DNA from: Alphaproteobacteria bacterium
GTDB lineage: Bacteria; Pseudomonadota; Alphaproteobacteria; Micavibrionales; Micavibrionaceae
DNA: 46,039 nucleotides
Direction of reading: 5' to 3'
Assembly: GCA_003245575.1 (NCBI GenBank)
Contig: QKCR01000148.1
Span: forward strand, 1 to 46,039
Below are positions 1 through 46,039 of this stretch, piece after piece. A model generated the notes under the pieces. That model did not search any database. It was not told the DNA's origin and worked only from the letters and a program-made list of their open reading frames with translations. Every line of letters begins with the position of its first letter. The stretch's first letter is position 1. Position numbers and translations under genes: made by a program.

Positions 1-209
1 GATTTCGGGAAGAAAACGAGATGTGAAGCTTTTAGAGAATCATCCGGATTGTCCTCAAGGGCCTGTTCTAGTTTGGCTTTTAGTCTCGGTTTTAATTCTC
101 TGACGCGGTGGCCGTTGGAAATACGTGCATGCTTTCTAAAGAACGCATTGGTTCTTTCTACGAGATCGGCAAAATCTGCGTCTTCATTGGTTTGTGCAAG
201 GTCGAGCAT
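1..209 (-). CDS. Hypothetical protein, C-terminus cut by the window edge
   Basis: The minus strand is open from an ATG at 209 to the left edge, giving about 69 residues that begin MLDLAQTNEDADFADLVER. The visible part is charged and helical, with many Lys, Arg and Glu residues, no signal peptide and no membrane segment. I do not recognise a family. A plus-strand reading frame at 49-267 lies opposite and is judged a shadow. Support for the minus frame comes from a sigma70-like promoter immediately upstream (218-244). That promoter would place the transcription start on or within about two bases of the ATG, so the mRNA would be leaderless, consistent with the absence of a Shine-Dalgarno sequence. 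Confidence 0.5.
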   Translation of the reverse strand, partial: MLDLAQTNEDADFADLVERTNAFFRKHARISNGHRVRELKPRLKAKLEQALEDNPDDSLKASHLVFFPK

Positions 210-217
210 CGGCGCAG

Positions 218-244
218 ATTATAGAAAATTTGCACATAGGTCAA
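218..244 (-). promoter_or_regulatory. Sigma70-like promoter, probable leaderless start
   Basis: Read on the minus strand, TTGACC (244-239) is followed after 15 bases by a perfect TATAAT (223-218). The spacing is short; shifting the -35 by one base to TTTGAC gives 16. Only eight bases separate the -10 from the ATG at 209, so transcription should start at or just before the initiation codon. Confidence 0.45.
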
Positions 245-276
245 ATATGAAAATAGCGATGCGGTGAATGGCAGAT

Positions 277-501
277 TTAGCCGATCTCACGTTCCATGAC
301 GACTAGAAAGGCTTCGCGGCTGAAGAAGAGGAGGGAGCGGCGGTTCTCACGTTCCATAGTCCGCACACGCCATCCTTGGCGCCCATATTTATTCAGCATT
401 TCAGTCAGATTGTCCGGATTCACTTTGGACTCACCCAAGAGAAGAGAGCCGATCAGGCCCTCTTTATAGATGATTGTTTTATATTCGTAGCTTTTTGACA
501 T
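277..501 (-). CDS. DUF4177 domain protein
   Basis: This 74-residue protein matches the small DUF4177 family: an N-terminal YEYKT strand, a central segment on a long-loop region, then the GWRV turn and a final hydrophobic strand (residues about 58-70, LLFFSREAFLVVMER). No signal peptide or membrane span is visible, so it is probably cytoplasmic. Function of the family is unknown. Its ATG overlaps the gatB stop codon by one base in the arrangement TAATG, so it is very likely translated by coupling from gatB and is the last gene of the gat operon. Confidence 0.7.
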   Translation of the reverse strand: MSKSYEYKTIIYKEGLIGSLLLGESKVNPDNLTEMLNKYGRQGWRVRTMERENRRSLLFFSREAFLVVMEREIG

Positions 502-1952
502 TAACTCAGCTTCTGTTTTAAGAGGTCATTGACCATATCCGGATTGGCTTTGCCTTGAGATTTTTTCATCACTTGGCCGACGAAGAATCCGAAGAGCTTG
601 TCTTTACCGCCTTTGTAGGCTGCAACGTTGTCGGGGTTTTCGGCAATGACTTCATCGACGATTTTTTCAATTGCGCCTGTATCGGTCACTTGTTTGAGGC
701 CTTTTTCTTCAACAATGATCGCAGGGTCTTTGCCCGAGGCCATCATTTCGGCAAACACATCTTTCGCGATTTTACCCGAAATGGTTTGATCAGAAATCAA
801 TCCGACGAGTGCGCCCAATTGTTTTGCGGTCACTTGGCTTTCTTCCAAAGTTTTTCCGTCTTTGTTCAAGGCACCCAAGAGTTCGTTGATAACCCAGTTG
901 GCAACAATTTTTGAATCGTGGCCTTGTGCGGCCTCTTCATAAAAGTTTGCGCGAGCGCGCTCCATAATGAGAACAGAGGCATCGTAAGCACCGAGACCAT
1001 AGGACTGCATAAAGCGGTGTTTCTTCTGGTCGGGGAGTTCAGGCAATGTTTCTTTCAGTTGGTCGACAAAGCTTTGTTCGACAACCAAAGGAAGCAAGTC
1101 AGGATCGGGGAAGTAGCGATAGTCATGTGCTTCTTCTTTAGAGCGCATGGAGCGTGTTTCACCTTTGGTCGGGTCCCACAGGCGGGTTTCCTGTTTGATT
1201 GATCCGCCGTTTTCAATGACTTCGACTTGTCGGGTTGATTCATACTCAATTGCCATTTGAACGGCTTTGATCGAGTTCACGTTTTTAATTTCGCAACGTG
1301 TGCCGAGTTCGCCGCCCGGTTTGCGAACGGAGACGTTTACGTCCGCGCGCATTGAACCTTCTTCCAAGTTGCCGTCACAGGTTTCAAGGTAGCGCAAGAT
1401 CATACGCAGTTTTGTCAGGTAGGCTGCCGCTTCTTCAGGACCACGCAGGTCCGGTTCGGAAACGATCTCCATCAAAGCACATCCGGAGCGGTTGAGATCA
1501 ACAAAGCTCTTGGTCGGGTGTTGGTCGTGAATGGATTTTCCTGCATCTTGTTCCAAGTGGAGGCGGGTGATGCCGATTTCTTTAGTCTCACCGCTCGGCA
1601 AGTCAATCTCGATGACGCCTTTGCCGACAATCGGGTGAAGGAACTGGGAAATCTGATAGCCTTGCGGCAAATCAGGATAGAAATAGTTTTTGCGTTCAAA
1701 CACAGAATGCAGATTGATTTGTGCGTTCAGGCCCAGACCTGTGCGAACGGCTTGCTCAACACAATATTCGTTGAGAACAGGGAGCATGCCCGGCATGGCG
1801 GCATCCACAAGAGAGACTTGCGAGTTCGGGGCAGATCCGAAATCTGTTGCGGCTCCGGAGAAAAGTTTCGAGTTGGCTGTGATCTGCGCGTGGACTTCCA
1901 TCCCGATCACGATTTCCCAATCTCCTGTTGCGCCTTTGATAATTGCTGACAT
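501..1952 (-). CDS. gatB: Aspartyl/glutamyl-tRNA(Asn/Gln) amidotransferase subunit B
   Basis: GatB is the kinase/transamidase subunit of GatCAB, which activates Glu-tRNA(Gln) or Asp-tRNA(Asn) with ATP and amidates it with ammonia channelled from GatA. The 483-residue length is normal. The cradle domain shows the family signatures GMEVHAQ near residue 17, LPQGYQISQ near 96 and DLNRSG near 153. The C-terminal YqeY-like tRNA-binding domain ends with QGKANPDMV. An AAGGAA Shine-Dalgarno lies upstream of the ATG. In most genomes gatB sits next to gatA; here two secreted-protein genes lie between them. The presence of GatCAB suggests that GlnRS and/or AsnRS is missing, which this window cannot show. 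Confidence 0.97.
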
Positions 1953-1995
1953 TTTCAGTTCCTTTTAGTCGTATAAAAAATATTCTTTTGACCGG

Positions 1996-2574
1996 TTAAA
2001 ATGATTGCTGCATCGCGCAGGACATCGTTATTTTTTTCTCGGTGTCTTTATATTGCTGCATTTCCATTAGCTCGCCCATCGGGTCGTACATATTCGGGTT
2101 GTTGGCAAGTAATGTCCGCATCATGGATTGGGTTTGCTCAGATAGTTCCAGAGAAATTCCTGAGGCCAGACATTCACACATGCCGTATTTGCCGACATCG
2201 GTCATGCATTTTTTGTAAATCTTGTCATGTAACGGAATAGCCATGCAAGGGCCGTTCACATCTGTGACAACTTTGTTTATCGCGTTTCGTGCGGCTTGAT
2301 CTTGTCCGCTCATGGCTTGCAAATCTTCAACATACATATTTTTTTGCATGGTCTTGCTGGTGCACTCGCAGTAGCTTTTTGCAGAGGCATCCGTCATCGT
2401 ACCGTCTTTTTTGGAATTTTCCAGACATTGGCCGTAGAATTTCTGGACCATCTGGTCAGATATTGGTGTGGCAGCCTGAGCCTGATATGAAGAGACAGAC
2501 AACAGGATTACCAGACAGCTCGCAAGGTATAGCGCCAAGCGACTGGTCAACCGGAATTGATATAAATATTTCAT
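1996..2574 (-). CDS. Secreted cysteine-rich protein, two-module, paralogue of the upstream gene
   Basis: A 192-residue protein with a signal peptide at residues 1-35 (hydrophobic core LALYLASCLVILLSV, probable cleavage after AQA). The mature part holds eight cysteines in two similar modules, each with the order C, then YCxC-type pair, then C: YGQC/YCEC/GPC and YKKC/MCEC/MSC. The neighbouring gene 2599-3309 has the same pattern, so the two are paralogues by tandem duplication and each is itself an internal duplication. The spacing suggests disulfides formed in the periplasm. I do not recognise a named family. A strong AGGAGAAGAG Shine-Dalgarno supports the start. It lies between gatA and gatB on the same strand with gaps of 24 and 43 bases, so it is probably co-transcribed with the amidotransferase genes despite having no evident link to tRNA metabolism. 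Confidence 0.75.
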   Translation of the reverse strand: MKYLYQFRLTSRLALYLASCLVILLSVSSYQAQAATPISDQMVQKFYGQCLENSKKDGTMTDASAKSYCECTSKTMQKNMYVEDLQAMSGQDQAARNAINKVVTDVNGPCMAIPLHDKIYKKCMTDVGKYGMCECLASGISLELSEQTQSMMRTLLANNPNMYDPMGELMEMQQYKDTEKKITMSCAMQQSF

Positions 2575-2598
2575 TCTCTTCTCCTGTTGTTTCTTTAA

Positions 2599-3309
2599 TT
2601 AATAACGACCAAGCGGATCTTTGTCTTTGTAATGACCGATGCAATTCTTGGAGAATTCGGTTTTATTATAGTTATAGGTCGAGCTGCTAAACAGCGCTTC
2701 AAGCGGAGAGCTGTAGCGTTTTCCGGGTGATCCCCATTCCAGCATCATTTCGGCTTCGGCATTTTTCGTGGCGTAATTTTTCAACGAGCTGCTGAGGCAT
2801 TTGCAATAAAGAGGAATGCGTTCAACGCGCCAGTCATTTCCGCGGTTCATGATGCAGGACATATATTCCATGTCATCGACAGGCACATCTATGCACTCCA
2901 TGACGACGTTGTGGACATATTTCTCAAAAGCAGGATTGCCGAGTTTCCAGTCTTCCCGTTTTTGAAGTTCTTTCAGTTCAGACATGGACATTGATGCAGA
3001 CGTCGCTGCGGCGGAGCAGGAGCAGTAATATTCCAGAGAGTCCGGTGTAAACTTTGACGGCATTCTCGATTTGCACTGATCGTAGATTTTCTCGATAGTT
3101 TCATCCGGAATTTTATTGCCCGGGGAGTCAACCAAGACTTCATCTTTGAGGATCGGTAAAATGTTTGATGTCAGATATTTCCCCGCCTGAGGGTTAAACA
3201 GTGGTTTGGTTGATCTCAGATTGCTCAGGTTCGGGTCTTGCGCCCATGCGGGCGCAGATATGGCGAATAGTGCCAAAGTCAAAAGAATAACCAGCCATTT
3301 GTTTTTCAT
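2599..3309 (-). CDS. Secreted cysteine-rich protein, two-module
   Basis: A 236-residue exported protein. I chose the ATG at 3309 rather than the longer frame starting at 3348 because it begins a clear signal peptide (MKNKWLVILLTLALF, cleavage after AWA) and has an AAGGAAGAC Shine-Dalgarno; the longer start would overlap gatA. The mature protein carries the pattern YDQC, YYCSC, VMEC then YMSC, LYCKC, KNC, matching module by module the cysteines of the gene at 1996-2574. A proline follows the third cysteine of module one (ECIDVP). Function is unknown; likely a disulfide-bonded periplasmic protein. It starts 31 bases after gatA and is followed after 24 bases by its paralogue. Confidence 0.75.
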   Translation of the reverse strand: MKNKWLVILLTLALFAISAPAWAQDPNLSNLRSTKPLFNPQAGKYLTSNILPILKDEVLVDSPGNKIPDETIEKIYDQCKSRMPSKFTPDSLEYYCSCSAAATSASMSMSELKELQKREDWKLGNPAFEKYVHNVVMECIDVPVDDMEYMSCIMNRGNDWRVERIPLYCKCLSSSLKNYATKNAEAEMMLEWGSPGKRYSSPLEALFSSSTYNYNKTEFSKNCIGHYKDKDPLGRY

Positions 3310-3340
3310 GTCGTCTTCCTTTGTCAAATTCTCAAGGGTA

Positions 3341-4825
3341 TTACGCAACCTTAATCAGTTCTGGCTGTGCCGAGAAGGCAACAGCTTGTTCCAAAGCAAA
3401 GGCCGTGCGGAACATGGTAACTTCATCCCATGCACGTCCGATGATTTGTAAGCCCAGCGGTAGACCTTGATCGTCCAATCCGGCCGGAACAGAAATCCCC
3501 GGAAGGCCAGCCAGTGATGCCGGAATAGTGAACACGTCACCCAAATACATTTTGATCGGATCATCGGAATTCTCACCGATAGCAAAAGCAGATGACGGTG
3601 CCGTCGGCGTCAAGATCGCGTCACATTTTTCAAATGCGGCGGCAAAGTCGTTAGAGATCAGGCGGCGAATACGTTGCGCTTTGGTGTAGTAGGCATCGTA
3701 GTAGCCGGCGGACAAGCAATATGTTCCGATCATGATGCGGCGTTTGACTTCGGCGCCGAAACCTGCGGCGCGGGTGTTTTCATACATCTCTTGCAAGTCT
3801 TTTCCTTCCTCACGCAAGCCATAGCGTACACCATCATAACGGGCGAGGTTGGAAGAAGCCTCCGCAGGGGCAACAATATAATAGGTCGGAACGGCATATT
3901 TTGTGTGCGGTAGGGATATTTCGACGATTTCTGCCCCAGCGGATTTGAGCATTTCAGCGCCTTTATTCCAGATGTCGAGCACGTCTTGCGGCATGCCGTC
4001 GACACGGTATTCTTTCGGGATACCGATTTTGAGGCCTTTGATGTCTTGTTTCATGAGGGCCGCAAAGTCAGGGACTTCGTGACGGGCTGAGGTGGAGTCT
4101 TTTGCATCATGGCCTGCCATGACTTTGAGCATTAATGCAGAGTCCTCGACGTTACGGGCGAATGCACCTGCTTGGTCAAGAGAGGACGCAAACGCAATGA
4201 TGCCCCAGCGGGAGCAGCGGCCATAGGTTGGTTTTACGCCCACGATGCCACAAAAGCTTGCAGGTTGGCGGGTTGATCCACCTGTGTCTGTTCCTGTTGC
4301 GAGCATGGACATGCCTGCTGCGACAGCTGCGGCTGAACCACCTGAGGATCCGCCGGGAACAAGTTTTTTCTCTGGGGAGGTTTTGCTCTTCCATGGGTTT
4401 TCGACAGGGCCGAAATAGCTGGTGATGTTCGCACCACCCATTGCAAATTCATCGAGGTTGGTTTTGCCTATGGTGATTGTTCCTGCGTCTTTCAATTTTT
4501 GAGAGACGGTTGACTCGTAGGTCGGGATAAAGTTCTCAAGAATATGGCTCGCGGCAGTTGTGCGCACGCCTTTGGTGCAGAACAAATCTTTCATGGCCAT
4601 CGGAATAGCTTCTAACTCACGCATCTCATTTTTGGCGATGCGAGCGTCTGACTCGGCTGCTTGGGCCAAAGCTTGTTCCGGCGTTTCGGTGATCATAGCA
4701 TTGAGGCCGCGGCAGGCTTCCATCTGCGCAATATGATCTTTGATCAGTTCGGTTGCGCTGAATTCTTTCTTCTTAAGGCCCGCCAATGTTTCGGTAACGG
4801 ACATGGAAAGGAGTTTGCTGGTCAT
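3341..4825 (-). CDS. gatA: Glutamyl-tRNA(Gln) amidotransferase subunit A
   Basis: GatA hydrolyses glutamine and delivers ammonia to GatB within the GatCAB complex. The 494-residue protein has the amidase signature: the catalytic lysine in [10 protein letters not shown] (about residue 78), the Gly/Ser-rich stretch [15 protein letters not shown] (about 157-171) with the cis-serine, and the nucleophile serine in [12 protein letters not shown] (about 180). These form the Ser-cisSer-Lys triad known for this family. The C-terminal segment with the conserved [10 protein letters not shown] is present. It follows gatC after 52 bases and precedes the two cysteine-rich genes. No anomaly is seen in the protein itself. 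Confidence 0.97.
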
Positions 4826-4877
4826 GGTCGTGTTCTCTGTATTAATTTATTATATATGAAATAGGGCCAATTATCGA

Positions 4878-5165
4878 TTATTCGACGATTTTGGTCACAA
4901 CGAAGAAACCTTCAACGGTTTCAGGGGCATTCGCCAAGATATCCTGCTGGATGTTGCCGTCATTAACGACGTCCGGACGCAAGGACAGGGTGATTTCGGA
5001 CACATTCGCCAGTGGCTCTACGCCTGTTGTGTCAACTTCCTGTAACTGTTCTGCCCAGGAGAGGATATTTTGAAGTTGTGGGGCGTAATAATCGAGGTCT
5101 TCTTCAGTGACCTTAATTCTGGCCAAGTTTGCGATTTTTGATACGGTTGATTTATCAATGGACAT
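4878..5165 (-). CDS. gatC: Glutamyl-tRNA(Gln) amidotransferase subunit C
   Basis: GatC is the small belt-like subunit that stabilises the GatA-GatB interface. I use the ATG at 5165 (95 residues, MSIDKSTVSKIANLARI), preceded by AAAGAGAGAAA, in place of the longer frame at 5204, whose extra 13 residues are not family-like. The motif VSKIANLARIKVTEED and the later NILSWAEQLQEVDT and GVEPLANV are typical. It is the first gene of the gat operon and is divergent from ruvX, with 63 bases between the two starts that must hold both promoters. Confidence 0.94.
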   Translation of the reverse strand: MSIDKSTVSKIANLARIKVTEEDLDYYAPQLQNILSWAEQLQEVDTTGVEPLANVSEITLSLRPDVVNDGNIQQDILANAPETVEGFFVVTKIVE

Positions 5166-5228
5166 CGTTTCTCTCTTTGTATTTATATATCCAAGACTTA
5201 ACACCTCATAAGGCGCACTGCAACAAGA

Positions 5229-5726
5229 ATGGCACTAGTTTCAATAGAAGAATTTAAAGCAAAACTGAACGGTACGTCCCGTCTTCTGGCGCTGGATGTC
5301 GGGACCAAAACCATCGGGGTTGCGTTCGGGGCGATTTTGACGGGAACTGTCAGCCCATTGAAGGTTATAAACCGCAAGAAAATGGCTGTAGATGCTGCCC
5401 AGCTCAAGGAATATATGGCCCAGTATGGCTGTGAGGGGCTGGTGGTCGGCTGGCCTTTGAATGTTGATGGGACTGAGGGGCCGAGATGCCAAGGGGTGAG
5501 GGATGTTATGCTGGAGTTGCTCAAGCATATTCCCGATGTGCCTGTGGTTTTCTATGATGAACGGTTTTCAACGCACAAGGCCGAGAAGTTCATGATCGAG
5601 GAAGTGGATTATTCCCGCGCGAAACGAGATCAGATTGTCGATAAAATGGCCGCGCAGGTTATTCTTCAGGAATTTCTCGAGCTGGAGATGGAGATTTCCC
5701 ATATCGACCAAGGTGGATACCGTTAA
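5229..5726 (+). CDS. ruvX: YqgF/RuvX-type Holliday-junction resolvase-like nuclease
   Basis: The 165-residue protein is a RNase H-fold YqgF/RuvX family member, linked in other bacteria to 16S rRNA 5' end processing and possibly Holliday-junction resolution. Visible motifs are LALDVGTKTIGVA (residues about 19-31, first catalytic Asp), the GWPLNVDGTEG loop, FYDERFST (about 108-115, Glu) and the C-terminal QIVDKMAAQVILQ with the last Asp. It is divergent from gatC. Its 3' end overlaps the convergent metallopeptidase gene by 68 bases, which means the last 22 residues (EMEISHIDQGGYR and upstream) share sequence with the end of that gene. Confidence 0.93.
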   Translation: MALVSIEEFKAKLNGTSRLLALDVGTKTIGVAFGAILTGTVSPLKVINRKKMAVDAAQLKEYMAQYGCEGLVVGWPLNVDGTEGPRCQGVRDVMLELLKHIPDVPVVFYDERFSTHKAEKFMIEEVDYSRAKRDQIVDKMAAQVILQEFLELEMEISHIDQGGYR

Positions 5727-6381
5727 GGCGCATCCATTCTTTGCCTGTGGAATAGTCTGTGGATAATTCTGCGCATAACTTCCAGAAGTCTTTGCCGTGG
5801 TTGTCGTGAATTAGGTGGGCAGATTCGTGGGCTACCACATAGTCAAAGGCATGAGCAGGTGCAAAAGCCAGTCTCCAGGATAGGGTCATGCGTCCGTCTT
5901 TCGAGCAGCTTCCCCAGCGGGATTTCATATCGCGCACACAAAAATGTGTGAGCTTACGATTGAGGAGGGCTGCCTTTGCGTCAGCCAGCGTCTTCAGTTC
6001 TTTTTCCGCATAAAGGCGTAGAGCGCGCTGAATGCGGGCTGATGGATTATCAAGTTGCGTTTTAACTTCAATGACATCATCTAATACATTGATTTCTGTG
6101 TATTTTTTGTTCGATGCGATGATATTGATTGTTCTGTTTTTACCCATCACAGGAATGATCTGACCATGTGCGAACGGGATAGGACGAGGAAGGTTGCTGA
6201 TCTTATCTTCAATCCAGCTTTGATTGGATTCCGCAAAAGCATAGGCACTTTTGATGCTCGCCCGTTTGGGGATCACCAAATTAATGCATCCTGCATGCGC
6301 GTCTAATCTCAGGGCCAGCCTTTTGGCTTTCGGTGAGATCTTGACATTTAGGTGCGGAGAGATGGTAGAGAAATCAACCAT
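5659..6381 (-). CDS. YgjP/DUF45-family zinc metallopeptidase
   Basis: A 240-residue member of the YgjP-like (DUF45, WLM-related) metallopeptidase family. The diagnostic block MKSRWGSCSKDGRMTLSWRL (residues about 153-172) is followed by the zinc motif VVAHESAHLIHDNHGKDFW, giving HExxH with a third histidine six residues on. Most relatives have HELAH; the Ser-for-Leu change lies in a variable position. The N-terminal half is an OB-like/beta region rich in Lys and Arg, and there is no signal peptide, so it is probably cytoplasmic. The family is often found near restriction genes or as a housekeeping orphan; physiological substrate is unknown. Its tail overlaps the 3' end of ruvX. Confidence 0.88.
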   Translation of the reverse strand: MVDFSTISPHLNVKISPKAKRLALRLDAHAGCINLVIPKRASIKSAYAFAESNQSWIEDKISNLPRPIPFAHGQIIPVMGKNRTINIIASNKKYTEINVLDDVIEVKTQLDNPSARIQRALRLYAEKELKTLADAKAALLNRKLTHFCVRDMKSRWGSCSKDGRMTLSWRLAFAPAHAFDYVVAHESAHLIHDNHGKDFWKLCAELSTDYSTGKEWMRLNGIHLGRYGKSPSPAREIPEE

Positions 6382-6431
6382 ATACGTATTGTGAACCTGA
6401 TTTTACAAAGATCAAGTTAAAAAAAATCTTA

Positions 6432-6460
6432 TTGAAAATGTTTTTGTTTTTTTCTATTAG
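6432..6460 (+). promoter_or_regulatory. Sigma70-like promoter for the small gene at 6484
   Basis: TTGAAA (6432-6437), a 17-base T-rich spacer and TATTAG (6455-6460) precede the GGAG Shine-Dalgarno and the ATG at 6484. Spacing and distance fit a normal promoter. Confidence 0.45.
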
Positions 6461-6483
6461 ATTTATTCGAATGGAGTGTTGTT

Positions 6484-6852
6484 ATGAATATTAGTCTTGT
6501 TGAAATTGATCCTATGACACGCGCGAGCGTTTTATCCGGGTCCTATCATTACTTATTTCAGCATGCAGCGAATGATGGGGCAACTCATGTTCTGGAAATG
6601 CAGGTCTTTGAGGTTTCCGCTGGAGAATGTTCTGAAGTTTTCCGATTGGCGTTTATGCCCGTTGAGAGCGTCGGTCAGGTTGAGAAAGCGGATGCGTGGT
6701 ATCGGTCCACTCAATTGGCATCGGACTGGAGGGCTGCAGCTGTAGCGGTGCATCCGATTGCAAATTTCACCACTCCAGAACAAGAGCCTGTTGTTCAAGA
6801 ACGGCCTTCTTTTGTTCAAAGAATTCTTTCGGGACTCGGTTTGGGACGTTAG
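6484..6852 (+). CDS. Hypothetical protein, 122 residues
   Basis: No recognised family. The sequence begins MNISLVEIDPMTRASVLSG and reads as an alpha/beta cytoplasmic protein, with a linker at about 92-108 and a short amphipathic C-terminus (FVQRILSGLGLGR). Support for it being real comes from a promoter-like element at 6432-6460, a GGAG Shine-Dalgarno seven bases before the ATG, and convergent packing: its stop is two bases from the end of the patatin gene with no space for another gene. No signal peptide or membrane span. Confidence 0.65.
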   Translation: MNISLVEIDPMTRASVLSGSYHYLFQHAANDGATHVLEMQVFEVSAGECSEVFRLAFMPVESVGQVEKADAWYRSTQLASDWRAAAVAVHPIANFTTPEQEPVVQERPSFVQRILSGLGLGR

Positions 6853-6854
6853 GT

Positions 6855-8003
6855 CTAGAAGTGCATGCCGTGGGCGACGAGTTCTTCGATGGCATGGCTT
6901 TGCGGGCGATAGGTGGAGTCTTGCCCCAGCATATTGCGGTTTTCCAGTAGCCACTTGCGGGCGGCTTTTTTACCTTCTTTATAAAGAGCGTCAATGAATT
7001 CCGGTGACGCGTTCATTTTGCTGGTGTCATTCAAATGCCAGCCGTTAATCGCGCCGTCAGACATTTCTATTTCAATGGCATGAATACGGGTGAGATTGGA
7101 GTCATTCAGTGTTAGTTGCGCTAAATCAGTATGAATCTCGCGACCGTAGATTTTGTCATTTGGCGAATGACCGTGAAGTGTGGACTCGGGTGCATTGTGA
7201 TCGTTTAAAATAATCACAAAAATATCCGTCGGATTGGCTTCAAAGATCGGGTCCATCGCAGGGTTCTGCTCATAGGCTCCGTCCAGATAAACATATTTGG
7301 GGGAGCTGAGGCGGGGATTGTCCCATATACGGTGAGGGCCCATGACTTTGAGTGCTGCGGAAGCCGCAACGCCATCCGGTGTCATGTCCTTACCTGTGAG
7401 GACCATATGTTGTCTGGCTTTTGTCAGGATGTGTTCCTGAACTGTATTGACTGCGCATGTCACGCGCCCATGTTGAACGGAGTCCCAATTCGGGACATGC
7501 TGTTTTACGAGTTTTGACAGTAATTGGGTGACGCCTGATGAAAAGCCAGGGTTGAAGGCTTGTAGCGCATTGACCATTGTTAGGTAGGATCTTGGGATGT
7601 TGGGCCATCTGTCATCTGCGGGTAACATGAAATCCATATTTCTTGGGGCGATCAAATGATTGACCCATGAGCCGTGGCCTTTGACATCATCCCAGACATC
7701 TTTCAAGCGGCGGACAGCTTCGTGTGCACCTTTGTCGTTTAATCCTGATGTGGCGATTGTCGCGTTGACGGCTCCTGCGCTGGTGCCCGAGATGACTTTA
7801 ATATCGCCCACGCTTTCAAGGACAGGAAGCAGCACTTCAAGTGCACCTGCTGTAAAAGCTCCCCATGAGCCGCCACCCATCAGGGCAATTCCAAAAGTCG
7901 GGCGCGGGGCTGAAGAAACAGGCTGTATAGCCTTATCCGCCATACCAGTTCCCGTGTGGGGGAAGTGGTCTGTCAGATGAGGATGATGAGATTTCTTGCG
8001 CAT
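6855..8003 (-). CDS. Patatin-like phospholipase
   Basis: A 382-residue patatin-domain serine lipase using a Ser-Asp dyad. The oxyanion glycine run is at residues 43-45 (ALMGGGSWGAF), the nucleophile elbow GTSAG at 73-77 with Ser75, and the catalytic Asp in the DGA motif at 241-243. The first 34 residues are His/Pro-rich and non-homologous, so the true start may be the internal Met21; neither start has a strong Shine-Dalgarno. Its substrate is likely an acyl lipid. It lies 113 bases downstream of phaZ on the same strand, and such patatin proteins are sometimes found near polyhydroxyalkanoate genes, so a role at storage granules is a possible inference. Confidence 0.92.
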   Translation of the reverse strand: MRKKSHHPHLTDHFPHTGTGMADKAIQPVSSAPRPTFGIALMGGGSWGAFTAGALEVLLPVLESVGDIKVISGTSAGAVNATIATSGLNDKGAHEAVRRLKDVWDDVKGHGSWVNHLIAPRNMDFMLPADDRWPNIPRSYLTMVNALQAFNPGFSSGVTQLLSKLVKQHVPNWDSVQHGRVTCAVNTVQEHILTKARQHMVLTGKDMTPDGVAASAALKVMGPHRIWDNPRLSSPKYVYLDGAYEQNPAMDPIFEANPTDIFVIILNDHNAPESTLHGHSPNDKIYGREIHTDLAQLTLNDSNLTRIHAIEIEMSDGAINGWHLNDTSKMNASPEFIDALYKEGKKAARKWLLENRNMLGQDSTYRPQSHAIEELVAHGMHF

Positions 8004-8116
8004 ACTTTGTTCTGTTCAACTCGCCGCGTTGCCGGGCATGTTTGTTTTTTCTTATTTAGAATCAAAGTATGTCAGTTTTTTCTTATATTTGCATCTTGCG
8101 GTGCAAAATTACGGAA

Positions 8117-9502
8117 TTATCCGGTAATGCGTTCGCTTTTCAGGCGTTGGTCGCGTTCTTTCAACCAACGACGAATAGCTACGATGCCGTGCTTATCGCG
8201 ATCATAACGGTCAGGTGTCAGATCAGGAATAAGTTTCAGATCATGTTCAGGCACAGGGTCGCAGCCTTTATCGAGCTTCCTGATAAAGTGGCGAATGCGC
8301 GGCATGATTTGTGTGCGCCATTTACTGCCGTTGAAAATCCCGTAGTGACCGCATCCCAATTGGAAGTGGTGGAATTGTTTGCTTTGCGCCAGTGAATAAC
8401 ACAAATCGTGTGCAGCGGTTGTTTGTCCGCGTGCCGAAATGTCATCCAGTTCGCCTTCGATGGTGAGGAGGGCAGTATGCTTGATTTTGTTCGGTTGAAC
8501 ATCCATCAATTCATCGGTCAACGGGTCGCGCCATTTCATTTGGCCTTTCGGCAGTAAGTGGCGTTGGAAGACAACATCAACTGTTTGCAGATAGAACTCG
8601 GCAGGCAGATCCATCACAGCATTATATTCGTTATAGAACTTGCGGTGGAATTCTGCGGACTCGCCATCACCCGTCACAAGATGTTTAAAGAAGTTCATGT
8701 GGCTGCCGACGTGGCGGTCAAGGTTCATGGACATGAACCCACTCAATTGCAGGAAGCCCGGATATACGTGACGATACGCGCCCGGATAATAAAACGGGAC
8801 ATCGGTCACAACAGAATTCTTAAACCAGGAGAGCGGGCGCTCTTCGGCTGTTTGTGTCACTTGTGTTTTTGAAACGCGGGTGTCAATCGGACCGCCCATC
8901 AAGATCATGCCGAGCGGTTGGTTGGGATCATTTTCTGCGGCCATGAGGGAAACGGCGGCCAGAACAGGGACTGCAGGTTGACAGACTGCGATGACGCTGG
9001 TGTTTGGTCCCAAGAGGGACAGGAAGTGACGTACATAGTTGATATAATCATCGAGATTAAAGCGGCCTTCTGAAAGCGGGATCATCCGCACGTCAACCCA
9101 ATCCGTTATATAGACATCGTGGTGAGGGAGTAGGGCTTCAACTGTTCCGCGGAGCAATGTTGCGAAGTGGCCTGACATCGGCGCTACAATCAGAACTTTC
9201 GGATCTTTGCGTTTGGTTGCCCGTTTAAAATGGAGCAGGTTGCAAAACGGCATTTCAATAATGAATTCTTCCGTAATGGCAACGTCTTTGCCGTTGATGC
9301 TTGTAAAAGGAAGATCGAAGGATGGTTTCCCGAAGCGGCGTGTCACACGTTCGAACATTTCTGCTCCAGCCGAGATCGTGCGTCCCGCAGGTGTATAGGA
9401 CAAAGGGTTCATCGGGCTTTGGAAAGCTGTTCGAACCATTTCTGCGCTGAGGCGTGCGGGGGTCAAAATCGCGTGTTGCAAGTCATAAAGATGATAGAGC
9501 AC
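8117..9502 (-). CDS. phaZ: Intracellular polyhydroxyalkanoate depolymerase
   Basis: The 461-residue protein matches the intracellular PHB depolymerase family that mobilises native storage granules to 3-hydroxybutyrate units. These enzymes use a cysteine nucleophile in place of the usual lipase serine, and Cys174 sits in AVCQPAVP as expected. Asp353 in TIEGELDDISA and His386 in LGCGHYGIFNG complete the triad. The N-terminus MLYHLYDLQHA and the phrase MNPLSYTPAGR are family hallmarks. Translation starts at a GTG (9502) with AGGAA six bases upstream. No PHA synthase, phasin or regulator occurs in the window, so the rest of the pathway must lie elsewhere. The patatin gene follows. Confidence 0.95.
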   Translation of the reverse strand: MLYHLYDLQHAILTPARLSAEMVRTAFQSPMNPLSYTPAGRTISAGAEMFERVTRRFGKPSFDLPFTSINGKDVAITEEFIIEMPFCNLLHFKRATKRKDPKVLIVAPMSGHFATLLRGTVEALLPHHDVYITDWVDVRMIPLSEGRFNLDDYINYVRHFLSLLGPNTSVIAVCQPAVPVLAAVSLMAAENDPNQPLGMILMGGPIDTRVSKTQVTQTAEERPLSWFKNSVVTDVPFYYPGAYRHVYPGFLQLSGFMSMNLDRHVGSHMNFFKHLVTGDGESAEFHRKFYNEYNAVMDLPAEFYLQTVDVVFQRHLLPKGQMKWRDPLTDELMDVQPNKIKHTALLTIEGELDDISARGQTTAAHDLCYSLAQSKQFHHFQLGCGHYGIFNGSKWRTQIMPRIRHFIRKLDKGCDPVPEHDLKLIPDLTPDRYDRDKHGIVAIRRWLKERDQRLKSERITG

Positions 9503-9630
9503 GTTTAATTCCTATTCTTCCGTGATAGACGATCGGTGATACCAAACTCAGAGTATTTATGATATTATATAGTATAAGTGTTTATTCTTTCTAAGAGTTT
9601 ACCCTATTTTTCTCAAAAGGTCATCGGGTC

Positions 9631-10665
9631 ATGTCAGATCTTTTTGTTTTGCATATTTTGTCGCCCGAGCGACTAAATTCAGTGCTTTTTGCACTGATTA
9701 TGGTGTCTTTGATCGGCATGATGACAGGCCCGAGCTGGGGAAATGCCAATCCGTTCTTATGGGGTATTCTGGATAAAATTTGCGGACGATTGGTCGAGAA
9801 AACCTATAACAAGGATCGATCTGTTTCCAGTTTGCAATTTCGCGGCGGTTTGTTGCTGACTTTGTATCTGATTATCACCGGTATTATTGCTGCCATTGCA
9901 TTGATTATCGAACGCAAATTTGCCTTTGCAGGGTTTATGGACCCGATTTTGTTGGCTTTGACATTAAGCGGTGGCGCGACGTGGTCTTCTTTAATCAAGT
10001 TGCATCATGCGTTGCGCGGGACACATAACAGCAAAGGGACTTTGGGCAAGGGCAGTTACTATCAGGTGGCTGTTTCAACACGCACCAATCTCAACTCGAC
10101 GGATAATCACGGTATTATCCGTGTCGGAATCGGTTTGGTCGCAACGACGTTTGATAAGGGGCTTGTTGCTCCTCTGTTCTGGTACTTGCTTGGCGGATTA
10201 CCCGGAGCTTATCTCTATTGTGGTATCGCGGCTGCGCGTTGGTCTTTATCCAAGGACGGATTTGCCAAAGGCATTGGGACGTTGGCGTTAAAGCTGGAAA
10301 CTTTTTTCGGAATTTTGCCGCAGATTATTTCAGCATTTATTTTATCACTTGCCGCACTGGCGACCCCGTATGCCGGAATGACGCGCACAATTCGAGGGTA
10401 TTTCTCGAAAACAGGTCATGCCCCTTATGCTGAAGGCGGGTTGGCCTTGACGGCATTTGCTTATGCGCTGGGGATTTCTCTGGGCGGTCCTGTCGAGGAT
10501 ATTAGCGGGAGTGTCTTGAAACGCGCGTGGGTCGGGGCGTCTACAAGTTCAGCCAAGGTCGAGCGGAAACATTTGCGTCAGGCTATTTACATGGGGATCA
10601 TGGGGTTTGTCTGGGTCTTTTTGTTTATTGTTCTGGCTCTTGGGGCGTGGCGAATTTTTCCCTAA
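9631..10665 (+). CDS. CobD/CbiB-like integral membrane protein
   Basis: The 344-residue polytopic membrane protein resembles adenosylcobinamide-phosphate synthase (CobD/CbiB), which joins the aminopropanol arm to adenosylcobyrate. The central block VSTRTNLNSTDNHGIIRV followed by DKGLVAPLFWYLLGGLPGA (about residues 148-200) corresponds to the family's SRD..DL..EGVVRA and VAPLFW.LLGG signatures, and HAPYAEGGLALTAFAYALG (about 267-285) matches the PNAG..MAA.AGAL region. At least five hydrophobic spans are visible. Divergences from canonical motifs are clear (for example STRTN where SRDT is usual), so the activity may differ. No other cobalamin gene is nearby. An AAAGG Shine-Dalgarno precedes the ATG, and a bidirectional terminator follows the stop. 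Confidence 0.82.
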   Translation: MSDLFVLHILSPERLNSVLFALIMVSLIGMMTGPSWGNANPFLWGILDKICGRLVEKTYNKDRSVSSLQFRGGLLLTLYLIITGIIAAIALIIERKFAFAGFMDPILLALTLSGGATWSSLIKLHHALRGTHNSKGTLGKGSYYQVAVSTRTNLNSTDNHGIIRVGIGLVATTFDKGLVAPLFWYLLGGLPGAYLYCGIAAARWSLSKDGFAKGIGTLALKLETFFGILPQIISAFILSLAALATPYAGMTRTIRGYFSKTGHAPYAEGGLALTAFAYALGISLGGPVEDISGSVLKRAWVGASTSSAKVERKHLRQAIYMGIMGFVWVFLFIVLALGAWRIFP

Positions 10666-10673
10666 AAAACGGC

Positions 10674-10707
10674 AATAAAAAAACGGGCTGAAATTCAGCC
10701 CGTTTTA
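10674..10707. terminator. Bidirectional rho-independent terminator
   Basis: Stem ACGGGCTG (10683-10690) pairs perfectly with CAGCCCGT (10696-10703) around a five-base loop. TTTT follows on the plus strand and a run of seven A precedes it, giving a U tract on the minus strand. It sits between the convergent CobD-like and cyclophilin genes. Confidence 0.85.
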
Positions 10708-10729
10708 TGTATCCAATAGAATCTTCTGA

Positions 10730-11320
10730 TTATTCTGCAGCAGGAGCTTCGGAAGAGGCAGCAGGGGCTGCGGCTTCATCAGCGGCTACAGTCATTTTTA
10801 CGATCGTGTCCGGATCACGTGGTGGTTCACCGCGTTTGATCTGGTCAACGAATTGCATGCCTTCTACAACTTGTCCCCAAACGGTGTATTGTTTGTTGAG
10901 GAAAGAGCAGTCATCAAAGCAAATAAAGAATTGTGAGTTTGCTGAGTCAGGGTTTTGTGAGCGTGCCATGCCGACTGTGCCGCGTCCGAAATTCACGCTA
11001 TTGAATTCAGCAGGAAGGTTCGGATAGCTGGAGCCGCTCATACCTGTTCCGGTCGGGTCTCCGGTTTGAGCCATGAAGCCGTCAATCACACGGTGGAATT
11101 TCAAACCGTTGTAGAATCCTTCACGGGTCAGTGTCTTGATGCGTTCAACGTGCTTAGGAGCAACATCAGGCATCAGTTTGATTACAACGCGTCCGTAGGA
11201 CAGGTCCAGATAGATCGTGTTTTCAGGATCGATTTTGAGATCATCTGCATTTGCAGTGGTTGGTGTAGAGGTCATAAGGCAAAAGCTCCCAAGTAATAGT
11301 AACATTAAACGACGCATCAT
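10730..11320 (-). CDS. Exported cyclophilin-type peptidyl-prolyl isomerase
   Basis: A 196-residue cyclophilin with a signal peptide (residues 1-25, MMRRLMLLLLGSFCLM, cleavage near ANA). It should catalyse cis-trans isomerisation of proline bonds during folding in the periplasm. The catalytic block FHRVIDGFMAQTGDPTGTG carries the essential arginine and the Phe/Met/Gln set; NSQFFICFDD and YTVWGQVVEGM follow. The tail from about residue 178 is Ala/Glu-rich and low in complexity. It lies 64 bases downstream of a second cyclophilin gene on the same strand; the two are about half identical by eye and probably arose by tandem duplication. Confidence 0.93.
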   Translation of the reverse strand: MMRRLMLLLLGSFCLMTSTPTTANADDLKIDPENTIYLDLSYGRVVIKLMPDVAPKHVERIKTLTREGFYNGLKFHRVIDGFMAQTGDPTGTGMSGSSYPNLPAEFNSVNFGRGTVGMARSQNPDSANSQFFICFDDCSFLNKQYTVWGQVVEGMQFVDQIKRGEPPRDPDTIVKMTVAADEAAAPAASSEAPAAE

Positions 11321-11384
11321 GTTTTCCTTTCATGGATACGGTGAATGGGGGGTACATTATGGGTAAGTCCCGCGAAAGGCAACC

Positions 11385-11924
11385 TTATAAATCCGATCCG
11401 ATAGCCATTTTCACAGTTTTGGTTGGATGAGCAGGTGGCGTGCCTTTTTCGATTTTATCAACTATTTCCATACCTTCGGTTACTTGCCCCCATGCCGTAT
11501 AGTGACCTTTGAGGTCTTTGCACATTTTATCTGTCAGGCATATGAAAAATTGGGAATTAGCCGAATTCGGTGCATCGGATTTTCCCATGCCGACCGTGCC
11601 GCGTTTGAAGCTGTAGGTCGAGAACTCATCCTTGAGGTCGGGAAGGTAGGATTTGCCGCTTTTGCCTTTTGCTTTGTCGAGAGGGTATCCGGTTTGCGCG
11701 ATAAAGCCGTCAATCACGCGGAACCAGTCCAGATCATCGTAAAATCCCTCGCGGACCAGTTTTTTGACTTGCGCGACGTGGTCGGGGGCTATGTCAGGCA
11801 TCATACGGATGACGACCTGTCCTTGGGGAAGTTTGATATATAAGTCATTGTCATCTGCTGCTTGTGCGCTATTTGCATGAAGAGCCAGAAACAGGGTTGC
11901 GAGTACGCCGAGAGTTCGTATCAT
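11385..11924 (-). CDS. Exported cyclophilin-type peptidyl-prolyl isomerase
   Basis: A 179-residue periplasmic cyclophilin. The start is the ATG at 11924, which opens a signal peptide (MIRTLGVLATLFLALHANSA, cleavage after AQA); the frame is open further upstream but that region carries the promoter and start of the divergent gene at 11986. The active-site segment reads WFRVIDGFIAQTGYP, so the usual FHRVI is WFRVI: the histidine is replaced by phenylalanine although the catalytic arginine stays. NSQFFICLTD and YTAWGQVTEGMEIVDKI are typical. It is likely co-transcribed with the cyclophilin downstream at 10730-11320. Confidence 0.92.
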   Translation of the reverse strand: MIRTLGVLATLFLALHANSAQAADDNDLYIKLPQGQVVIRMMPDIAPDHVAQVKKLVREGFYDDLDWFRVIDGFIAQTGYPLDKAKGKSGKSYLPDLKDEFSTYSFKRGTVGMGKSDAPNSANSQFFICLTDKMCKDLKGHYTAWGQVTEGMEIVDKIEKGTPPAHPTKTVKMAIGSDL

Positions 11925-11985
11925 GGGGCATCCTTTGTTGAGTGAATGTGTTTCGGGATAGCACGATTTAAGTTGAGGAGTCGAT

Positions 11986-13134
11986 ATGCGGATTTTCGCA
12001 AAAATGGGTTTGATGGCATGTCTGTTCGGAAGTGTGTCGGGATCACATCCCGCGTGGGCCGAAAAAGTTGTCGCAGAAGATACGCAGCCGAAGTTGGAGG
12101 TTGTTGCCGAGTTGGATGAGCGTCCAGCCAATATTGCCGTCACGATTACCGGCGAGATTGTCGTTTCTATGAACCCTTACGATCATCCGAAGAATAAAGT
12201 GGTTCTGATTAAAAAGGACGGTACGGTTGAGCCGTTCCCAAGTGCGGAATGGAACGACAAGGATGGTCCGGATGCACATGCTATCGGTTTTACCCATGTT
12301 ACGGGCATCCGTTCTACAACACGCGGAAGTATTCTTGTTCTGGATATGGGCAATGAGCAGCATGCACCGCGTTTTGTGGAATTTGATGTGTTGCGCCGTC
12401 AAGTGATGAATACACGTTATATCCCGCGTGATTTTACGACTGATCAATCCTACTTGCAGGATTTTGCTATTAACTGGGATATTAACCATGCCTATGTGTC
12501 TGACATGGGGTTGCTTGATCCGACGAAGCCTGCAAAGCCCGGTTTGATTGATGTGGACCTTAATGGCGGATGGATGTTCCGTTTGATGGAAGGTCAAGAG
12601 TCTATTCAACCACCCGAGAAGCCTCTTACGATTGACGGCAAAGCTCTGAGCGTTTCCAAAGACGGTAAGGATTATCCTGTACTTGGTTCGCTGGGGCCGA
12701 TTACGCTCGATGTGTTGCGTGATACGCTTTATTACGGGCCGATGGGTGAGGGCAAGCTTTACAAAGTGCCTTTGTCAAAAATGTCTGATGTGACGGTTGA
12801 TGAAGATACAATTTCCAAGCGCATCGAGGTCGTCGGGGACAAGCCAGCCAGTGCCGCGATTACAGTTGACGCCGAAGAGAATGTGTATCTGGCAGCGATC
12901 GAGAAAAACGAGATCGGTGTGATGGATAAGACAGGCAAGTATCGCAGCTATATCAAGGATGATCGTTTGCAATGGGCGAGCGGATTTTCTTATGCGCCGA
13001 ACGGCTATATCTATGTGGCGATTTCCCGTCTTAATGAATTGCCGATGTATCATGGCGGCAAAGAGCCTGCCGAGAAAAAACCATATTTGATTGCACGATT
13101 TAAACCGATTGCGCCTGCCGCTGTCGGGCGGTAG
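11986..13134 (+). CDS. Yellow / major royal jelly protein family beta-propeller, exported
   Basis: The 382-residue protein has a signal peptide (residues 1-25, cleavage after AWA) and matches the bacterial branch of the Yellow/MRJP family, a six-bladed beta-propeller. Family-like landmarks are ERPANIAVTITGEIVVSMNP near residue 46, the LQDFAINWDINHAYVSDMG segment near 157, GSLGPITLDVLRDTLYYGP near 233 and SGFSYAPNGYIYVAISRL near 331. Insect relatives bind small ligands or act in dopachrome metabolism; bacterial members are mostly uncharacterised, so a periplasmic ligand-binding or lactonase-like role is only an inference. It is divergent from the cyclophilin at 11924, with 61 bases between. 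Confidence 0.85.
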   Translation: MRIFAKMGLMACLFGSVSGSHPAWAEKVVAEDTQPKLEVVAELDERPANIAVTITGEIVVSMNPYDHPKNKVVLIKKDGTVEPFPSAEWNDKDGPDAHAIGFTHVTGIRSTTRGSILVLDMGNEQHAPRFVEFDVLRRQVMNTRYIPRDFTTDQSYLQDFAINWDINHAYVSDMGLLDPTKPAKPGLIDVDLNGGWMFRLMEGQESIQPPEKPLTIDGKALSVSKDGKDYPVLGSLGPITLDVLRDTLYYGPMGEGKLYKVPLSKMSDVTVDEDTISKRIEVVGDKPASAAITVDAEENVYLAAIEKNEIGVMDKTGKYRSYIKDDRLQWASGFSYAPNGYIYVAISRLNELPMYHGGKEPAEKKPYLIARFKPIAPAAVGR

Positions 13135-13160
13135 CCCTGCGGTAGACGCTTAATCAGATT

Positions 13161-14462
13161 TTAGCTATTCAACGCGCGGGAGATAATTTCTTCCGCGTGT
13201 TTTGTATAAACGGCGTAGTCGAAGATTTTATCGAGAGCTGCTTTGTCCAGTTTGGCTGTGACATCTGCGTCTTTTTCCAGCATCTCGCGGAGCGTGATTT
13301 TACCGTCTGACTTCCAGACTTCCATCGCGTTGCGTTGAACAATGCGATAGGCGTCTTCGCGCGATATGCCGTTTTGAGTGAGGGCCAGCAATGTGCGTTG
13401 AGAGAAGACCAGTCCGCCCATACGTTCCATGTTGGACATCATGCGTTCTGGATAGACCAGAAGATTTTCAACGACGTTTGCCAGTCTGTTCAAAGAGAAA
13501 TCAAGCGCCACCGTTGTATCCGGCGCGATAAAGCGTTCTACGGCAGAGTGAGAGATGTCGCGTTCGTGCCATAGGGCTACGTTTTCCATGGCAGGAATAA
13601 CGGCGGCGCGAATAACACGGGCCTGACCTGTCAGGTTTTCTGTCAGGATCGGGTTACGTTTATGCGGCATCGCGCTGGAGCCTTTTTGTTTTTCCGAGAA
13701 AAATTCTTCTGCTTCACGCACCTCTGTTCTTTGCAGGTGACGAATTTCGACAGCGAGGTTTTCAATAGATGACGCAATGACACCCATTACAGCGAAGAAC
13801 ATGGCATGGCGGTCACGCGGAATGACCTGTGTTGAAACCGTTTCAGGTTTTAACCCCAATTTTTCGGCGACATAGGCTTCGACTTCCGGAGGGACTGTTG
13901 CGAATGTTCCGACTGCGCCTGAGATTGCACAGACAGAAATTTCTTGCTGAGCGGCTTCGAGGCGTTTCTTGGCGCGTGCGAAAGCTGCGTAGTGACCGGC
14001 AAGCTTGACGCCGAAGGTTGTCGGCTCTGCATGGATGCCGTGGCTACGTCCGATGCAGATTGTGTCTTTATGTTCGAGGATGCGTTTTTTAAGAGCTGCC
14101 AAAACTTTATCCAGATCACCGAGTAAAATGTCTGCGGCTTGTTTCATCTGAACGGCAAAGGTTGTATCCAGAACATCAGAAGAAGTCATGCCCTGATGCA
14201 TAAATCTTGCTTCTTCACCGACATATTCGGCGACGTTGGTCAGAAAAGCGATCACATCGTGTTTGACATCGCGCTCAATCGCGTCGATGCGCTCGGCGTT
14301 AAAGTCCCCGCGTTCGCGTAAAGCTTTGGAGACGCCTTCGGGGATCATGCCGATTTGTTCCATGGATTCTGCGGCCAGAGTTTCAACTTCCAGCATGATG
14401 CGGAATTTGTTGTCGGCTTCCCAAATTTGGGCCATTTCAGGGCGGGTATAGCGGGGGATCAT
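13161..14462 (-). CDS. purB: Adenylosuccinate lyase
   Basis: PurB removes fumarate from SAICAR and from adenylosuccinate in purine biosynthesis. The 433 residues have normal length. The fumarase/aspartase superfamily signature GSSAMPHKRNP lies at about 262-272, with the flexible-loop catalytic serine just before it; HGIHAEPTTFG (about 143) holds a catalytic histidine and MHQGMTSSDVLDT (about 88) the substrate-binding block. It starts three bases after the radC stop codon, so the two genes are probably one transcript. Confidence 0.97.
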   Translation of the reverse strand: MIPRYTRPEMAQIWEADNKFRIMLEVETLAAESMEQIGMIPEGVSKALRERGDFNAERIDAIERDVKHDVIAFLTNVAEYVGEEARFMHQGMTSSDVLDTTFAVQMKQAADILLGDLDKVLAALKKRILEHKDTICIGRSHGIHAEPTTFGVKLAGHYAAFARAKKRLEAAQQEISVCAISGAVGTFATVPPEVEAYVAEKLGLKPETVSTQVIPRDRHAMFFAVMGVIASSIENLAVEIRHLQRTEVREAEEFFSEKQKGSSAMPHKRNPILTENLTGQARVIRAAVIPAMENVALWHERDISHSAVERFIAPDTTVALDFSLNRLANVVENLLVYPERMMSNMERMGGLVFSQRTLLALTQNGISREDAYRIVQRNAMEVWKSDGKITLREMLEKDADVTAKLDKAALDKIFDYAVYTKHAEEIISRALNS

Positions 14463-14465
14463 TTT

Positions 14466-15179
14466 TTATAAGAGTCCTTTACTGCGCATGGATGTTGTGC
14501 CGTTCTTCGATACTATAAGATGGTCATGGATGACAATGCCTAATGGCTTGGCTGCGGCAATTATTTGCTGGGTCATATCAATATCGGCTTTGCTCGGGGT
14601 CGGGTCGCCGCTCGGGTGGTTGTGAATGAGGATTACCGCGGTTGCCGAGAGTTCCAATGCACGTTTGACAATTTCGCGCGGATAGGCGGGTGTGTGATCG
14701 ACTGTTCCTGATTGTTGGACTTCGTCAGCAATGAGTTCGTTCTTTTTATTCAGAAAGAGCAGGCGGAAGTTTTCTTTCTTTTCATGGGCCATAGTGGCTT
14801 GCAGATAATCCAGCAGTTTTGACCAACTGTTCAAAACCTGTTTGTTGATTAGGTCTTGTTTCATGAATTTGAAGGAGGCGGCCTTTATAACTTTGAGTGC
14901 AGTTATGGAGGTATCCGTCAGGCCGTGGGCGCGCAGATCGTTGTCGCTTGCGTGAAAGATCGCGTTGAATGAGCCGAATTTCTGAAGCAGGTCTTTGGCA
15001 ATCGGTTTGACGTCGCGACGCGGGATCGCCATAAATAAAATCAGTTCCAGAATTTCATAGTCGGCGAGGGCATCTACCCCGCCTTTTAGAAACCGTTCCC
15101 GCAATCTGTCCCTGTGCCCCGTATAGTGCGGCGGCGGTTCAGTTTCTATATTCAGGTCTTTTTCCAAGATTTGTTCCAT
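14466..15179 (-). CDS. radC: RadC/JAB-domain protein
   Basis: The 237-residue RadC-family protein has a helix-hairpin-helix region at the N-terminus (YEILELILFMAIPRRDVKP, RFGSF-type block) and a C-terminal JAB/MPN domain with the metal motif HNHPSGDPTPSKADIDMT, preceded by a conserved glutamate. RadC was once assigned to DNA repair, but its role is unproven. I prefer the ATG at 15179; a TTG 36 bases upstream would add 12 lysine-rich residues with no better ribosome site. The gene is directly upstream of purB. Confidence 0.93.
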   Translation of the reverse strand: MEQILEKDLNIETEPPPHYTGHRDRLRERFLKGGVDALADYEILELILFMAIPRRDVKPIAKDLLQKFGSFNAIFHASDNDLRAHGLTDTSITALKVIKAASFKFMKQDLINKQVLNSWSKLLDYLQATMAHEKKENFRLLFLNKKNELIADEVQQSGTVDHTPAYPREIVKRALELSATAVILIHNHPSGDPTPSKADIDMTQQIIAAAKPLGIVIHDHLIVSKNGTTSMRSKGLL

Positions 15180-15308
15180 AACATTATGTTTTATTTGTTT
15201 TTTTGTGCGCCACAAGATGTTTTTTTCTTTTTTTTGAGGGGAACTTCTTTGTATAGTTTTCGTTATTAGTAGAATTTCATATCAAATTCTCGATACGGGG
15301 AGAAATAA

Positions 15309-15923
15309 ATGACCGCAAACGCTGGCCAGGGGCAAGACGTCCCAAATACGCATCAAAACTGGTTTCATCCGCCATCCGCAGTTCTGGAGGACATGCACGC
15401 TCTTGAGGAAGCTGTGTCGTTGGTTGGGTATGACCATGGAATTGCAAATTGGCAGCTTGTTTTCGTAACTGATCCTGAGCGCAAAAAGCGCATGTTGTCG
15501 TCTTATCCGGATATTCATGCCGATATGGTCGCGGTTCTGTGCGTTGATCCAGAGGCGTGGTTTATCTCCAGACCCGGATTGTGGGAAAATGCAGAGTTTG
15601 AAGCCAGATCGCGTTTTATAGATGATATGCTTGCTATCGGACGCGGGGATAATCGTTTGCAGCGGGATCGGGCCATGCGTTCAGTTGGGATGGCTGCCGG
15701 TGCGCTCGTATCCAAGGCGAAGAGTCTCGGCTATATGATTGAAAATATTCCGGATACTGACTTGGAGTTGGTCGGGCGCGAGATCGGATTGCCTGCATCC
15801 CATCAGGTCGAATATGTCTTTAGTTTGGGGCATCACAGTAATCGTTCCTGCCATAACGAGATTGCCCAGCGCGGACGTAAATGTGTCGCGCGTGAGCAAT
15901 TCTGTTCCAAGACCAGTGATTAG
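15309..15923 (+). CDS. Nitroreductase-fold protein, shortened
   Basis: A 204-residue protein with the layout of a flavin-dependent nitroreductase: NWQLVFVTDPERKKRML (about 46-62), the strand DMVAVLCVDPEAW, then the long-helix region RAMRSVGMAAGALVSKAKSLGY (about 122-143) and the closing IGLPASHQVEYVFSLG (about 157-172). The family's N-terminal FMN phosphate-binding Arg-Ser-x-Arg segment is not evident, so the start may have been lost or have diverged, and activity is uncertain. The tail after residue 172 is Cys/His/Arg-rich and unlike the family. A strong GGGGAG Shine-Dalgarno precedes the ATG. It converges on map with a nine-base gap. A second nitroreductase-like protein is encoded at 24810. 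Confidence 0.72.
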   Translation: MTANAGQGQDVPNTHQNWFHPPSAVLEDMHALEEAVSLVGYDHGIANWQLVFVTDPERKKRMLSSYPDIHADMVAVLCVDPEAWFISRPGLWENAEFEARSRFIDDMLAIGRGDNRLQRDRAMRSVGMAAGALVSKAKSLGYMIENIPDTDLELVGREIGLPASHQVEYVFSLGHHSNRSCHNEIAQRGRKCVAREQFCSKTSD

Positions 15924-15932
15924 ATTTGCGGA

Positions 15933-16751
15933 TTACCCATTATAGGGTGGTTTATGCAATCCTTTGGGCGAGAGGGTGAAAATCTCGTACCCTGTTTCCG
16001 TAACTGCAAGTGAGTGTTCGAACTGCGCTGATAAACCTTTATCACGCGTTACGGCTGTCCAACCGTCTTGCAGGATTTTGGTTTCAAATGTTCCGGTATT
16101 GATCATCGGTTCGATGGTGAAGAACATTCCCGGTTCCAACACTGTTTCTTCCAAAGACGGATGGTAGTAGTGCAGAATTTGTGGTTCAGCATGGAAGGTT
16201 TTGCCAAGACCATGTCCGCAGAAATCACGGACAACAGAGAAGCGGTTCGGGAGGGCAACGGCTTCGATTGCTTTGGCAATGTCCCCTAAAGTTCCGCCCG
16301 GTTTGACGGTTTCAATACCTGCCATCAATGCATCGTAGGTCGTATCGACCAGACGTTTGGCTTTAATATTCGGTGTTCCCGCATAGTACATGCGGCTGGT
16401 ATCTCCGTGCCATCCGTCCAGAATGACTGTCACATCAATGTTAACGATGTCACCATTCATTAATTTCTTGGGGCCAGGAATGCCGTGGCAGACAACGTGG
16501 TTGATCGATGTGCAGATGGATTTCGGAAATCCGCGATAGTTAAGCGGAGCAGGGATTGCACCGTTTTTGGTGATAAAGTCGTGGCACAGCTTGTCCAGCT
16601 CTTCGGTTGTCACGCCAACCTGAACATGTTCGGCAATCATATCCAGCGTTTCGGCGGCCAGACGACCGGCTTTTCTCATACCTTCAAAATCGACCTCGGG
16701 ATGTAATTCGACGCCTTGAGAAAATTTATTTTTACTTTGTGCTTGTGTCAC
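15933..16751 (-). CDS. map: Methionine aminopeptidase, type I
   Basis: MAP removes the initiator methionine from nascent proteins. The 272-residue form chosen here starts at a GTG (16751) preceded by AGGAGAAAGG; a TTG 33 bases upstream would add 11 charged residues with no ribosome site. Metal ligands and surroundings are all visible: CHGIPG (His), NIDVTVILDGWHGDTSRM (two Asp), GHGLGKTFHAEPQ (His and substrate His), FFTIEPM (Glu) and the final Glu in SAQFEHSLAV. The N-terminal extension of about 25 residues is short and lacks a zinc-finger. Confidence 0.96.
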   Translation of the reverse strand: MTQAQSKNKFSQGVELHPEVDFEGMRKAGRLAAETLDMIAEHVQVGVTTEELDKLCHDFITKNGAIPAPLNYRGFPKSICTSINHVVCHGIPGPKKLMNGDIVNIDVTVILDGWHGDTSRMYYAGTPNIKAKRLVDTTYDALMAGIETVKPGGTLGDIAKAIEAVALPNRFSVVRDFCGHGLGKTFHAEPQILHYYHPSLEETVLEPGMFFTIEPMINTGTFETKILQDGWTAVTRDKGLSAQFEHSLAVTETGYEIFTLSPKGLHKPPYNG

Positions 16752-16849
16752 TTGACCTTTCTCCTGTCGGTCCTTAATTTTCAATTCTGGCGGTACTCCC
16801 CTATGTCCGTCCCAGTAGACTTAACCCAATCAGATCGGTTTGGCAATAA

Positions 16850-17614
16850 ATGGAAAAAAATTACACTGCGGCCCTGTTAGTCATCGGTAATGAAATTCTG
16901 TCGGGCCGGACACAAGATACCAATACGCAATGGATTGGGAAAAAGCTCTCAGACCGCGGAATTCGGTTGATCGAGGTGCGTGTTGTTCCCGATATAGAAG
17001 ACGAAATCATTCTGGCAGTTAATGCTTTACGAGCCAAGGTTGATTATGTGTTCACCACAGGCGGGATCGGGCCGACCCATGATGATATTACTTCCGAGTC
17101 AATTGCCAAGGCGTTCGGTGTTCCTGCGGTGTTGGACGAGAAGGCACGTGCGGCGTTACTAAGCCATTATAAAAAGGAAGAAGATTTGACGCCAGCTCGT
17201 CTGAAAATGGCAACAGTTCCCGAAGGGGCTGTTCTGGTTGCAAATCCTGTATCGGGTGCTCCGGGATACAGGATCGGGAATGTTTATGTGATGGCGGGTG
17301 TGCCGATGATTATGCAGGCGATGCTGGATAATATTTTGCCTGAGCTGAAAGAAGGCGCGCCGATTTTATCCAATACGGTGACCTGTAACCTACCCGAGAG
17401 CACAATCGCTTCGCGTCTCGAAGAAATTCAGGACGAATATCCTCAAATTGAAATCGGAAGCTATCCGCATTTCAGAGCAGGGGAGTTGGGATTGTCTGTT
17501 GTTCTGCGCTCACCGGAAAATCTTCCGCTTCATGAGGCCACGCAAAAAGTTATTCATGCGCTGGAAGCATTAGGCGGTATTGCCCATGCTGTGAGCATTC
17601 AATCAAAAATCTAG
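16850..17614 (+). CDS. CinA-N-terminal / MoCF-biosynthesis domain protein
   Basis: The 254-residue protein has a single molybdopterin-binding (MoaB/MogA-like) domain: IGNEILSGRTQDTNTQWIG at residues about 12-30 and FTTGGIGPTHDDITSESIAKAF at about 69-90, both diagnostic of the CinA N-terminal group. The C-terminal nicotinamide-nucleotide deamidase domain found in full CinA is missing, so this is the stand-alone form common in alphaproteobacteria, whose role may be nucleotide pyrophosphatase or cofactor-related. The stop codon lies inside a short 11-base tandem repeat (17606-17636). The gene is divergent from map. Confidence 0.88.
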   Translation: MEKNYTAALLVIGNEILSGRTQDTNTQWIGKKLSDRGIRLIEVRVVPDIEDEIILAVNALRAKVDYVFTTGGIGPTHDDITSESIAKAFGVPAVLDEKARAALLSHYKKEEDLTPARLKMATVPEGAVLVANPVSGAPGYRIGNVYVMAGVPMIMQAMLDNILPELKEGAPILSNTVTCNLPESTIASRLEEIQDEYPQIEIGSYPHFRAGELGLSVVLRSPENLPLHEATQKVIHALEALGGIAHAVSIQSKI

Positions 17615-17636
17615 CCAAAATCTAGCCAAAATCTAG
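17606..17636. repeat. 11-base tandem repeat across the stop codon
   Basis: The unit AAAATCTAGCC occurs at 17606-17616 and 17617-17627, with a partial third copy at 17628-17636. Each copy contains TAG in a different frame relative to the next. The first TAG ends the CinA-like gene. The repeat probably arose by slippage. Confidence 0.8.
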
Positions 17637-17656
17637 TTTGTAATCCGATGATTTTT

Positions 17657-19138
17657 TTATGCCGCTTTGACGCGTTCGAGGAAATCTTCGATCGAGAGAC
17701 GGATACGACGTGTCCAATCGAGAATTTCTCCGGATGAATCCAGAACGTGCTGGGATGCATCTTTTGTGCATTCTGCGGATTCCGCCACCACATTGATACT
17801 TTGATTAATTTCATCTACGGCGTTTTCTGTTGTCGCCGTAATATTCTGGATGACGTGGATTTGTTGTGTGATTTCTTCTGTGGCGTTTGCTGTCTGGTTA
17901 GCCAGAGTTTTGACTTCGTTGGCCACAACACTAAAGCCTTTCCCTGCATCACCCGCACGGGCGGCTTCGATTGTGGCATTCAGAGCCAGAAGATTTGTTT
18001 TGGATGTGATCGAGTTGATCAATTGGGTGATTTCACCAATTTTCTGAGCCGATGTTACCAGATCGGATACAGTGGTCATCGTCATGTCAACTTTTTGCGT
18101 GGCGTCGTTAATGGCGTGTTGTGTCGTAAGGACATGCTGGTTGACTTCATTGATCGAGGCATTCAGGCCTGTTGAGGAAATGTCATCTGTCAGAGAGCCA
18201 CTTGAAGAGAATTCATTCAGAAGGCCGTGAATTTCAACATTGAATTTTTCAACCGTTTCATTGAGGTGTTTTGCTCTTTGTTGTTTTTCAATATCCAGAT
18301 TCCGTTCACGTTCAGCCATTTCTTTCTGGCGGATAAGGGCGGTCCTAAATGTATCGAGCGTTTTTGCCATAGTTCCGATTTCATCTTTACGGCCTATACC
18401 TTCGATTGTCAGATTTATGTTTCCTTGTGCCAAGGCTTCCATTGTTTGGGTTGTCTTCATAATCGGTACACGAATGTCGCGCGTGATTTTCAAGCAGAGC
18501 GCCAGCATCAATCCGAACAGGATTACAAGCTTTGGTGCAAGGGAGACAATATACTCCCACACTTTCTCATTGACGTCTTGAATATATATCCCACTTCCGA
18601 CAATCCATCCCCATGGCTTGAAGAGTTTAACAAAGGAAATTTTTTGTATGGGTTCTGCATCTTTTGCGGCACCCGGGGCAGGCCACATATAGGCAACAAA
18701 GCCTTGGGCATCTTTTTCGGATTGAACTGTTTTTACAAAATCAACAAACAAAAATTTCCCTTTCGGGTCCTTAACCTGCGAAAGGTCTTTTCCGTTAAGT
18801 TCCGGTTTATACGGGTGCATGACCATGAAAGGTCTGGTGTCATTTATCCAGAAATATTCTTTTTCATCATATCTGATTTTGGAGATAGCTTGCTTGGCTT
18901 GGTCTTGAGCTTCTTCTACGGAGAGCTGTCCGCCACCGTCTGTCGAGAGGGAATAGTAATATTCAACGAGTGAGTAGGTGGCTTCGACAAGTTGTTTTGT
19001 CTTTATTTTTCTGTCTTCCAGCAAACTGGATTTCATGTCCAGAATTCCGAGTGCTGAAATGACCAGACATAAGAAGACTGCAAATGTCAGAACGGCATTC
19101 AGTTTGGTCGAAATATTCATGTCGGAGAGACGTCTCAT
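17657..19138 (-). CDS. Methyl-accepting chemotaxis protein with a single Cache sensor
   Basis: A 493-residue chemoreceptor. The first membrane span is at about 12-33, a periplasmic sCache_2 domain follows (about 35-180, with [17 protein letters not shown] and [13 protein letters not shown]), the second span is at about 187-206, then a HAMP region (about 207-260). The cytoplasmic signalling domain carries the tip sequence [19 protein letters not shown] and [15 protein letters not shown]. sCache receptors often sense small carboxylates, so a metabolite ligand is likely. No CheR pentapeptide tail is present. The signalling domain seems short, so the class should be checked by heptad count. AGGAG precedes the ATG. 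No che genes are nearby. Confidence 0.94.
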
Positions 19139-19360
19139 TCCGGAACTCCTGTGAGTGTTTTTTACTTAATTATTATTACTCAGGGTACACAGATCAATTT
19201 TGTCAGGGCATATTTTACTTTTTAGCCCGCGGGCCGTCTATAGGTTTGGAACACCAAAACGGTAATATTCATTATAATAAAGTAAAATAATTAAAATATC
19301 TAAAGTTCATTTTGCAGATTTAATGTGCAATTTTGTCGCCTTTATTTCCATAGCGATTGC

Positions 19361-19394
19361 ATAAAAGATGGCCTGACTTGCCGCCAGGCCATCT
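19361..19394 (-). terminator. Rho-independent terminator after the 101-residue gene
   Basis: Arms at 19366-19375 and 19385-19394 form a ten-base-pair stem (AGATGGCCTG with CAGGCCATCT) with a nine-base loop; on the minus strand the stem is followed by TTTTAT. It lies 26 bases past the stop of the gene at 19420. Confidence 0.8.
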
Positions 19395-19419
19395 CCCCTG
19401 TTCAAACCTCGTGTGGCTT

Positions 19420-19725
19420 CTATCTGACCGCGCAGGCCGGAATAGAATTCAAAACACTGCACAATATCCCGTAAGCATTCAATTCAGGGCAGTCAGCACT
19501 TTCCTTTGCACGCTCAACCATAAGCGGATGCATGAAATTGGCTTCGTTGCGCGCACGACGCAGCAAAGGAATAGGGTCTTTATCAGGCTCGCCATTTGCT
19601 TGAATGAAATGCTGGCGCATCCTGAAGACACCGCTTCGGCTGGTTAGGGATTCTTCGATTTGTCGGGTTGAATTAATGGCATGACGAACTGCGTCCATCA
19701 ATGCGGATGTAGTAATACTGCTCAT
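19420..19725 (-). CDS. Hypothetical protein, 101 residues
   Basis: An unrecognised small protein, MSSITTSALMDAVRHAINS at its start, with a Cys at about 79, 90 and 98 near the C-terminus (DCPELNAYGILCSV, IPACAVR). No signal peptide or transmembrane segment. The start at 19725 has GGAG six bases upstream and is better than the in-frame ATG four codons earlier. It lies downstream of the acyltransferase gene on the same strand, separated by 167 bases that include a hairpin, and has its own strong terminator. A function in the same locus is possible but is not shown by the sequence. Confidence 0.65.
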   Translation of the reverse strand: MSSITTSALMDAVRHAINSTRQIEESLTSRSGVFRMRQHFIQANGEPDKDPIPLLRRARNEANFMHPLMVERAKESADCPELNAYGILCSVLNSIPACAVR

Positions 19726-19882
19726 AATAGTCTCCATAAACTATACGGTTATGAAGCCTGCAGTATTCTTTCATACTCCACCGCTGGCTTTAGTTGTTTC
19801 AATATTCAAACTAAAATCACTCTCGGGAATGTGTATAAGTGACTCGGTTGTTTCCCGTCAAGAAAAATCAGATTTCATACAG

Positions 19883-19908
19883 AAATGGCCCGTTACTGGG
19901 CCATTTTT
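19883..19908. terminator. Hairpin at the end of the acyltransferase gene
   Basis: AAATGGCCC (19883-19891) and GGGCCATTT (19898-19906) form a nine-pair stem with a six-base loop. The acyltransferase stop codon (19893-19895) lies in the loop. The U run is better on the plus strand (TTTTT) than on the minus strand (TTTCTG), so termination of the minus transcript is plausible but not certain. Confidence 0.5.
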
Positions 19909-20744
19909 CCTTGTAGAGGTTCTTGCTCCTGAGCCGCGTATAAGTCCGGTATATCTAGAGATTCTGTCATTGCGCCGATATTGGCTGGTTTCACATCCTT
20001 CACATCGCGTTTGATGTTGTTATAAACAGGCTTGAGAGCAGATGGAATAATCCGTTCGATGTCTTCGACATCAATCATAATCGGAACACGCAGTCCCCGG
20101 TGATCGACACCTTTCCCGATTTGAATTGCCGGAACATTATGATGATGCAGATTCTTTAGAAGACGTGGTTCCACGATAGCGAACAGGTAGCGGATACCTT
20201 GTTGTCTGGCCATGGCTTGCACTCCCAGATAAAGTGTAATCAAGGCAAATGCGTTATAGTTTTTCTGGCGGGAGAGGGATTTCTTGCCTTTCTTTTGTCC
20301 CATATTGCGGAAGTTCTTTTCGATTGTGAGACGAGACACTTCAGCATATTCATGGCCGCTGTTCTTGATGGAGTTCAGAATCTTATGGTCGATTTGGTTC
20401 GCGCAATGATGTTCAAACGGGAGTTCCTTTGAAACACCTTCATGGCGTCCATGTACCAGTCGAGCACAGCCTATATATGATTTGTGAGAACGGCTATATA
20501 CAACCATATGTGAGGAGTGGTTGTCGAATTCGTCTTCTTCCATTTCTGTGTCGCGGGTGTCCTCGTACTTGAATTCCGAGCAATAGACTTTATGCCTGAT
20601 TTTAAAGGCTTCGCGCTTCATTTCCTCGCTCTCGGCAGGAAGAATCCTGTAGGCGTGGGTTATCAGATTGAAAGTTTCTTTGATATTGTTCCAGTAACTT
20701 GCGCAAAGGAGGAGAAATCCTTCCTTGAGGCCACGTCTTGCCAT
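19893..20744 (-). CDS. LuxI/FeeM-type acyltransferase (PEP-CTERM/exosortase-associated type)
   Basis: A 283-residue GNAT-fold protein of the autoinducer-synthase-like group. Landmarks are the substrate-binding helix FKIRHKVYCSEF (residues about 48-59), acidic EEDEFDNHSSH (about 69-79), YIGCARLV, LPFE at about 108-111 and AEVSRLTIEKNFR (about 134-146). This set matches the family named PEP-CTERM/exosortase system-associated acyltransferase and the N-acyl amino acid synthase FeeM, both thought to move an acyl chain from acyl-ACP to an amine. The region from 150 onward is Lys-rich and less conserved. It is divergent from the DevBCA-ThiF-nitroreductase operon, with 210 bases between starts. No exosortase or PEP-CTERM protein occurs here. 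Product and acceptor are unknown. Confidence 0.82.
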   Translation of the reverse strand: MARRGLKEGFLLLCASYWNNIKETFNLITHAYRILPAESEEMKREAFKIRHKVYCSEFKYEDTRDTEMEEDEFDNHSSHMVVYSRSHKSYIGCARLVHGRHEGVSKELPFEHHCANQIDHKILNSIKNSGHEYAEVSRLTIEKNFRNMGQKKGKKSLSRQKNYNAFALITLYLGVQAMARQQGIRYLFAIVEPRLLKNLHHHNVPAIQIGKGVDHRGLRVPIMIDVEDIERIIPSALKPVYNNIKRDVKDVKPANIGAMTESLDIPDLYAAQEQEPLQGKMAQ

Positions 20745-20954
20745 ATTACACCAACCATTCCCATATTATAATTTTCGTGCCTTCTTATACTTAAGGCTAC
20801 AGTCTCGAGTGTATCACTTTATATGTAAAACATCTATGAATAATCTTAAGACTTTGTATAAAAGTTTCTCAATTTAACTTTTTGAAAGGAATTTTTGTTA
20901 ATTTCAGCTGTCGTATAGTCTTTTTCTGCCTTTTTAATCAGGAGAACCCCAGAA

Positions 20955-22025
20955 ATGTTGAAATCTCGATATAAAGTCGCGTCGGGCCTCTTGTTGGGTG
21001 GTGTCCTGTTGGCCGTTTTACTTGAAAACCCGACCAGCCTTCATGCTTCTCAATTACCCGGATCAACTGAATCACGCTTGAATGTGGGTGGATTGGCTTG
21101 GATCGAACCGCAATCCCGTGTGATTAAGCTCGGTGCTCCTAATTTGCTGGAAGGAGCAAGGGTCGAGGAATTATTTATCAAAGAAGGGGATCGTGTTGAG
21201 CGTGGGCAATCCATCGGGACATTTTCTACCTATGCCAAAAATAAGGCAGATCTGGATGTTGCACAGGCTAATCTTGCGTTAGCAAAAGCCAATCTGGTTC
21301 GTGTCGAGGCCGGAAATACTCAAAGCGACATCGCGTCACAAAAGCAAATTGTCAAATCCTTGCGTGCAAGTGAGGAGGAGGCAAATAAGGCATTTAGACG
21401 ATTTAAAGAATTGTACGAGAGTCAGGTTTCTTCAAAATCCCAATATGACGCCGCAAAGGCCAACATGGAGAATGTGACAGCCCGTCGTAAGGCTGCCGAG
21501 GAGACATTGGCGAGCCTCGAGCTGGTTCGTCCTGATGATTTGGCGATTGCCCAGTCTCAGGTTGATGTTGCCGAGACGCAGGTGAAAGCGGCACAAGCAA
21601 GTGTTGATTTGTCCACGATTGTGGCTCCGATCAGCGGGACCGTTCTGACAGTTTATGCCAGAAATGGTGAGGCTGTTGGAGATCTCGGCGTTCTTGATAT
21701 TGCCGACCTTGGATCTATTGATGCTGTGATGGAAGTTGACGAGAATGATATTCTACGTGTTGCCGTCGGGCTTCCTGCTGAAGTCCGAATTACAGGTGTG
21801 GATCAGGCTGTATCCGGAAAAGTTCGTGAAATCGGTGGGCAGATCAAACAAAATTCATTGACTGATTCTTCCCAACCGAGCCGCATGCTGGAAACACGTA
21901 TTGTTGAAGTTCGTATCGGTCTTGATCCGTCGCGCAATGATGTTCTCAAGCGGTTGGTTAACAAGAAGGTTAGGGCCGTTGTCTTTACGTCGGGAGATTC
22001 TTCCCAAAGCATCCAGTCCGAATAG
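20955..22025 (+). CDS. DevB/HlyD-like periplasmic adaptor of an ABC exporter
   Basis: The 356-residue membrane-fusion protein has one N-terminal membrane anchor (residues about 10-28), a lipoyl/beta-barrel half (VIKLGAPNLLEGARVEELF), a long coiled-coil hairpin (about 95-205) and a second barrel half with VAPISGTVLTVYARNGEAV and the IADL strand. The layout matches DevB, which in cyanobacteria bridges the DevCA inner-membrane pump to TolC to export glycolipids. An AGGAG Shine-Dalgarno lies ten bases before the ATG. It opens a five-gene operon with eight bases or an overlap between neighbours. No outer-membrane channel is encoded nearby, so a genomic TolC must be shared. Confidence 0.9.
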   Translation: MLKSRYKVASGLLLGGVLLAVLLENPTSLHASQLPGSTESRLNVGGLAWIEPQSRVIKLGAPNLLEGARVEELFIKEGDRVERGQSIGTFSTYAKNKADLDVAQANLALAKANLVRVEAGNTQSDIASQKQIVKSLRASEEEANKAFRRFKELYESQVSSKSQYDAAKANMENVTARRKAAEETLASLELVRPDDLAIAQSQVDVAETQVKAAQASVDLSTIVAPISGTVLTVYARNGEAVGDLGVLDIADLGSIDAVMEVDENDILRVAVGLPAEVRITGVDQAVSGKVREIGGQIKQNSLTDSSQPSRMLETRIVEVRIGLDPSRNDVLKRLVNKKVRAVVFTSGDSSQSIQSE

Positions 22026-22033
22026 AGGGTCTT

Positions 22034-23236
22034 ATGCGTCGGCAGAACTCATCCCCGAATACACCGACAGCCATTCCTGCGGGCTATGCGTTTCGTTTGG
22101 CATGGCGTCAATTGTCGTATCAGAAAGTCCGTTTCTTTACAGCTGTGGCAGGTGTTGTCTTTGCCTGTATTCTGGTGTTCATGCAGATCGGATTTAAAAC
22201 GGCACTGTTTGAAAGTGCTACGCTTTTGCAACGGACAATGACGGGGCAGATTTATCTCTCGGATGTGCAATCAGAGGCGATTTGGAGGCTTGTTCCGTTC
22301 CCCAGAAAAACTCTCTACCGCGCGCTTTCTGTGCCTGATGTGCAGGATGTAAGTGCCATGTATGTCGGACAAGCGCCCTGGAAAAATCCTGTGACAGGTG
22401 TAAATAGAACGGCACTTATCCTTGGGATTGATCCCAATGTCGATGTTTTTCCGTTTGAAGGATTGAGTGAAGCTGCCCCGAAATTGCGCATGCGCAATGT
22501 TGTGTTGTTTGATGAATTCTCTAGGCCGGAATTCGGACCGGTGAAACAAATTCTGGCTGAGAAAGGCGAGTTTCCCGTTGAAGTGGCAGGGCGCAATCTG
22601 GATGTCGTCGGTACGTATAAAATGGGAATTACATTTTCCGCTGACGGAAATCTGATTGTCAATGATACGACGTTTTTCGAGTTATTTCCTGCGAAGTCTC
22701 CGCAAGGAGTTGATGTCGGGATTGTTAAACTTGCTCCGGGTGCCGATATTCAACAGGTGCAAAAAGAACTTCGAGATATTATGCCTGTCAATATCAAGGT
22801 TATGACTCGCGAAGAGTATGTCGAAGACGAAAAGGCCTATTGGAACAATATCACCCCGATCGGATATATTTTTAATTTCGGTGTGATTATGGGGCTGTTT
22901 GTCGGGTTGGTGATTGTGTATCAGGTTTTGTATAACGACATTAATAACCACATGCATGAATATGCGACATTGAAGGCGATGGGGTATGAAGATTCCTATT
23001 TTGTTAAAGTTGTCTTGTCTTCTGCTGTAATTTTTGTCGTTGTCGGATTTTTCCCGAGTTGGTTACTATGTTCCGCACTTTATAAAGTCGTGCAGGCCTC
23101 GATTTTTATCGAGATGAATTTGTCGTTCGAGAAGGCTCTTTTGACATTTTGTCTGATCTCGGGAATGTGTTTTATTTCGGCACTTTTGGCTGTTCGTAAG
23201 TTGAAAGTTGCAAACCCTGTGGATGTATTTCAATGA
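22034..23236 (+). CDS. DevC/MacB-like ABC exporter permease
   Basis: The 400-residue permease has a first membrane span at about 33-55 (FFTAVAGVVFACILVFMQIG), a large periplasmic domain (about 60-270) and three C-terminal spans at about 276-298, 325-348 and 370-390. The early motif MQIGFKTALFESATLLQRTM is characteristic of DevC-type permeases, as is the tail VANPVDVFQ. This is the type VII, mechanotransmission class, which acts on substrates in the periplasm or outer leaflet. It ends in the sequence ATGA, shared with the start of the ATPase gene. Confidence 0.92.
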   Translation: MRRQNSSPNTPTAIPAGYAFRLAWRQLSYQKVRFFTAVAGVVFACILVFMQIGFKTALFESATLLQRTMTGQIYLSDVQSEAIWRLVPFPRKTLYRALSVPDVQDVSAMYVGQAPWKNPVTGVNRTALILGIDPNVDVFPFEGLSEAAPKLRMRNVVLFDEFSRPEFGPVKQILAEKGEFPVEVAGRNLDVVGTYKMGITFSADGNLIVNDTTFFELFPAKSPQGVDVGIVKLAPGADIQQVQKELRDIMPVNIKVMTREEYVEDEKAYWNNITPIGYIFNFGVIMGLFVGLVIVYQVLYNDINNHMHEYATLKAMGYEDSYFVKVVLSSAVIFVVVGFFPSWLLCSALYKVVQASIFIEMNLSFEKALLTFCLISGMCFISALLAVRKLKVANPVDVFQ

Positions 23237-23955
23237 TGGATTTTTCTTCACCACCATGTCTGATTGAGGCTGAAAATCTATCCTTCCATTATGGAGAAGG
23301 GGATTTGGTGCAGCAAGTCCTCAAGAATGTCGGTCTTCGTGTTATGTCCGGAGAATTTATTATTCTGGCCGGTCCGTCGGGATCAGGAAAAAGTACGCTA
23401 TTGTCTTTGATTGGGGCGCTTCGTCCTATTCAGAAGGGCAAGCTGCAAGTGTGCCAGTATGATATGGGACAGTCCAAAGCCAGTATGCATTTGATCCGCC
23501 GTCAGATCGGATATGTTTTCCAGCAGCATAATTTGTTGAATTTTCTGACTGCCAGACAGAATGTTGAAATGACATTGGAAATGCTTGGGGATGATGATGA
23601 ATTCTCGCGCAAGGAAAAATCATTGGATATGTTAGATAAGGTAGGTCTCAAAAAAGAGGCGAATAAATATCCTCCTGAATTGTCTGTTGGTCAAAGGCAG
23701 CGCGTCGCAATCGCCCGTAGCTTAGTACATCAGCCACGATTGATTTTAGCAGACGAGCCGACTGCGTCTTTGGACGGAAAATCCGGTGCGCAAGTTGTTG
23801 AGTTGTTACGTGACATGGTGAAAACCGCAGGATGCGGCGCTTTGGTGGTTACACATGACGAGCGTATTTTTCATTATGCCGATGCTATTCTTCGTATTGA
23901 AGACGGTGTGATTTATGGAGAGGCAAGGGAAGGCGGACATAATGTCGGAGTTTGA
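23233..23955 (+). CDS. DevA-like ABC transporter ATPase
   Basis: The 240-residue ATPase contains Walker A GPSGSGKST (about 45-53), Q-loop GYVFQQHNLL, the signature LSVGQRQRVAIARSL (about 153-167, with Val-Gly in place of the usual Gly-Gly), Walker B LILADEPTASLD and the H-loop THDERI. It powers the DevBC-type pump encoded immediately upstream. Its start overlaps the permease by four bases and its last 14 bases overlap the ThiF gene, so all are translationally linked. Confidence 0.95.
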   Translation: MMDFSSPPCLIEAENLSFHYGEGDLVQQVLKNVGLRVMSGEFIILAGPSGSGKSTLLSLIGALRPIQKGKLQVCQYDMGQSKASMHLIRRQIGYVFQQHNLLNFLTARQNVEMTLEMLGDDDEFSRKEKSLDMLDKVGLKKEANKYPPELSVGQRQRVAIARSLVHQPRLILADEPTASLDGKSGAQVVELLRDMVKTAGCGALVVTHDERIFHYADAILRIEDGVIYGEAREGGHNVGV

Positions 23956-24823
23956 TTACGGAGTTGCCTTCTCCAGAAATCTGGGGTGGGTTACGGAAGA
24001 TGAGCAGCTTTTGCTTAGAACAAAGAAAGTGGCAATTGCCGGATTGGGCGGCGTCGGAGGAAGTCATCTTCTTACTTTGGCAAGGCTTGGTGTGGCTTCT
24101 TTTTCTATTGCCGATATGGATGTGTTCGATTGGCCGAATTTAAATCGGCAGGCAGGGGCATTCGCCTCAACTATGGATCTTCCCAAGATTGATGTGATGA
24201 GCAAAATGCTCAAGGATATTAATCCCGAAGCGTCGATTAGCGGCTTCTCCGAAGGTGTAACTGATGAGAATCTGGACACTTTTCTGGATGGTGTTGATTT
24301 ATACGTGGATAGTTTGGACGTGTTTTGCATGGATATACGCAGGAAAGTGTTCGCAAAATGTCGTGAAAAGGGAATACCGGCCATAACGGCTGCGCCAACA
24401 GGTATGGGGACTGCTGTTGTTATTTTCTCAAAAGACAGTATGAGTTTTGATGAATATTTTGATTATGCAGATGATGATTTCGAGACACAGGTTGTTAAAT
24501 TTATTGTCGGCTTGTCTCCGGCTATGTTGCAGAAATCCTATCTGGTTTGTAAAGGAACATTTGATGTTTCATTAAGGAAAGCGCCGTCTACCCCAATGGG
24601 GATTGATTTGGCGGCAGGTGTGGCTTGTACCAATGCCCTTAAAATTCTTCTGGGGAGAGGGCAGGTTATTTATGCACCGCACGGGATGCATTTTGATGCG
24701 TATCTCAACCGGTTAAAGAAAACATGGGTTCCGTTCGGAAATAGAAATCCGTTGCAGAAACTGAAAATACTGTTTGTGAAATCAATTCTCTCTCAACAAA
24801 AGAAGACAGATGGTCGACAATAA
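23942..24823 (+). CDS. ThiF/MoeB-like E1 adenylyltransferase
   Basis: I use the ATG at 23942 with GGAAGG upstream (293 residues). The Rossmann nucleotide loop is GLGGVGG (34-40), followed by ADMDVFDWPNLNRQ (57-70) with the Asp, Asn and Arg used for ATP, Lys82 (LPK) and YVDSLD (121-126). These are the adenylation residues of the ThiF/MoeB/E1 superfamily. The four zinc-binding cysteines of MoeB and ThiF (two CxxC) are absent, and no obvious catalytic Cys loop follows the GMGTAV crossover. It probably adenylates a carboxylate, either the C-terminus of a peptide or a small acid. Both ends overlap neighbours: 14 bases with the ATPase and 14 with the nitroreductase gene. Confidence 0.88.
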   Translation: MSEFDYGVAFSRNLGWVTEDEQLLLRTKKVAIAGLGGVGGSHLLTLARLGVASFSIADMDVFDWPNLNRQAGAFASTMDLPKIDVMSKMLKDINPEASISGFSEGVTDENLDTFLDGVDLYVDSLDVFCMDIRRKVFAKCREKGIPAITAAPTGMGTAVVIFSKDSMSFDEYFDYADDDFETQVVKFIVGLSPAMLQKSYLVCKGTFDVSLRKAPSTPMGIDLAAGVACTNALKILLGRGQVIYAPHGMHFDAYLNRLKKTWVPFGNRNPLQKLKILFVKSILSQQKKTDGRQ

Positions 24824-25904
24824 AATTCTTCTTGATATTCTGGATCGCGCACGATGGGCTCCAAGCGGTGATAATTGTCAGCCGTGGACATTCGAGATGT
24901 TTCCTGAGATGCAGCGTGTGCGCATTCATTTGGAGCAGGATACCGATAATGTATACGAATATTGTAACGGTCGACCAGCTTGGATTGGCGTCGGGGCGTT
25001 GATTGAAAATATCGCGTTAGTTTCAAGTGTGTATGGCATATCCTGCACCATTTCTGAGGTGCGTGACTTTGTCGAAGGGCTGGGCTTTATAGATGTAGAT
25101 TTTTCCAGAGATGATGCATGTTATCCGGATGATTTGGAAAAGTTCATTGAAGTTCGAAGTGTTGAGCGAAAGGCTCTATCTTTGAGGGATTTTGATCAAG
25201 ATGTTGAGGCTCAGCTCGTCCATGCTCTGGGTCCGGATTATTCTGTAGACTGGTATTGTGGCTTTGGCAAAAAGATGTCAGTTGTCCTGTGTCACCTTAT
25301 GGCTAGCCGTATCCGTCTATCTATTCCGGAAGCTTATAAAGTTCACAAAGAAATTATTGATTGGGCTAATGATTTCAGCGCCACGGGAATTCCGTCTAAA
25401 GCATTGGGAATGGGAATTTTAGGACAAGTGCTTACAAAGTGGGCTATGGCTAGCTGGAGTAGGCTTCATGTTTTGATGACGTATTTTGGGGGAGGTGTTT
25501 TGCCGCGTATTGAGCTTGAGGCAATTCCGGGATTATTTTGCGCGCGACATTTTCTAATTACACGGACGGTCGATCAGGATTTGGAGGGGCCGGCTGAGGC
25601 TATTGAATTGGGACGGGCGTTGCAGAGATTCTGGTTGTGCGCGACCAAGCATGGTTTGGCTCTTCAACCTGCTTTTGCGACAATTGTATTTTCCAGATAT
25701 GCTGCGGATAATATTGCTTTTACCAAGATTGAACGGGAGCTGAAACGTGCCGTTCGTCTTCATGGAAAAGTCGAAAAAATGGCGGGAAAAAATATCAGGC
25801 AGATCAAATTTATTGGACGACTAGGTTTTTCTAATCAAATCGGGAAATCTCCATCCCGTTCAATCCGTCGTCCTATCGGAGAGTTGGTTCGTTCTTCCAC
25901 GTAA
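24810..25904 (+). CDS. Nitroreductase-family protein, long form
   Basis: The 364-residue protein starts with DILDRARWAPSGDNCQPWTF (about 9-28), the FMN-binding start of a nitroreductase subfamily, and ends in a conserved FIGRLG and RRPIGELV tail. The middle holds AYKVHKEIIDW and IELGRALQRFWLCATKHGLALQP (about 267-289), the long helix that normally shapes the flavin pocket. Length is about twice that of simple nitroreductases because of an inserted region (about 160-250). ThiF and nitroreductase modules are, to my knowledge, fused in the mycobacterial protein Rv1355c (MoeY); here they are separate but overlapping genes. It may oxidise or reduce the product of the ThiF step. It ends six bases before the convergent tesA. 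Confidence 0.83.
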   Translation: MVDNKILLDILDRARWAPSGDNCQPWTFEMFPEMQRVRIHLEQDTDNVYEYCNGRPAWIGVGALIENIALVSSVYGISCTISEVRDFVEGLGFIDVDFSRDDACYPDDLEKFIEVRSVERKALSLRDFDQDVEAQLVHALGPDYSVDWYCGFGKKMSVVLCHLMASRIRLSIPEAYKVHKEIIDWANDFSATGIPSKALGMGILGQVLTKWAMASWSRLHVLMTYFGGGVLPRIELEAIPGLFCARHFLITRTVDQDLEGPAEAIELGRALQRFWLCATKHGLALQPAFATIVFSRYAADNIAFTKIERELKRAVRLHGKVEKMAGKNIRQIKFIGRLGFSNQIGKSPSRSIRRPIGELVRSST

Positions 25905-25910
25905 CCTGCC

Positions 25911-26639
25911 TTATTTTTCAAGAATTTCCTTCACGAGAGGTTTCATTTTTTCAACCATTACGGCTACGCCTCTTTGATTGGGGTGAATACCATCGGCTTG
26001 ATTGAGTTCGGGATTGAGGGCCACACCTTCCAAAAAGAAAGGATAGAGCTCAACATCATATTCTTTTGCCAGATCAGGATAAATGGCATCGAATTTATTC
26101 TGAAAGAGCAGCGTATATTGGGTTGGTGCTTTCATGCCTGCCAATAATGTCGTCATGCCTTTATCTTTGAGTTTCTCCAGTATTTTTGAGAGATTGTCTT
26201 TAGTCACTTTGACGTCGATCCCGCGCAACATGTCATTTGCACCGAGGGCGACGATTACGAGATCAGGTTTCGGGGGCGCGTCAACAGTCCAGTCCAATCG
26301 CGCTAAGCCGCCTGCTGTGGTGTCGCCGGATACGCCTGCATTGTCGATTGTTACATCCAATCCTTCATTCTGGAGGGCAAGCTGGAGCTGATCCGGAAAA
26401 GATTGTCCGTTTTCCAGTCCATAGCCCGCAGTCAGGCTATCGCCTAAAATAACAACTCTTTTTTCGGCGGCGTGGGCTTGTGTTGTAAACATCATATATA
26501 TCGCAAAAAATATCAGCAGAAAAAACAGGGTAAGATTATGAAATGTAATTGCTTTATCCTGATTGTGCCCTATATCAGGAGTTGGTCCGGAGCAACCGGA
26601 ATGTATAACGACAGCAATAGGTGCGGACTGCTTCTTCAT
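25911..26639 (-). CDS. tesA: TesA-like SGNH esterase/lysophospholipase
   Basis: A 242-residue periplasmic SGNH hydrolase acting on acyl esters or thioesters. Block I is GDSLTAGYG (66-74, Ser68), block II the Gly in AGVSGDTTAG, block III GAND (133-136), block V DGIHPN (216-221, Asp and His). The signal peptide core is LTLFFLLIFFAIYMM before QAHA, but the ATG at 26639 gives an unusually long 35-residue N-region. No Shine-Dalgarno favours it; an internal, unidentified start is possible. The ATG overlaps that of the divergent ATPase within the sequence CATG. The tesA/ybbA/ybbP arrangement is conserved in many proteobacteria, including E. coli. Confidence 0.92.
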   Translation of the reverse strand: MKKQSAPIAVVIHSGCSGPTPDIGHNQDKAITFHNLTLFFLLIFFAIYMMFTTQAHAAEKRVVILGDSLTAGYGLENGQSFPDQLQLALQNEGLDVTIDNAGVSGDTTAGGLARLDWTVDAPPKPDLVIVALGANDMLRGIDVKVTKDNLSKILEKLKDKGMTTLLAGMKAPTQYTLLFQNKFDAIYPDLAKEYDVELYPFFLEGVALNPELNQADGIHPNQRGVAVMVEKMKPLVKEILEK

Positions 26640-27330
26640 GCAAAATCTCCTTCAATTAAAGTCTATATCGGTTTCCTTTGATAACAAGGGGAAAAGCCTC
26701 TCTATTCTCGATAAAATTGATTTAGACGTGCCCCGTGGGAAAATGGTGGCGATTGTCGGTCCTTCCGGATCGGGCAAGACCACTTTACTTATGGCGTGTG
26801 CCGGATTACTCCCTGTTTCAGGGGGAGATATTGTCTTTAACGGAGAGGCTTTGCCACTGGGGCATGAGCGCCGTATGACGGATTGGCGACAAAAGAATCT
26901 CGGGATCATCTTCCAGAACTTTCACTTATTACCTTCGCAGACTGCTTTGGAAAATGTTTTGGTTCCTTTAGAGTTAAAAGGCGAAAAAATCAGCGAAGCC
27001 AAGCAAAAAGCAGGCATTATTCTGGATCGTTTGGGATTAGGACATCGTTTGGATCATTTGCCCGGCGCTTTATCTGGTGGTGAGCAGCAGCGCGTGGCAT
27101 TGGGGCGTGCAATTGCAGTTGATCCGCCGTTGTTATTAGCGGATGAGCCAACCGGAAATTTGGATCAGGAAAACGGTCGGCGCGTCATGGAGTTACTTGA
27201 GTCTCACGTCAGAGATCAAAATGCAACGTTGCTGTTGATTACGCATGATCCTGTTTTGGCAGAGCGGTGCGATATGCAGGTTCATATTCTGGACGGGAAA
27301 ATTACAGATGTTACGGGTGGCGCGGCATGA
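26638..27330 (+). CDS. ybbA: YbbA-like ABC ATPase
   Basis: From the ATG at 26638 the protein has 230 residues: Walker A GPSGSGKTT, signature LSGGEQQRVALGRAI, Walker B LLLADEPTGNLD, H-loop THDPVL. I rejected the open GTG frame to 26563 because it lies antisense to the start of tesA. With the following permease it forms a YbbAP system of the LolCDE/MacB-like class, suspected to move lipids or hydrophobic molecules in partnership with TesA. The ATGA overlap with the permease supports coupling. Confidence 0.93.
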   Translation: MQNLLQLKSISVSFDNKGKSLSILDKIDLDVPRGKMVAIVGPSGSGKTTLLMACAGLLPVSGGDIVFNGEALPLGHERRMTDWRQKNLGIIFQNFHLLPSQTALENVLVPLELKGEKISEAKQKAGIILDRLGLGHRLDHLPGALSGGEQQRVALGRAIAVDPPLLLADEPTGNLDQENGRRVMELLESHVRDQNATLLLITHDPVLAERCDMQVHILDGKITDVTGGAA

Positions 27331-29837
27331 CGCTCTCGGAGAGTTTTCTTGGCTTGAAGTGGGCTTTGCGTGATATACGCGGCGCTTGGTCATCTTTTAT
27401 TCTGGTTTTGATTTGCCTTGTGATCGGGCTGACGGCTATCACTACGGTCCAGATCATGGCGGGAAGTATATTGGGGAGTATTCAGCAGAATGGGAGAACT
27501 ATCCTTGGTGCTGATTGGATTGCGCGCCAGATATATTCTCCAGTTGGTGAGGTAGAGCGGGAGTGGCTGAGTTCCAGAGGGGCGGAGCTGTCCGATGCGA
27601 TTGAATTGCGCCCCATGGTTATTAATCCCGATACGGAAGATTCTGCGCTTGTGGAGTTGAAGGTCGTGGATACTTCATATCCTTTATACGGTACATTTGA
27701 ACTGGAGTCAGGTGAGGATTTTCATACGGCAATTAAGCGCGGCGCGTTGTTGGACCCGTCATTGCGGGATAAATTGTCTTATTCCGGAGACGGACGGGTG
27801 CAAATCGGCGGGAATATCTTCGAAGTCGCCGGTTGGATTAAAAACGAGCCTGATCGTGTCGGCGGCGGGCGTTTTGCGCTTGCTCCACGAGTGATGCTGT
27901 CGCGTGATAATTTTTCAAAGACGGGTTTGGAAAATCCGGGGAGCCTCATTACTTATCAGTTACGCGTGAAGTGGCCGGATGGAAAAGAGTTGAAGGCTGA
28001 TAGTTTCAAGAATGCCTTTCCTGATGCGACATGGCGTCTAACCACACACGAGAACGCATCACCAAGTATTCAACGATTTGTGAATAATATCTTGCAGTTT
28101 TTAACATTGGTTGGCTTATCGGCTTTGTTGATTGGCGGGATCGGAATTGCTAATGGTTTGCGGACCTATTTTGAAGCGCGCTTAACGTCTATTGCTATTT
28201 ACAAGATGGTCGGGACGTCACAACGTTTGTTGAGAGCTGTATATTTCTGGCAGATTTCGATTGTGACATTTGTTGGTGTGAGTATCGGATTGGCATTGGG
28301 GGCTATTTTGCCGTGGGCGGGATTGCATTTTGTGCGTGATTTTTTACCGTTTCCGATTGTCCTTCATTATAAAGTCTTGGGATTTGCAATTCCTGCGGTG
28401 TTTTCAATTTTGACGATGTGGCTCTTCGCTTTGTGGCCATTCGGACAGGCAGAGAGGACATCGCCGCTTATTCTCTTTCGGCAAGGTGTGGCGGAGGCTA
28501 ATGAACGTCCGTCTTTTGATCTTTTGCTGGTGATGGGACTTTTGGCAATAGAACTGGTTGTTTTTATATTTATGACGGCGACAGACCAGAATATCGCTTT
28601 AAGTTTTATCGGTGGAGCTTTCGTCTGTTTTGTTATTTACGTGTCATTGGGACATATGATTTCGGTTTTTGCTGCCAGAAGAGCAGGGCATTCGACTTTG
28701 ATGTCGCGTTTGGCTCTGATTAATCTGGGCGGCGCACGGAATGCAACTATTCTGACGCTTGTTTCAATCGGGATCGGGTTGACTGTTTTATCGGGTATCA
28801 CATTGATTGACCGCAATTTGCGCGGCATCTTGACAGAGAATATGCCCAAGGATGCGCCCGCATTTTTCTTTGTAGATATTCAGCCGGACCAAAAGGATGC
28901 GTTTGTTTCCGAGATAGACTCTTTTCCGTCGGCATCGAATTTGGTGATGACCCCGAATTTGCGCGGACGGATTAAGGCTGTAAACGGTATTCCTGCCGAC
29001 AAGGCTTTGAAGGATACGCGCGAGAGATGGTTGTTGCAAAATGATCGTGGGTTTACTTACCTGAACGTGCAGCCTGCACATAGTGAAATTACAGCAGGTG
29101 ACTGGTGGCCTCAGGATTATAAAGGTCCGCCGCTTGTCTCTGTGGTGGACGATGTCGAGCGCGGTTTTGGTGTTAAGCCGGGGGATACAATTACGGTCAC
29201 AATTCTGGGACGCGATATTACGGCGACAATTGCGAACGTTCGCGAAGTGAATTGGACAAACTTTACGATCAATTTTGCCATTACTTTCTCTCCGGGTGTT
29301 TTAGAGGCTGCGCCGCATAATTGGCTCGCGACTGTTGTTGCTCCGCCTGAGGCCGAGGCGGATTTGCAGAAAAAGATCAGTGCGTTGTTTCCGAATATTT
29401 CTTTGGTGCGCGTGTCGGATGCGGTGCAATCACTTCAGGCATTGCTGGACCAAATGGTAATGGCAGTTAGGATTATGGCTCTTCTTGCTTTGGTGACTGG
29501 TGTATTTGTTCTTTCCGGTGCGCTGCTCGCAACACGGATGCGCCGTAGCTATGATGCTGTAATTCTGAAAGTTCTGGGCGCGCCGCAATCATTGTTGCTT
29601 AAAAGTTTGTGCGTGGAATTTGCGCTTTTGGGCGGGGTTGCTGCTCTTTTGGCAGGCGGACTGGGGCTGATTATCAGTTGGGGGGTCATGGTGCCGCTTA
29701 TGGATTGGAGTTGGAATTTCTATCCGATGACAACTCTTGTTATTATTTCGGGCGGGGCTTTCGTGATCTTTATGACGGGATTTGTAATGCTGAAATCAGT
29801 ATTGTCCAATTCCGTGCGCTCTTACCTACAAGAATAA
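27327..29837 (+). CDS. ybbP: YbbP-like FtsX-family permease
   Basis: The chosen ATG (27327) overlaps the ATPase stop as ATGA and gives 836 residues starting MTLSESFLGLKWALRDIRG. It has two FtsX-type halves: a first span at about 20-42, then about 245-270, 295-320, 343-362, 383-405 and 415-440, with a second large periplasmic domain and three C-terminal spans from about 705 onward. Both halves carry the LLIGGIGIANGL or VFVLSGALLATRMRRS pattern that precedes a cytosolic coupling helix (ISVVGTSQRLL-like). It is the inner-membrane partner of YbbA, with TesA divergent. Confidence 0.92.
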   Translation: MTLSESFLGLKWALRDIRGAWSSFILVLICLVIGLTAITTVQIMAGSILGSIQQNGRTILGADWIARQIYSPVGEVEREWLSSRGAELSDAIELRPMVINPDTEDSALVELKVVDTSYPLYGTFELESGEDFHTAIKRGALLDPSLRDKLSYSGDGRVQIGGNIFEVAGWIKNEPDRVGGGRFALAPRVMLSRDNFSKTGLENPGSLITYQLRVKWPDGKELKADSFKNAFPDATWRLTTHENASPSIQRFVNNILQFLTLVGLSALLIGGIGIANGLRTYFEARLTSIAIYKMVGTSQRLLRAVYFWQISIVTFVGVSIGLALGAILPWAGLHFVRDFLPFPIVLHYKVLGFAIPAVFSILTMWLFALWPFGQAERTSPLILFRQGVAEANERPSFDLLLVMGLLAIELVVFIFMTATDQNIALSFIGGAFVCFVIYVSLGHMISVFAARRAGHSTLMSRLALINLGGARNATILTLVSIGIGLTVLSGITLIDRNLRGILTENMPKDAPAFFFVDIQPDQKDAFVSEIDSFPSASNLVMTPNLRGRIKAVNGIPADKALKDTRERWLLQNDRGFTYLNVQPAHSEITAGDWWPQDYKGPPLVSVVDDVERGFGVKPGDTITVTILGRDITATIANVREVNWTNFTINFAITFSPGVLEAAPHNWLATVVAPPEAEADLQKKISALFPNISLVRVSDAVQSLQALLDQMVMAVRIMALLALVTGVFVLSGALLATRMRRSYDAVILKVLGAPQSLLLKSLCVEFALLGGVAALLAGGLGLIISWGVMVPLMDWSWNFYPMTTLVIISGGAFVIFMTGFVMLKSVLSNSVRSYLQE

Positions 29838-29846
29838 GCTTTCTAT

Positions 29847-30572
29847 TTATTTCGCTTTCTTCTTTTTCGGGGCGGTGACTGCTTTCTTTTCCGCTTTTTC
29901 AGGAGGGGTAAAGCCTTTGTTGGCGTCAACATTCGGGACGAGTGCGCGTTCCCACATTTCATCGAATTGGCGACGGCAGAGTATGGACATGATTGGACTT
30001 TCTACAACGAAGACCGTGACATCGCCTTCTTCAAATCCGATATAAGCCACTTTGTCTCCGTACACATAAAACGGAACGGAGTAGAATTGTTCAGCCGGAG
30101 TCCATCTGTATTCAGTGGTAAAGTTCATGGCCGGCATATAGTCATCGCCTTCGACAATCAGAATGCGATACTTTACAGAGGCCTTGTTCATTGTCGAGTA
30201 GTGGCGGAAGAGTGTTTCCTCGTCTAGCCAAAACAGAAAGTCCCGTTCATCCACGTTGCAAACCAGAAACTCGTCTTTGTTCAAGGTCAGGGCCGTTGAA
30301 TCAATATCCTGATAGAATTTTTGGAATCCTGAGCGACCGCTATAAATTTGCATTGATCCGGTCTTTTTCTTGACACCTTCGCCTGGGGTGAACTCCAATC
30401 CGGCAACGTCAAAGGCGTCGAATATTCTTTGTAAAGTCGGGGCAGACGGTTTTTGTTTGCCAAGCTCGATATTGGCAATTGTGGGCGTGGTCAAACCAGA
30501 GCGATTTGACAATTCAGTCTGGCTCCAGTTGAGAAGGGCGCGTGCGGCTCTGATTTGGTTGCTTGTAATCAT
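29847..30572 (-). CDS. XRE-family regulator with a TrmB/PLD-like C-terminal domain
   Basis: The 241-residue protein starts with an XRE helix-turn-helix (residues about 3-58; QIRAARALLNWSQTELSNRS, then TPTIANIELGKQKPS). The C-terminal part has the pattern EYRWTPAEQFYSVPFYVYGDKVAYIGF, then VFVVESPIM and RRQFDEMW, which resembles the catalytically dead PLD/HKD-like sensory domain of TrmB-type regulators. No HxK motif is seen, so it should not be a lipase. The C-terminal tail is Lys/Ala rich. A paralogue with the same layout is encoded at the right edge (45395). The promoter at 30579-30607 would give a leaderless mRNA. The regulated genes are unknown; the aspartoacylase-like gene is divergent. 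Confidence 0.8.
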   Translation of the reverse strand: MITSNQIRAARALLNWSQTELSNRSGLTTPTIANIELGKQKPSAPTLQRIFDAFDVAGLEFTPGEGVKKKTGSMQIYSGRSGFQKFYQDIDSTALTLNKDEFLVCNVDERDFLFWLDEETLFRHYSTMNKASVKYRILIVEGDDYMPAMNFTTEYRWTPAEQFYSVPFYVYGDKVAYIGFEEGDVTVFVVESPIMSILCRRQFDEMWERALVPNVDANKGFTPPEKAEKKAVTAPKKKKAK

Positions 30573-30578
30573 CGGGTA

Positions 30579-30607
30579 ACTATAAAAAAAATAAAAAGAT
30601 TTGTAAA
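30579..30607 (-). promoter_or_regulatory. Sigma70-like promoter of the XRE gene, leaderless
   Basis: On the minus strand TTTACA (30607-30602), 17 bases, TATAGT (30584-30579). Six bases separate the -10 from the ATG, so the start site should fall on or near the initiation codon; no Shine-Dalgarno is present. Confidence 0.55.
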
Positions 30608-30740
30608 TATGTTGGCAATTCAGTGTGTTACTTATGTTTTTATTATTTATAGCGAACTCTTTAAAAAATTCTATTAATTTTTGCCGATTGTGCTATTATT
30701 TATAAATTAGCAGCGAATTAAAAAGTCATTCTATGGTTGC

Positions 30741-30803
30741 GGCAGGCTGTTGCGATTATGGCTAACCGGGCTTGTTTCTCATGAAGGACAAGGGTAGTCT
30801 GCC
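30741..30803 (+). other. Possible leader hairpin upstream of the aspartoacylase-like gene
   Basis: GGCAGGCT (30741-30748) can pair with AGTCTGCC (30796-30803) with one G-U pair. Nested inside, CTTGT then TTC (30771-30778) pair with GAA and ACAAG (30783-30792) around a TCAT loop. The structure would end 29 bases before the ATG at 30833. No known riboswitch class is recognised. Confidence 0.3.
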
Positions 30804-30832
30804 TGTCCCGATTATATTAGGAAAGGACGTCT

Positions 30833-31675
30833 ATGAGTTTGGAAATGTTTATGTATTCCGGTTCCGCACCCGGCAAGGACCTATTGGTTCTTGGTGCTGT
30901 GCATGGGAACGAGAAATGCGGTACCCAAGCTATTCGTCAGATTATGAGCCGCATCGAGAGCGGAGAGATTGTGATAAAAAGCGGGGTCGTCAGATTTATT
31001 CCGATATGCAACCCGCGAGCGTATGAGTTGGACTGTCGGTACCTTACGGAAGATTTAAATCGTATGTTTTACGAAGAGGGTGGTGTGGTGTCCTCTTATG
31101 AACGCACATTGGCCCGTGAGATTATGCAGGCGATGGATCGCTGCCACTTTGTTTTGGACCTTCATTCATTCTCGTCCGGTGTTGATGCCTTTGCTTTTCA
31201 AGATACGCAGGACGATGAAACACGGTCTTTTGTATCAGCATTGGGTATTTCACCGATTTTTACCGGATGGGATAGCATGTATGCGGAAGATAATAGTGGG
31301 ACGACTATTACCTACGTGAACAAGATCGGCAAAATCGGAGCTTGTATTGAATGTGGGCAACATCGTGACCCCCATAGTGTTGAAGTTGCTTATCAAGCGA
31401 TTATCAACGCTATGAATTATCTGGGTATCATTGAAACAGACAAGATAAGCCAGCCCGAAGAGTTGAAACGTGTGCAAATGCATTCATTTTTGCCCAAGCT
31501 TGATGGGGATTTTGTCAAAAGCTGGATGAATATGGACCCTGTTCAAGAGGGCGAAGTTGTGGCCGTTCTGAAATCCGGCGTATCCGTTAAATCTCCCTGT
31601 TCCGGATATGTTATTATGCCTGATGCCCAAGCTAAAGCGGGGGCAGAATGGTTGTATTACGGGACTGATGACTAG
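30833..31675 (+). CDS. Succinylglutamate desuccinylase / aspartoacylase family hydrolase
   Basis: The 280-residue protein is an M14-like zinc amidohydrolase of the AstE/AspA group. Zinc and catalytic residues are visible: HGNE (24-27, His and Glu ligands), DLNR near 75, DLHS (109-112, His ligand) and IECGQH (172-177, Glu173 general base). A C-terminal lipoyl-like beta domain follows from about 200 with GEVVAVLKSGVSVKSPCSGYV. Substrate is an N-acyl amino acid or peptide, not fixed by the sequence. A GGAAAGGAC Shine-Dalgarno precedes the ATG. It is divergent from the XRE gene. An overlapping plus frame at 30772-31026 is a shadow. Confidence 0.9.
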   Translation: MSLEMFMYSGSAPGKDLLVLGAVHGNEKCGTQAIRQIMSRIESGEIVIKSGVVRFIPICNPRAYELDCRYLTEDLNRMFYEEGGVVSSYERTLAREIMQAMDRCHFVLDLHSFSSGVDAFAFQDTQDDETRSFVSALGISPIFTGWDSMYAEDNSGTTITYVNKIGKIGACIECGQHRDPHSVEVAYQAIINAMNYLGIIETDKISQPEELKRVQMHSFLPKLDGDFVKSWMNMDPVQEGEVVAVLKSGVSVKSPCSGYVIMPDAQAKAGAEWLYYGTDD

Positions 31676-31697
31676 GAAAGCCTGCGTCATCCGCGTG

Positions 31698-31715
31698 AGA
31701 CAGGACGTGTCTTTT
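31698..31715 (+). terminator. Weak terminator-like hairpin
   Basis: AGACA (31698-31702) and TGTCT (31708-31712) with a five-base loop, followed by TTT. The stem is short, so termination is doubtful. It is the only candidate in the 267 bases between the aspartoacylase-like gene and thrS. Confidence 0.25.
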
Positions 31716-31942
31716 GATGGGATGCCTTTATAAACTATTGATCTTTAATGATAAAAGTTGGTTTCCGGCGTGATCTCTGTTTTGATGTCAGCGGCAGATT
31801 TTTTTATTTTTTAATCCCTATTCTCCATTGAAATTTATAAGAGCCGCATGCTAGTAATTTAAGATCCTGAAATTCTTTATATTTTGTCGTGATTTATGAA
31901 GGAATTCATTCGGAAAATTCACATGTAAAAGAGAGTAATTAG

Positions 31943-33919
31943 ATGTCAAACATACAAGAAGCTGCCCAAGAAAAAGTAGATGCCAACATCAGTGTTGTTT
32001 TGCCTGACGGTAAAACCATGACGGTACCTACCGGGACTACCGGCGGCGAGTTGGCCTCTAAAATTGCTAAATCCTTAGGGAATGCCGCTATTGCCTTGAA
32101 ACTTGACGGAAAAGTCTGTGATCTGGCCACTGAATTGCAAGACGGCAATGCTGTCGAGATTTTAACTCGTGACCATGAGTTGGCTTTGGAATTGATCCGC
32201 CATGATACGGCGCACGTGATGGCTGAGGCTGTCCAGATTTTGTTCCCGAATACACAAGTTACAATCGGCCCGTCTATCGAGAACGGATTCTATTATGACT
32301 TCCATAAGTCTGAGCCGTTTACACCTGAAGACCTGTCCAAGATCGAAGCCAAGATGCGCGACATTATCGCGAAGAATGAAAATTTTGTTCGTGAGGTCTG
32401 GTCCAAAGAAAAGGCAATTTCTTTCTTTAAGGAGAAGGGTGAGCTGTTCAAGGTCGAATTGATCGAAGCGTTGCCTGAGGGTGAACCGATCAGCATTTAT
32501 CGTCAGGGTGACTGGCTTGATTTGTGCCGTGGTCCGCACTTGCCGAGTACCGGTAAAGTCGGAACATCGTTCAAGTTGATGAGCGTTGCCGGTGCCTATT
32601 GGCGCGGTGATGCCAAAAATCCGATGCTGCAACGTATTTACGGGACAGCATGGAGAAACCAGAAAGAGCTTGATGATTATCTGCATATGCTGGAAGAAGC
32701 CGAGCGCCGTGACCATCGCCGTTTGGGTAAGGAAATGAAATTGTTCCACCAACAGGAAGAGTCCGCCGGGAATATTTTCTGGCATCCTCGCGGATGGACT
32801 CTTTTCAGAACTATTGAAAGTTTCCTGAGAGGACGCTTCCTCAATGACGGGTATCGCGAAGTTAAGACACCTATCCTGTATGATAGTTCTTTGTTCAAAG
32901 CTTCGGGGCACTGGGATTTGTATGGCGACAATATGTTCAAGGTTAATCTTGGCGACGAGAAGTATCTCGGGGTCAAGCCGATGAACTGTCCTGCGCACGT
33001 GCAGATATTCAAGCAAGGGATCAAGAGCTATCGTGATCTGCCGTTGCGTCTTTCCGAGTTCGGGTGCTGCCATAGAAATGAAGCATCCGGCGCGATGCAC
33101 GGTATTATGCGTTTGCGTGGTTTCACTCAAGATGATGCGCACATCTTCTGCCGTGAAGACCAAATTACGCAAGAAGCTTTGCGCTACTTCAAGCTCCAGA
33201 TCGGGATTTATGAAGATCTGGGATTTCCGCGTGATCGTCTGAAAGTCAAGCTGGCTCTGCGTCCTGACGAGAGTAAGCGCGTCGGGTCTGATGAGCTGTG
33301 GGATAAAGCAGAGAAGGGGCTGCGTGATGCTTTGGAAGCCGAAGGTCTTGAGTATGAAGATCTGCCGGGTGAAGGCGCATTCTATGGTCCGAAGGTTGAA
33401 TTCCACTTGATGGATGCGATCGGACGGAGCTGGCAATGCGGTACAATCCAGTTGGACTTTAACCTGCCTGAGCGTCTGGATGCAGAATATGTCGGTGAAG
33501 ACGGAGCACGCTATCGTCCTGTTATGTTACACCGTGCTATTCTCGGTGCTATCGAGCGTTTTATCGGGATTTTGATTGAACATTATTCAGGCAAGTTTCC
33601 GATGTGGTTGGCTCCGGTTCAGGCTGTGGTGACAACTATCACCAATGATGCGGATGCGTATGCCAACTCTGTTTTGAAAATGTTGCTGGATAACGGTATT
33701 CGTGCCGAGATTGACACGCGTAGTGAAAAGATCGGTTACAAAATCCGTGAACATTCTCTGGAAAAAATCCCATTGCTGATCGTTGTCGGCAAGAAGGAAG
33801 AGGAAAGCAATCAGGTTGTGTTGCGTTACCTTGGCGAGGAGCAGCAATTAACGCTTTCCTGTGCGGATGCTGTGAAGCACATTCTGGAGCAGTGTGCTAT
33901 TCCGCAACGAAAAGATTAG
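31943..33919 (+). CDS. thrS: Threonyl-tRNA synthetase
   Basis: ThrRS charges tRNA(Thr). The 658-residue enzyme has an N-terminal TGS domain (about 10-75, with [18 protein letters not shown]), the editing domain with [12 protein letters not shown] (about 88-99) and the [19 protein letters not shown] block, the class II catalytic core with motif 2 [19 protein letters not shown] (about 369-388) and motif 3 [13 protein letters not shown], and the anticodon-binding domain at the C-terminus. A GAGAG Shine-Dalgarno precedes the ATG. The 267 bases upstream show no T-box-like feature that I can identify. A good terminator follows. Confidence 0.98.
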
Positions 33920-33945
33920 GAATTTCTTTTTAAGATATGATTATG

Positions 33946-33980
33946 AAGGGATGCGGGTTTTTATCCGCATCCCTTTTTTT
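33946..33980 (+). terminator. Rho-independent terminator of thrS
   Basis: An 11-pair perfect stem, AAGGGATGCGG (33946-33956) with CCGCATCCCTT (33965-33975), an eight-base loop and seven T residues from 33974. Confidence 0.92.
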
Positions 33981-33983
33981 GCC

Positions 33984-34649
<666 letters not shown>

Positions 34650-34730
34650 TCATTTAGTATATTTTGTCCAGTTCTTGGTTGCGAGAGTGTCAACTTTCGG
34701 GGGACGAAACGGAAGGCGGAAGCTCGGAAC

Positions 34731-35912
34731 ATGAAAAAACTCATTATTTCAGGTGTAGTTGTGGCGTTGCTTGTGGCGGCATATTTTATATATGGCGCAT
34801 TTGGCACCGAGGTTAATCCGGCAAATGCCGCCGGACCATCTGCCGGGCCACCAAAGGCTGTGTCCGTTATTCAAATTGCTCCTCAGAAAATTATTCTCAA
34901 GAAAGAATTACCGGGCCGTATTACAGCCTATCGTCAATCCCAAGTGCGCCCGCAGGTGGATGGGTTGATTGTCGAGCGGTTGTTTGAAGAAGGGTCCAAT
35001 GTCACTAAAGGCGATCAGTTGTACCAGATTGATGACGCTCGTTATGTTGCTGGTTTGAATAGTGCCAAGGCGGATTTGAAGTCGGCTGAGGCCAATATCC
35101 GATCTGTGCGCGCACAAGCCAATCGTTATAAGCAGTTGATCGAGATCGAGGCTGTATCCAAGCAGGAGTATGATAATATTCGGGCGGACGTGGACAAAGC
35201 AAGTGCCGCTATTTCTGTGGCTAAGGCTGCGGTTGATGTGGCGCAAGTCAATCTGGACTACACCAAGGTTTACGCCCCGATTTCAGGGCGTATCGGGCGG
35301 TCTTTTGTAACTGAGGGCGGTCTTGTTACGGCTAATCAGGATCAGCAATTGGCAACGATTACACAATTAGATCCTGTCTATGTAGATATGCAAGAGTCCG
35401 GAGATGAAGCCCTGCATTTGCGTTCTCGTTTGACGGGTGTGGATGAAGCCCCCGTGACAATTGTTTATGGTGATGCTTCTTCCAAAGACAGTGTGTACCC
35501 GTATGAGGGAACTTTGAAGTTTTCTGAAGTGACTGTGGATGAGACCACGGGGTCCGTCACGTTGCGCGCTGAAATTCCTAACAAAGATTACGTCTTGATG
35601 CCGGGATTGTTTGTGCGTGCTCAAATTAATATGGGCGAGAAGGATGTTCTTCTTGTGCCGCAACGCGCGACTTTGCGCGGTGCCGACGGCAAGTTGAGCC
35701 TGTGGGTTGTTGATCAGGATAACAAAGCGCAAAAACGCGTTATTGAGACCGAGCAAGCTTATAACGATCAGTGGGTTGTGACTTCGGGCGTTGAGAGCGG
35801 GGACCAGGTGATTGTTGAAGGATACCAGAAGATTGGTGCCGGTCAGGTTGTTGCACCATCCCCTTGGGTGAGTGCTGATGCAGCCGAGCAAGCTGTAACT
35901 TCTACAAAATAG
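34731..35912 (+). CDS. RND efflux pump periplasmic adaptor
   Basis: A 393-residue AcrA/MexA-type adaptor linking the RND pump to an outer-membrane channel. The N-terminus is a single anchor (residues 1-23), without a lipobox Cys, so it is membrane-anchored and not lipidated, which differs from AcrA. The lipoyl half begins LPGRITAYRQSQVRPQVDG (about 58-76), the alpha-hairpin follows (about 100-170), then LDYTKVYAPISGRIGRSFV and the barrel (LDPVYVDMQES) and membrane-proximal domains (VPQRATLRGADG). It is the first gene of the pump operon, with a 52-base gap to the transporter. No TolC-type channel gene follows. Confidence 0.95.
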   Translation: MKKLIISGVVVALLVAAYFIYGAFGTEVNPANAAGPSAGPPKAVSVIQIAPQKIILKKELPGRITAYRQSQVRPQVDGLIVERLFEEGSNVTKGDQLYQIDDARYVAGLNSAKADLKSAEANIRSVRAQANRYKQLIEIEAVSKQEYDNIRADVDKASAAISVAKAAVDVAQVNLDYTKVYAPISGRIGRSFVTEGGLVTANQDQQLATITQLDPVYVDMQESGDEALHLRSRLTGVDEAPVTIVYGDASSKDSVYPYEGTLKFSEVTVDETTGSVTLRAEIPNKDYVLMPGLFVRAQINMGEKDVLLVPQRATLRGADGKLSLWVVDQDNKAQKRVIETEQAYNDQWVVTSGVESGDQVIVEGYQKIGAGQVVAPSPWVSADAAEQAVTSTK

Positions 35913-35964
35913 ACTTAGAACATTCCTTTGCGTTGTAAGGGAATACGAACGGAGTGAATGTGTC

Positions 35965-38900
35965 ATGTCCCACTTTTTTATCGAGCGTCCTGTTTTTGCA
36001 TGGGTGATTGCGATTGTAATTATGCTGACAGGGTTACTGGCTGTCAGGTCTTTACCGATTGAGCAATATCCGAAAATTGCGCCGCCGACCGTGTCAATTC
36101 GTGCGAATTATCCGGGGGCATCTGCCGCAACAGTTGAAAATGCAGTCACTCAGGTTATCGAACAGAAGCTGACAGGGATTGATAATCTTCGTTATTTTTC
36201 TGCCAGTTCTTCTGACGGGTCGATGTCCATTACCTTGACGTTCGAGCCGGGTACAGATCCGGATATTGCGCAGGTTCAAACACAGAATAAAGTGTCTTCT
36301 GCCGTCTCGACATTGCCTCAAGAAGTGCAACAGCAAGGGGTGAGTGTTACCAAGTCCAATGACAGTTTCTTATTGGTTGTCGGGTTTTATTCCAAAGACG
36401 GGGCGATGAGTAACCAGAAAATCAGTGACTTGCTGGTGTCAAAATTTCAGGACCCGATTTCGCGTATTAACGGTGTCGGGAGCGTGCGTGTGTTCGGCGG
36501 GCAAAACGCCATGCGCGTCTGGCTTGATCCGTCCAAGCTCTATAGTTACAACCTGACGCCGATTGATGTGTATAGCGCAATTGATGTGCAAAACACCGAT
36601 ATTGCCGCGGGGCAGCTTGGCGGGACACCTGCCATTGAAGGGCAGCAAGTGAATGCCACGATTAAAGCCCAATCGCGTCTCGAGACAGTACAGGATTTCG
36701 AGAATATTGTCTTGCGGGTGAATACGGACGGGTCACAATTGCGCGTCAAAGATGTTGCCAAGGTCGAGATCGGCACGGAAGATTATGACCGTATTGCCCG
36801 TTATAAGCGTCAGCCTGCGGCGGGGATGGCTATTTCTTTGGCGACGGGTGCGAATGCTTTGGATACAGCCGATGCGGTTAAGGCGCGCGTTGAAGAGTTG
36901 GTTAAGTTCTTGCCTGAGGGCGTTGAATATATGTACCCGATTGACGCGACTCCATTTATTGAAAAATCCATTACATCTGTTGAGCATACTTTGATCGAGG
37001 CGATTGTCCTTGTGTTTCTTGTTATGTTGCTGTTTTTGCAGAACCTCAGGGCAACACTTATTCCGACGATTGCCGTTCCTGTCGTGTTGTTGGGGACGTT
37101 CGCGATTTTGCTGGCATTCGGGTATTCGATTAACGTTCTGACCATGTTTGCGATGGTTCTGGCTATCGGGTTGTTGGTGGATGATGCGATCGTCGTAGTT
37201 GAAAACGTCGAACGTATTATGAAGGATGAGGGGCTTTCGCCGAAGGAAGCGACTAAAAAATCCATGAAACAGATCACGGGTGCGTTGATCGGGATTGCTG
37301 TTGTTTTGTCGACTGTTTTTATCCCGATGGCGTTCTTTAGCGGGTCTGCGGGCGCAATTTATCGTCAGTTCTCGATTACGATTGTGTCGGCTATGGGGTT
37401 GTCTGTTCTGGTGGCTTTGGTTCTTTCACCATGCTTGTGTGCGACGCTATTAAAACCGCATCATCATAACGGACAAGGTAAGAAGCTTGAAGATGTGGCT
37501 TTCTTGTCCTGGTTTAATCGTCAGTTTAACAAGCTGCGGGATTTTTATGAGCGGACCACAAGTTATATGGCGCGCCGTATTATGCGCTTTGCTGCGATTT
37601 ATATCATTCTGGTGGGCGGGATGGTCTGGATATTCTCTGATCTTCCGACATCATTCCTGCCGAATGAAGATCAGGGATATATGTATTTGATGGCAAATAC
37701 ACCCGCCGGGTCTACGGCAGAACGGACACTTGAATCCATGAAGAAGGTCGAAGATTATTTTCTCGATCAGCAAGGCGAAAATGTCGAACATTTGTTTACA
37801 GTCGTCGGATTTTCGTTTGCAGGGTCTGCGCAGAATGCCGGTTTCGGATTTGTGGGATTAAAGGATTGGGATGAGCGGAAACGCCCTGACCAATCTGTGA
37901 CAGCCATTCAGGGGGCTGCGTTTGGGGCATTGTCCCAGATCAAGGACGCGACCGTGTATCCGATTGCGCCACCTCCAATTCGTGAGCTCGGGAACTCTTC
38001 AGGTTTCGAATTCCAATTGGTTGACCGTGCGGCTCACGGGCATGAAGCCTTAATGGCGGCACGCAATCAATTTCTGGGGATGGCGGCACAAGATCCGAGA
38101 CTGACAAGTGTGCGCCCGAACGGTCTGGATGATGTGCCTCAATATAAAATCAATATTGATAGCGAGAAGGCATCGGCTTTGGGCCTGTCTTTAAGTGACA
38201 TCAACAGGACGCTTCAGATTGCGTGGGGGTCGAGCTATGTGAATGACTTCCTTGATGACGGGCGTATCAAAAAAGTTTACCTGCAATCCGAAGCATCCGC
38301 GCGAATGATGCCGGAAGATTTGAAGAAATGGTATGTACGTAACAGTTCAGGAGACATGGTTCCGTTTAGTGCGTTTTCAACATCCGAATGGACGTTCGGG
38401 TCTCCTAAACTCGAGAGGTTCAGCGGAACATCTTCTGTGAATATTCAAGGCGGCGCGGCACAAGGCGTGAGCACTGGGGAAGCAATGGAGGCGGCGCAAG
38501 AGATTGTGAACAAGCTGCCTGCGGGGTACGGAATTGAATGGACAGGGATTTCATTTGAAGAACGTGCCGCCAGCAGTACATCTGTGATGCTATACAGTAT
38601 TTCTATTCTGGTTGTGTTCTTGTGTTTGGCTGCTTTGTATGAAAGCTGGGCTGTACCGTTTGCTGTGCTGTTGACCTTACCTTTGGGTGTTTTGGGAACG
38701 GTTGTTTCTGCCGCATTGATGAACTTCCTTGCAAATTATTTCGGATGGGCAGGGTTTTCTCTACACTTATCGAACGACGTGTATTTCCAAGTGGCGTTGT
38801 TGACGACTGTGGGATTGACGGCCAAGAACGCGATTTTGATTATCGAGTTTGCGAAAGAGTTGCGCGAGTCAGGGCATGAGATGATGGAATCCATTTCCAC

Positions 38901-39189
38901 GGCGGCACGTTTGCGTTTCCGTCCGATCATCATGACCTCTATGGCTTTTATTCTTGGTGTTACGCCTTTGGCGTTATCATCAGGGGCGGGGGCTGCTGCG
39001 CAAAATGCGATTGGTATATCTGTGATGGGCGGGATGATTGCCGCGACCTTTATCGCAATTTTCTTCGTGCCGATGTTTTATGTTTTGATCGAGAAAATCT
39101 TCCATAAGAAACAACTTGTCGAAGAACAGCATTCTCACCACTCTCACAATCATAATTCGATTGTGGATGGGCATATAGAAGAGCAATAG
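35965..39189 (+). CDS. RND multidrug efflux transporter (HAE1 family)
   Basis: The 1074-residue AcrB-type pump exports hydrophobic drugs by proton exchange. It begins MSHFFIERPVFAWVIAIVIM and has the usual twelve membrane spans. The proton-relay Asp pair is in IGLLVDDAIVVVENVERIM (about residue 410), and the partner lysine in LTAKNAILIIEFAKE (about 952). ANYPGASAATVE and SPRINGVGSV-like porter motifs are present. The C-terminal tail is unusual: HSHHSHNHNSIVDGHIEEQ carries a run of histidines that is not typical of AcrB. It may bind metal, but this is only suggested by composition. GGAG precedes the ATG by ten bases. Confidence 0.96.
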   Translation: MSHFFIERPVFAWVIAIVIMLTGLLAVRSLPIEQYPKIAPPTVSIRANYPGASAATVENAVTQVIEQKLTGIDNLRYFSASSSDGSMSITLTFEPGTDPDIAQVQTQNKVSSAVSTLPQEVQQQGVSVTKSNDSFLLVVGFYSKDGAMSNQKISDLLVSKFQDPISRINGVGSVRVFGGQNAMRVWLDPSKLYSYNLTPIDVYSAIDVQNTDIAAGQLGGTPAIEGQQVNATIKAQSRLETVQDFENIVLRVNTDGSQLRVKDVAKVEIGTEDYDRIARYKRQPAAGMAISLATGANALDTADAVKARVEELVKFLPEGVEYMYPIDATPFIEKSITSVEHTLIEAIVLVFLVMLLFLQNLRATLIPTIAVPVVLLGTFAILLAFGYSINVLTMFAMVLAIGLLVDDAIVVVENVERIMKDEGLSPKEATKKSMKQITGALIGIAVVLSTVFIPMAFFSGSAGAIYRQFSITIVSAMGLSVLVALVLSPCLCATLLKPHHHNGQGKKLEDVAFLSWFNRQFNKLRDFYERTTSYMARRIMRFAAIYIILVGGMVWIFSDLPTSFLPNEDQGYMYLMANTPAGSTAERTLESMKKVEDYFLDQQGENVEHLFTVVGFSFAGSAQNAGFGFVGLKDWDERKRPDQSVTAIQGAAFGALSQIKDATVYPIAPPPIRELGNSSGFEFQLVDRAAHGHEALMAARNQFLGMAAQDPRLTSVRPNGLDDVPQYKINIDSEKASALGLSLSDINRTLQIAWGSSYVNDFLDDGRIKKVYLQSEASARMMPEDLKKWYVRNSSGDMVPFSAFSTSEWTFGSPKLERFSGTSSVNIQGGAAQGVSTGEAMEAAQEIVNKLPAGYGIEWTGISFEERAASSTSVMLYSISILVVFLCLAALYESWAVPFAVLLTLPLGVLGTVVSAALMNFLANYFGWAGFSLHLSNDVYFQVALLTTVGLTAKNAILIIEFAKELRESGHEMMESISTAARLRFRPIIMTSMAFILGVTPLALSSGAGAAAQNAIGISVMGGMIAATFIAIFFVPMFYVLIEKIFHKKQLVEEQHSHHSHNHNSIVDGHIEEQ

Positions 39190-39523
39190 AAGAGTAAATA
39201 GATACGGGTTTTTCTGGGCTATATTTTTGATTGGTGCGGGCGGGATATTCGTTGAGGAAAAGCCAAGAGTTGCCGGGCTTGAACTCGCTCTTTAAAAAAG
39301 ACCTTGCCAAGCAGGTCGGAGATGTGTTTTTCTTGAACCATGATTAGTGCTTTTAACACCATCCGTTCCATCCGAAGCAGCCGACGTAGTTACGCGCTGT
39401 GTTCAGGTTGGTGTGCATAATCCGTCTAATTAGATCCTCACATTTCTGACCTGTTCCGCAGCGCGTAAAGCCCAATTCGCGTTATTTGAAGCTTATATTA
39501 ATCAATTAGGAAGCAGGTCTTAT
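39190..39523. other. Intergenic region between the RND gene and argG
   Basis: These 334 bases hold no convincing gene. A 40-codon minus frame (39219-39341) lacks a ribosome site. The only structured element I see is an inverted repeat at 39390-39468. A stem with a bulge at about 39301-39318 (GACCT with AGGTC) is followed by a weak T run and may terminate the pump operon. Confidence 0.6.
39390..39468 (+). other. Structured element in the argG leader
   Basis: TTACGCGCTG (39390-39399) pairs perfectly with CAGCGCGTAA (39459-39468). Inside, CAGGT (39404-39408) pairs with ACCTG (39449-39453), across an internal loop, leaving a 40-base apical region that includes the palindrome TCTAATTAGA (39425-39434). 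No U run follows, so it is not a simple terminator. It ends 55 bases before the argG ATG. A tRNA was considered and rejected because no T-arm consensus is present. Confidence 0.4.
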
Positions 39524-40756
39524 ATGACACAGGAAAATAAAAAAGTTGTTCTCGCATATTCCGGCGGGTTGGATACATCCATAATTCTGAAGTGGCTTAT
39601 TCTCAAAGGATATGACGTTATCGCATTTCTGGCGGATGTTGGTCAGAAGGAAGATTTTGAGGCGGCCAAAGCTAAGGCTCTTAGTCTTGGCGCATCCAAA
39701 GTTTACATCGAAGATTTAAAAGAAGAATTCGTCACAGATTATATTTATCCGGCTTTTGCGGCGGGAGCTATTTATGAGGGGAGGTATCTTCTGGGGACGT
39801 CTTTGGCGCGCCCTTTGATTGCCAAGGCGCAGATCGAGGTTGCCCAAAAAGAGAATGCGGCTTTTGTTGCGCATGGTGCGACAGGCAAAGGGAATGACCA
39901 AATCCGTTTTGAGCTGACCTACTATGCTTTGCAGCCTGATATTCAAGTGTTGGCGCCGTGGAAAATGCCCGAGTTTCTGAGTGAGTTTAAAGGGCGGAGC
40001 GATATGCTTGATTTTGCAGATAAGCATCAAATTCCTGTCACGGCAAGTCGTAAGAAACCGTATTCGGAGGATGACAATCTTTTGCACATTAGTCATGAGG
40101 CAGGAATTCTCGAAGACCCGTCTGCTATCTGTGATGAAGAGATATATTCGAGAACGGTTTCTCCGGAAAAAGCACCTGATACTGCTGAATTTGTAAATCT
40201 GACCTTTAAAAACGGACATCCTATTTGTTTGAAATTCTTGGATGGGGGAAAAGTAGTTGAAGGGAGTCTGCCGATTTTTAACGCGCTCAATGATCTGGGA
40301 TCAAAGCACGGTATCGGTCGTTTGGATATGGTTGAAAACAGGTTTGTCGGAATTAAATCCAGAGGGGTTTACGAGACACCGGGAGGGGCGATTTTAAAAG
40401 CAGCTCATCAGGATTTATGTGGTCTGACAATTGATCGGGAGGTGATGCGTCTTTATGAATTATTCGCCGGAAAGATTTCGGATTTGATTTATAACGGGTT
40501 CTGGTTTTCTCCTGAGATGGATGTCTTGTCTTCTGCTGCGAAGAAAATTCAGGAGAATGTAGAAGGGGATGTCACTCTTAAGCTCTATAAAGGAGTGGCG
40601 TATCCTGTGGCGCGGACGTCTGCGAAATCACTCTACAATTCCGAATTGTCTTCTATGGATATAGAAGGCGGGTATAATCAGGTAGATGCAGGTGGATTTA
40701 TCCGGATCAATGCCATTCGCTTAAAAGCGCATCATGCTATAAAGTCTTTGAAGTAG
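39524..40756 (+). CDS. argG: Argininosuccinate synthase
   Basis: ArgG joins citrulline and aspartate with ATP in arginine biosynthesis. The 410-residue protein has the N-type ATP pyrophosphatase loop [18 protein letters not shown] (about 8-25), [12 protein letters not shown] (about 119-130, citrulline and aspartate contacts) and the later [16 protein letters not shown] block. AGGAAG lies upstream of the ATG. The argH gene follows after 13 bases, with GGAGAGG as ribosome site, so the pair is an operon for the last two arginine steps. Confidence 0.98.
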
Positions 40757-40769
40757 ATCGGAGAGGTAA

Positions 40770-42158
40770 ATGTCCAAGAAATTATGGGGAGGCGGATTTT
40801 CTCAAACCGCCTCCGTGAAACTGGAAGAATTCTGGAACTCGATCGGGTTTGATCAGCGGTTGGCGGAATTTGATATTCGGGGCAGTATGGCTCACGCGAG
40901 GATGCTTGGGGCATGCGGCATTGTCCCTGAAGATGACGCTGAAAAAATTATAGGTGGATTGACGTCAATTCTGGATGATCTGAATTCAGGAAAACTTGAA
41001 TTCCGTCTGGAGGATGAGGATATTCATATGAATATCGAGCGGACATTGACAGAGAAGATCGGACCTGTTGCCGGAAAGTTGCATACCGCACGCAGTCGTA
41101 ACGATCAGGTTGTTCTTGATATGCATTTATATGTCCGGCATGAAGCAGAAGAGATCAGCACTCTTCTTCGTGAACTGGCAAAAGCGTTTTTGAAACAAGC
41201 CGAGCAAAATATAACGACCATTATGCCGGGTTATACGCATTTGCAGAGGGCGCAGCCTGTGACTTTTGCCCATCATCTTTTGGCGTATGTCTGGATGTTT
41301 GTTCGGGATATGGAACGGATAAAATCTGTTCAAAAATCGGTGTCACTATCTCCTTTGGGAGCGGGAGCTTTGGCAGGCACGACCTTTCCGATTGATCGTG
41401 ACTATGTTGCCCAAGAGCTGGGGTTTGACGGGATTTATCAGAATAGTCTTGATGCCGTGAGTAATCGCGACTTTATTCTGGAACTCTTATCGGCCAATGC
41501 CATTATAGCTGCACATTTATCTCGTTTTTGTGAGGAAGTTATCTTGTGGGTCTCTTCCGAGTTTTCTTTTGTAAAACTCTCTGATGCGTATTGTACGGGG
41601 AGCAGTATGATGCCCCAGAAAAAGAATGCGGATTTGGCAGAGTTGGTGCGTGGGAAAACAGGCCGTGTCTATGGTGCTCTGACAACAATGCTGACAATTC
41701 TCAAGGGGCTGCCTTTGGCCTATAATAAGGATTTCCAAGAGGATAAGGAATGTCTGTTTGATAGTGTTGATACGATCAAAGGCTGCCTTTATCACTTAAC
41801 GGGTATGGTGGAAACCATGTCTGCAAAACCCGAGAGCATGTTGGCGGCAACCAAGCAAGGATTCCTGAACGCCACTGATTTTGCAGACTATCTTGTCGGT
41901 AAAGGATTGCCGTTTCGGGAAGCTCATGAAGTTTCTGCAAAGCTTGTTGCGGAATGTCTTGAGAAGGGGCAAACGCTGGAGGATTTGTCGCTCGATGAAT
42001 GGACATCTATTCACCCGTTGATCGGAAACGATGTGTTGGATGCTATTAATATCCGGAATGTGTTGGATAGGCGGCAATCGCAAGGTGGTCCTGCGCCTGT
42101 GCGTGTTAAAGAGCAGATCAATTGTTTACGGATATGTCTGGACGGGTTGTCGGAATAA
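40770..42158 (+). CDS. argH: Argininosuccinate lyase
   Basis: ArgH splits argininosuccinate to arginine and fumarate. The 462 residues have normal length, with [19 protein letters not shown] (about 107-125), the [20 protein letters not shown]-like segment ([19 protein letters not shown]) with the catalytic His, and the superfamily signature [12 protein letters not shown] (about 278-289). It is 13 bases downstream of argG. Its 3' end overlaps a small out-of-frame ORF (42134-42271). Confidence 0.98.
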   Translation: [462 protein letters not shown]

Positions 42159-42271
42159 GAACGCAGCCAGCTGCTGGGGCTGTGCCGTTTACTGGGTACA
42201 CGCCTGTTGCACTTAATGTTCTTGAGCAAATGCGTAAGGCTGAAGGCTTTCAATACTCTCAACCGAAGTAG
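42134..42271 (+). CDS. Putative small protein overlapping the argH 3' end
   Basis: A 45-codon frame begins at the ATG at 42134, 25 bases before the argH stop and in a different frame, and ends with TAG at 42269-42271. It encodes MSGRVVGIRTQPAAGAVPF at the start and EQMRKAEGFQYSQPK at the end. There is only a weak ACGGAT ribosome site, but coupling to argH would not need one. In some proteobacteria a small protein gene follows argH, but this one lacks the lipobox those have. It could be spurious. Confidence 0.35.
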   Translation: MSGRVVGIRTQPAAGAVPFTGYTPVALNVLEQMRKAEGFQYSQPK

Positions 42272-42432
42272 GTTTTTGTCATGGCTGGTAGGCTAAAAAC
42301 ACAAAACTTATAAAATATATAAGATTTATTTTTGAAAATCTTAATTTCGATACGGTTCGTAAAGATTCTTTGCGTTTCCCTGTCCAAAAGTGTATATTTC
42401 TTAGGAATTCATTAAGATTTTGGGGGTTTACC

Positions 42433-43107
42433 ATGGCCACTTCTTCAGTTTTTCGTCGTTCTGCGGCTGCTGCCGCAATGCTTGTAGCCGTATTCGGTGT
42501 TGCTGCTAATGCACAGGCAGGTGGATTAGAAGCAGGTAAGTGCTATTCAAAGGCTGCTGCGGAAGCGGTTTTGGCGCAAGAAGGTCAGAAGCCGATTTTT
42601 GGTGGCGATCGTATTGCAGACTCTAAGCCAGCTAACATCTTTTTCGTGAATGATAGTGGCTATGGATATAATATTGAAGGCGACCAATCTTTGGGGATAC
42701 CATCCCAGAAATTGTGCGCCAGAGCTGCTTATAAAAATGTTCATATCAATAGCCGTGATAATCCTGAAATTCCTAGCTGGGGACAGAACATAAAGAATAA
42801 TGGTGGTATTGATGTTCATAAGGCCTATCAAACTGGTGGGCGTCTGGTTTTTGCTGCACAATCCTATTCAGTAAAAGGTGGCAAGGAAGTTGATGGACAA
42901 GCTATAACCGTTATGGCGGGTAGTACAGAGAGTGGGCGGACAGATGCTGCTGTCTGGTCAGTCAGTTCTGCGGGTGTGCCGGATGATTTGTTCTCAATGG
43001 TAAAGTTCAGTGTATTTCCGCATATGAATACGCTGATTGCGCAAGCTCAAGCGCAGCGGAATGCATCTTTATCTAATGGAACAGCCGTTGCCATGGCTCC
43101 GCGATAA
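42433..43107 (+). CDS. Secreted hypothetical protein
   Basis: The ATG at 42433, preceded by GGGGG, opens a signal peptide (MATSSVFRRSAAAAAMLVAV, cleavage after AQA near residue 29), giving 224 residues. The frame is open 63 bases further upstream, but that extension lacks a ribosome site. The mature part has Cys37 near the start (AGKCYSKAAAEAVLAQEGQ) and Cys94 (KLCARAAYKNVHINS), which could pair, and many Gly/Asn turns. I recognise no family. It converges on the coiled-coil gene with an eight-base gap. Confidence 0.7.
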   Translation: MATSSVFRRSAAAAAMLVAVFGVAANAQAGGLEAGKCYSKAAAEAVLAQEGQKPIFGGDRIADSKPANIFFVNDSGYGYNIEGDQSLGIPSQKLCARAAYKNVHINSRDNPEIPSWGQNIKNNGGIDVHKAYQTGGRLVFAAQSYSVKGGKEVDGQAITVMAGSTESGRTDAAVWSVSSAGVPDDLFSMVKFSVFPHMNTLIAQAQAQRNASLSNGTAVAMAPR

Positions 43108-43115
43108 TTTAAAAA

Positions 43116-44303
43116 TCAACCGAATCCATAATTTCCAACAGGGGCGGCCGCGGCCGCCTTTGGTTGTGTTTGCTCTTGTTGTGGTTGGGCTGTGGGTTCA
43201 ACCGTAATGGTCGATCCTGCTTTTTCATTGTAAGTAGGGGTTAATGCAGTTTCTGATTTTATTTCTGTCGGAGTGGCAGATGAAAAAATGGAATGTTGTT
43301 GCGATGGGGCGGCAGCTTGTAATTTTGGTTCAGAAATATCCTGTTTATTTGCTAATAAATCTGCACCTAGCGATGCTGACATTTCTGTACTTTGAGAAGC
43401 TACGGCATCAACTTTGTTGGTTAAACCTGCTTTCCAACCGGACTCATATTGCTCTTTGAATTTTTCCATGTCGGCGGCGACTTGTTTGTCGCGTTTTAGT
43501 CTTTCGAGTTCGGCTTGTTCTTCCTCAGAGAGTCTTCCTTGGCGTTCTTTTTCAAGAAGTTCGAGTGTGCGTTTTAATTTATCGGCACGTTTTTTTGCTT
43601 CTTCTTTTGAGACGCCTTCGCTTTCCAATTGCTGGGTAAATCTGTTGTAATTGGATGGGTCTTGCATGAAGAGATACATATTGTGCAAATCTGCACCGGA
43701 GAATTGTTTTCCACCGATTGTGTGCATTTGTGCATCCCACTGAGCCATGTGCTCTTCGCGCATTTGTTCCATCTGTTCCTGATGGAGGTCGTTGCGCAGG
43801 TCTCTCATTTGCTGTTCGATGGCGGCGGCGCGTTTGCGGGCTCTTTGTGCGGGCGTCAGGTCTTCATCGTCCCCGTCATCTCCCATGTCTTCGATTTCGG
43901 CGATGGTCATGTTGGCAATGAAGGCATTTTGTTTTTGGTCGATTGCTCTAGAAAAATTAAGCATCACATCATTGGCAAATGCCATGGCATCGGATGCGTG
44001 GGCAATTGCAATCTCTTCCATGATCGGGTTGTGCATGATGCCGTAGGTCATCAGTGCTTCGCCCGGTGTCATATCTTTCATCAGGTCTTCCGGAGTAGCC
44101 TGAGAGAGGGGAAGGAAATCTTCGGGTTTATAGTTATTGATAAGATACTGCGCGCCATTCGCAAATTCAGCCTGTACGGCTTGCGAATAGGCGCTGAGAT
44201 TTATACCTGTTGATAGGTCTGTACTCAGGTCTGCACTCACGTCTGCAGGTTCTGCGGACAGCCGATCGGCTCTCTCGATTGTATCTAGTCCTAAGGACAC
44301 CAT
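43116..44303 (-). CDS. Hypothetical coiled-coil protein
   Basis: A 395-residue protein without signal peptide or membrane spans. The N-terminal third holds a Thr/Ser/Asp repeat-like stretch (ADVSADLSTDLSTG, residues 20-33), then a helical region with EEIAIAHASDAMAFANDVM and, from about 145 to 290, a charged coiled coil (LTPAQRARKRAAAIEQQM, KKRADKLKRTLELLEKERQ, EEEQAELERLKRDKQ). The last 80 residues are Ser/Thr/Gln/Pro-rich and end in an Ala run encoded by a 16-base GC palindrome (43143-43158). No family is recognised; a structural role is an inference. Its GGGGGGAGAAA ribosome site is exactly complementary to a sequence at 44520-44533 in the predicted leader. Confidence 0.7.
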   Translation of the reverse strand: MVSLGLDTIERADRLSAEPADVSADLSTDLSTGINLSAYSQAVQAEFANGAQYLINNYKPEDFLPLSQATPEDLMKDMTPGEALMTYGIMHNPIMEEIAIAHASDAMAFANDVMLNFSRAIDQKQNAFIANMTIAEIEDMGDDGDDEDLTPAQRARKRAAAIEQQMRDLRNDLHQEQMEQMREEHMAQWDAQMHTIGGKQFSGADLHNMYLFMQDPSNYNRFTQQLESEGVSKEEAKKRADKLKRTLELLEKERQGRLSEEEQAELERLKRDKQVAADMEKFKEQYESGWKAGLTNKVDAVASQSTEMSASLGADLLANKQDISEPKLQAAAPSQQHSIFSSATPTEIKSETALTPTYNEKAGSTITVEPTAQPQQEQTQPKAAAAAPVGNYGFG

Positions 44304-44304
44304 T

Positions 44305-44533
44305 TTCTCCCCCCACGGGAAATTTGGTTATGTATAGTTTCTTGTTTTTTATATATGGATACTGATGTTTTCCACATACAGCTTCATTATGGGGGAGGAA
44401 TGTTTAATAAATATGTAAAAAAGAAAGATTTTTAATAAAATTTATTTCAAATTTTATCCATTCCGAAGGGGCTTCGGAAATCCGCAGAAAATATATGTTT
44501 TAGGCTTTGGCTTCGTTATCCGTGGGGGGAGAA
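44305..44533 (-). repeat. 14-base inverted repeat, arms 44305-44318 and 44520-44533
   Basis: The plus strand reads TTCTCCCCCCACGG at 44305-44318 and its exact complement CCGTGGGGGGAGAA at 44520-44533. In a minus-strand transcript the distal arm could pair with the Shine-Dalgarno sequence of the coiled-coil gene. The 201-base loop contains the hairpin at 44461-44479. Confidence 0.7.
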
Positions 44534-44550
44534 TGTCAGCCCTATAATCT

Positions 44551-44579
44551 ATAATATATCAATAGTTGATATGTTGCAA
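44551..44579 (-). promoter_or_regulatory. Sigma70-like promoter with palindromic operator candidate
   Basis: On the minus strand TTGCAA (44579-44574), exactly 17 bases, TATTAT (44556-44551). The spacer contains the palindrome ATATCAA-TAG-TTGATAT (44556-44572), the right place for a repressor site. Transcription would begin near 44544, giving a leader of about 240 bases before the coiled-coil gene. Confidence 0.5.
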
Positions 44580-44616
44580 GTAAATACTCCGATTGGTTGG
44601 TAAGGGCGAGGGAGAA

Positions 44617-44647
44617 GAAAGCTCCTAGTGAAGGATGTGCGGCTTTC
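44617..44647 (-). terminator. Possible terminator of the cyclodipeptide synthase operon
   Basis: On the minus strand GAAAGC pairs with GCTTTC, and inside it TCCT with AGGA, with a bulge of six bases; TTCT follows. The U run is poor, so the call is tentative. Confidence 0.3.
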
Positions 44648-44681
44648 AAATCCATGTAGTATTTTATTTAAAGGAAATAAT

Positions 44682-45398
44682 TTAGGCCGCTGTTTGGGAG
44701 ATGATTCTTTCATGCTTTCTAAGAAAATCAACTTCCATGATAGGGTAGTGTTTTAGGCCTTCGGGAAGCTCTTTGATTAGAAGTCTTCGGGGATTGTTTA
44801 ATATGTTGAGAAATTGTCCGGCATAAATTTCAACAAAATCTTTTTGTTCATTGAGAAGCGACATTAAAGCCAGTTCAGCCAAAATATATTTCCGGGATAG
44901 ATCTAAAATGCGGTCTTTTTTTTCTCGCGATATAATTGATCCGCGATTTTCTAATCTTATTATGAAGCTATTAATGTCATCGTCTATGAGAGCCGCAAAC
45001 AGCGCATTTGATTTGTAGAGATCATGCAATTCATGGAGTTGCTGTTCCAGAGGGCGTGAGTCTGATAAGTCTTTAAATCTATTCAGCGGTATGTTGGGGA
45101 AATTTGACAAAATGGAATGATTTTTTTCTATCCATTCGTCTCCCATTTTACGTGCTAGAAGTATTGCTTCTTCGTAACTAATATTTTTTTCTAATTGAAT
45201 ATTATAAGCGTGAACATCGTCATAGATGTCTAATTGGACTTGTGCGTATTTTTGTGATGCCCATGTCAATAGTGCATCCAGTTTCATTCCTCCGTGCCTT
45301 GCGTTGTTCAGGCTAATTCCAATATGAGCGCAGGATACAAAACCTCCTTGATTGGAGTTCTTTAAAATTTTTACCTTATAGTCAAAAGGCCTTGTCAT
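44682..45398 (-). CDS. tRNA-dependent cyclodipeptide synthase
   Basis: A 238-residue protein that aligns by eye with AlbC-type cyclodipeptide synthases, which use two aminoacyl-tRNAs to make a cyclic dipeptide (2,5-diketopiperazine). The nucleophile serine sits in IGISLNN (Ser29, AlbC Ser37), with Asn32 where AlbC has Asn40. A Rossmann-like strand and helix follow: LDALLTWASQKYAQVQLDIY (40-59), where AlbC has LLQWAGQRF. The acid/base residues are Tyr171 and Glu175 in KYILAELAL (AlbC Tyr178 and Glu182 in YVLAEAPL). A further Tyr192 matches AlbC Tyr202 roughly, but the adjacent His203 is Ala193 here, so the protein is outside the plain NYH pattern. It overlaps the regulator upstream by ATGA. 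No tailoring oxidase or methyltransferase is seen downstream. Confidence 0.85.
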   Translation of the reverse strand: MTRPFDYKVKILKNSNQGGFVSCAHIGISLNNARHGGMKLDALLTWASQKYAQVQLDIYDDVHAYNIQLEKNISYEEAILLARKMGDEWIEKNHSILSNFPNIPLNRFKDLSDSRPLEQQLHELHDLYKSNALFAALIDDDINSFIIRLENRGSIISREKKDRILDLSRKYILAELALMSLLNEQKDFVEIYAGQFLNILNNPRRLLIKELPEGLKHYPIMEVDFLRKHERIISQTAA

Positions 45399-46039
45399 AG
45401 GTATCTAATTTCCGATGTACTTTTTTCGGGTTCCTTGAGAAATCCCCACAGGATGTTAAACATATTTCTTCTTGTTTCTGCTAAAAGTTCATCTTTTATA
45501 ACTAGAGCCTGAGTTTGGTTTTCTGTTGTTACTGCCAGTTTGTCAGCATAAATCAGGCTTACATAGTTTCTGAACTTATTTTTTGGTGTGTATCTATATT
45601 CATTCAGCGGCCCCATAATGGTTGTATTGCCTTCGCAGACCATCAGTCTCATCTTGATGCCGTCCGCTCTCATGGCTTTGACTTTTTCAATGACTTCAGT
45701 CGGAGATTGGTTTTCATCGGCAAATTCTAAAAGAAGCTCGGGATGATCTTCTTTTAGAAGGGAGTGGTGAACGTCATCCAGAAGTCTTAGATACCAACCA
45801 TCTCCGTCAATGATGGTAACAGTATTCTTTTTGAGCCGAACACCGTCCTCTATGAATTCAATACCTGCCAGCTCTAAAGCTTTCACAATTTTATCAATTG
45901 TTGCTTTTTGCGGTGTTGTTCTTGCAACTTCCAGATTGGCTACAGAAAATTTTGATAGTCCTGCTCTGTTGGCCAAGTCATCTTGCGTCCAATCCAGCAA
46001 AGTTCTGGCGGCTTTTATCTGGCTAATGTGTGGGCTTGT
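45395..46039 (-). CDS. XRE-family regulator with TrmB/PLD-like C-terminal domain, start cut by the window edge
   Basis: The frame is open to the right edge; the visible sequence starts in the helix-turn-helix (SQIKAARTLLDWTQDDLANR), so only a few N-terminal residues are missing. The TTG at 46000 is not the real start, because the homologous residues upstream continue to the edge. The C-terminal part LNEYRYTPKNKFRNYVSLIY, then ADKLAVTTENQTQALVIKD and RNMFNILW matches the same domain in the gene at 29847, so the two are paralogues. It overlaps the cyclodipeptide synthase gene by four bases (ATGA), so the operon is regulator first, enzyme second. A role in sensing the product or its precursor is a reasonable inference. 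Confidence 0.8.
   Translation of the reverse strand, partial: TSPHISQIKAARTLLDWTQDDLANRAGLSKFSVANLEVARTTPQKATIDKIVKALELAGIEFIEDGVRLKKNTVTIIDGDGWYLRLLDDVHHSLLKEDHPELLLEFADENQSPTEVIEKVKAMRADGIKMRLMVCEGNTTIMGPLNEYRYTPKNKFRNYVSLIYADKLAVTTENQTQALVIKDELLAETRRNMFNILWGFLKEPEKSTSEIRYL

What the first reader, a model, noticed from the sequence alone, without database searches (positions are those of the whole stretch)
44682..46039. Cyclodipeptide synthase encoded as the second gene of an XRE/TrmB-like regulator operon
The protein at 44682-45398 has the AlbC-type catalytic set (Ser29 in GIS, Asn32, Tyr171, Glu175) and the same order of secondary elements. Such enzymes are uncommon, and their usual neighbours are tailoring oxidases or methyltransferases. 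Here there is no tailoring gene on the visible side; the partner is instead a ligand-sensor-like regulator translationally coupled by ATGA. His203 of AlbC is Ala here, so the product class cannot be guessed. A diketopiperazine used as a signal and sensed by its own regulator would be an attractive, untested model.
Basis: partly seen in the sequence, partly recalled or inferred. Interest (0 to 1): 0.87.

Follow-up and report, generated by a model that had tools for sequence, protein, structure and literature searches.

The report
Mobile cyclic-dipeptide synthase–sensor gene pair
A gene for an enzyme that should join two amino acids into a small ring sits directly behind a gene for a DNA-binding sensor protein, and this pair recurs as a unit, sometimes inside viruses of bacteria, among relatives of the predatory bacterium Micavibrio, which suggests but does not prove that the sensor responds to what the enzyme makes.

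Summary
ORF 44682-45398(-) is a remote cyclodipeptide synthase (CDPS): 0.1 bit under the Pfam and NCBIfam cut-offs, but a profile of its relatives matches solved CDPSs at E 5e-46 and the predicted fold matches the nearest ones at Z 22-25. Ser29, Tyr171, Glu175 and Tyr192 are present. The gene ahead, overlapping by ATGA and cut by the contig end, is an XRE protein with a PLD/TrmB-fold sensor domain. New here: all 28 Pfam-detected CDPS loci in 142 genomes of the order have this regulator immediately upstream; 43 distinct modules were found. CDPS-linked regulators form one clade. A few modules lie in prophage-like DNA. No conserved tailoring gene was seen. At least 16 modules have a related small gene diverging from the regulator. 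Most likely: a mobile synthase-plus-sensor circuit responding to the cyclodipeptide. Enzyme activity, ligand and autoregulation are untested; natural-product and toxin-antitoxin readings remain open. New variant of a known kind.

The parts
44682..45398 (-). Cyclodipeptide synthase, XYP-like (S29, N32, Y171, E175, Y192, A193), 238 aa, ends -QTAA
45395..46039 (-). XRE helix-turn-helix (HTH_3 at residues 8-56) plus PLD/TrmB-fold sensor domain (about 70-204); 5' end cut by the contig end, 214 aa visible
   Evidence: no H-x-K-x4-D motif in it or in any of 44 module regulators examined
45395..45398 (-). ATGA overlap of regulator stop and CDPS start; only a weak GGAA 11 bases ahead of the start, read by eye, so translational coupling is plausible (inference)
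29847..30572 (-). Solo paralogue of the regulator without a CDPS; falls outside the CDPS-linked clade. Comparison only, not part of the module

Best explanation
A two-gene mobile circuit. The CDPS uses two aminoacyl-tRNAs to make a cyclic dipeptide (inferred from family, fold and conserved residues). The co-translated XRE protein binds operator DNA through its N-terminal domain (inferred from fold) and binds that cyclic dipeptide, or a close derivative, in its non-catalytic PLD/TrmB-type domain, so that the product feeds back on its own operon and, where present, on a small divergently transcribed gene. Diketopiperazines can cross membranes (general knowledge), so the circuit could work within a cell or between cells. 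Shown: gene order, strict linkage within the order, folds, conserved catalytic residues, clade-specific conservation of sensor residues, movement of the pair between contexts. Inferred: activity, ligand, direction of regulation, output.
For: 28 of 28 CDPS loci found by Pfam in 142 genomes of the order have the regulator as the next upstream gene on the same strand. 34 CDPS-linked regulators fall in one clade (SH-aLRT 98, quick tree without bootstrap, midpoint root) that holds only 3 of 37 solo regulators. Regulator and CDPS distances correlate (r 0.67, n 34; highest of 5000 permutations 0.30; 0.46 without the near-identical pairs). Sensor residues L84, L87, S112, V116, R124, G127, T139 and E147 are conserved in CDPS-linked regulators (82-97%) but not in 34 solo ones (6-38%). 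Sensor fold like TrmB's sugar-binding domain. Some other members of the regulator family precede a small-molecule-type enzyme: PF10017 methyltransferases in 3 of 32 solo loci surveyed and in L242. In other lineages CDPSs are joined to or next to PAS-histidine kinases: fused in L045, adjacent in L046 and on the Endohaliclona plasmid L212.
Against: No ligand, product or activity shown. The regulator family is widespread without CDPS (117 of 135 genomes of the order have it; 18 of 32 solo loci surveyed have no same-strand gene close behind), so linkage may mean only control. Outside the order linkage is not strict (3 of 6 assessable class-level loci). The window CDPS has Ala where 33 of 34 have Glu (column 174) and Ala for the usual Pro; one relative (L220) has lost the Tyr and Glu. 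Correlated distances may partly reflect organism relatedness. PLD-fold domains also bind nucleic acids, proteins or phosphates. The window's own promoter is not visible and no shared operator was found in relatives.
Confidence: 0.5

Rival explanations
1. Minimal natural-product locus: the XRE protein is an ordinary pathway regulator answering to some other cue, and the cyclic dipeptide is the end product (siderophore, inhibitor, factor used against prey or competitors), as PchR/YvmB controls yvmC-cypX in Bacillus subtilis.
For: PchR precedent: MarR-type repressor, divergent arrangement, palindrome in the yvmC promoter (PMC4992311, passages). Hosts are relatives of predatory Micavibrio.
Against: No conserved tailoring, export or resistance gene seen within 6 kb of 13 loci (some contigs shorter) by all-against-all clustering and reading; flanking genes were not annotated one by one. 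The sensor clade follows CDPS linkage. The pair occurs in unrelated contexts without other pathway genes.
Confidence: 0.27
2. Toxin-antitoxin-like or abortive module: the HTH protein is repressor and perhaps antitoxin; the CDPS drains charged tRNAs and stops growth when released, for example on phage infection.
For: HTH-first, overlapping two-gene order; HTH nearest to HipB- and C-protein-type domains; patchy distribution and some prophage-like locations; CDPS C-termini end in -AA in 14 of 35 modules, but in none of the 7 added later with a visible end (14 of 42 in all); such ends recall ClpXP-type degrons (recalled, not tested).
Against: No CDPS hit in PADLOC; the regulator's hits there cover its HTH only, apart from a chance-level GajB match. 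CDPS-linked regulators carry a large sensor domain. Characterised CDPSs are expressed in E. coli to give products (PMC5816076, passages).
Confidence: 0.13
3. The CDPS fold is kept but the protein no longer makes cyclic dipeptides; it works as an aminoacyl-tRNA sensor or binding partner of the regulator.
For: Window-specific A174 and the minority A193; L220 has lost the Tyr and Glu; scores just under curated cut-offs.
Against: Ser29 34/34, Glu175 33/34 and Tyr192 33/34 are kept over very diverged sequences (mean pairwise identity 27%), which is hard to explain without catalysis.
Confidence: 0.1

Closest known systems
Solved CDPSs 5ocd (Fluoribacter), 9j61 (Streptomyces sapporonensis), 5mlq (Nocardia brasiliensis), 5mlp (Rickettsiella); XYP label for most is recalled
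   Same: Fold, length, catalytic Ser/Tyr/Glu/Tyr; first hits by sequence and structure
   Different: About 20% identity; Pro replaced by Ala in the window; strict XRE-PLD partner within the order
PchR(YvmB)-YvmC/CypX of Bacillus subtilis
   Same: A CDPS beside a transcription factor that controls it (PMC4992311, passages)
   Different: MarR regulator on a divergent gene, P450 gene in the CDPS operon; CDPS of the AlbC-like branch (recalled)
CDPS loci with PAS domains (PMC5767969, section 9 read); here L045 fusion, L046, L212
   Same: CDPS linked to a sensor; a quorum-sensing role is already proposed in that paper
   Different: Histidine kinase rather than an XRE regulator; L045 and L046 belong to a branch that Pfam scores far higher
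TrmB / TrmBL2 archaeal regulators
   Same: Sensor domain fold, Z 10.4-11.9
   Different: XRE instead of TrmB's own DNA-binding domain; no Pfam TrmB-family sequence hit at E up to 1
LuxI/LuxR and phage arbitrium (works-like only; arbitrium from abstracts)
   Same: Signal maker coded beside its presumed receptor; some copies in prophage-like DNA
   Different: Unrelated proteins; signalling not shown here

Membership tests
Cyclodipeptide synthase | Score over the curated annotation cut-off (a naming rule, not a trait) | tested here: not met
   PF16715 26.9 of 27 bits, E 4.6e-6; TIGR04539 44.9 of 45, E 9.3e-12. The Pfam cut-off also misses clear relatives: L236 no hit, L237 16.5 bits, though both score over 200 bits with the relatives' profile
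Cyclodipeptide synthase | Homology to solved CDPSs | tested here: met
   Profile of window plus 27 relatives: 5ocd E 5.4e-46, AlbC 2.9e-11
[quoted passage not shown]
   Z 25.5, 23.1, 22.4 to the nearest CDPSs, 14.2-19.8 to others; best tRNA synthetase 13.6
Cyclodipeptide synthase | Catalytic Ser, Tyr, Glu, Tyr | tested here: met
   S29, Y171, E175, Y192 by alignment; geometry not measured
Cyclodipeptide synthase | Makes a cyclic dipeptide from aminoacyl-tRNAs | not testable with these tools
   needs expression and mass spectrometry
NYH (AlbC) subfamily | Asn40, Tyr202, His203 (AlbC numbering, recalled) | tested here: not met
   N and Y present, His position is Ala193
XYP subfamily | Tyr-Pro pair with variable residue 40 | tested here: inconclusive
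   28 of 34 modules have Pro; the window and 3 others have Ala. No tree with characterised CDPSs was made
TrmB family regulator | TrmB-type sensor fold | tested here: met
   2f5t Z 10.8, 3qph Z 10.4, TrmBL2 5box Z 11.9; PLD-family proteins score as high (NucT 12.7, Nuc 12.2)
TrmB family regulator | TrmB's own DNA-binding domain (winged helix, recalled) | tested here: not met
   HTH_3 31.9 bits over cut-off 23; C.Kpn2I 4yba Z 12.1 over residues 1-70
PLD-superfamily enzyme | H-x-K-x4-D motif | tested here: not met
   absent in 44 of 44 module regulators examined (one of the 44 is a duplicate contig)
Type II toxin-antitoxin | Second gene toxic, neutralised by the first | not testable with these tools
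   order and overlap fit; toxicity untested; no PADLOC hit for the CDPS
Signal synthase-receptor pair | Synthase and candidate receptor genes strictly linked | tested here: met
   28 of 28 in the order; 3 of 6 assessable loci elsewhere in the class
Signal synthase-receptor pair | Regulator binds the product | not testable with these tools
   needs purified protein and ligand
Signal synthase-receptor pair | Operator in the module's own promoter | tested here: inconclusive
   85 six-base-arm palindromes in 32 upstream regions of relatives against 38.3 (sd 7.6) in mononucleotide shuffles; AT-rich, overlapping counts, no shared motif; window promoter not visible

The most novel reading that the evidence does not exclude
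A previously undescribed cyclodipeptide signalling cassette: an XRE-PLD receptor and its CDPS travel together, with an often present fast-evolving small divergent protein as output or modulator; in prophage-borne copies it could inform lysis-lysogeny or superinfection decisions, a small-molecule counterpart of arbitrium, in predatory bacteria and their kin.
Probability: 0.28. Interest if true: 0.86.

Novelty: new variant of a known kind. Interest (0 to 1): 0.64.

Why it matters
CDPSs are studied mainly as starters of tailored natural products; a signalling role has been suggested (PMC5767969, section 9) but in the papers I saw no receptor was named. Here a CDPS has a strictly linked, clade-specific candidate receptor, no conserved tailoring gene, and probably cultivable hosts: modules occur in two single-contig genomes (G031, G081) of the genus that also holds a MAG named Micavibrio aeruginosavorus. 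So whether a cyclic dipeptide is a signal becomes directly testable with two genes and a reporter. It would also add a chemical circuit to the biology of predatory bacteria and their phages.

Tried and rejected
AlbC-type (NYH) assignment: rejected, see membership test. Chance similarity: rejected. Single odd neighbourhood: rejected (28 of 28 in the order).

Searches that led nowhere or limit the claim. Viral scan with the full regulator alignment used only a helix-turn-helix pattern: its 79 loci held no sensor domain or CDPS at E 1e-3. A sensor-domain scan of viral contigs confirmed nothing. The CDPS scan found one contig, L211; both scans rest on one or two short patterns. No CDPS match in 50,697 phage records and matches in only 4 of 72,556 plasmid records, all Endohaliclona, whose annotated neighbours are a hypothetical gene and a histidine kinase; one relative's CDPS was the query. 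Regulator against phage records: helix-turn-helix matches only, none covering 80%. First genome-contig scan with the window protein found nothing. Class sample: 9 of 385 genomes with CDPS; 7 are new loci: regulator adjacent in 3 (L047, L048, L050), absent in 3 (L045, L046, L049), locus ends in 1 (L051). Phylum sample: 0 of 397 other genomes. So '28 of 28' is a statement about the order, not about all CDPSs.

Counts and dropped rows. Pfam under-counts: of the 13 regulator hits over 195 bits at which Pfam had reported no CDPS, 9 have a CDPS directly downstream and 4 do not; two of the 9 are in the window's genus, where 10 other genomes were searched. L136, L137, L140, L153 and these 8 were found through the regulator, so they are no test of linkage. 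L017 was left out of the tree and of the 34-row counts because its regulator ORF is truncated.

Not done: promoter/terminator scan, tree against characterised CDPSs, substrate prediction, distances in the models. Operator search gave no shared motif. Paper searches combining CDPS with XRE, helix-turn-helix, phage or quorum terms, Micavibrio with cyclodipeptide, and diketopiperazine with lysogeny listed no title or abstract start that describes this pairing (listings capped at 10 to 40 of up to thousands, open-access library, no preprints). The single paper with both Micavibrio and cyclodipeptide (PMC6773942) was not read.

Full report
What is there. The window is one whole contig (G000:C21) of a 2.3 Mb, 89.7% complete genome in 160 contigs. 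At its right end two minus-strand genes overlap by ATGA: 45395-46039 (214 aa visible, cut by the contig end) and 44682-45398 (238 aa). The last 2 kb have the lowest G+C of 23 windows (0.396 against 0.431-0.498). The closing 30 bases of the contig occur nowhere else in the assembly at up to 1 mismatch, so the promoter cannot be seen.

The second gene. Pfam CDPS 26.9 bits (cut-off 27, E 4.6e-6) and TIGR04539 44.9 bits (cut-off 45, E 9.3e-12) both fall a hair short. Sequence search of solved structures finds CDPSs first (5ocd E 1.8e-9), AlbC only at E 0.25. A profile of the window protein and 27 relatives finds 5ocd at 5.4e-46, 5mlq at 9.9e-45 and AlbC at 2.9e-11. The model (pLDDT 89.5) matches the nearest solved CDPSs at Z 22-25, other CDPSs at 14-20 (AlbC 15.7), tRNA synthetases at 13.6 or less. 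Across 34 aligned modules the presumed catalytic Ser, Glu and Tyr are nearly invariant (34, 33 and 33 of 34) and the other Tyr is Y 26, F 7, S 1. Position 193 is Pro in 28 and Ala in 4, so this looks like an XYP-like branch. The window protein alone has Ala in a column (174) that is Glu in the other 33; whether this matters is unknown.

The first gene. Residues 8-56 are HTH_3 (31.9 bits, cut-off 23). The model is very confident (pLDDT 96.2). Residues 70-204 take the PLD/TrmB fold: NucT Z 12.7, Nuc 12.2, TrmBL2 11.9, TrmB sugar-binding domain 10.8. A sequence profile of the sensor domain finds no convincing solved relative (best E 0.008, sigma factor). No H-x-K-x4-D motif is present in 44 module regulators examined, so it is most likely a non-catalytic sensor.

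The pair is a module. PF16715 rings in 26 of 142 genomes of the order, 28 loci. In all 28 the next gene upstream on the same strand is a homologue of this regulator, overlapping or adjacent (one regulator, L017, is truncated). Searching with the regulator instead shows that it is widespread (117 of 135 genomes at E 1e-10) and that 9 of 13 high-scoring copies at which Pfam had reported no CDPS are followed by one that Pfam missed, two of them in the window's genus. In total 43 distinct modules (count explained under Tried and rejected). Outside the order linkage is looser: of 7 further class-level loci, 3 have the regulator, 3 do not, 1 is cut. Thirty-four linked regulators form one clade (SH-aLRT 98, quick tree) with 3 of 37 solo ones inside, one of these in a module locus and two in the L162 array. 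Eight sensor-domain positions are specific to linked regulators. Regulator and CDPS distances are correlated (r 0.67, 0.46 without near-identical pairs).

Hosts and mobility. A relative in the window's family (G082, L223) is identical over the 200 bases compared to a MAG named Micavibrio aeruginosavorus (L134). NCBI places that name in Bdellovibrionota, while many sister MAGs are named Alphaproteobacteria; I take the host to be an uncultured relative of Micavibrio, by inference. Modules also occur in two single-contig genomes of that genus, 2,481,983 and 2,458,610 bases, which I recall as strains ARL-13 and EPB. Among 13 loci compared, flanking gene families other than the pair are shared only by pairs of loci (for instance L024 with L025, L021 with L025, L022 with L026, L017 with L024). 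L211/L224 carries exonuclease VIII and integrase genes on a contig called viral; L027 has an integrase gene; L028 and L017 have phage-type replication genes. Within the order the module is patchy.

A small divergent gene in relatives. Upstream of the regulator, 37 to 359 bases away and diverging, many loci have a small ORF. Profiles seeded with two or three such ORFs and iterated up to four times over 2622 ORFs of 35 loci, of which 58 are in the divergent position, recruited at E 0.02 only divergent-position ORFs: in the largest run 9, of which 2 were seeds; in all, 14 loci (two of the four runs had not converged; weaker hits include other ORFs). Tested on 501 ORFs of 13 new loci (20 divergent), the profiles hit 2, both divergent, and these two proteins carry both motif types, which suggests one family of about 140 aa. 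That makes at least 16 of 43 modules; L025/L225 are weaker. No hit over a curated cut-off in Pfam (best sub-threshold: DUF4709 20.4 of 27 bits, UPF0302 19.4 of 27) and none below E 0.05 in PHROGs. In the two same-genus modules no such ORF is seen, so it may be absent in the window's module too.

How it probably works. The steps shown are the linkage, the folds, the conserved residues and the change of context. The steps inferred are that the CDPS makes a cyclic dipeptide, that the regulator binds it, and that the complex controls the operon and the small divergent gene. In favour of a sensing role: the sensor clade follows CDPS linkage, no tailoring gene was seen, and some solo members of the regulator family precede other small-molecule-type enzymes (PF10017 methyltransferases in L156, L164, L175 and L242; other methyl-, acetyl- or aminotransferases in 6 more of the 9 tested; but 18 of 32 solo loci have no same-strand gene close behind). 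Elsewhere CDPSs are fused or adjacent to PAS histidine kinases, an association with PAS domains already noted by Skinnider et al., who propose quorum sensing (PMC5767969, section 9 read). Against it: no experiment, and a pathway regulator or a toxin-like pair explains the gene order equally well. I put the sensing model at about one half.

Known and new. CDPSs, XRE proteins and PLD-fold sensors are known; PchR/YvmB is a known CDPS regulator (PMC4992311, passages read). The overviews PMC5816076 and PMC2922099 were seen in passages only. I found no paper describing an XRE-PLD/CDPS module in the listings named above. I therefore rate it a new variant of a known kind.

Noticed in passing
L162:2793-9230: An array of XRE-PLD-type regulator genes (7 by profile, about 9 by eye) beside a metK-like gene (by eye), no CDPS detected; two of them belong to the CDPS-linked clade.
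   Followed up: partly
L045:1438-3633: CDPS fused to PAS and histidine-kinase ATPase domains in one open frame: a natural enzyme-sensor fusion.
   Followed up: partly
L242:2999-5330 (single-contig genome G081): Two regulators of the family flank a PF10017 histidine-methyltransferase-like gene with short overlaps at both sides; similar pairs in L156, L164, L175.
   Followed up: partly
L232:2363-2797, L243:3774-4199 and 14 further loci: Unnamed fast-evolving small protein family, divergent from the module regulator; several members also end in -AA.
   Followed up: partly
CDPS C-termini: 14 of 35 distinct module CDPSs end in -AA, 14 of 42 after adding later ones; ORFs of 120 aa or more in the same loci 32 of 349, those CDPSs included. 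Could be a ClpXP-type degron (recalled).
   Followed up: partly
L220:3972-4796: Module CDPS that aligns with Ser and Lys at the Tyr171 and Glu175 positions and Asn for the Pro: perhaps inactive.
   Followed up: no
L212 (MK748464.1, Candidatus Endohaliclona plasmid): A gene annotated only as hypothetical is 30% identical to a module CDPS over 84% (no Pfam hit at E 0.001) and lies before a PAS sensor kinase, on the plasmid that carries RenA.
   Followed up: partly
L049:117-2124: CDPS directly behind an FRG-domain gene instead of the XRE regulator.
   Followed up: no
L017:10381-10743 and L024:772-1125: Related small genes near two modules that look RelE/HigB-like by eye (same cluster); not tested.
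   Followed up: no
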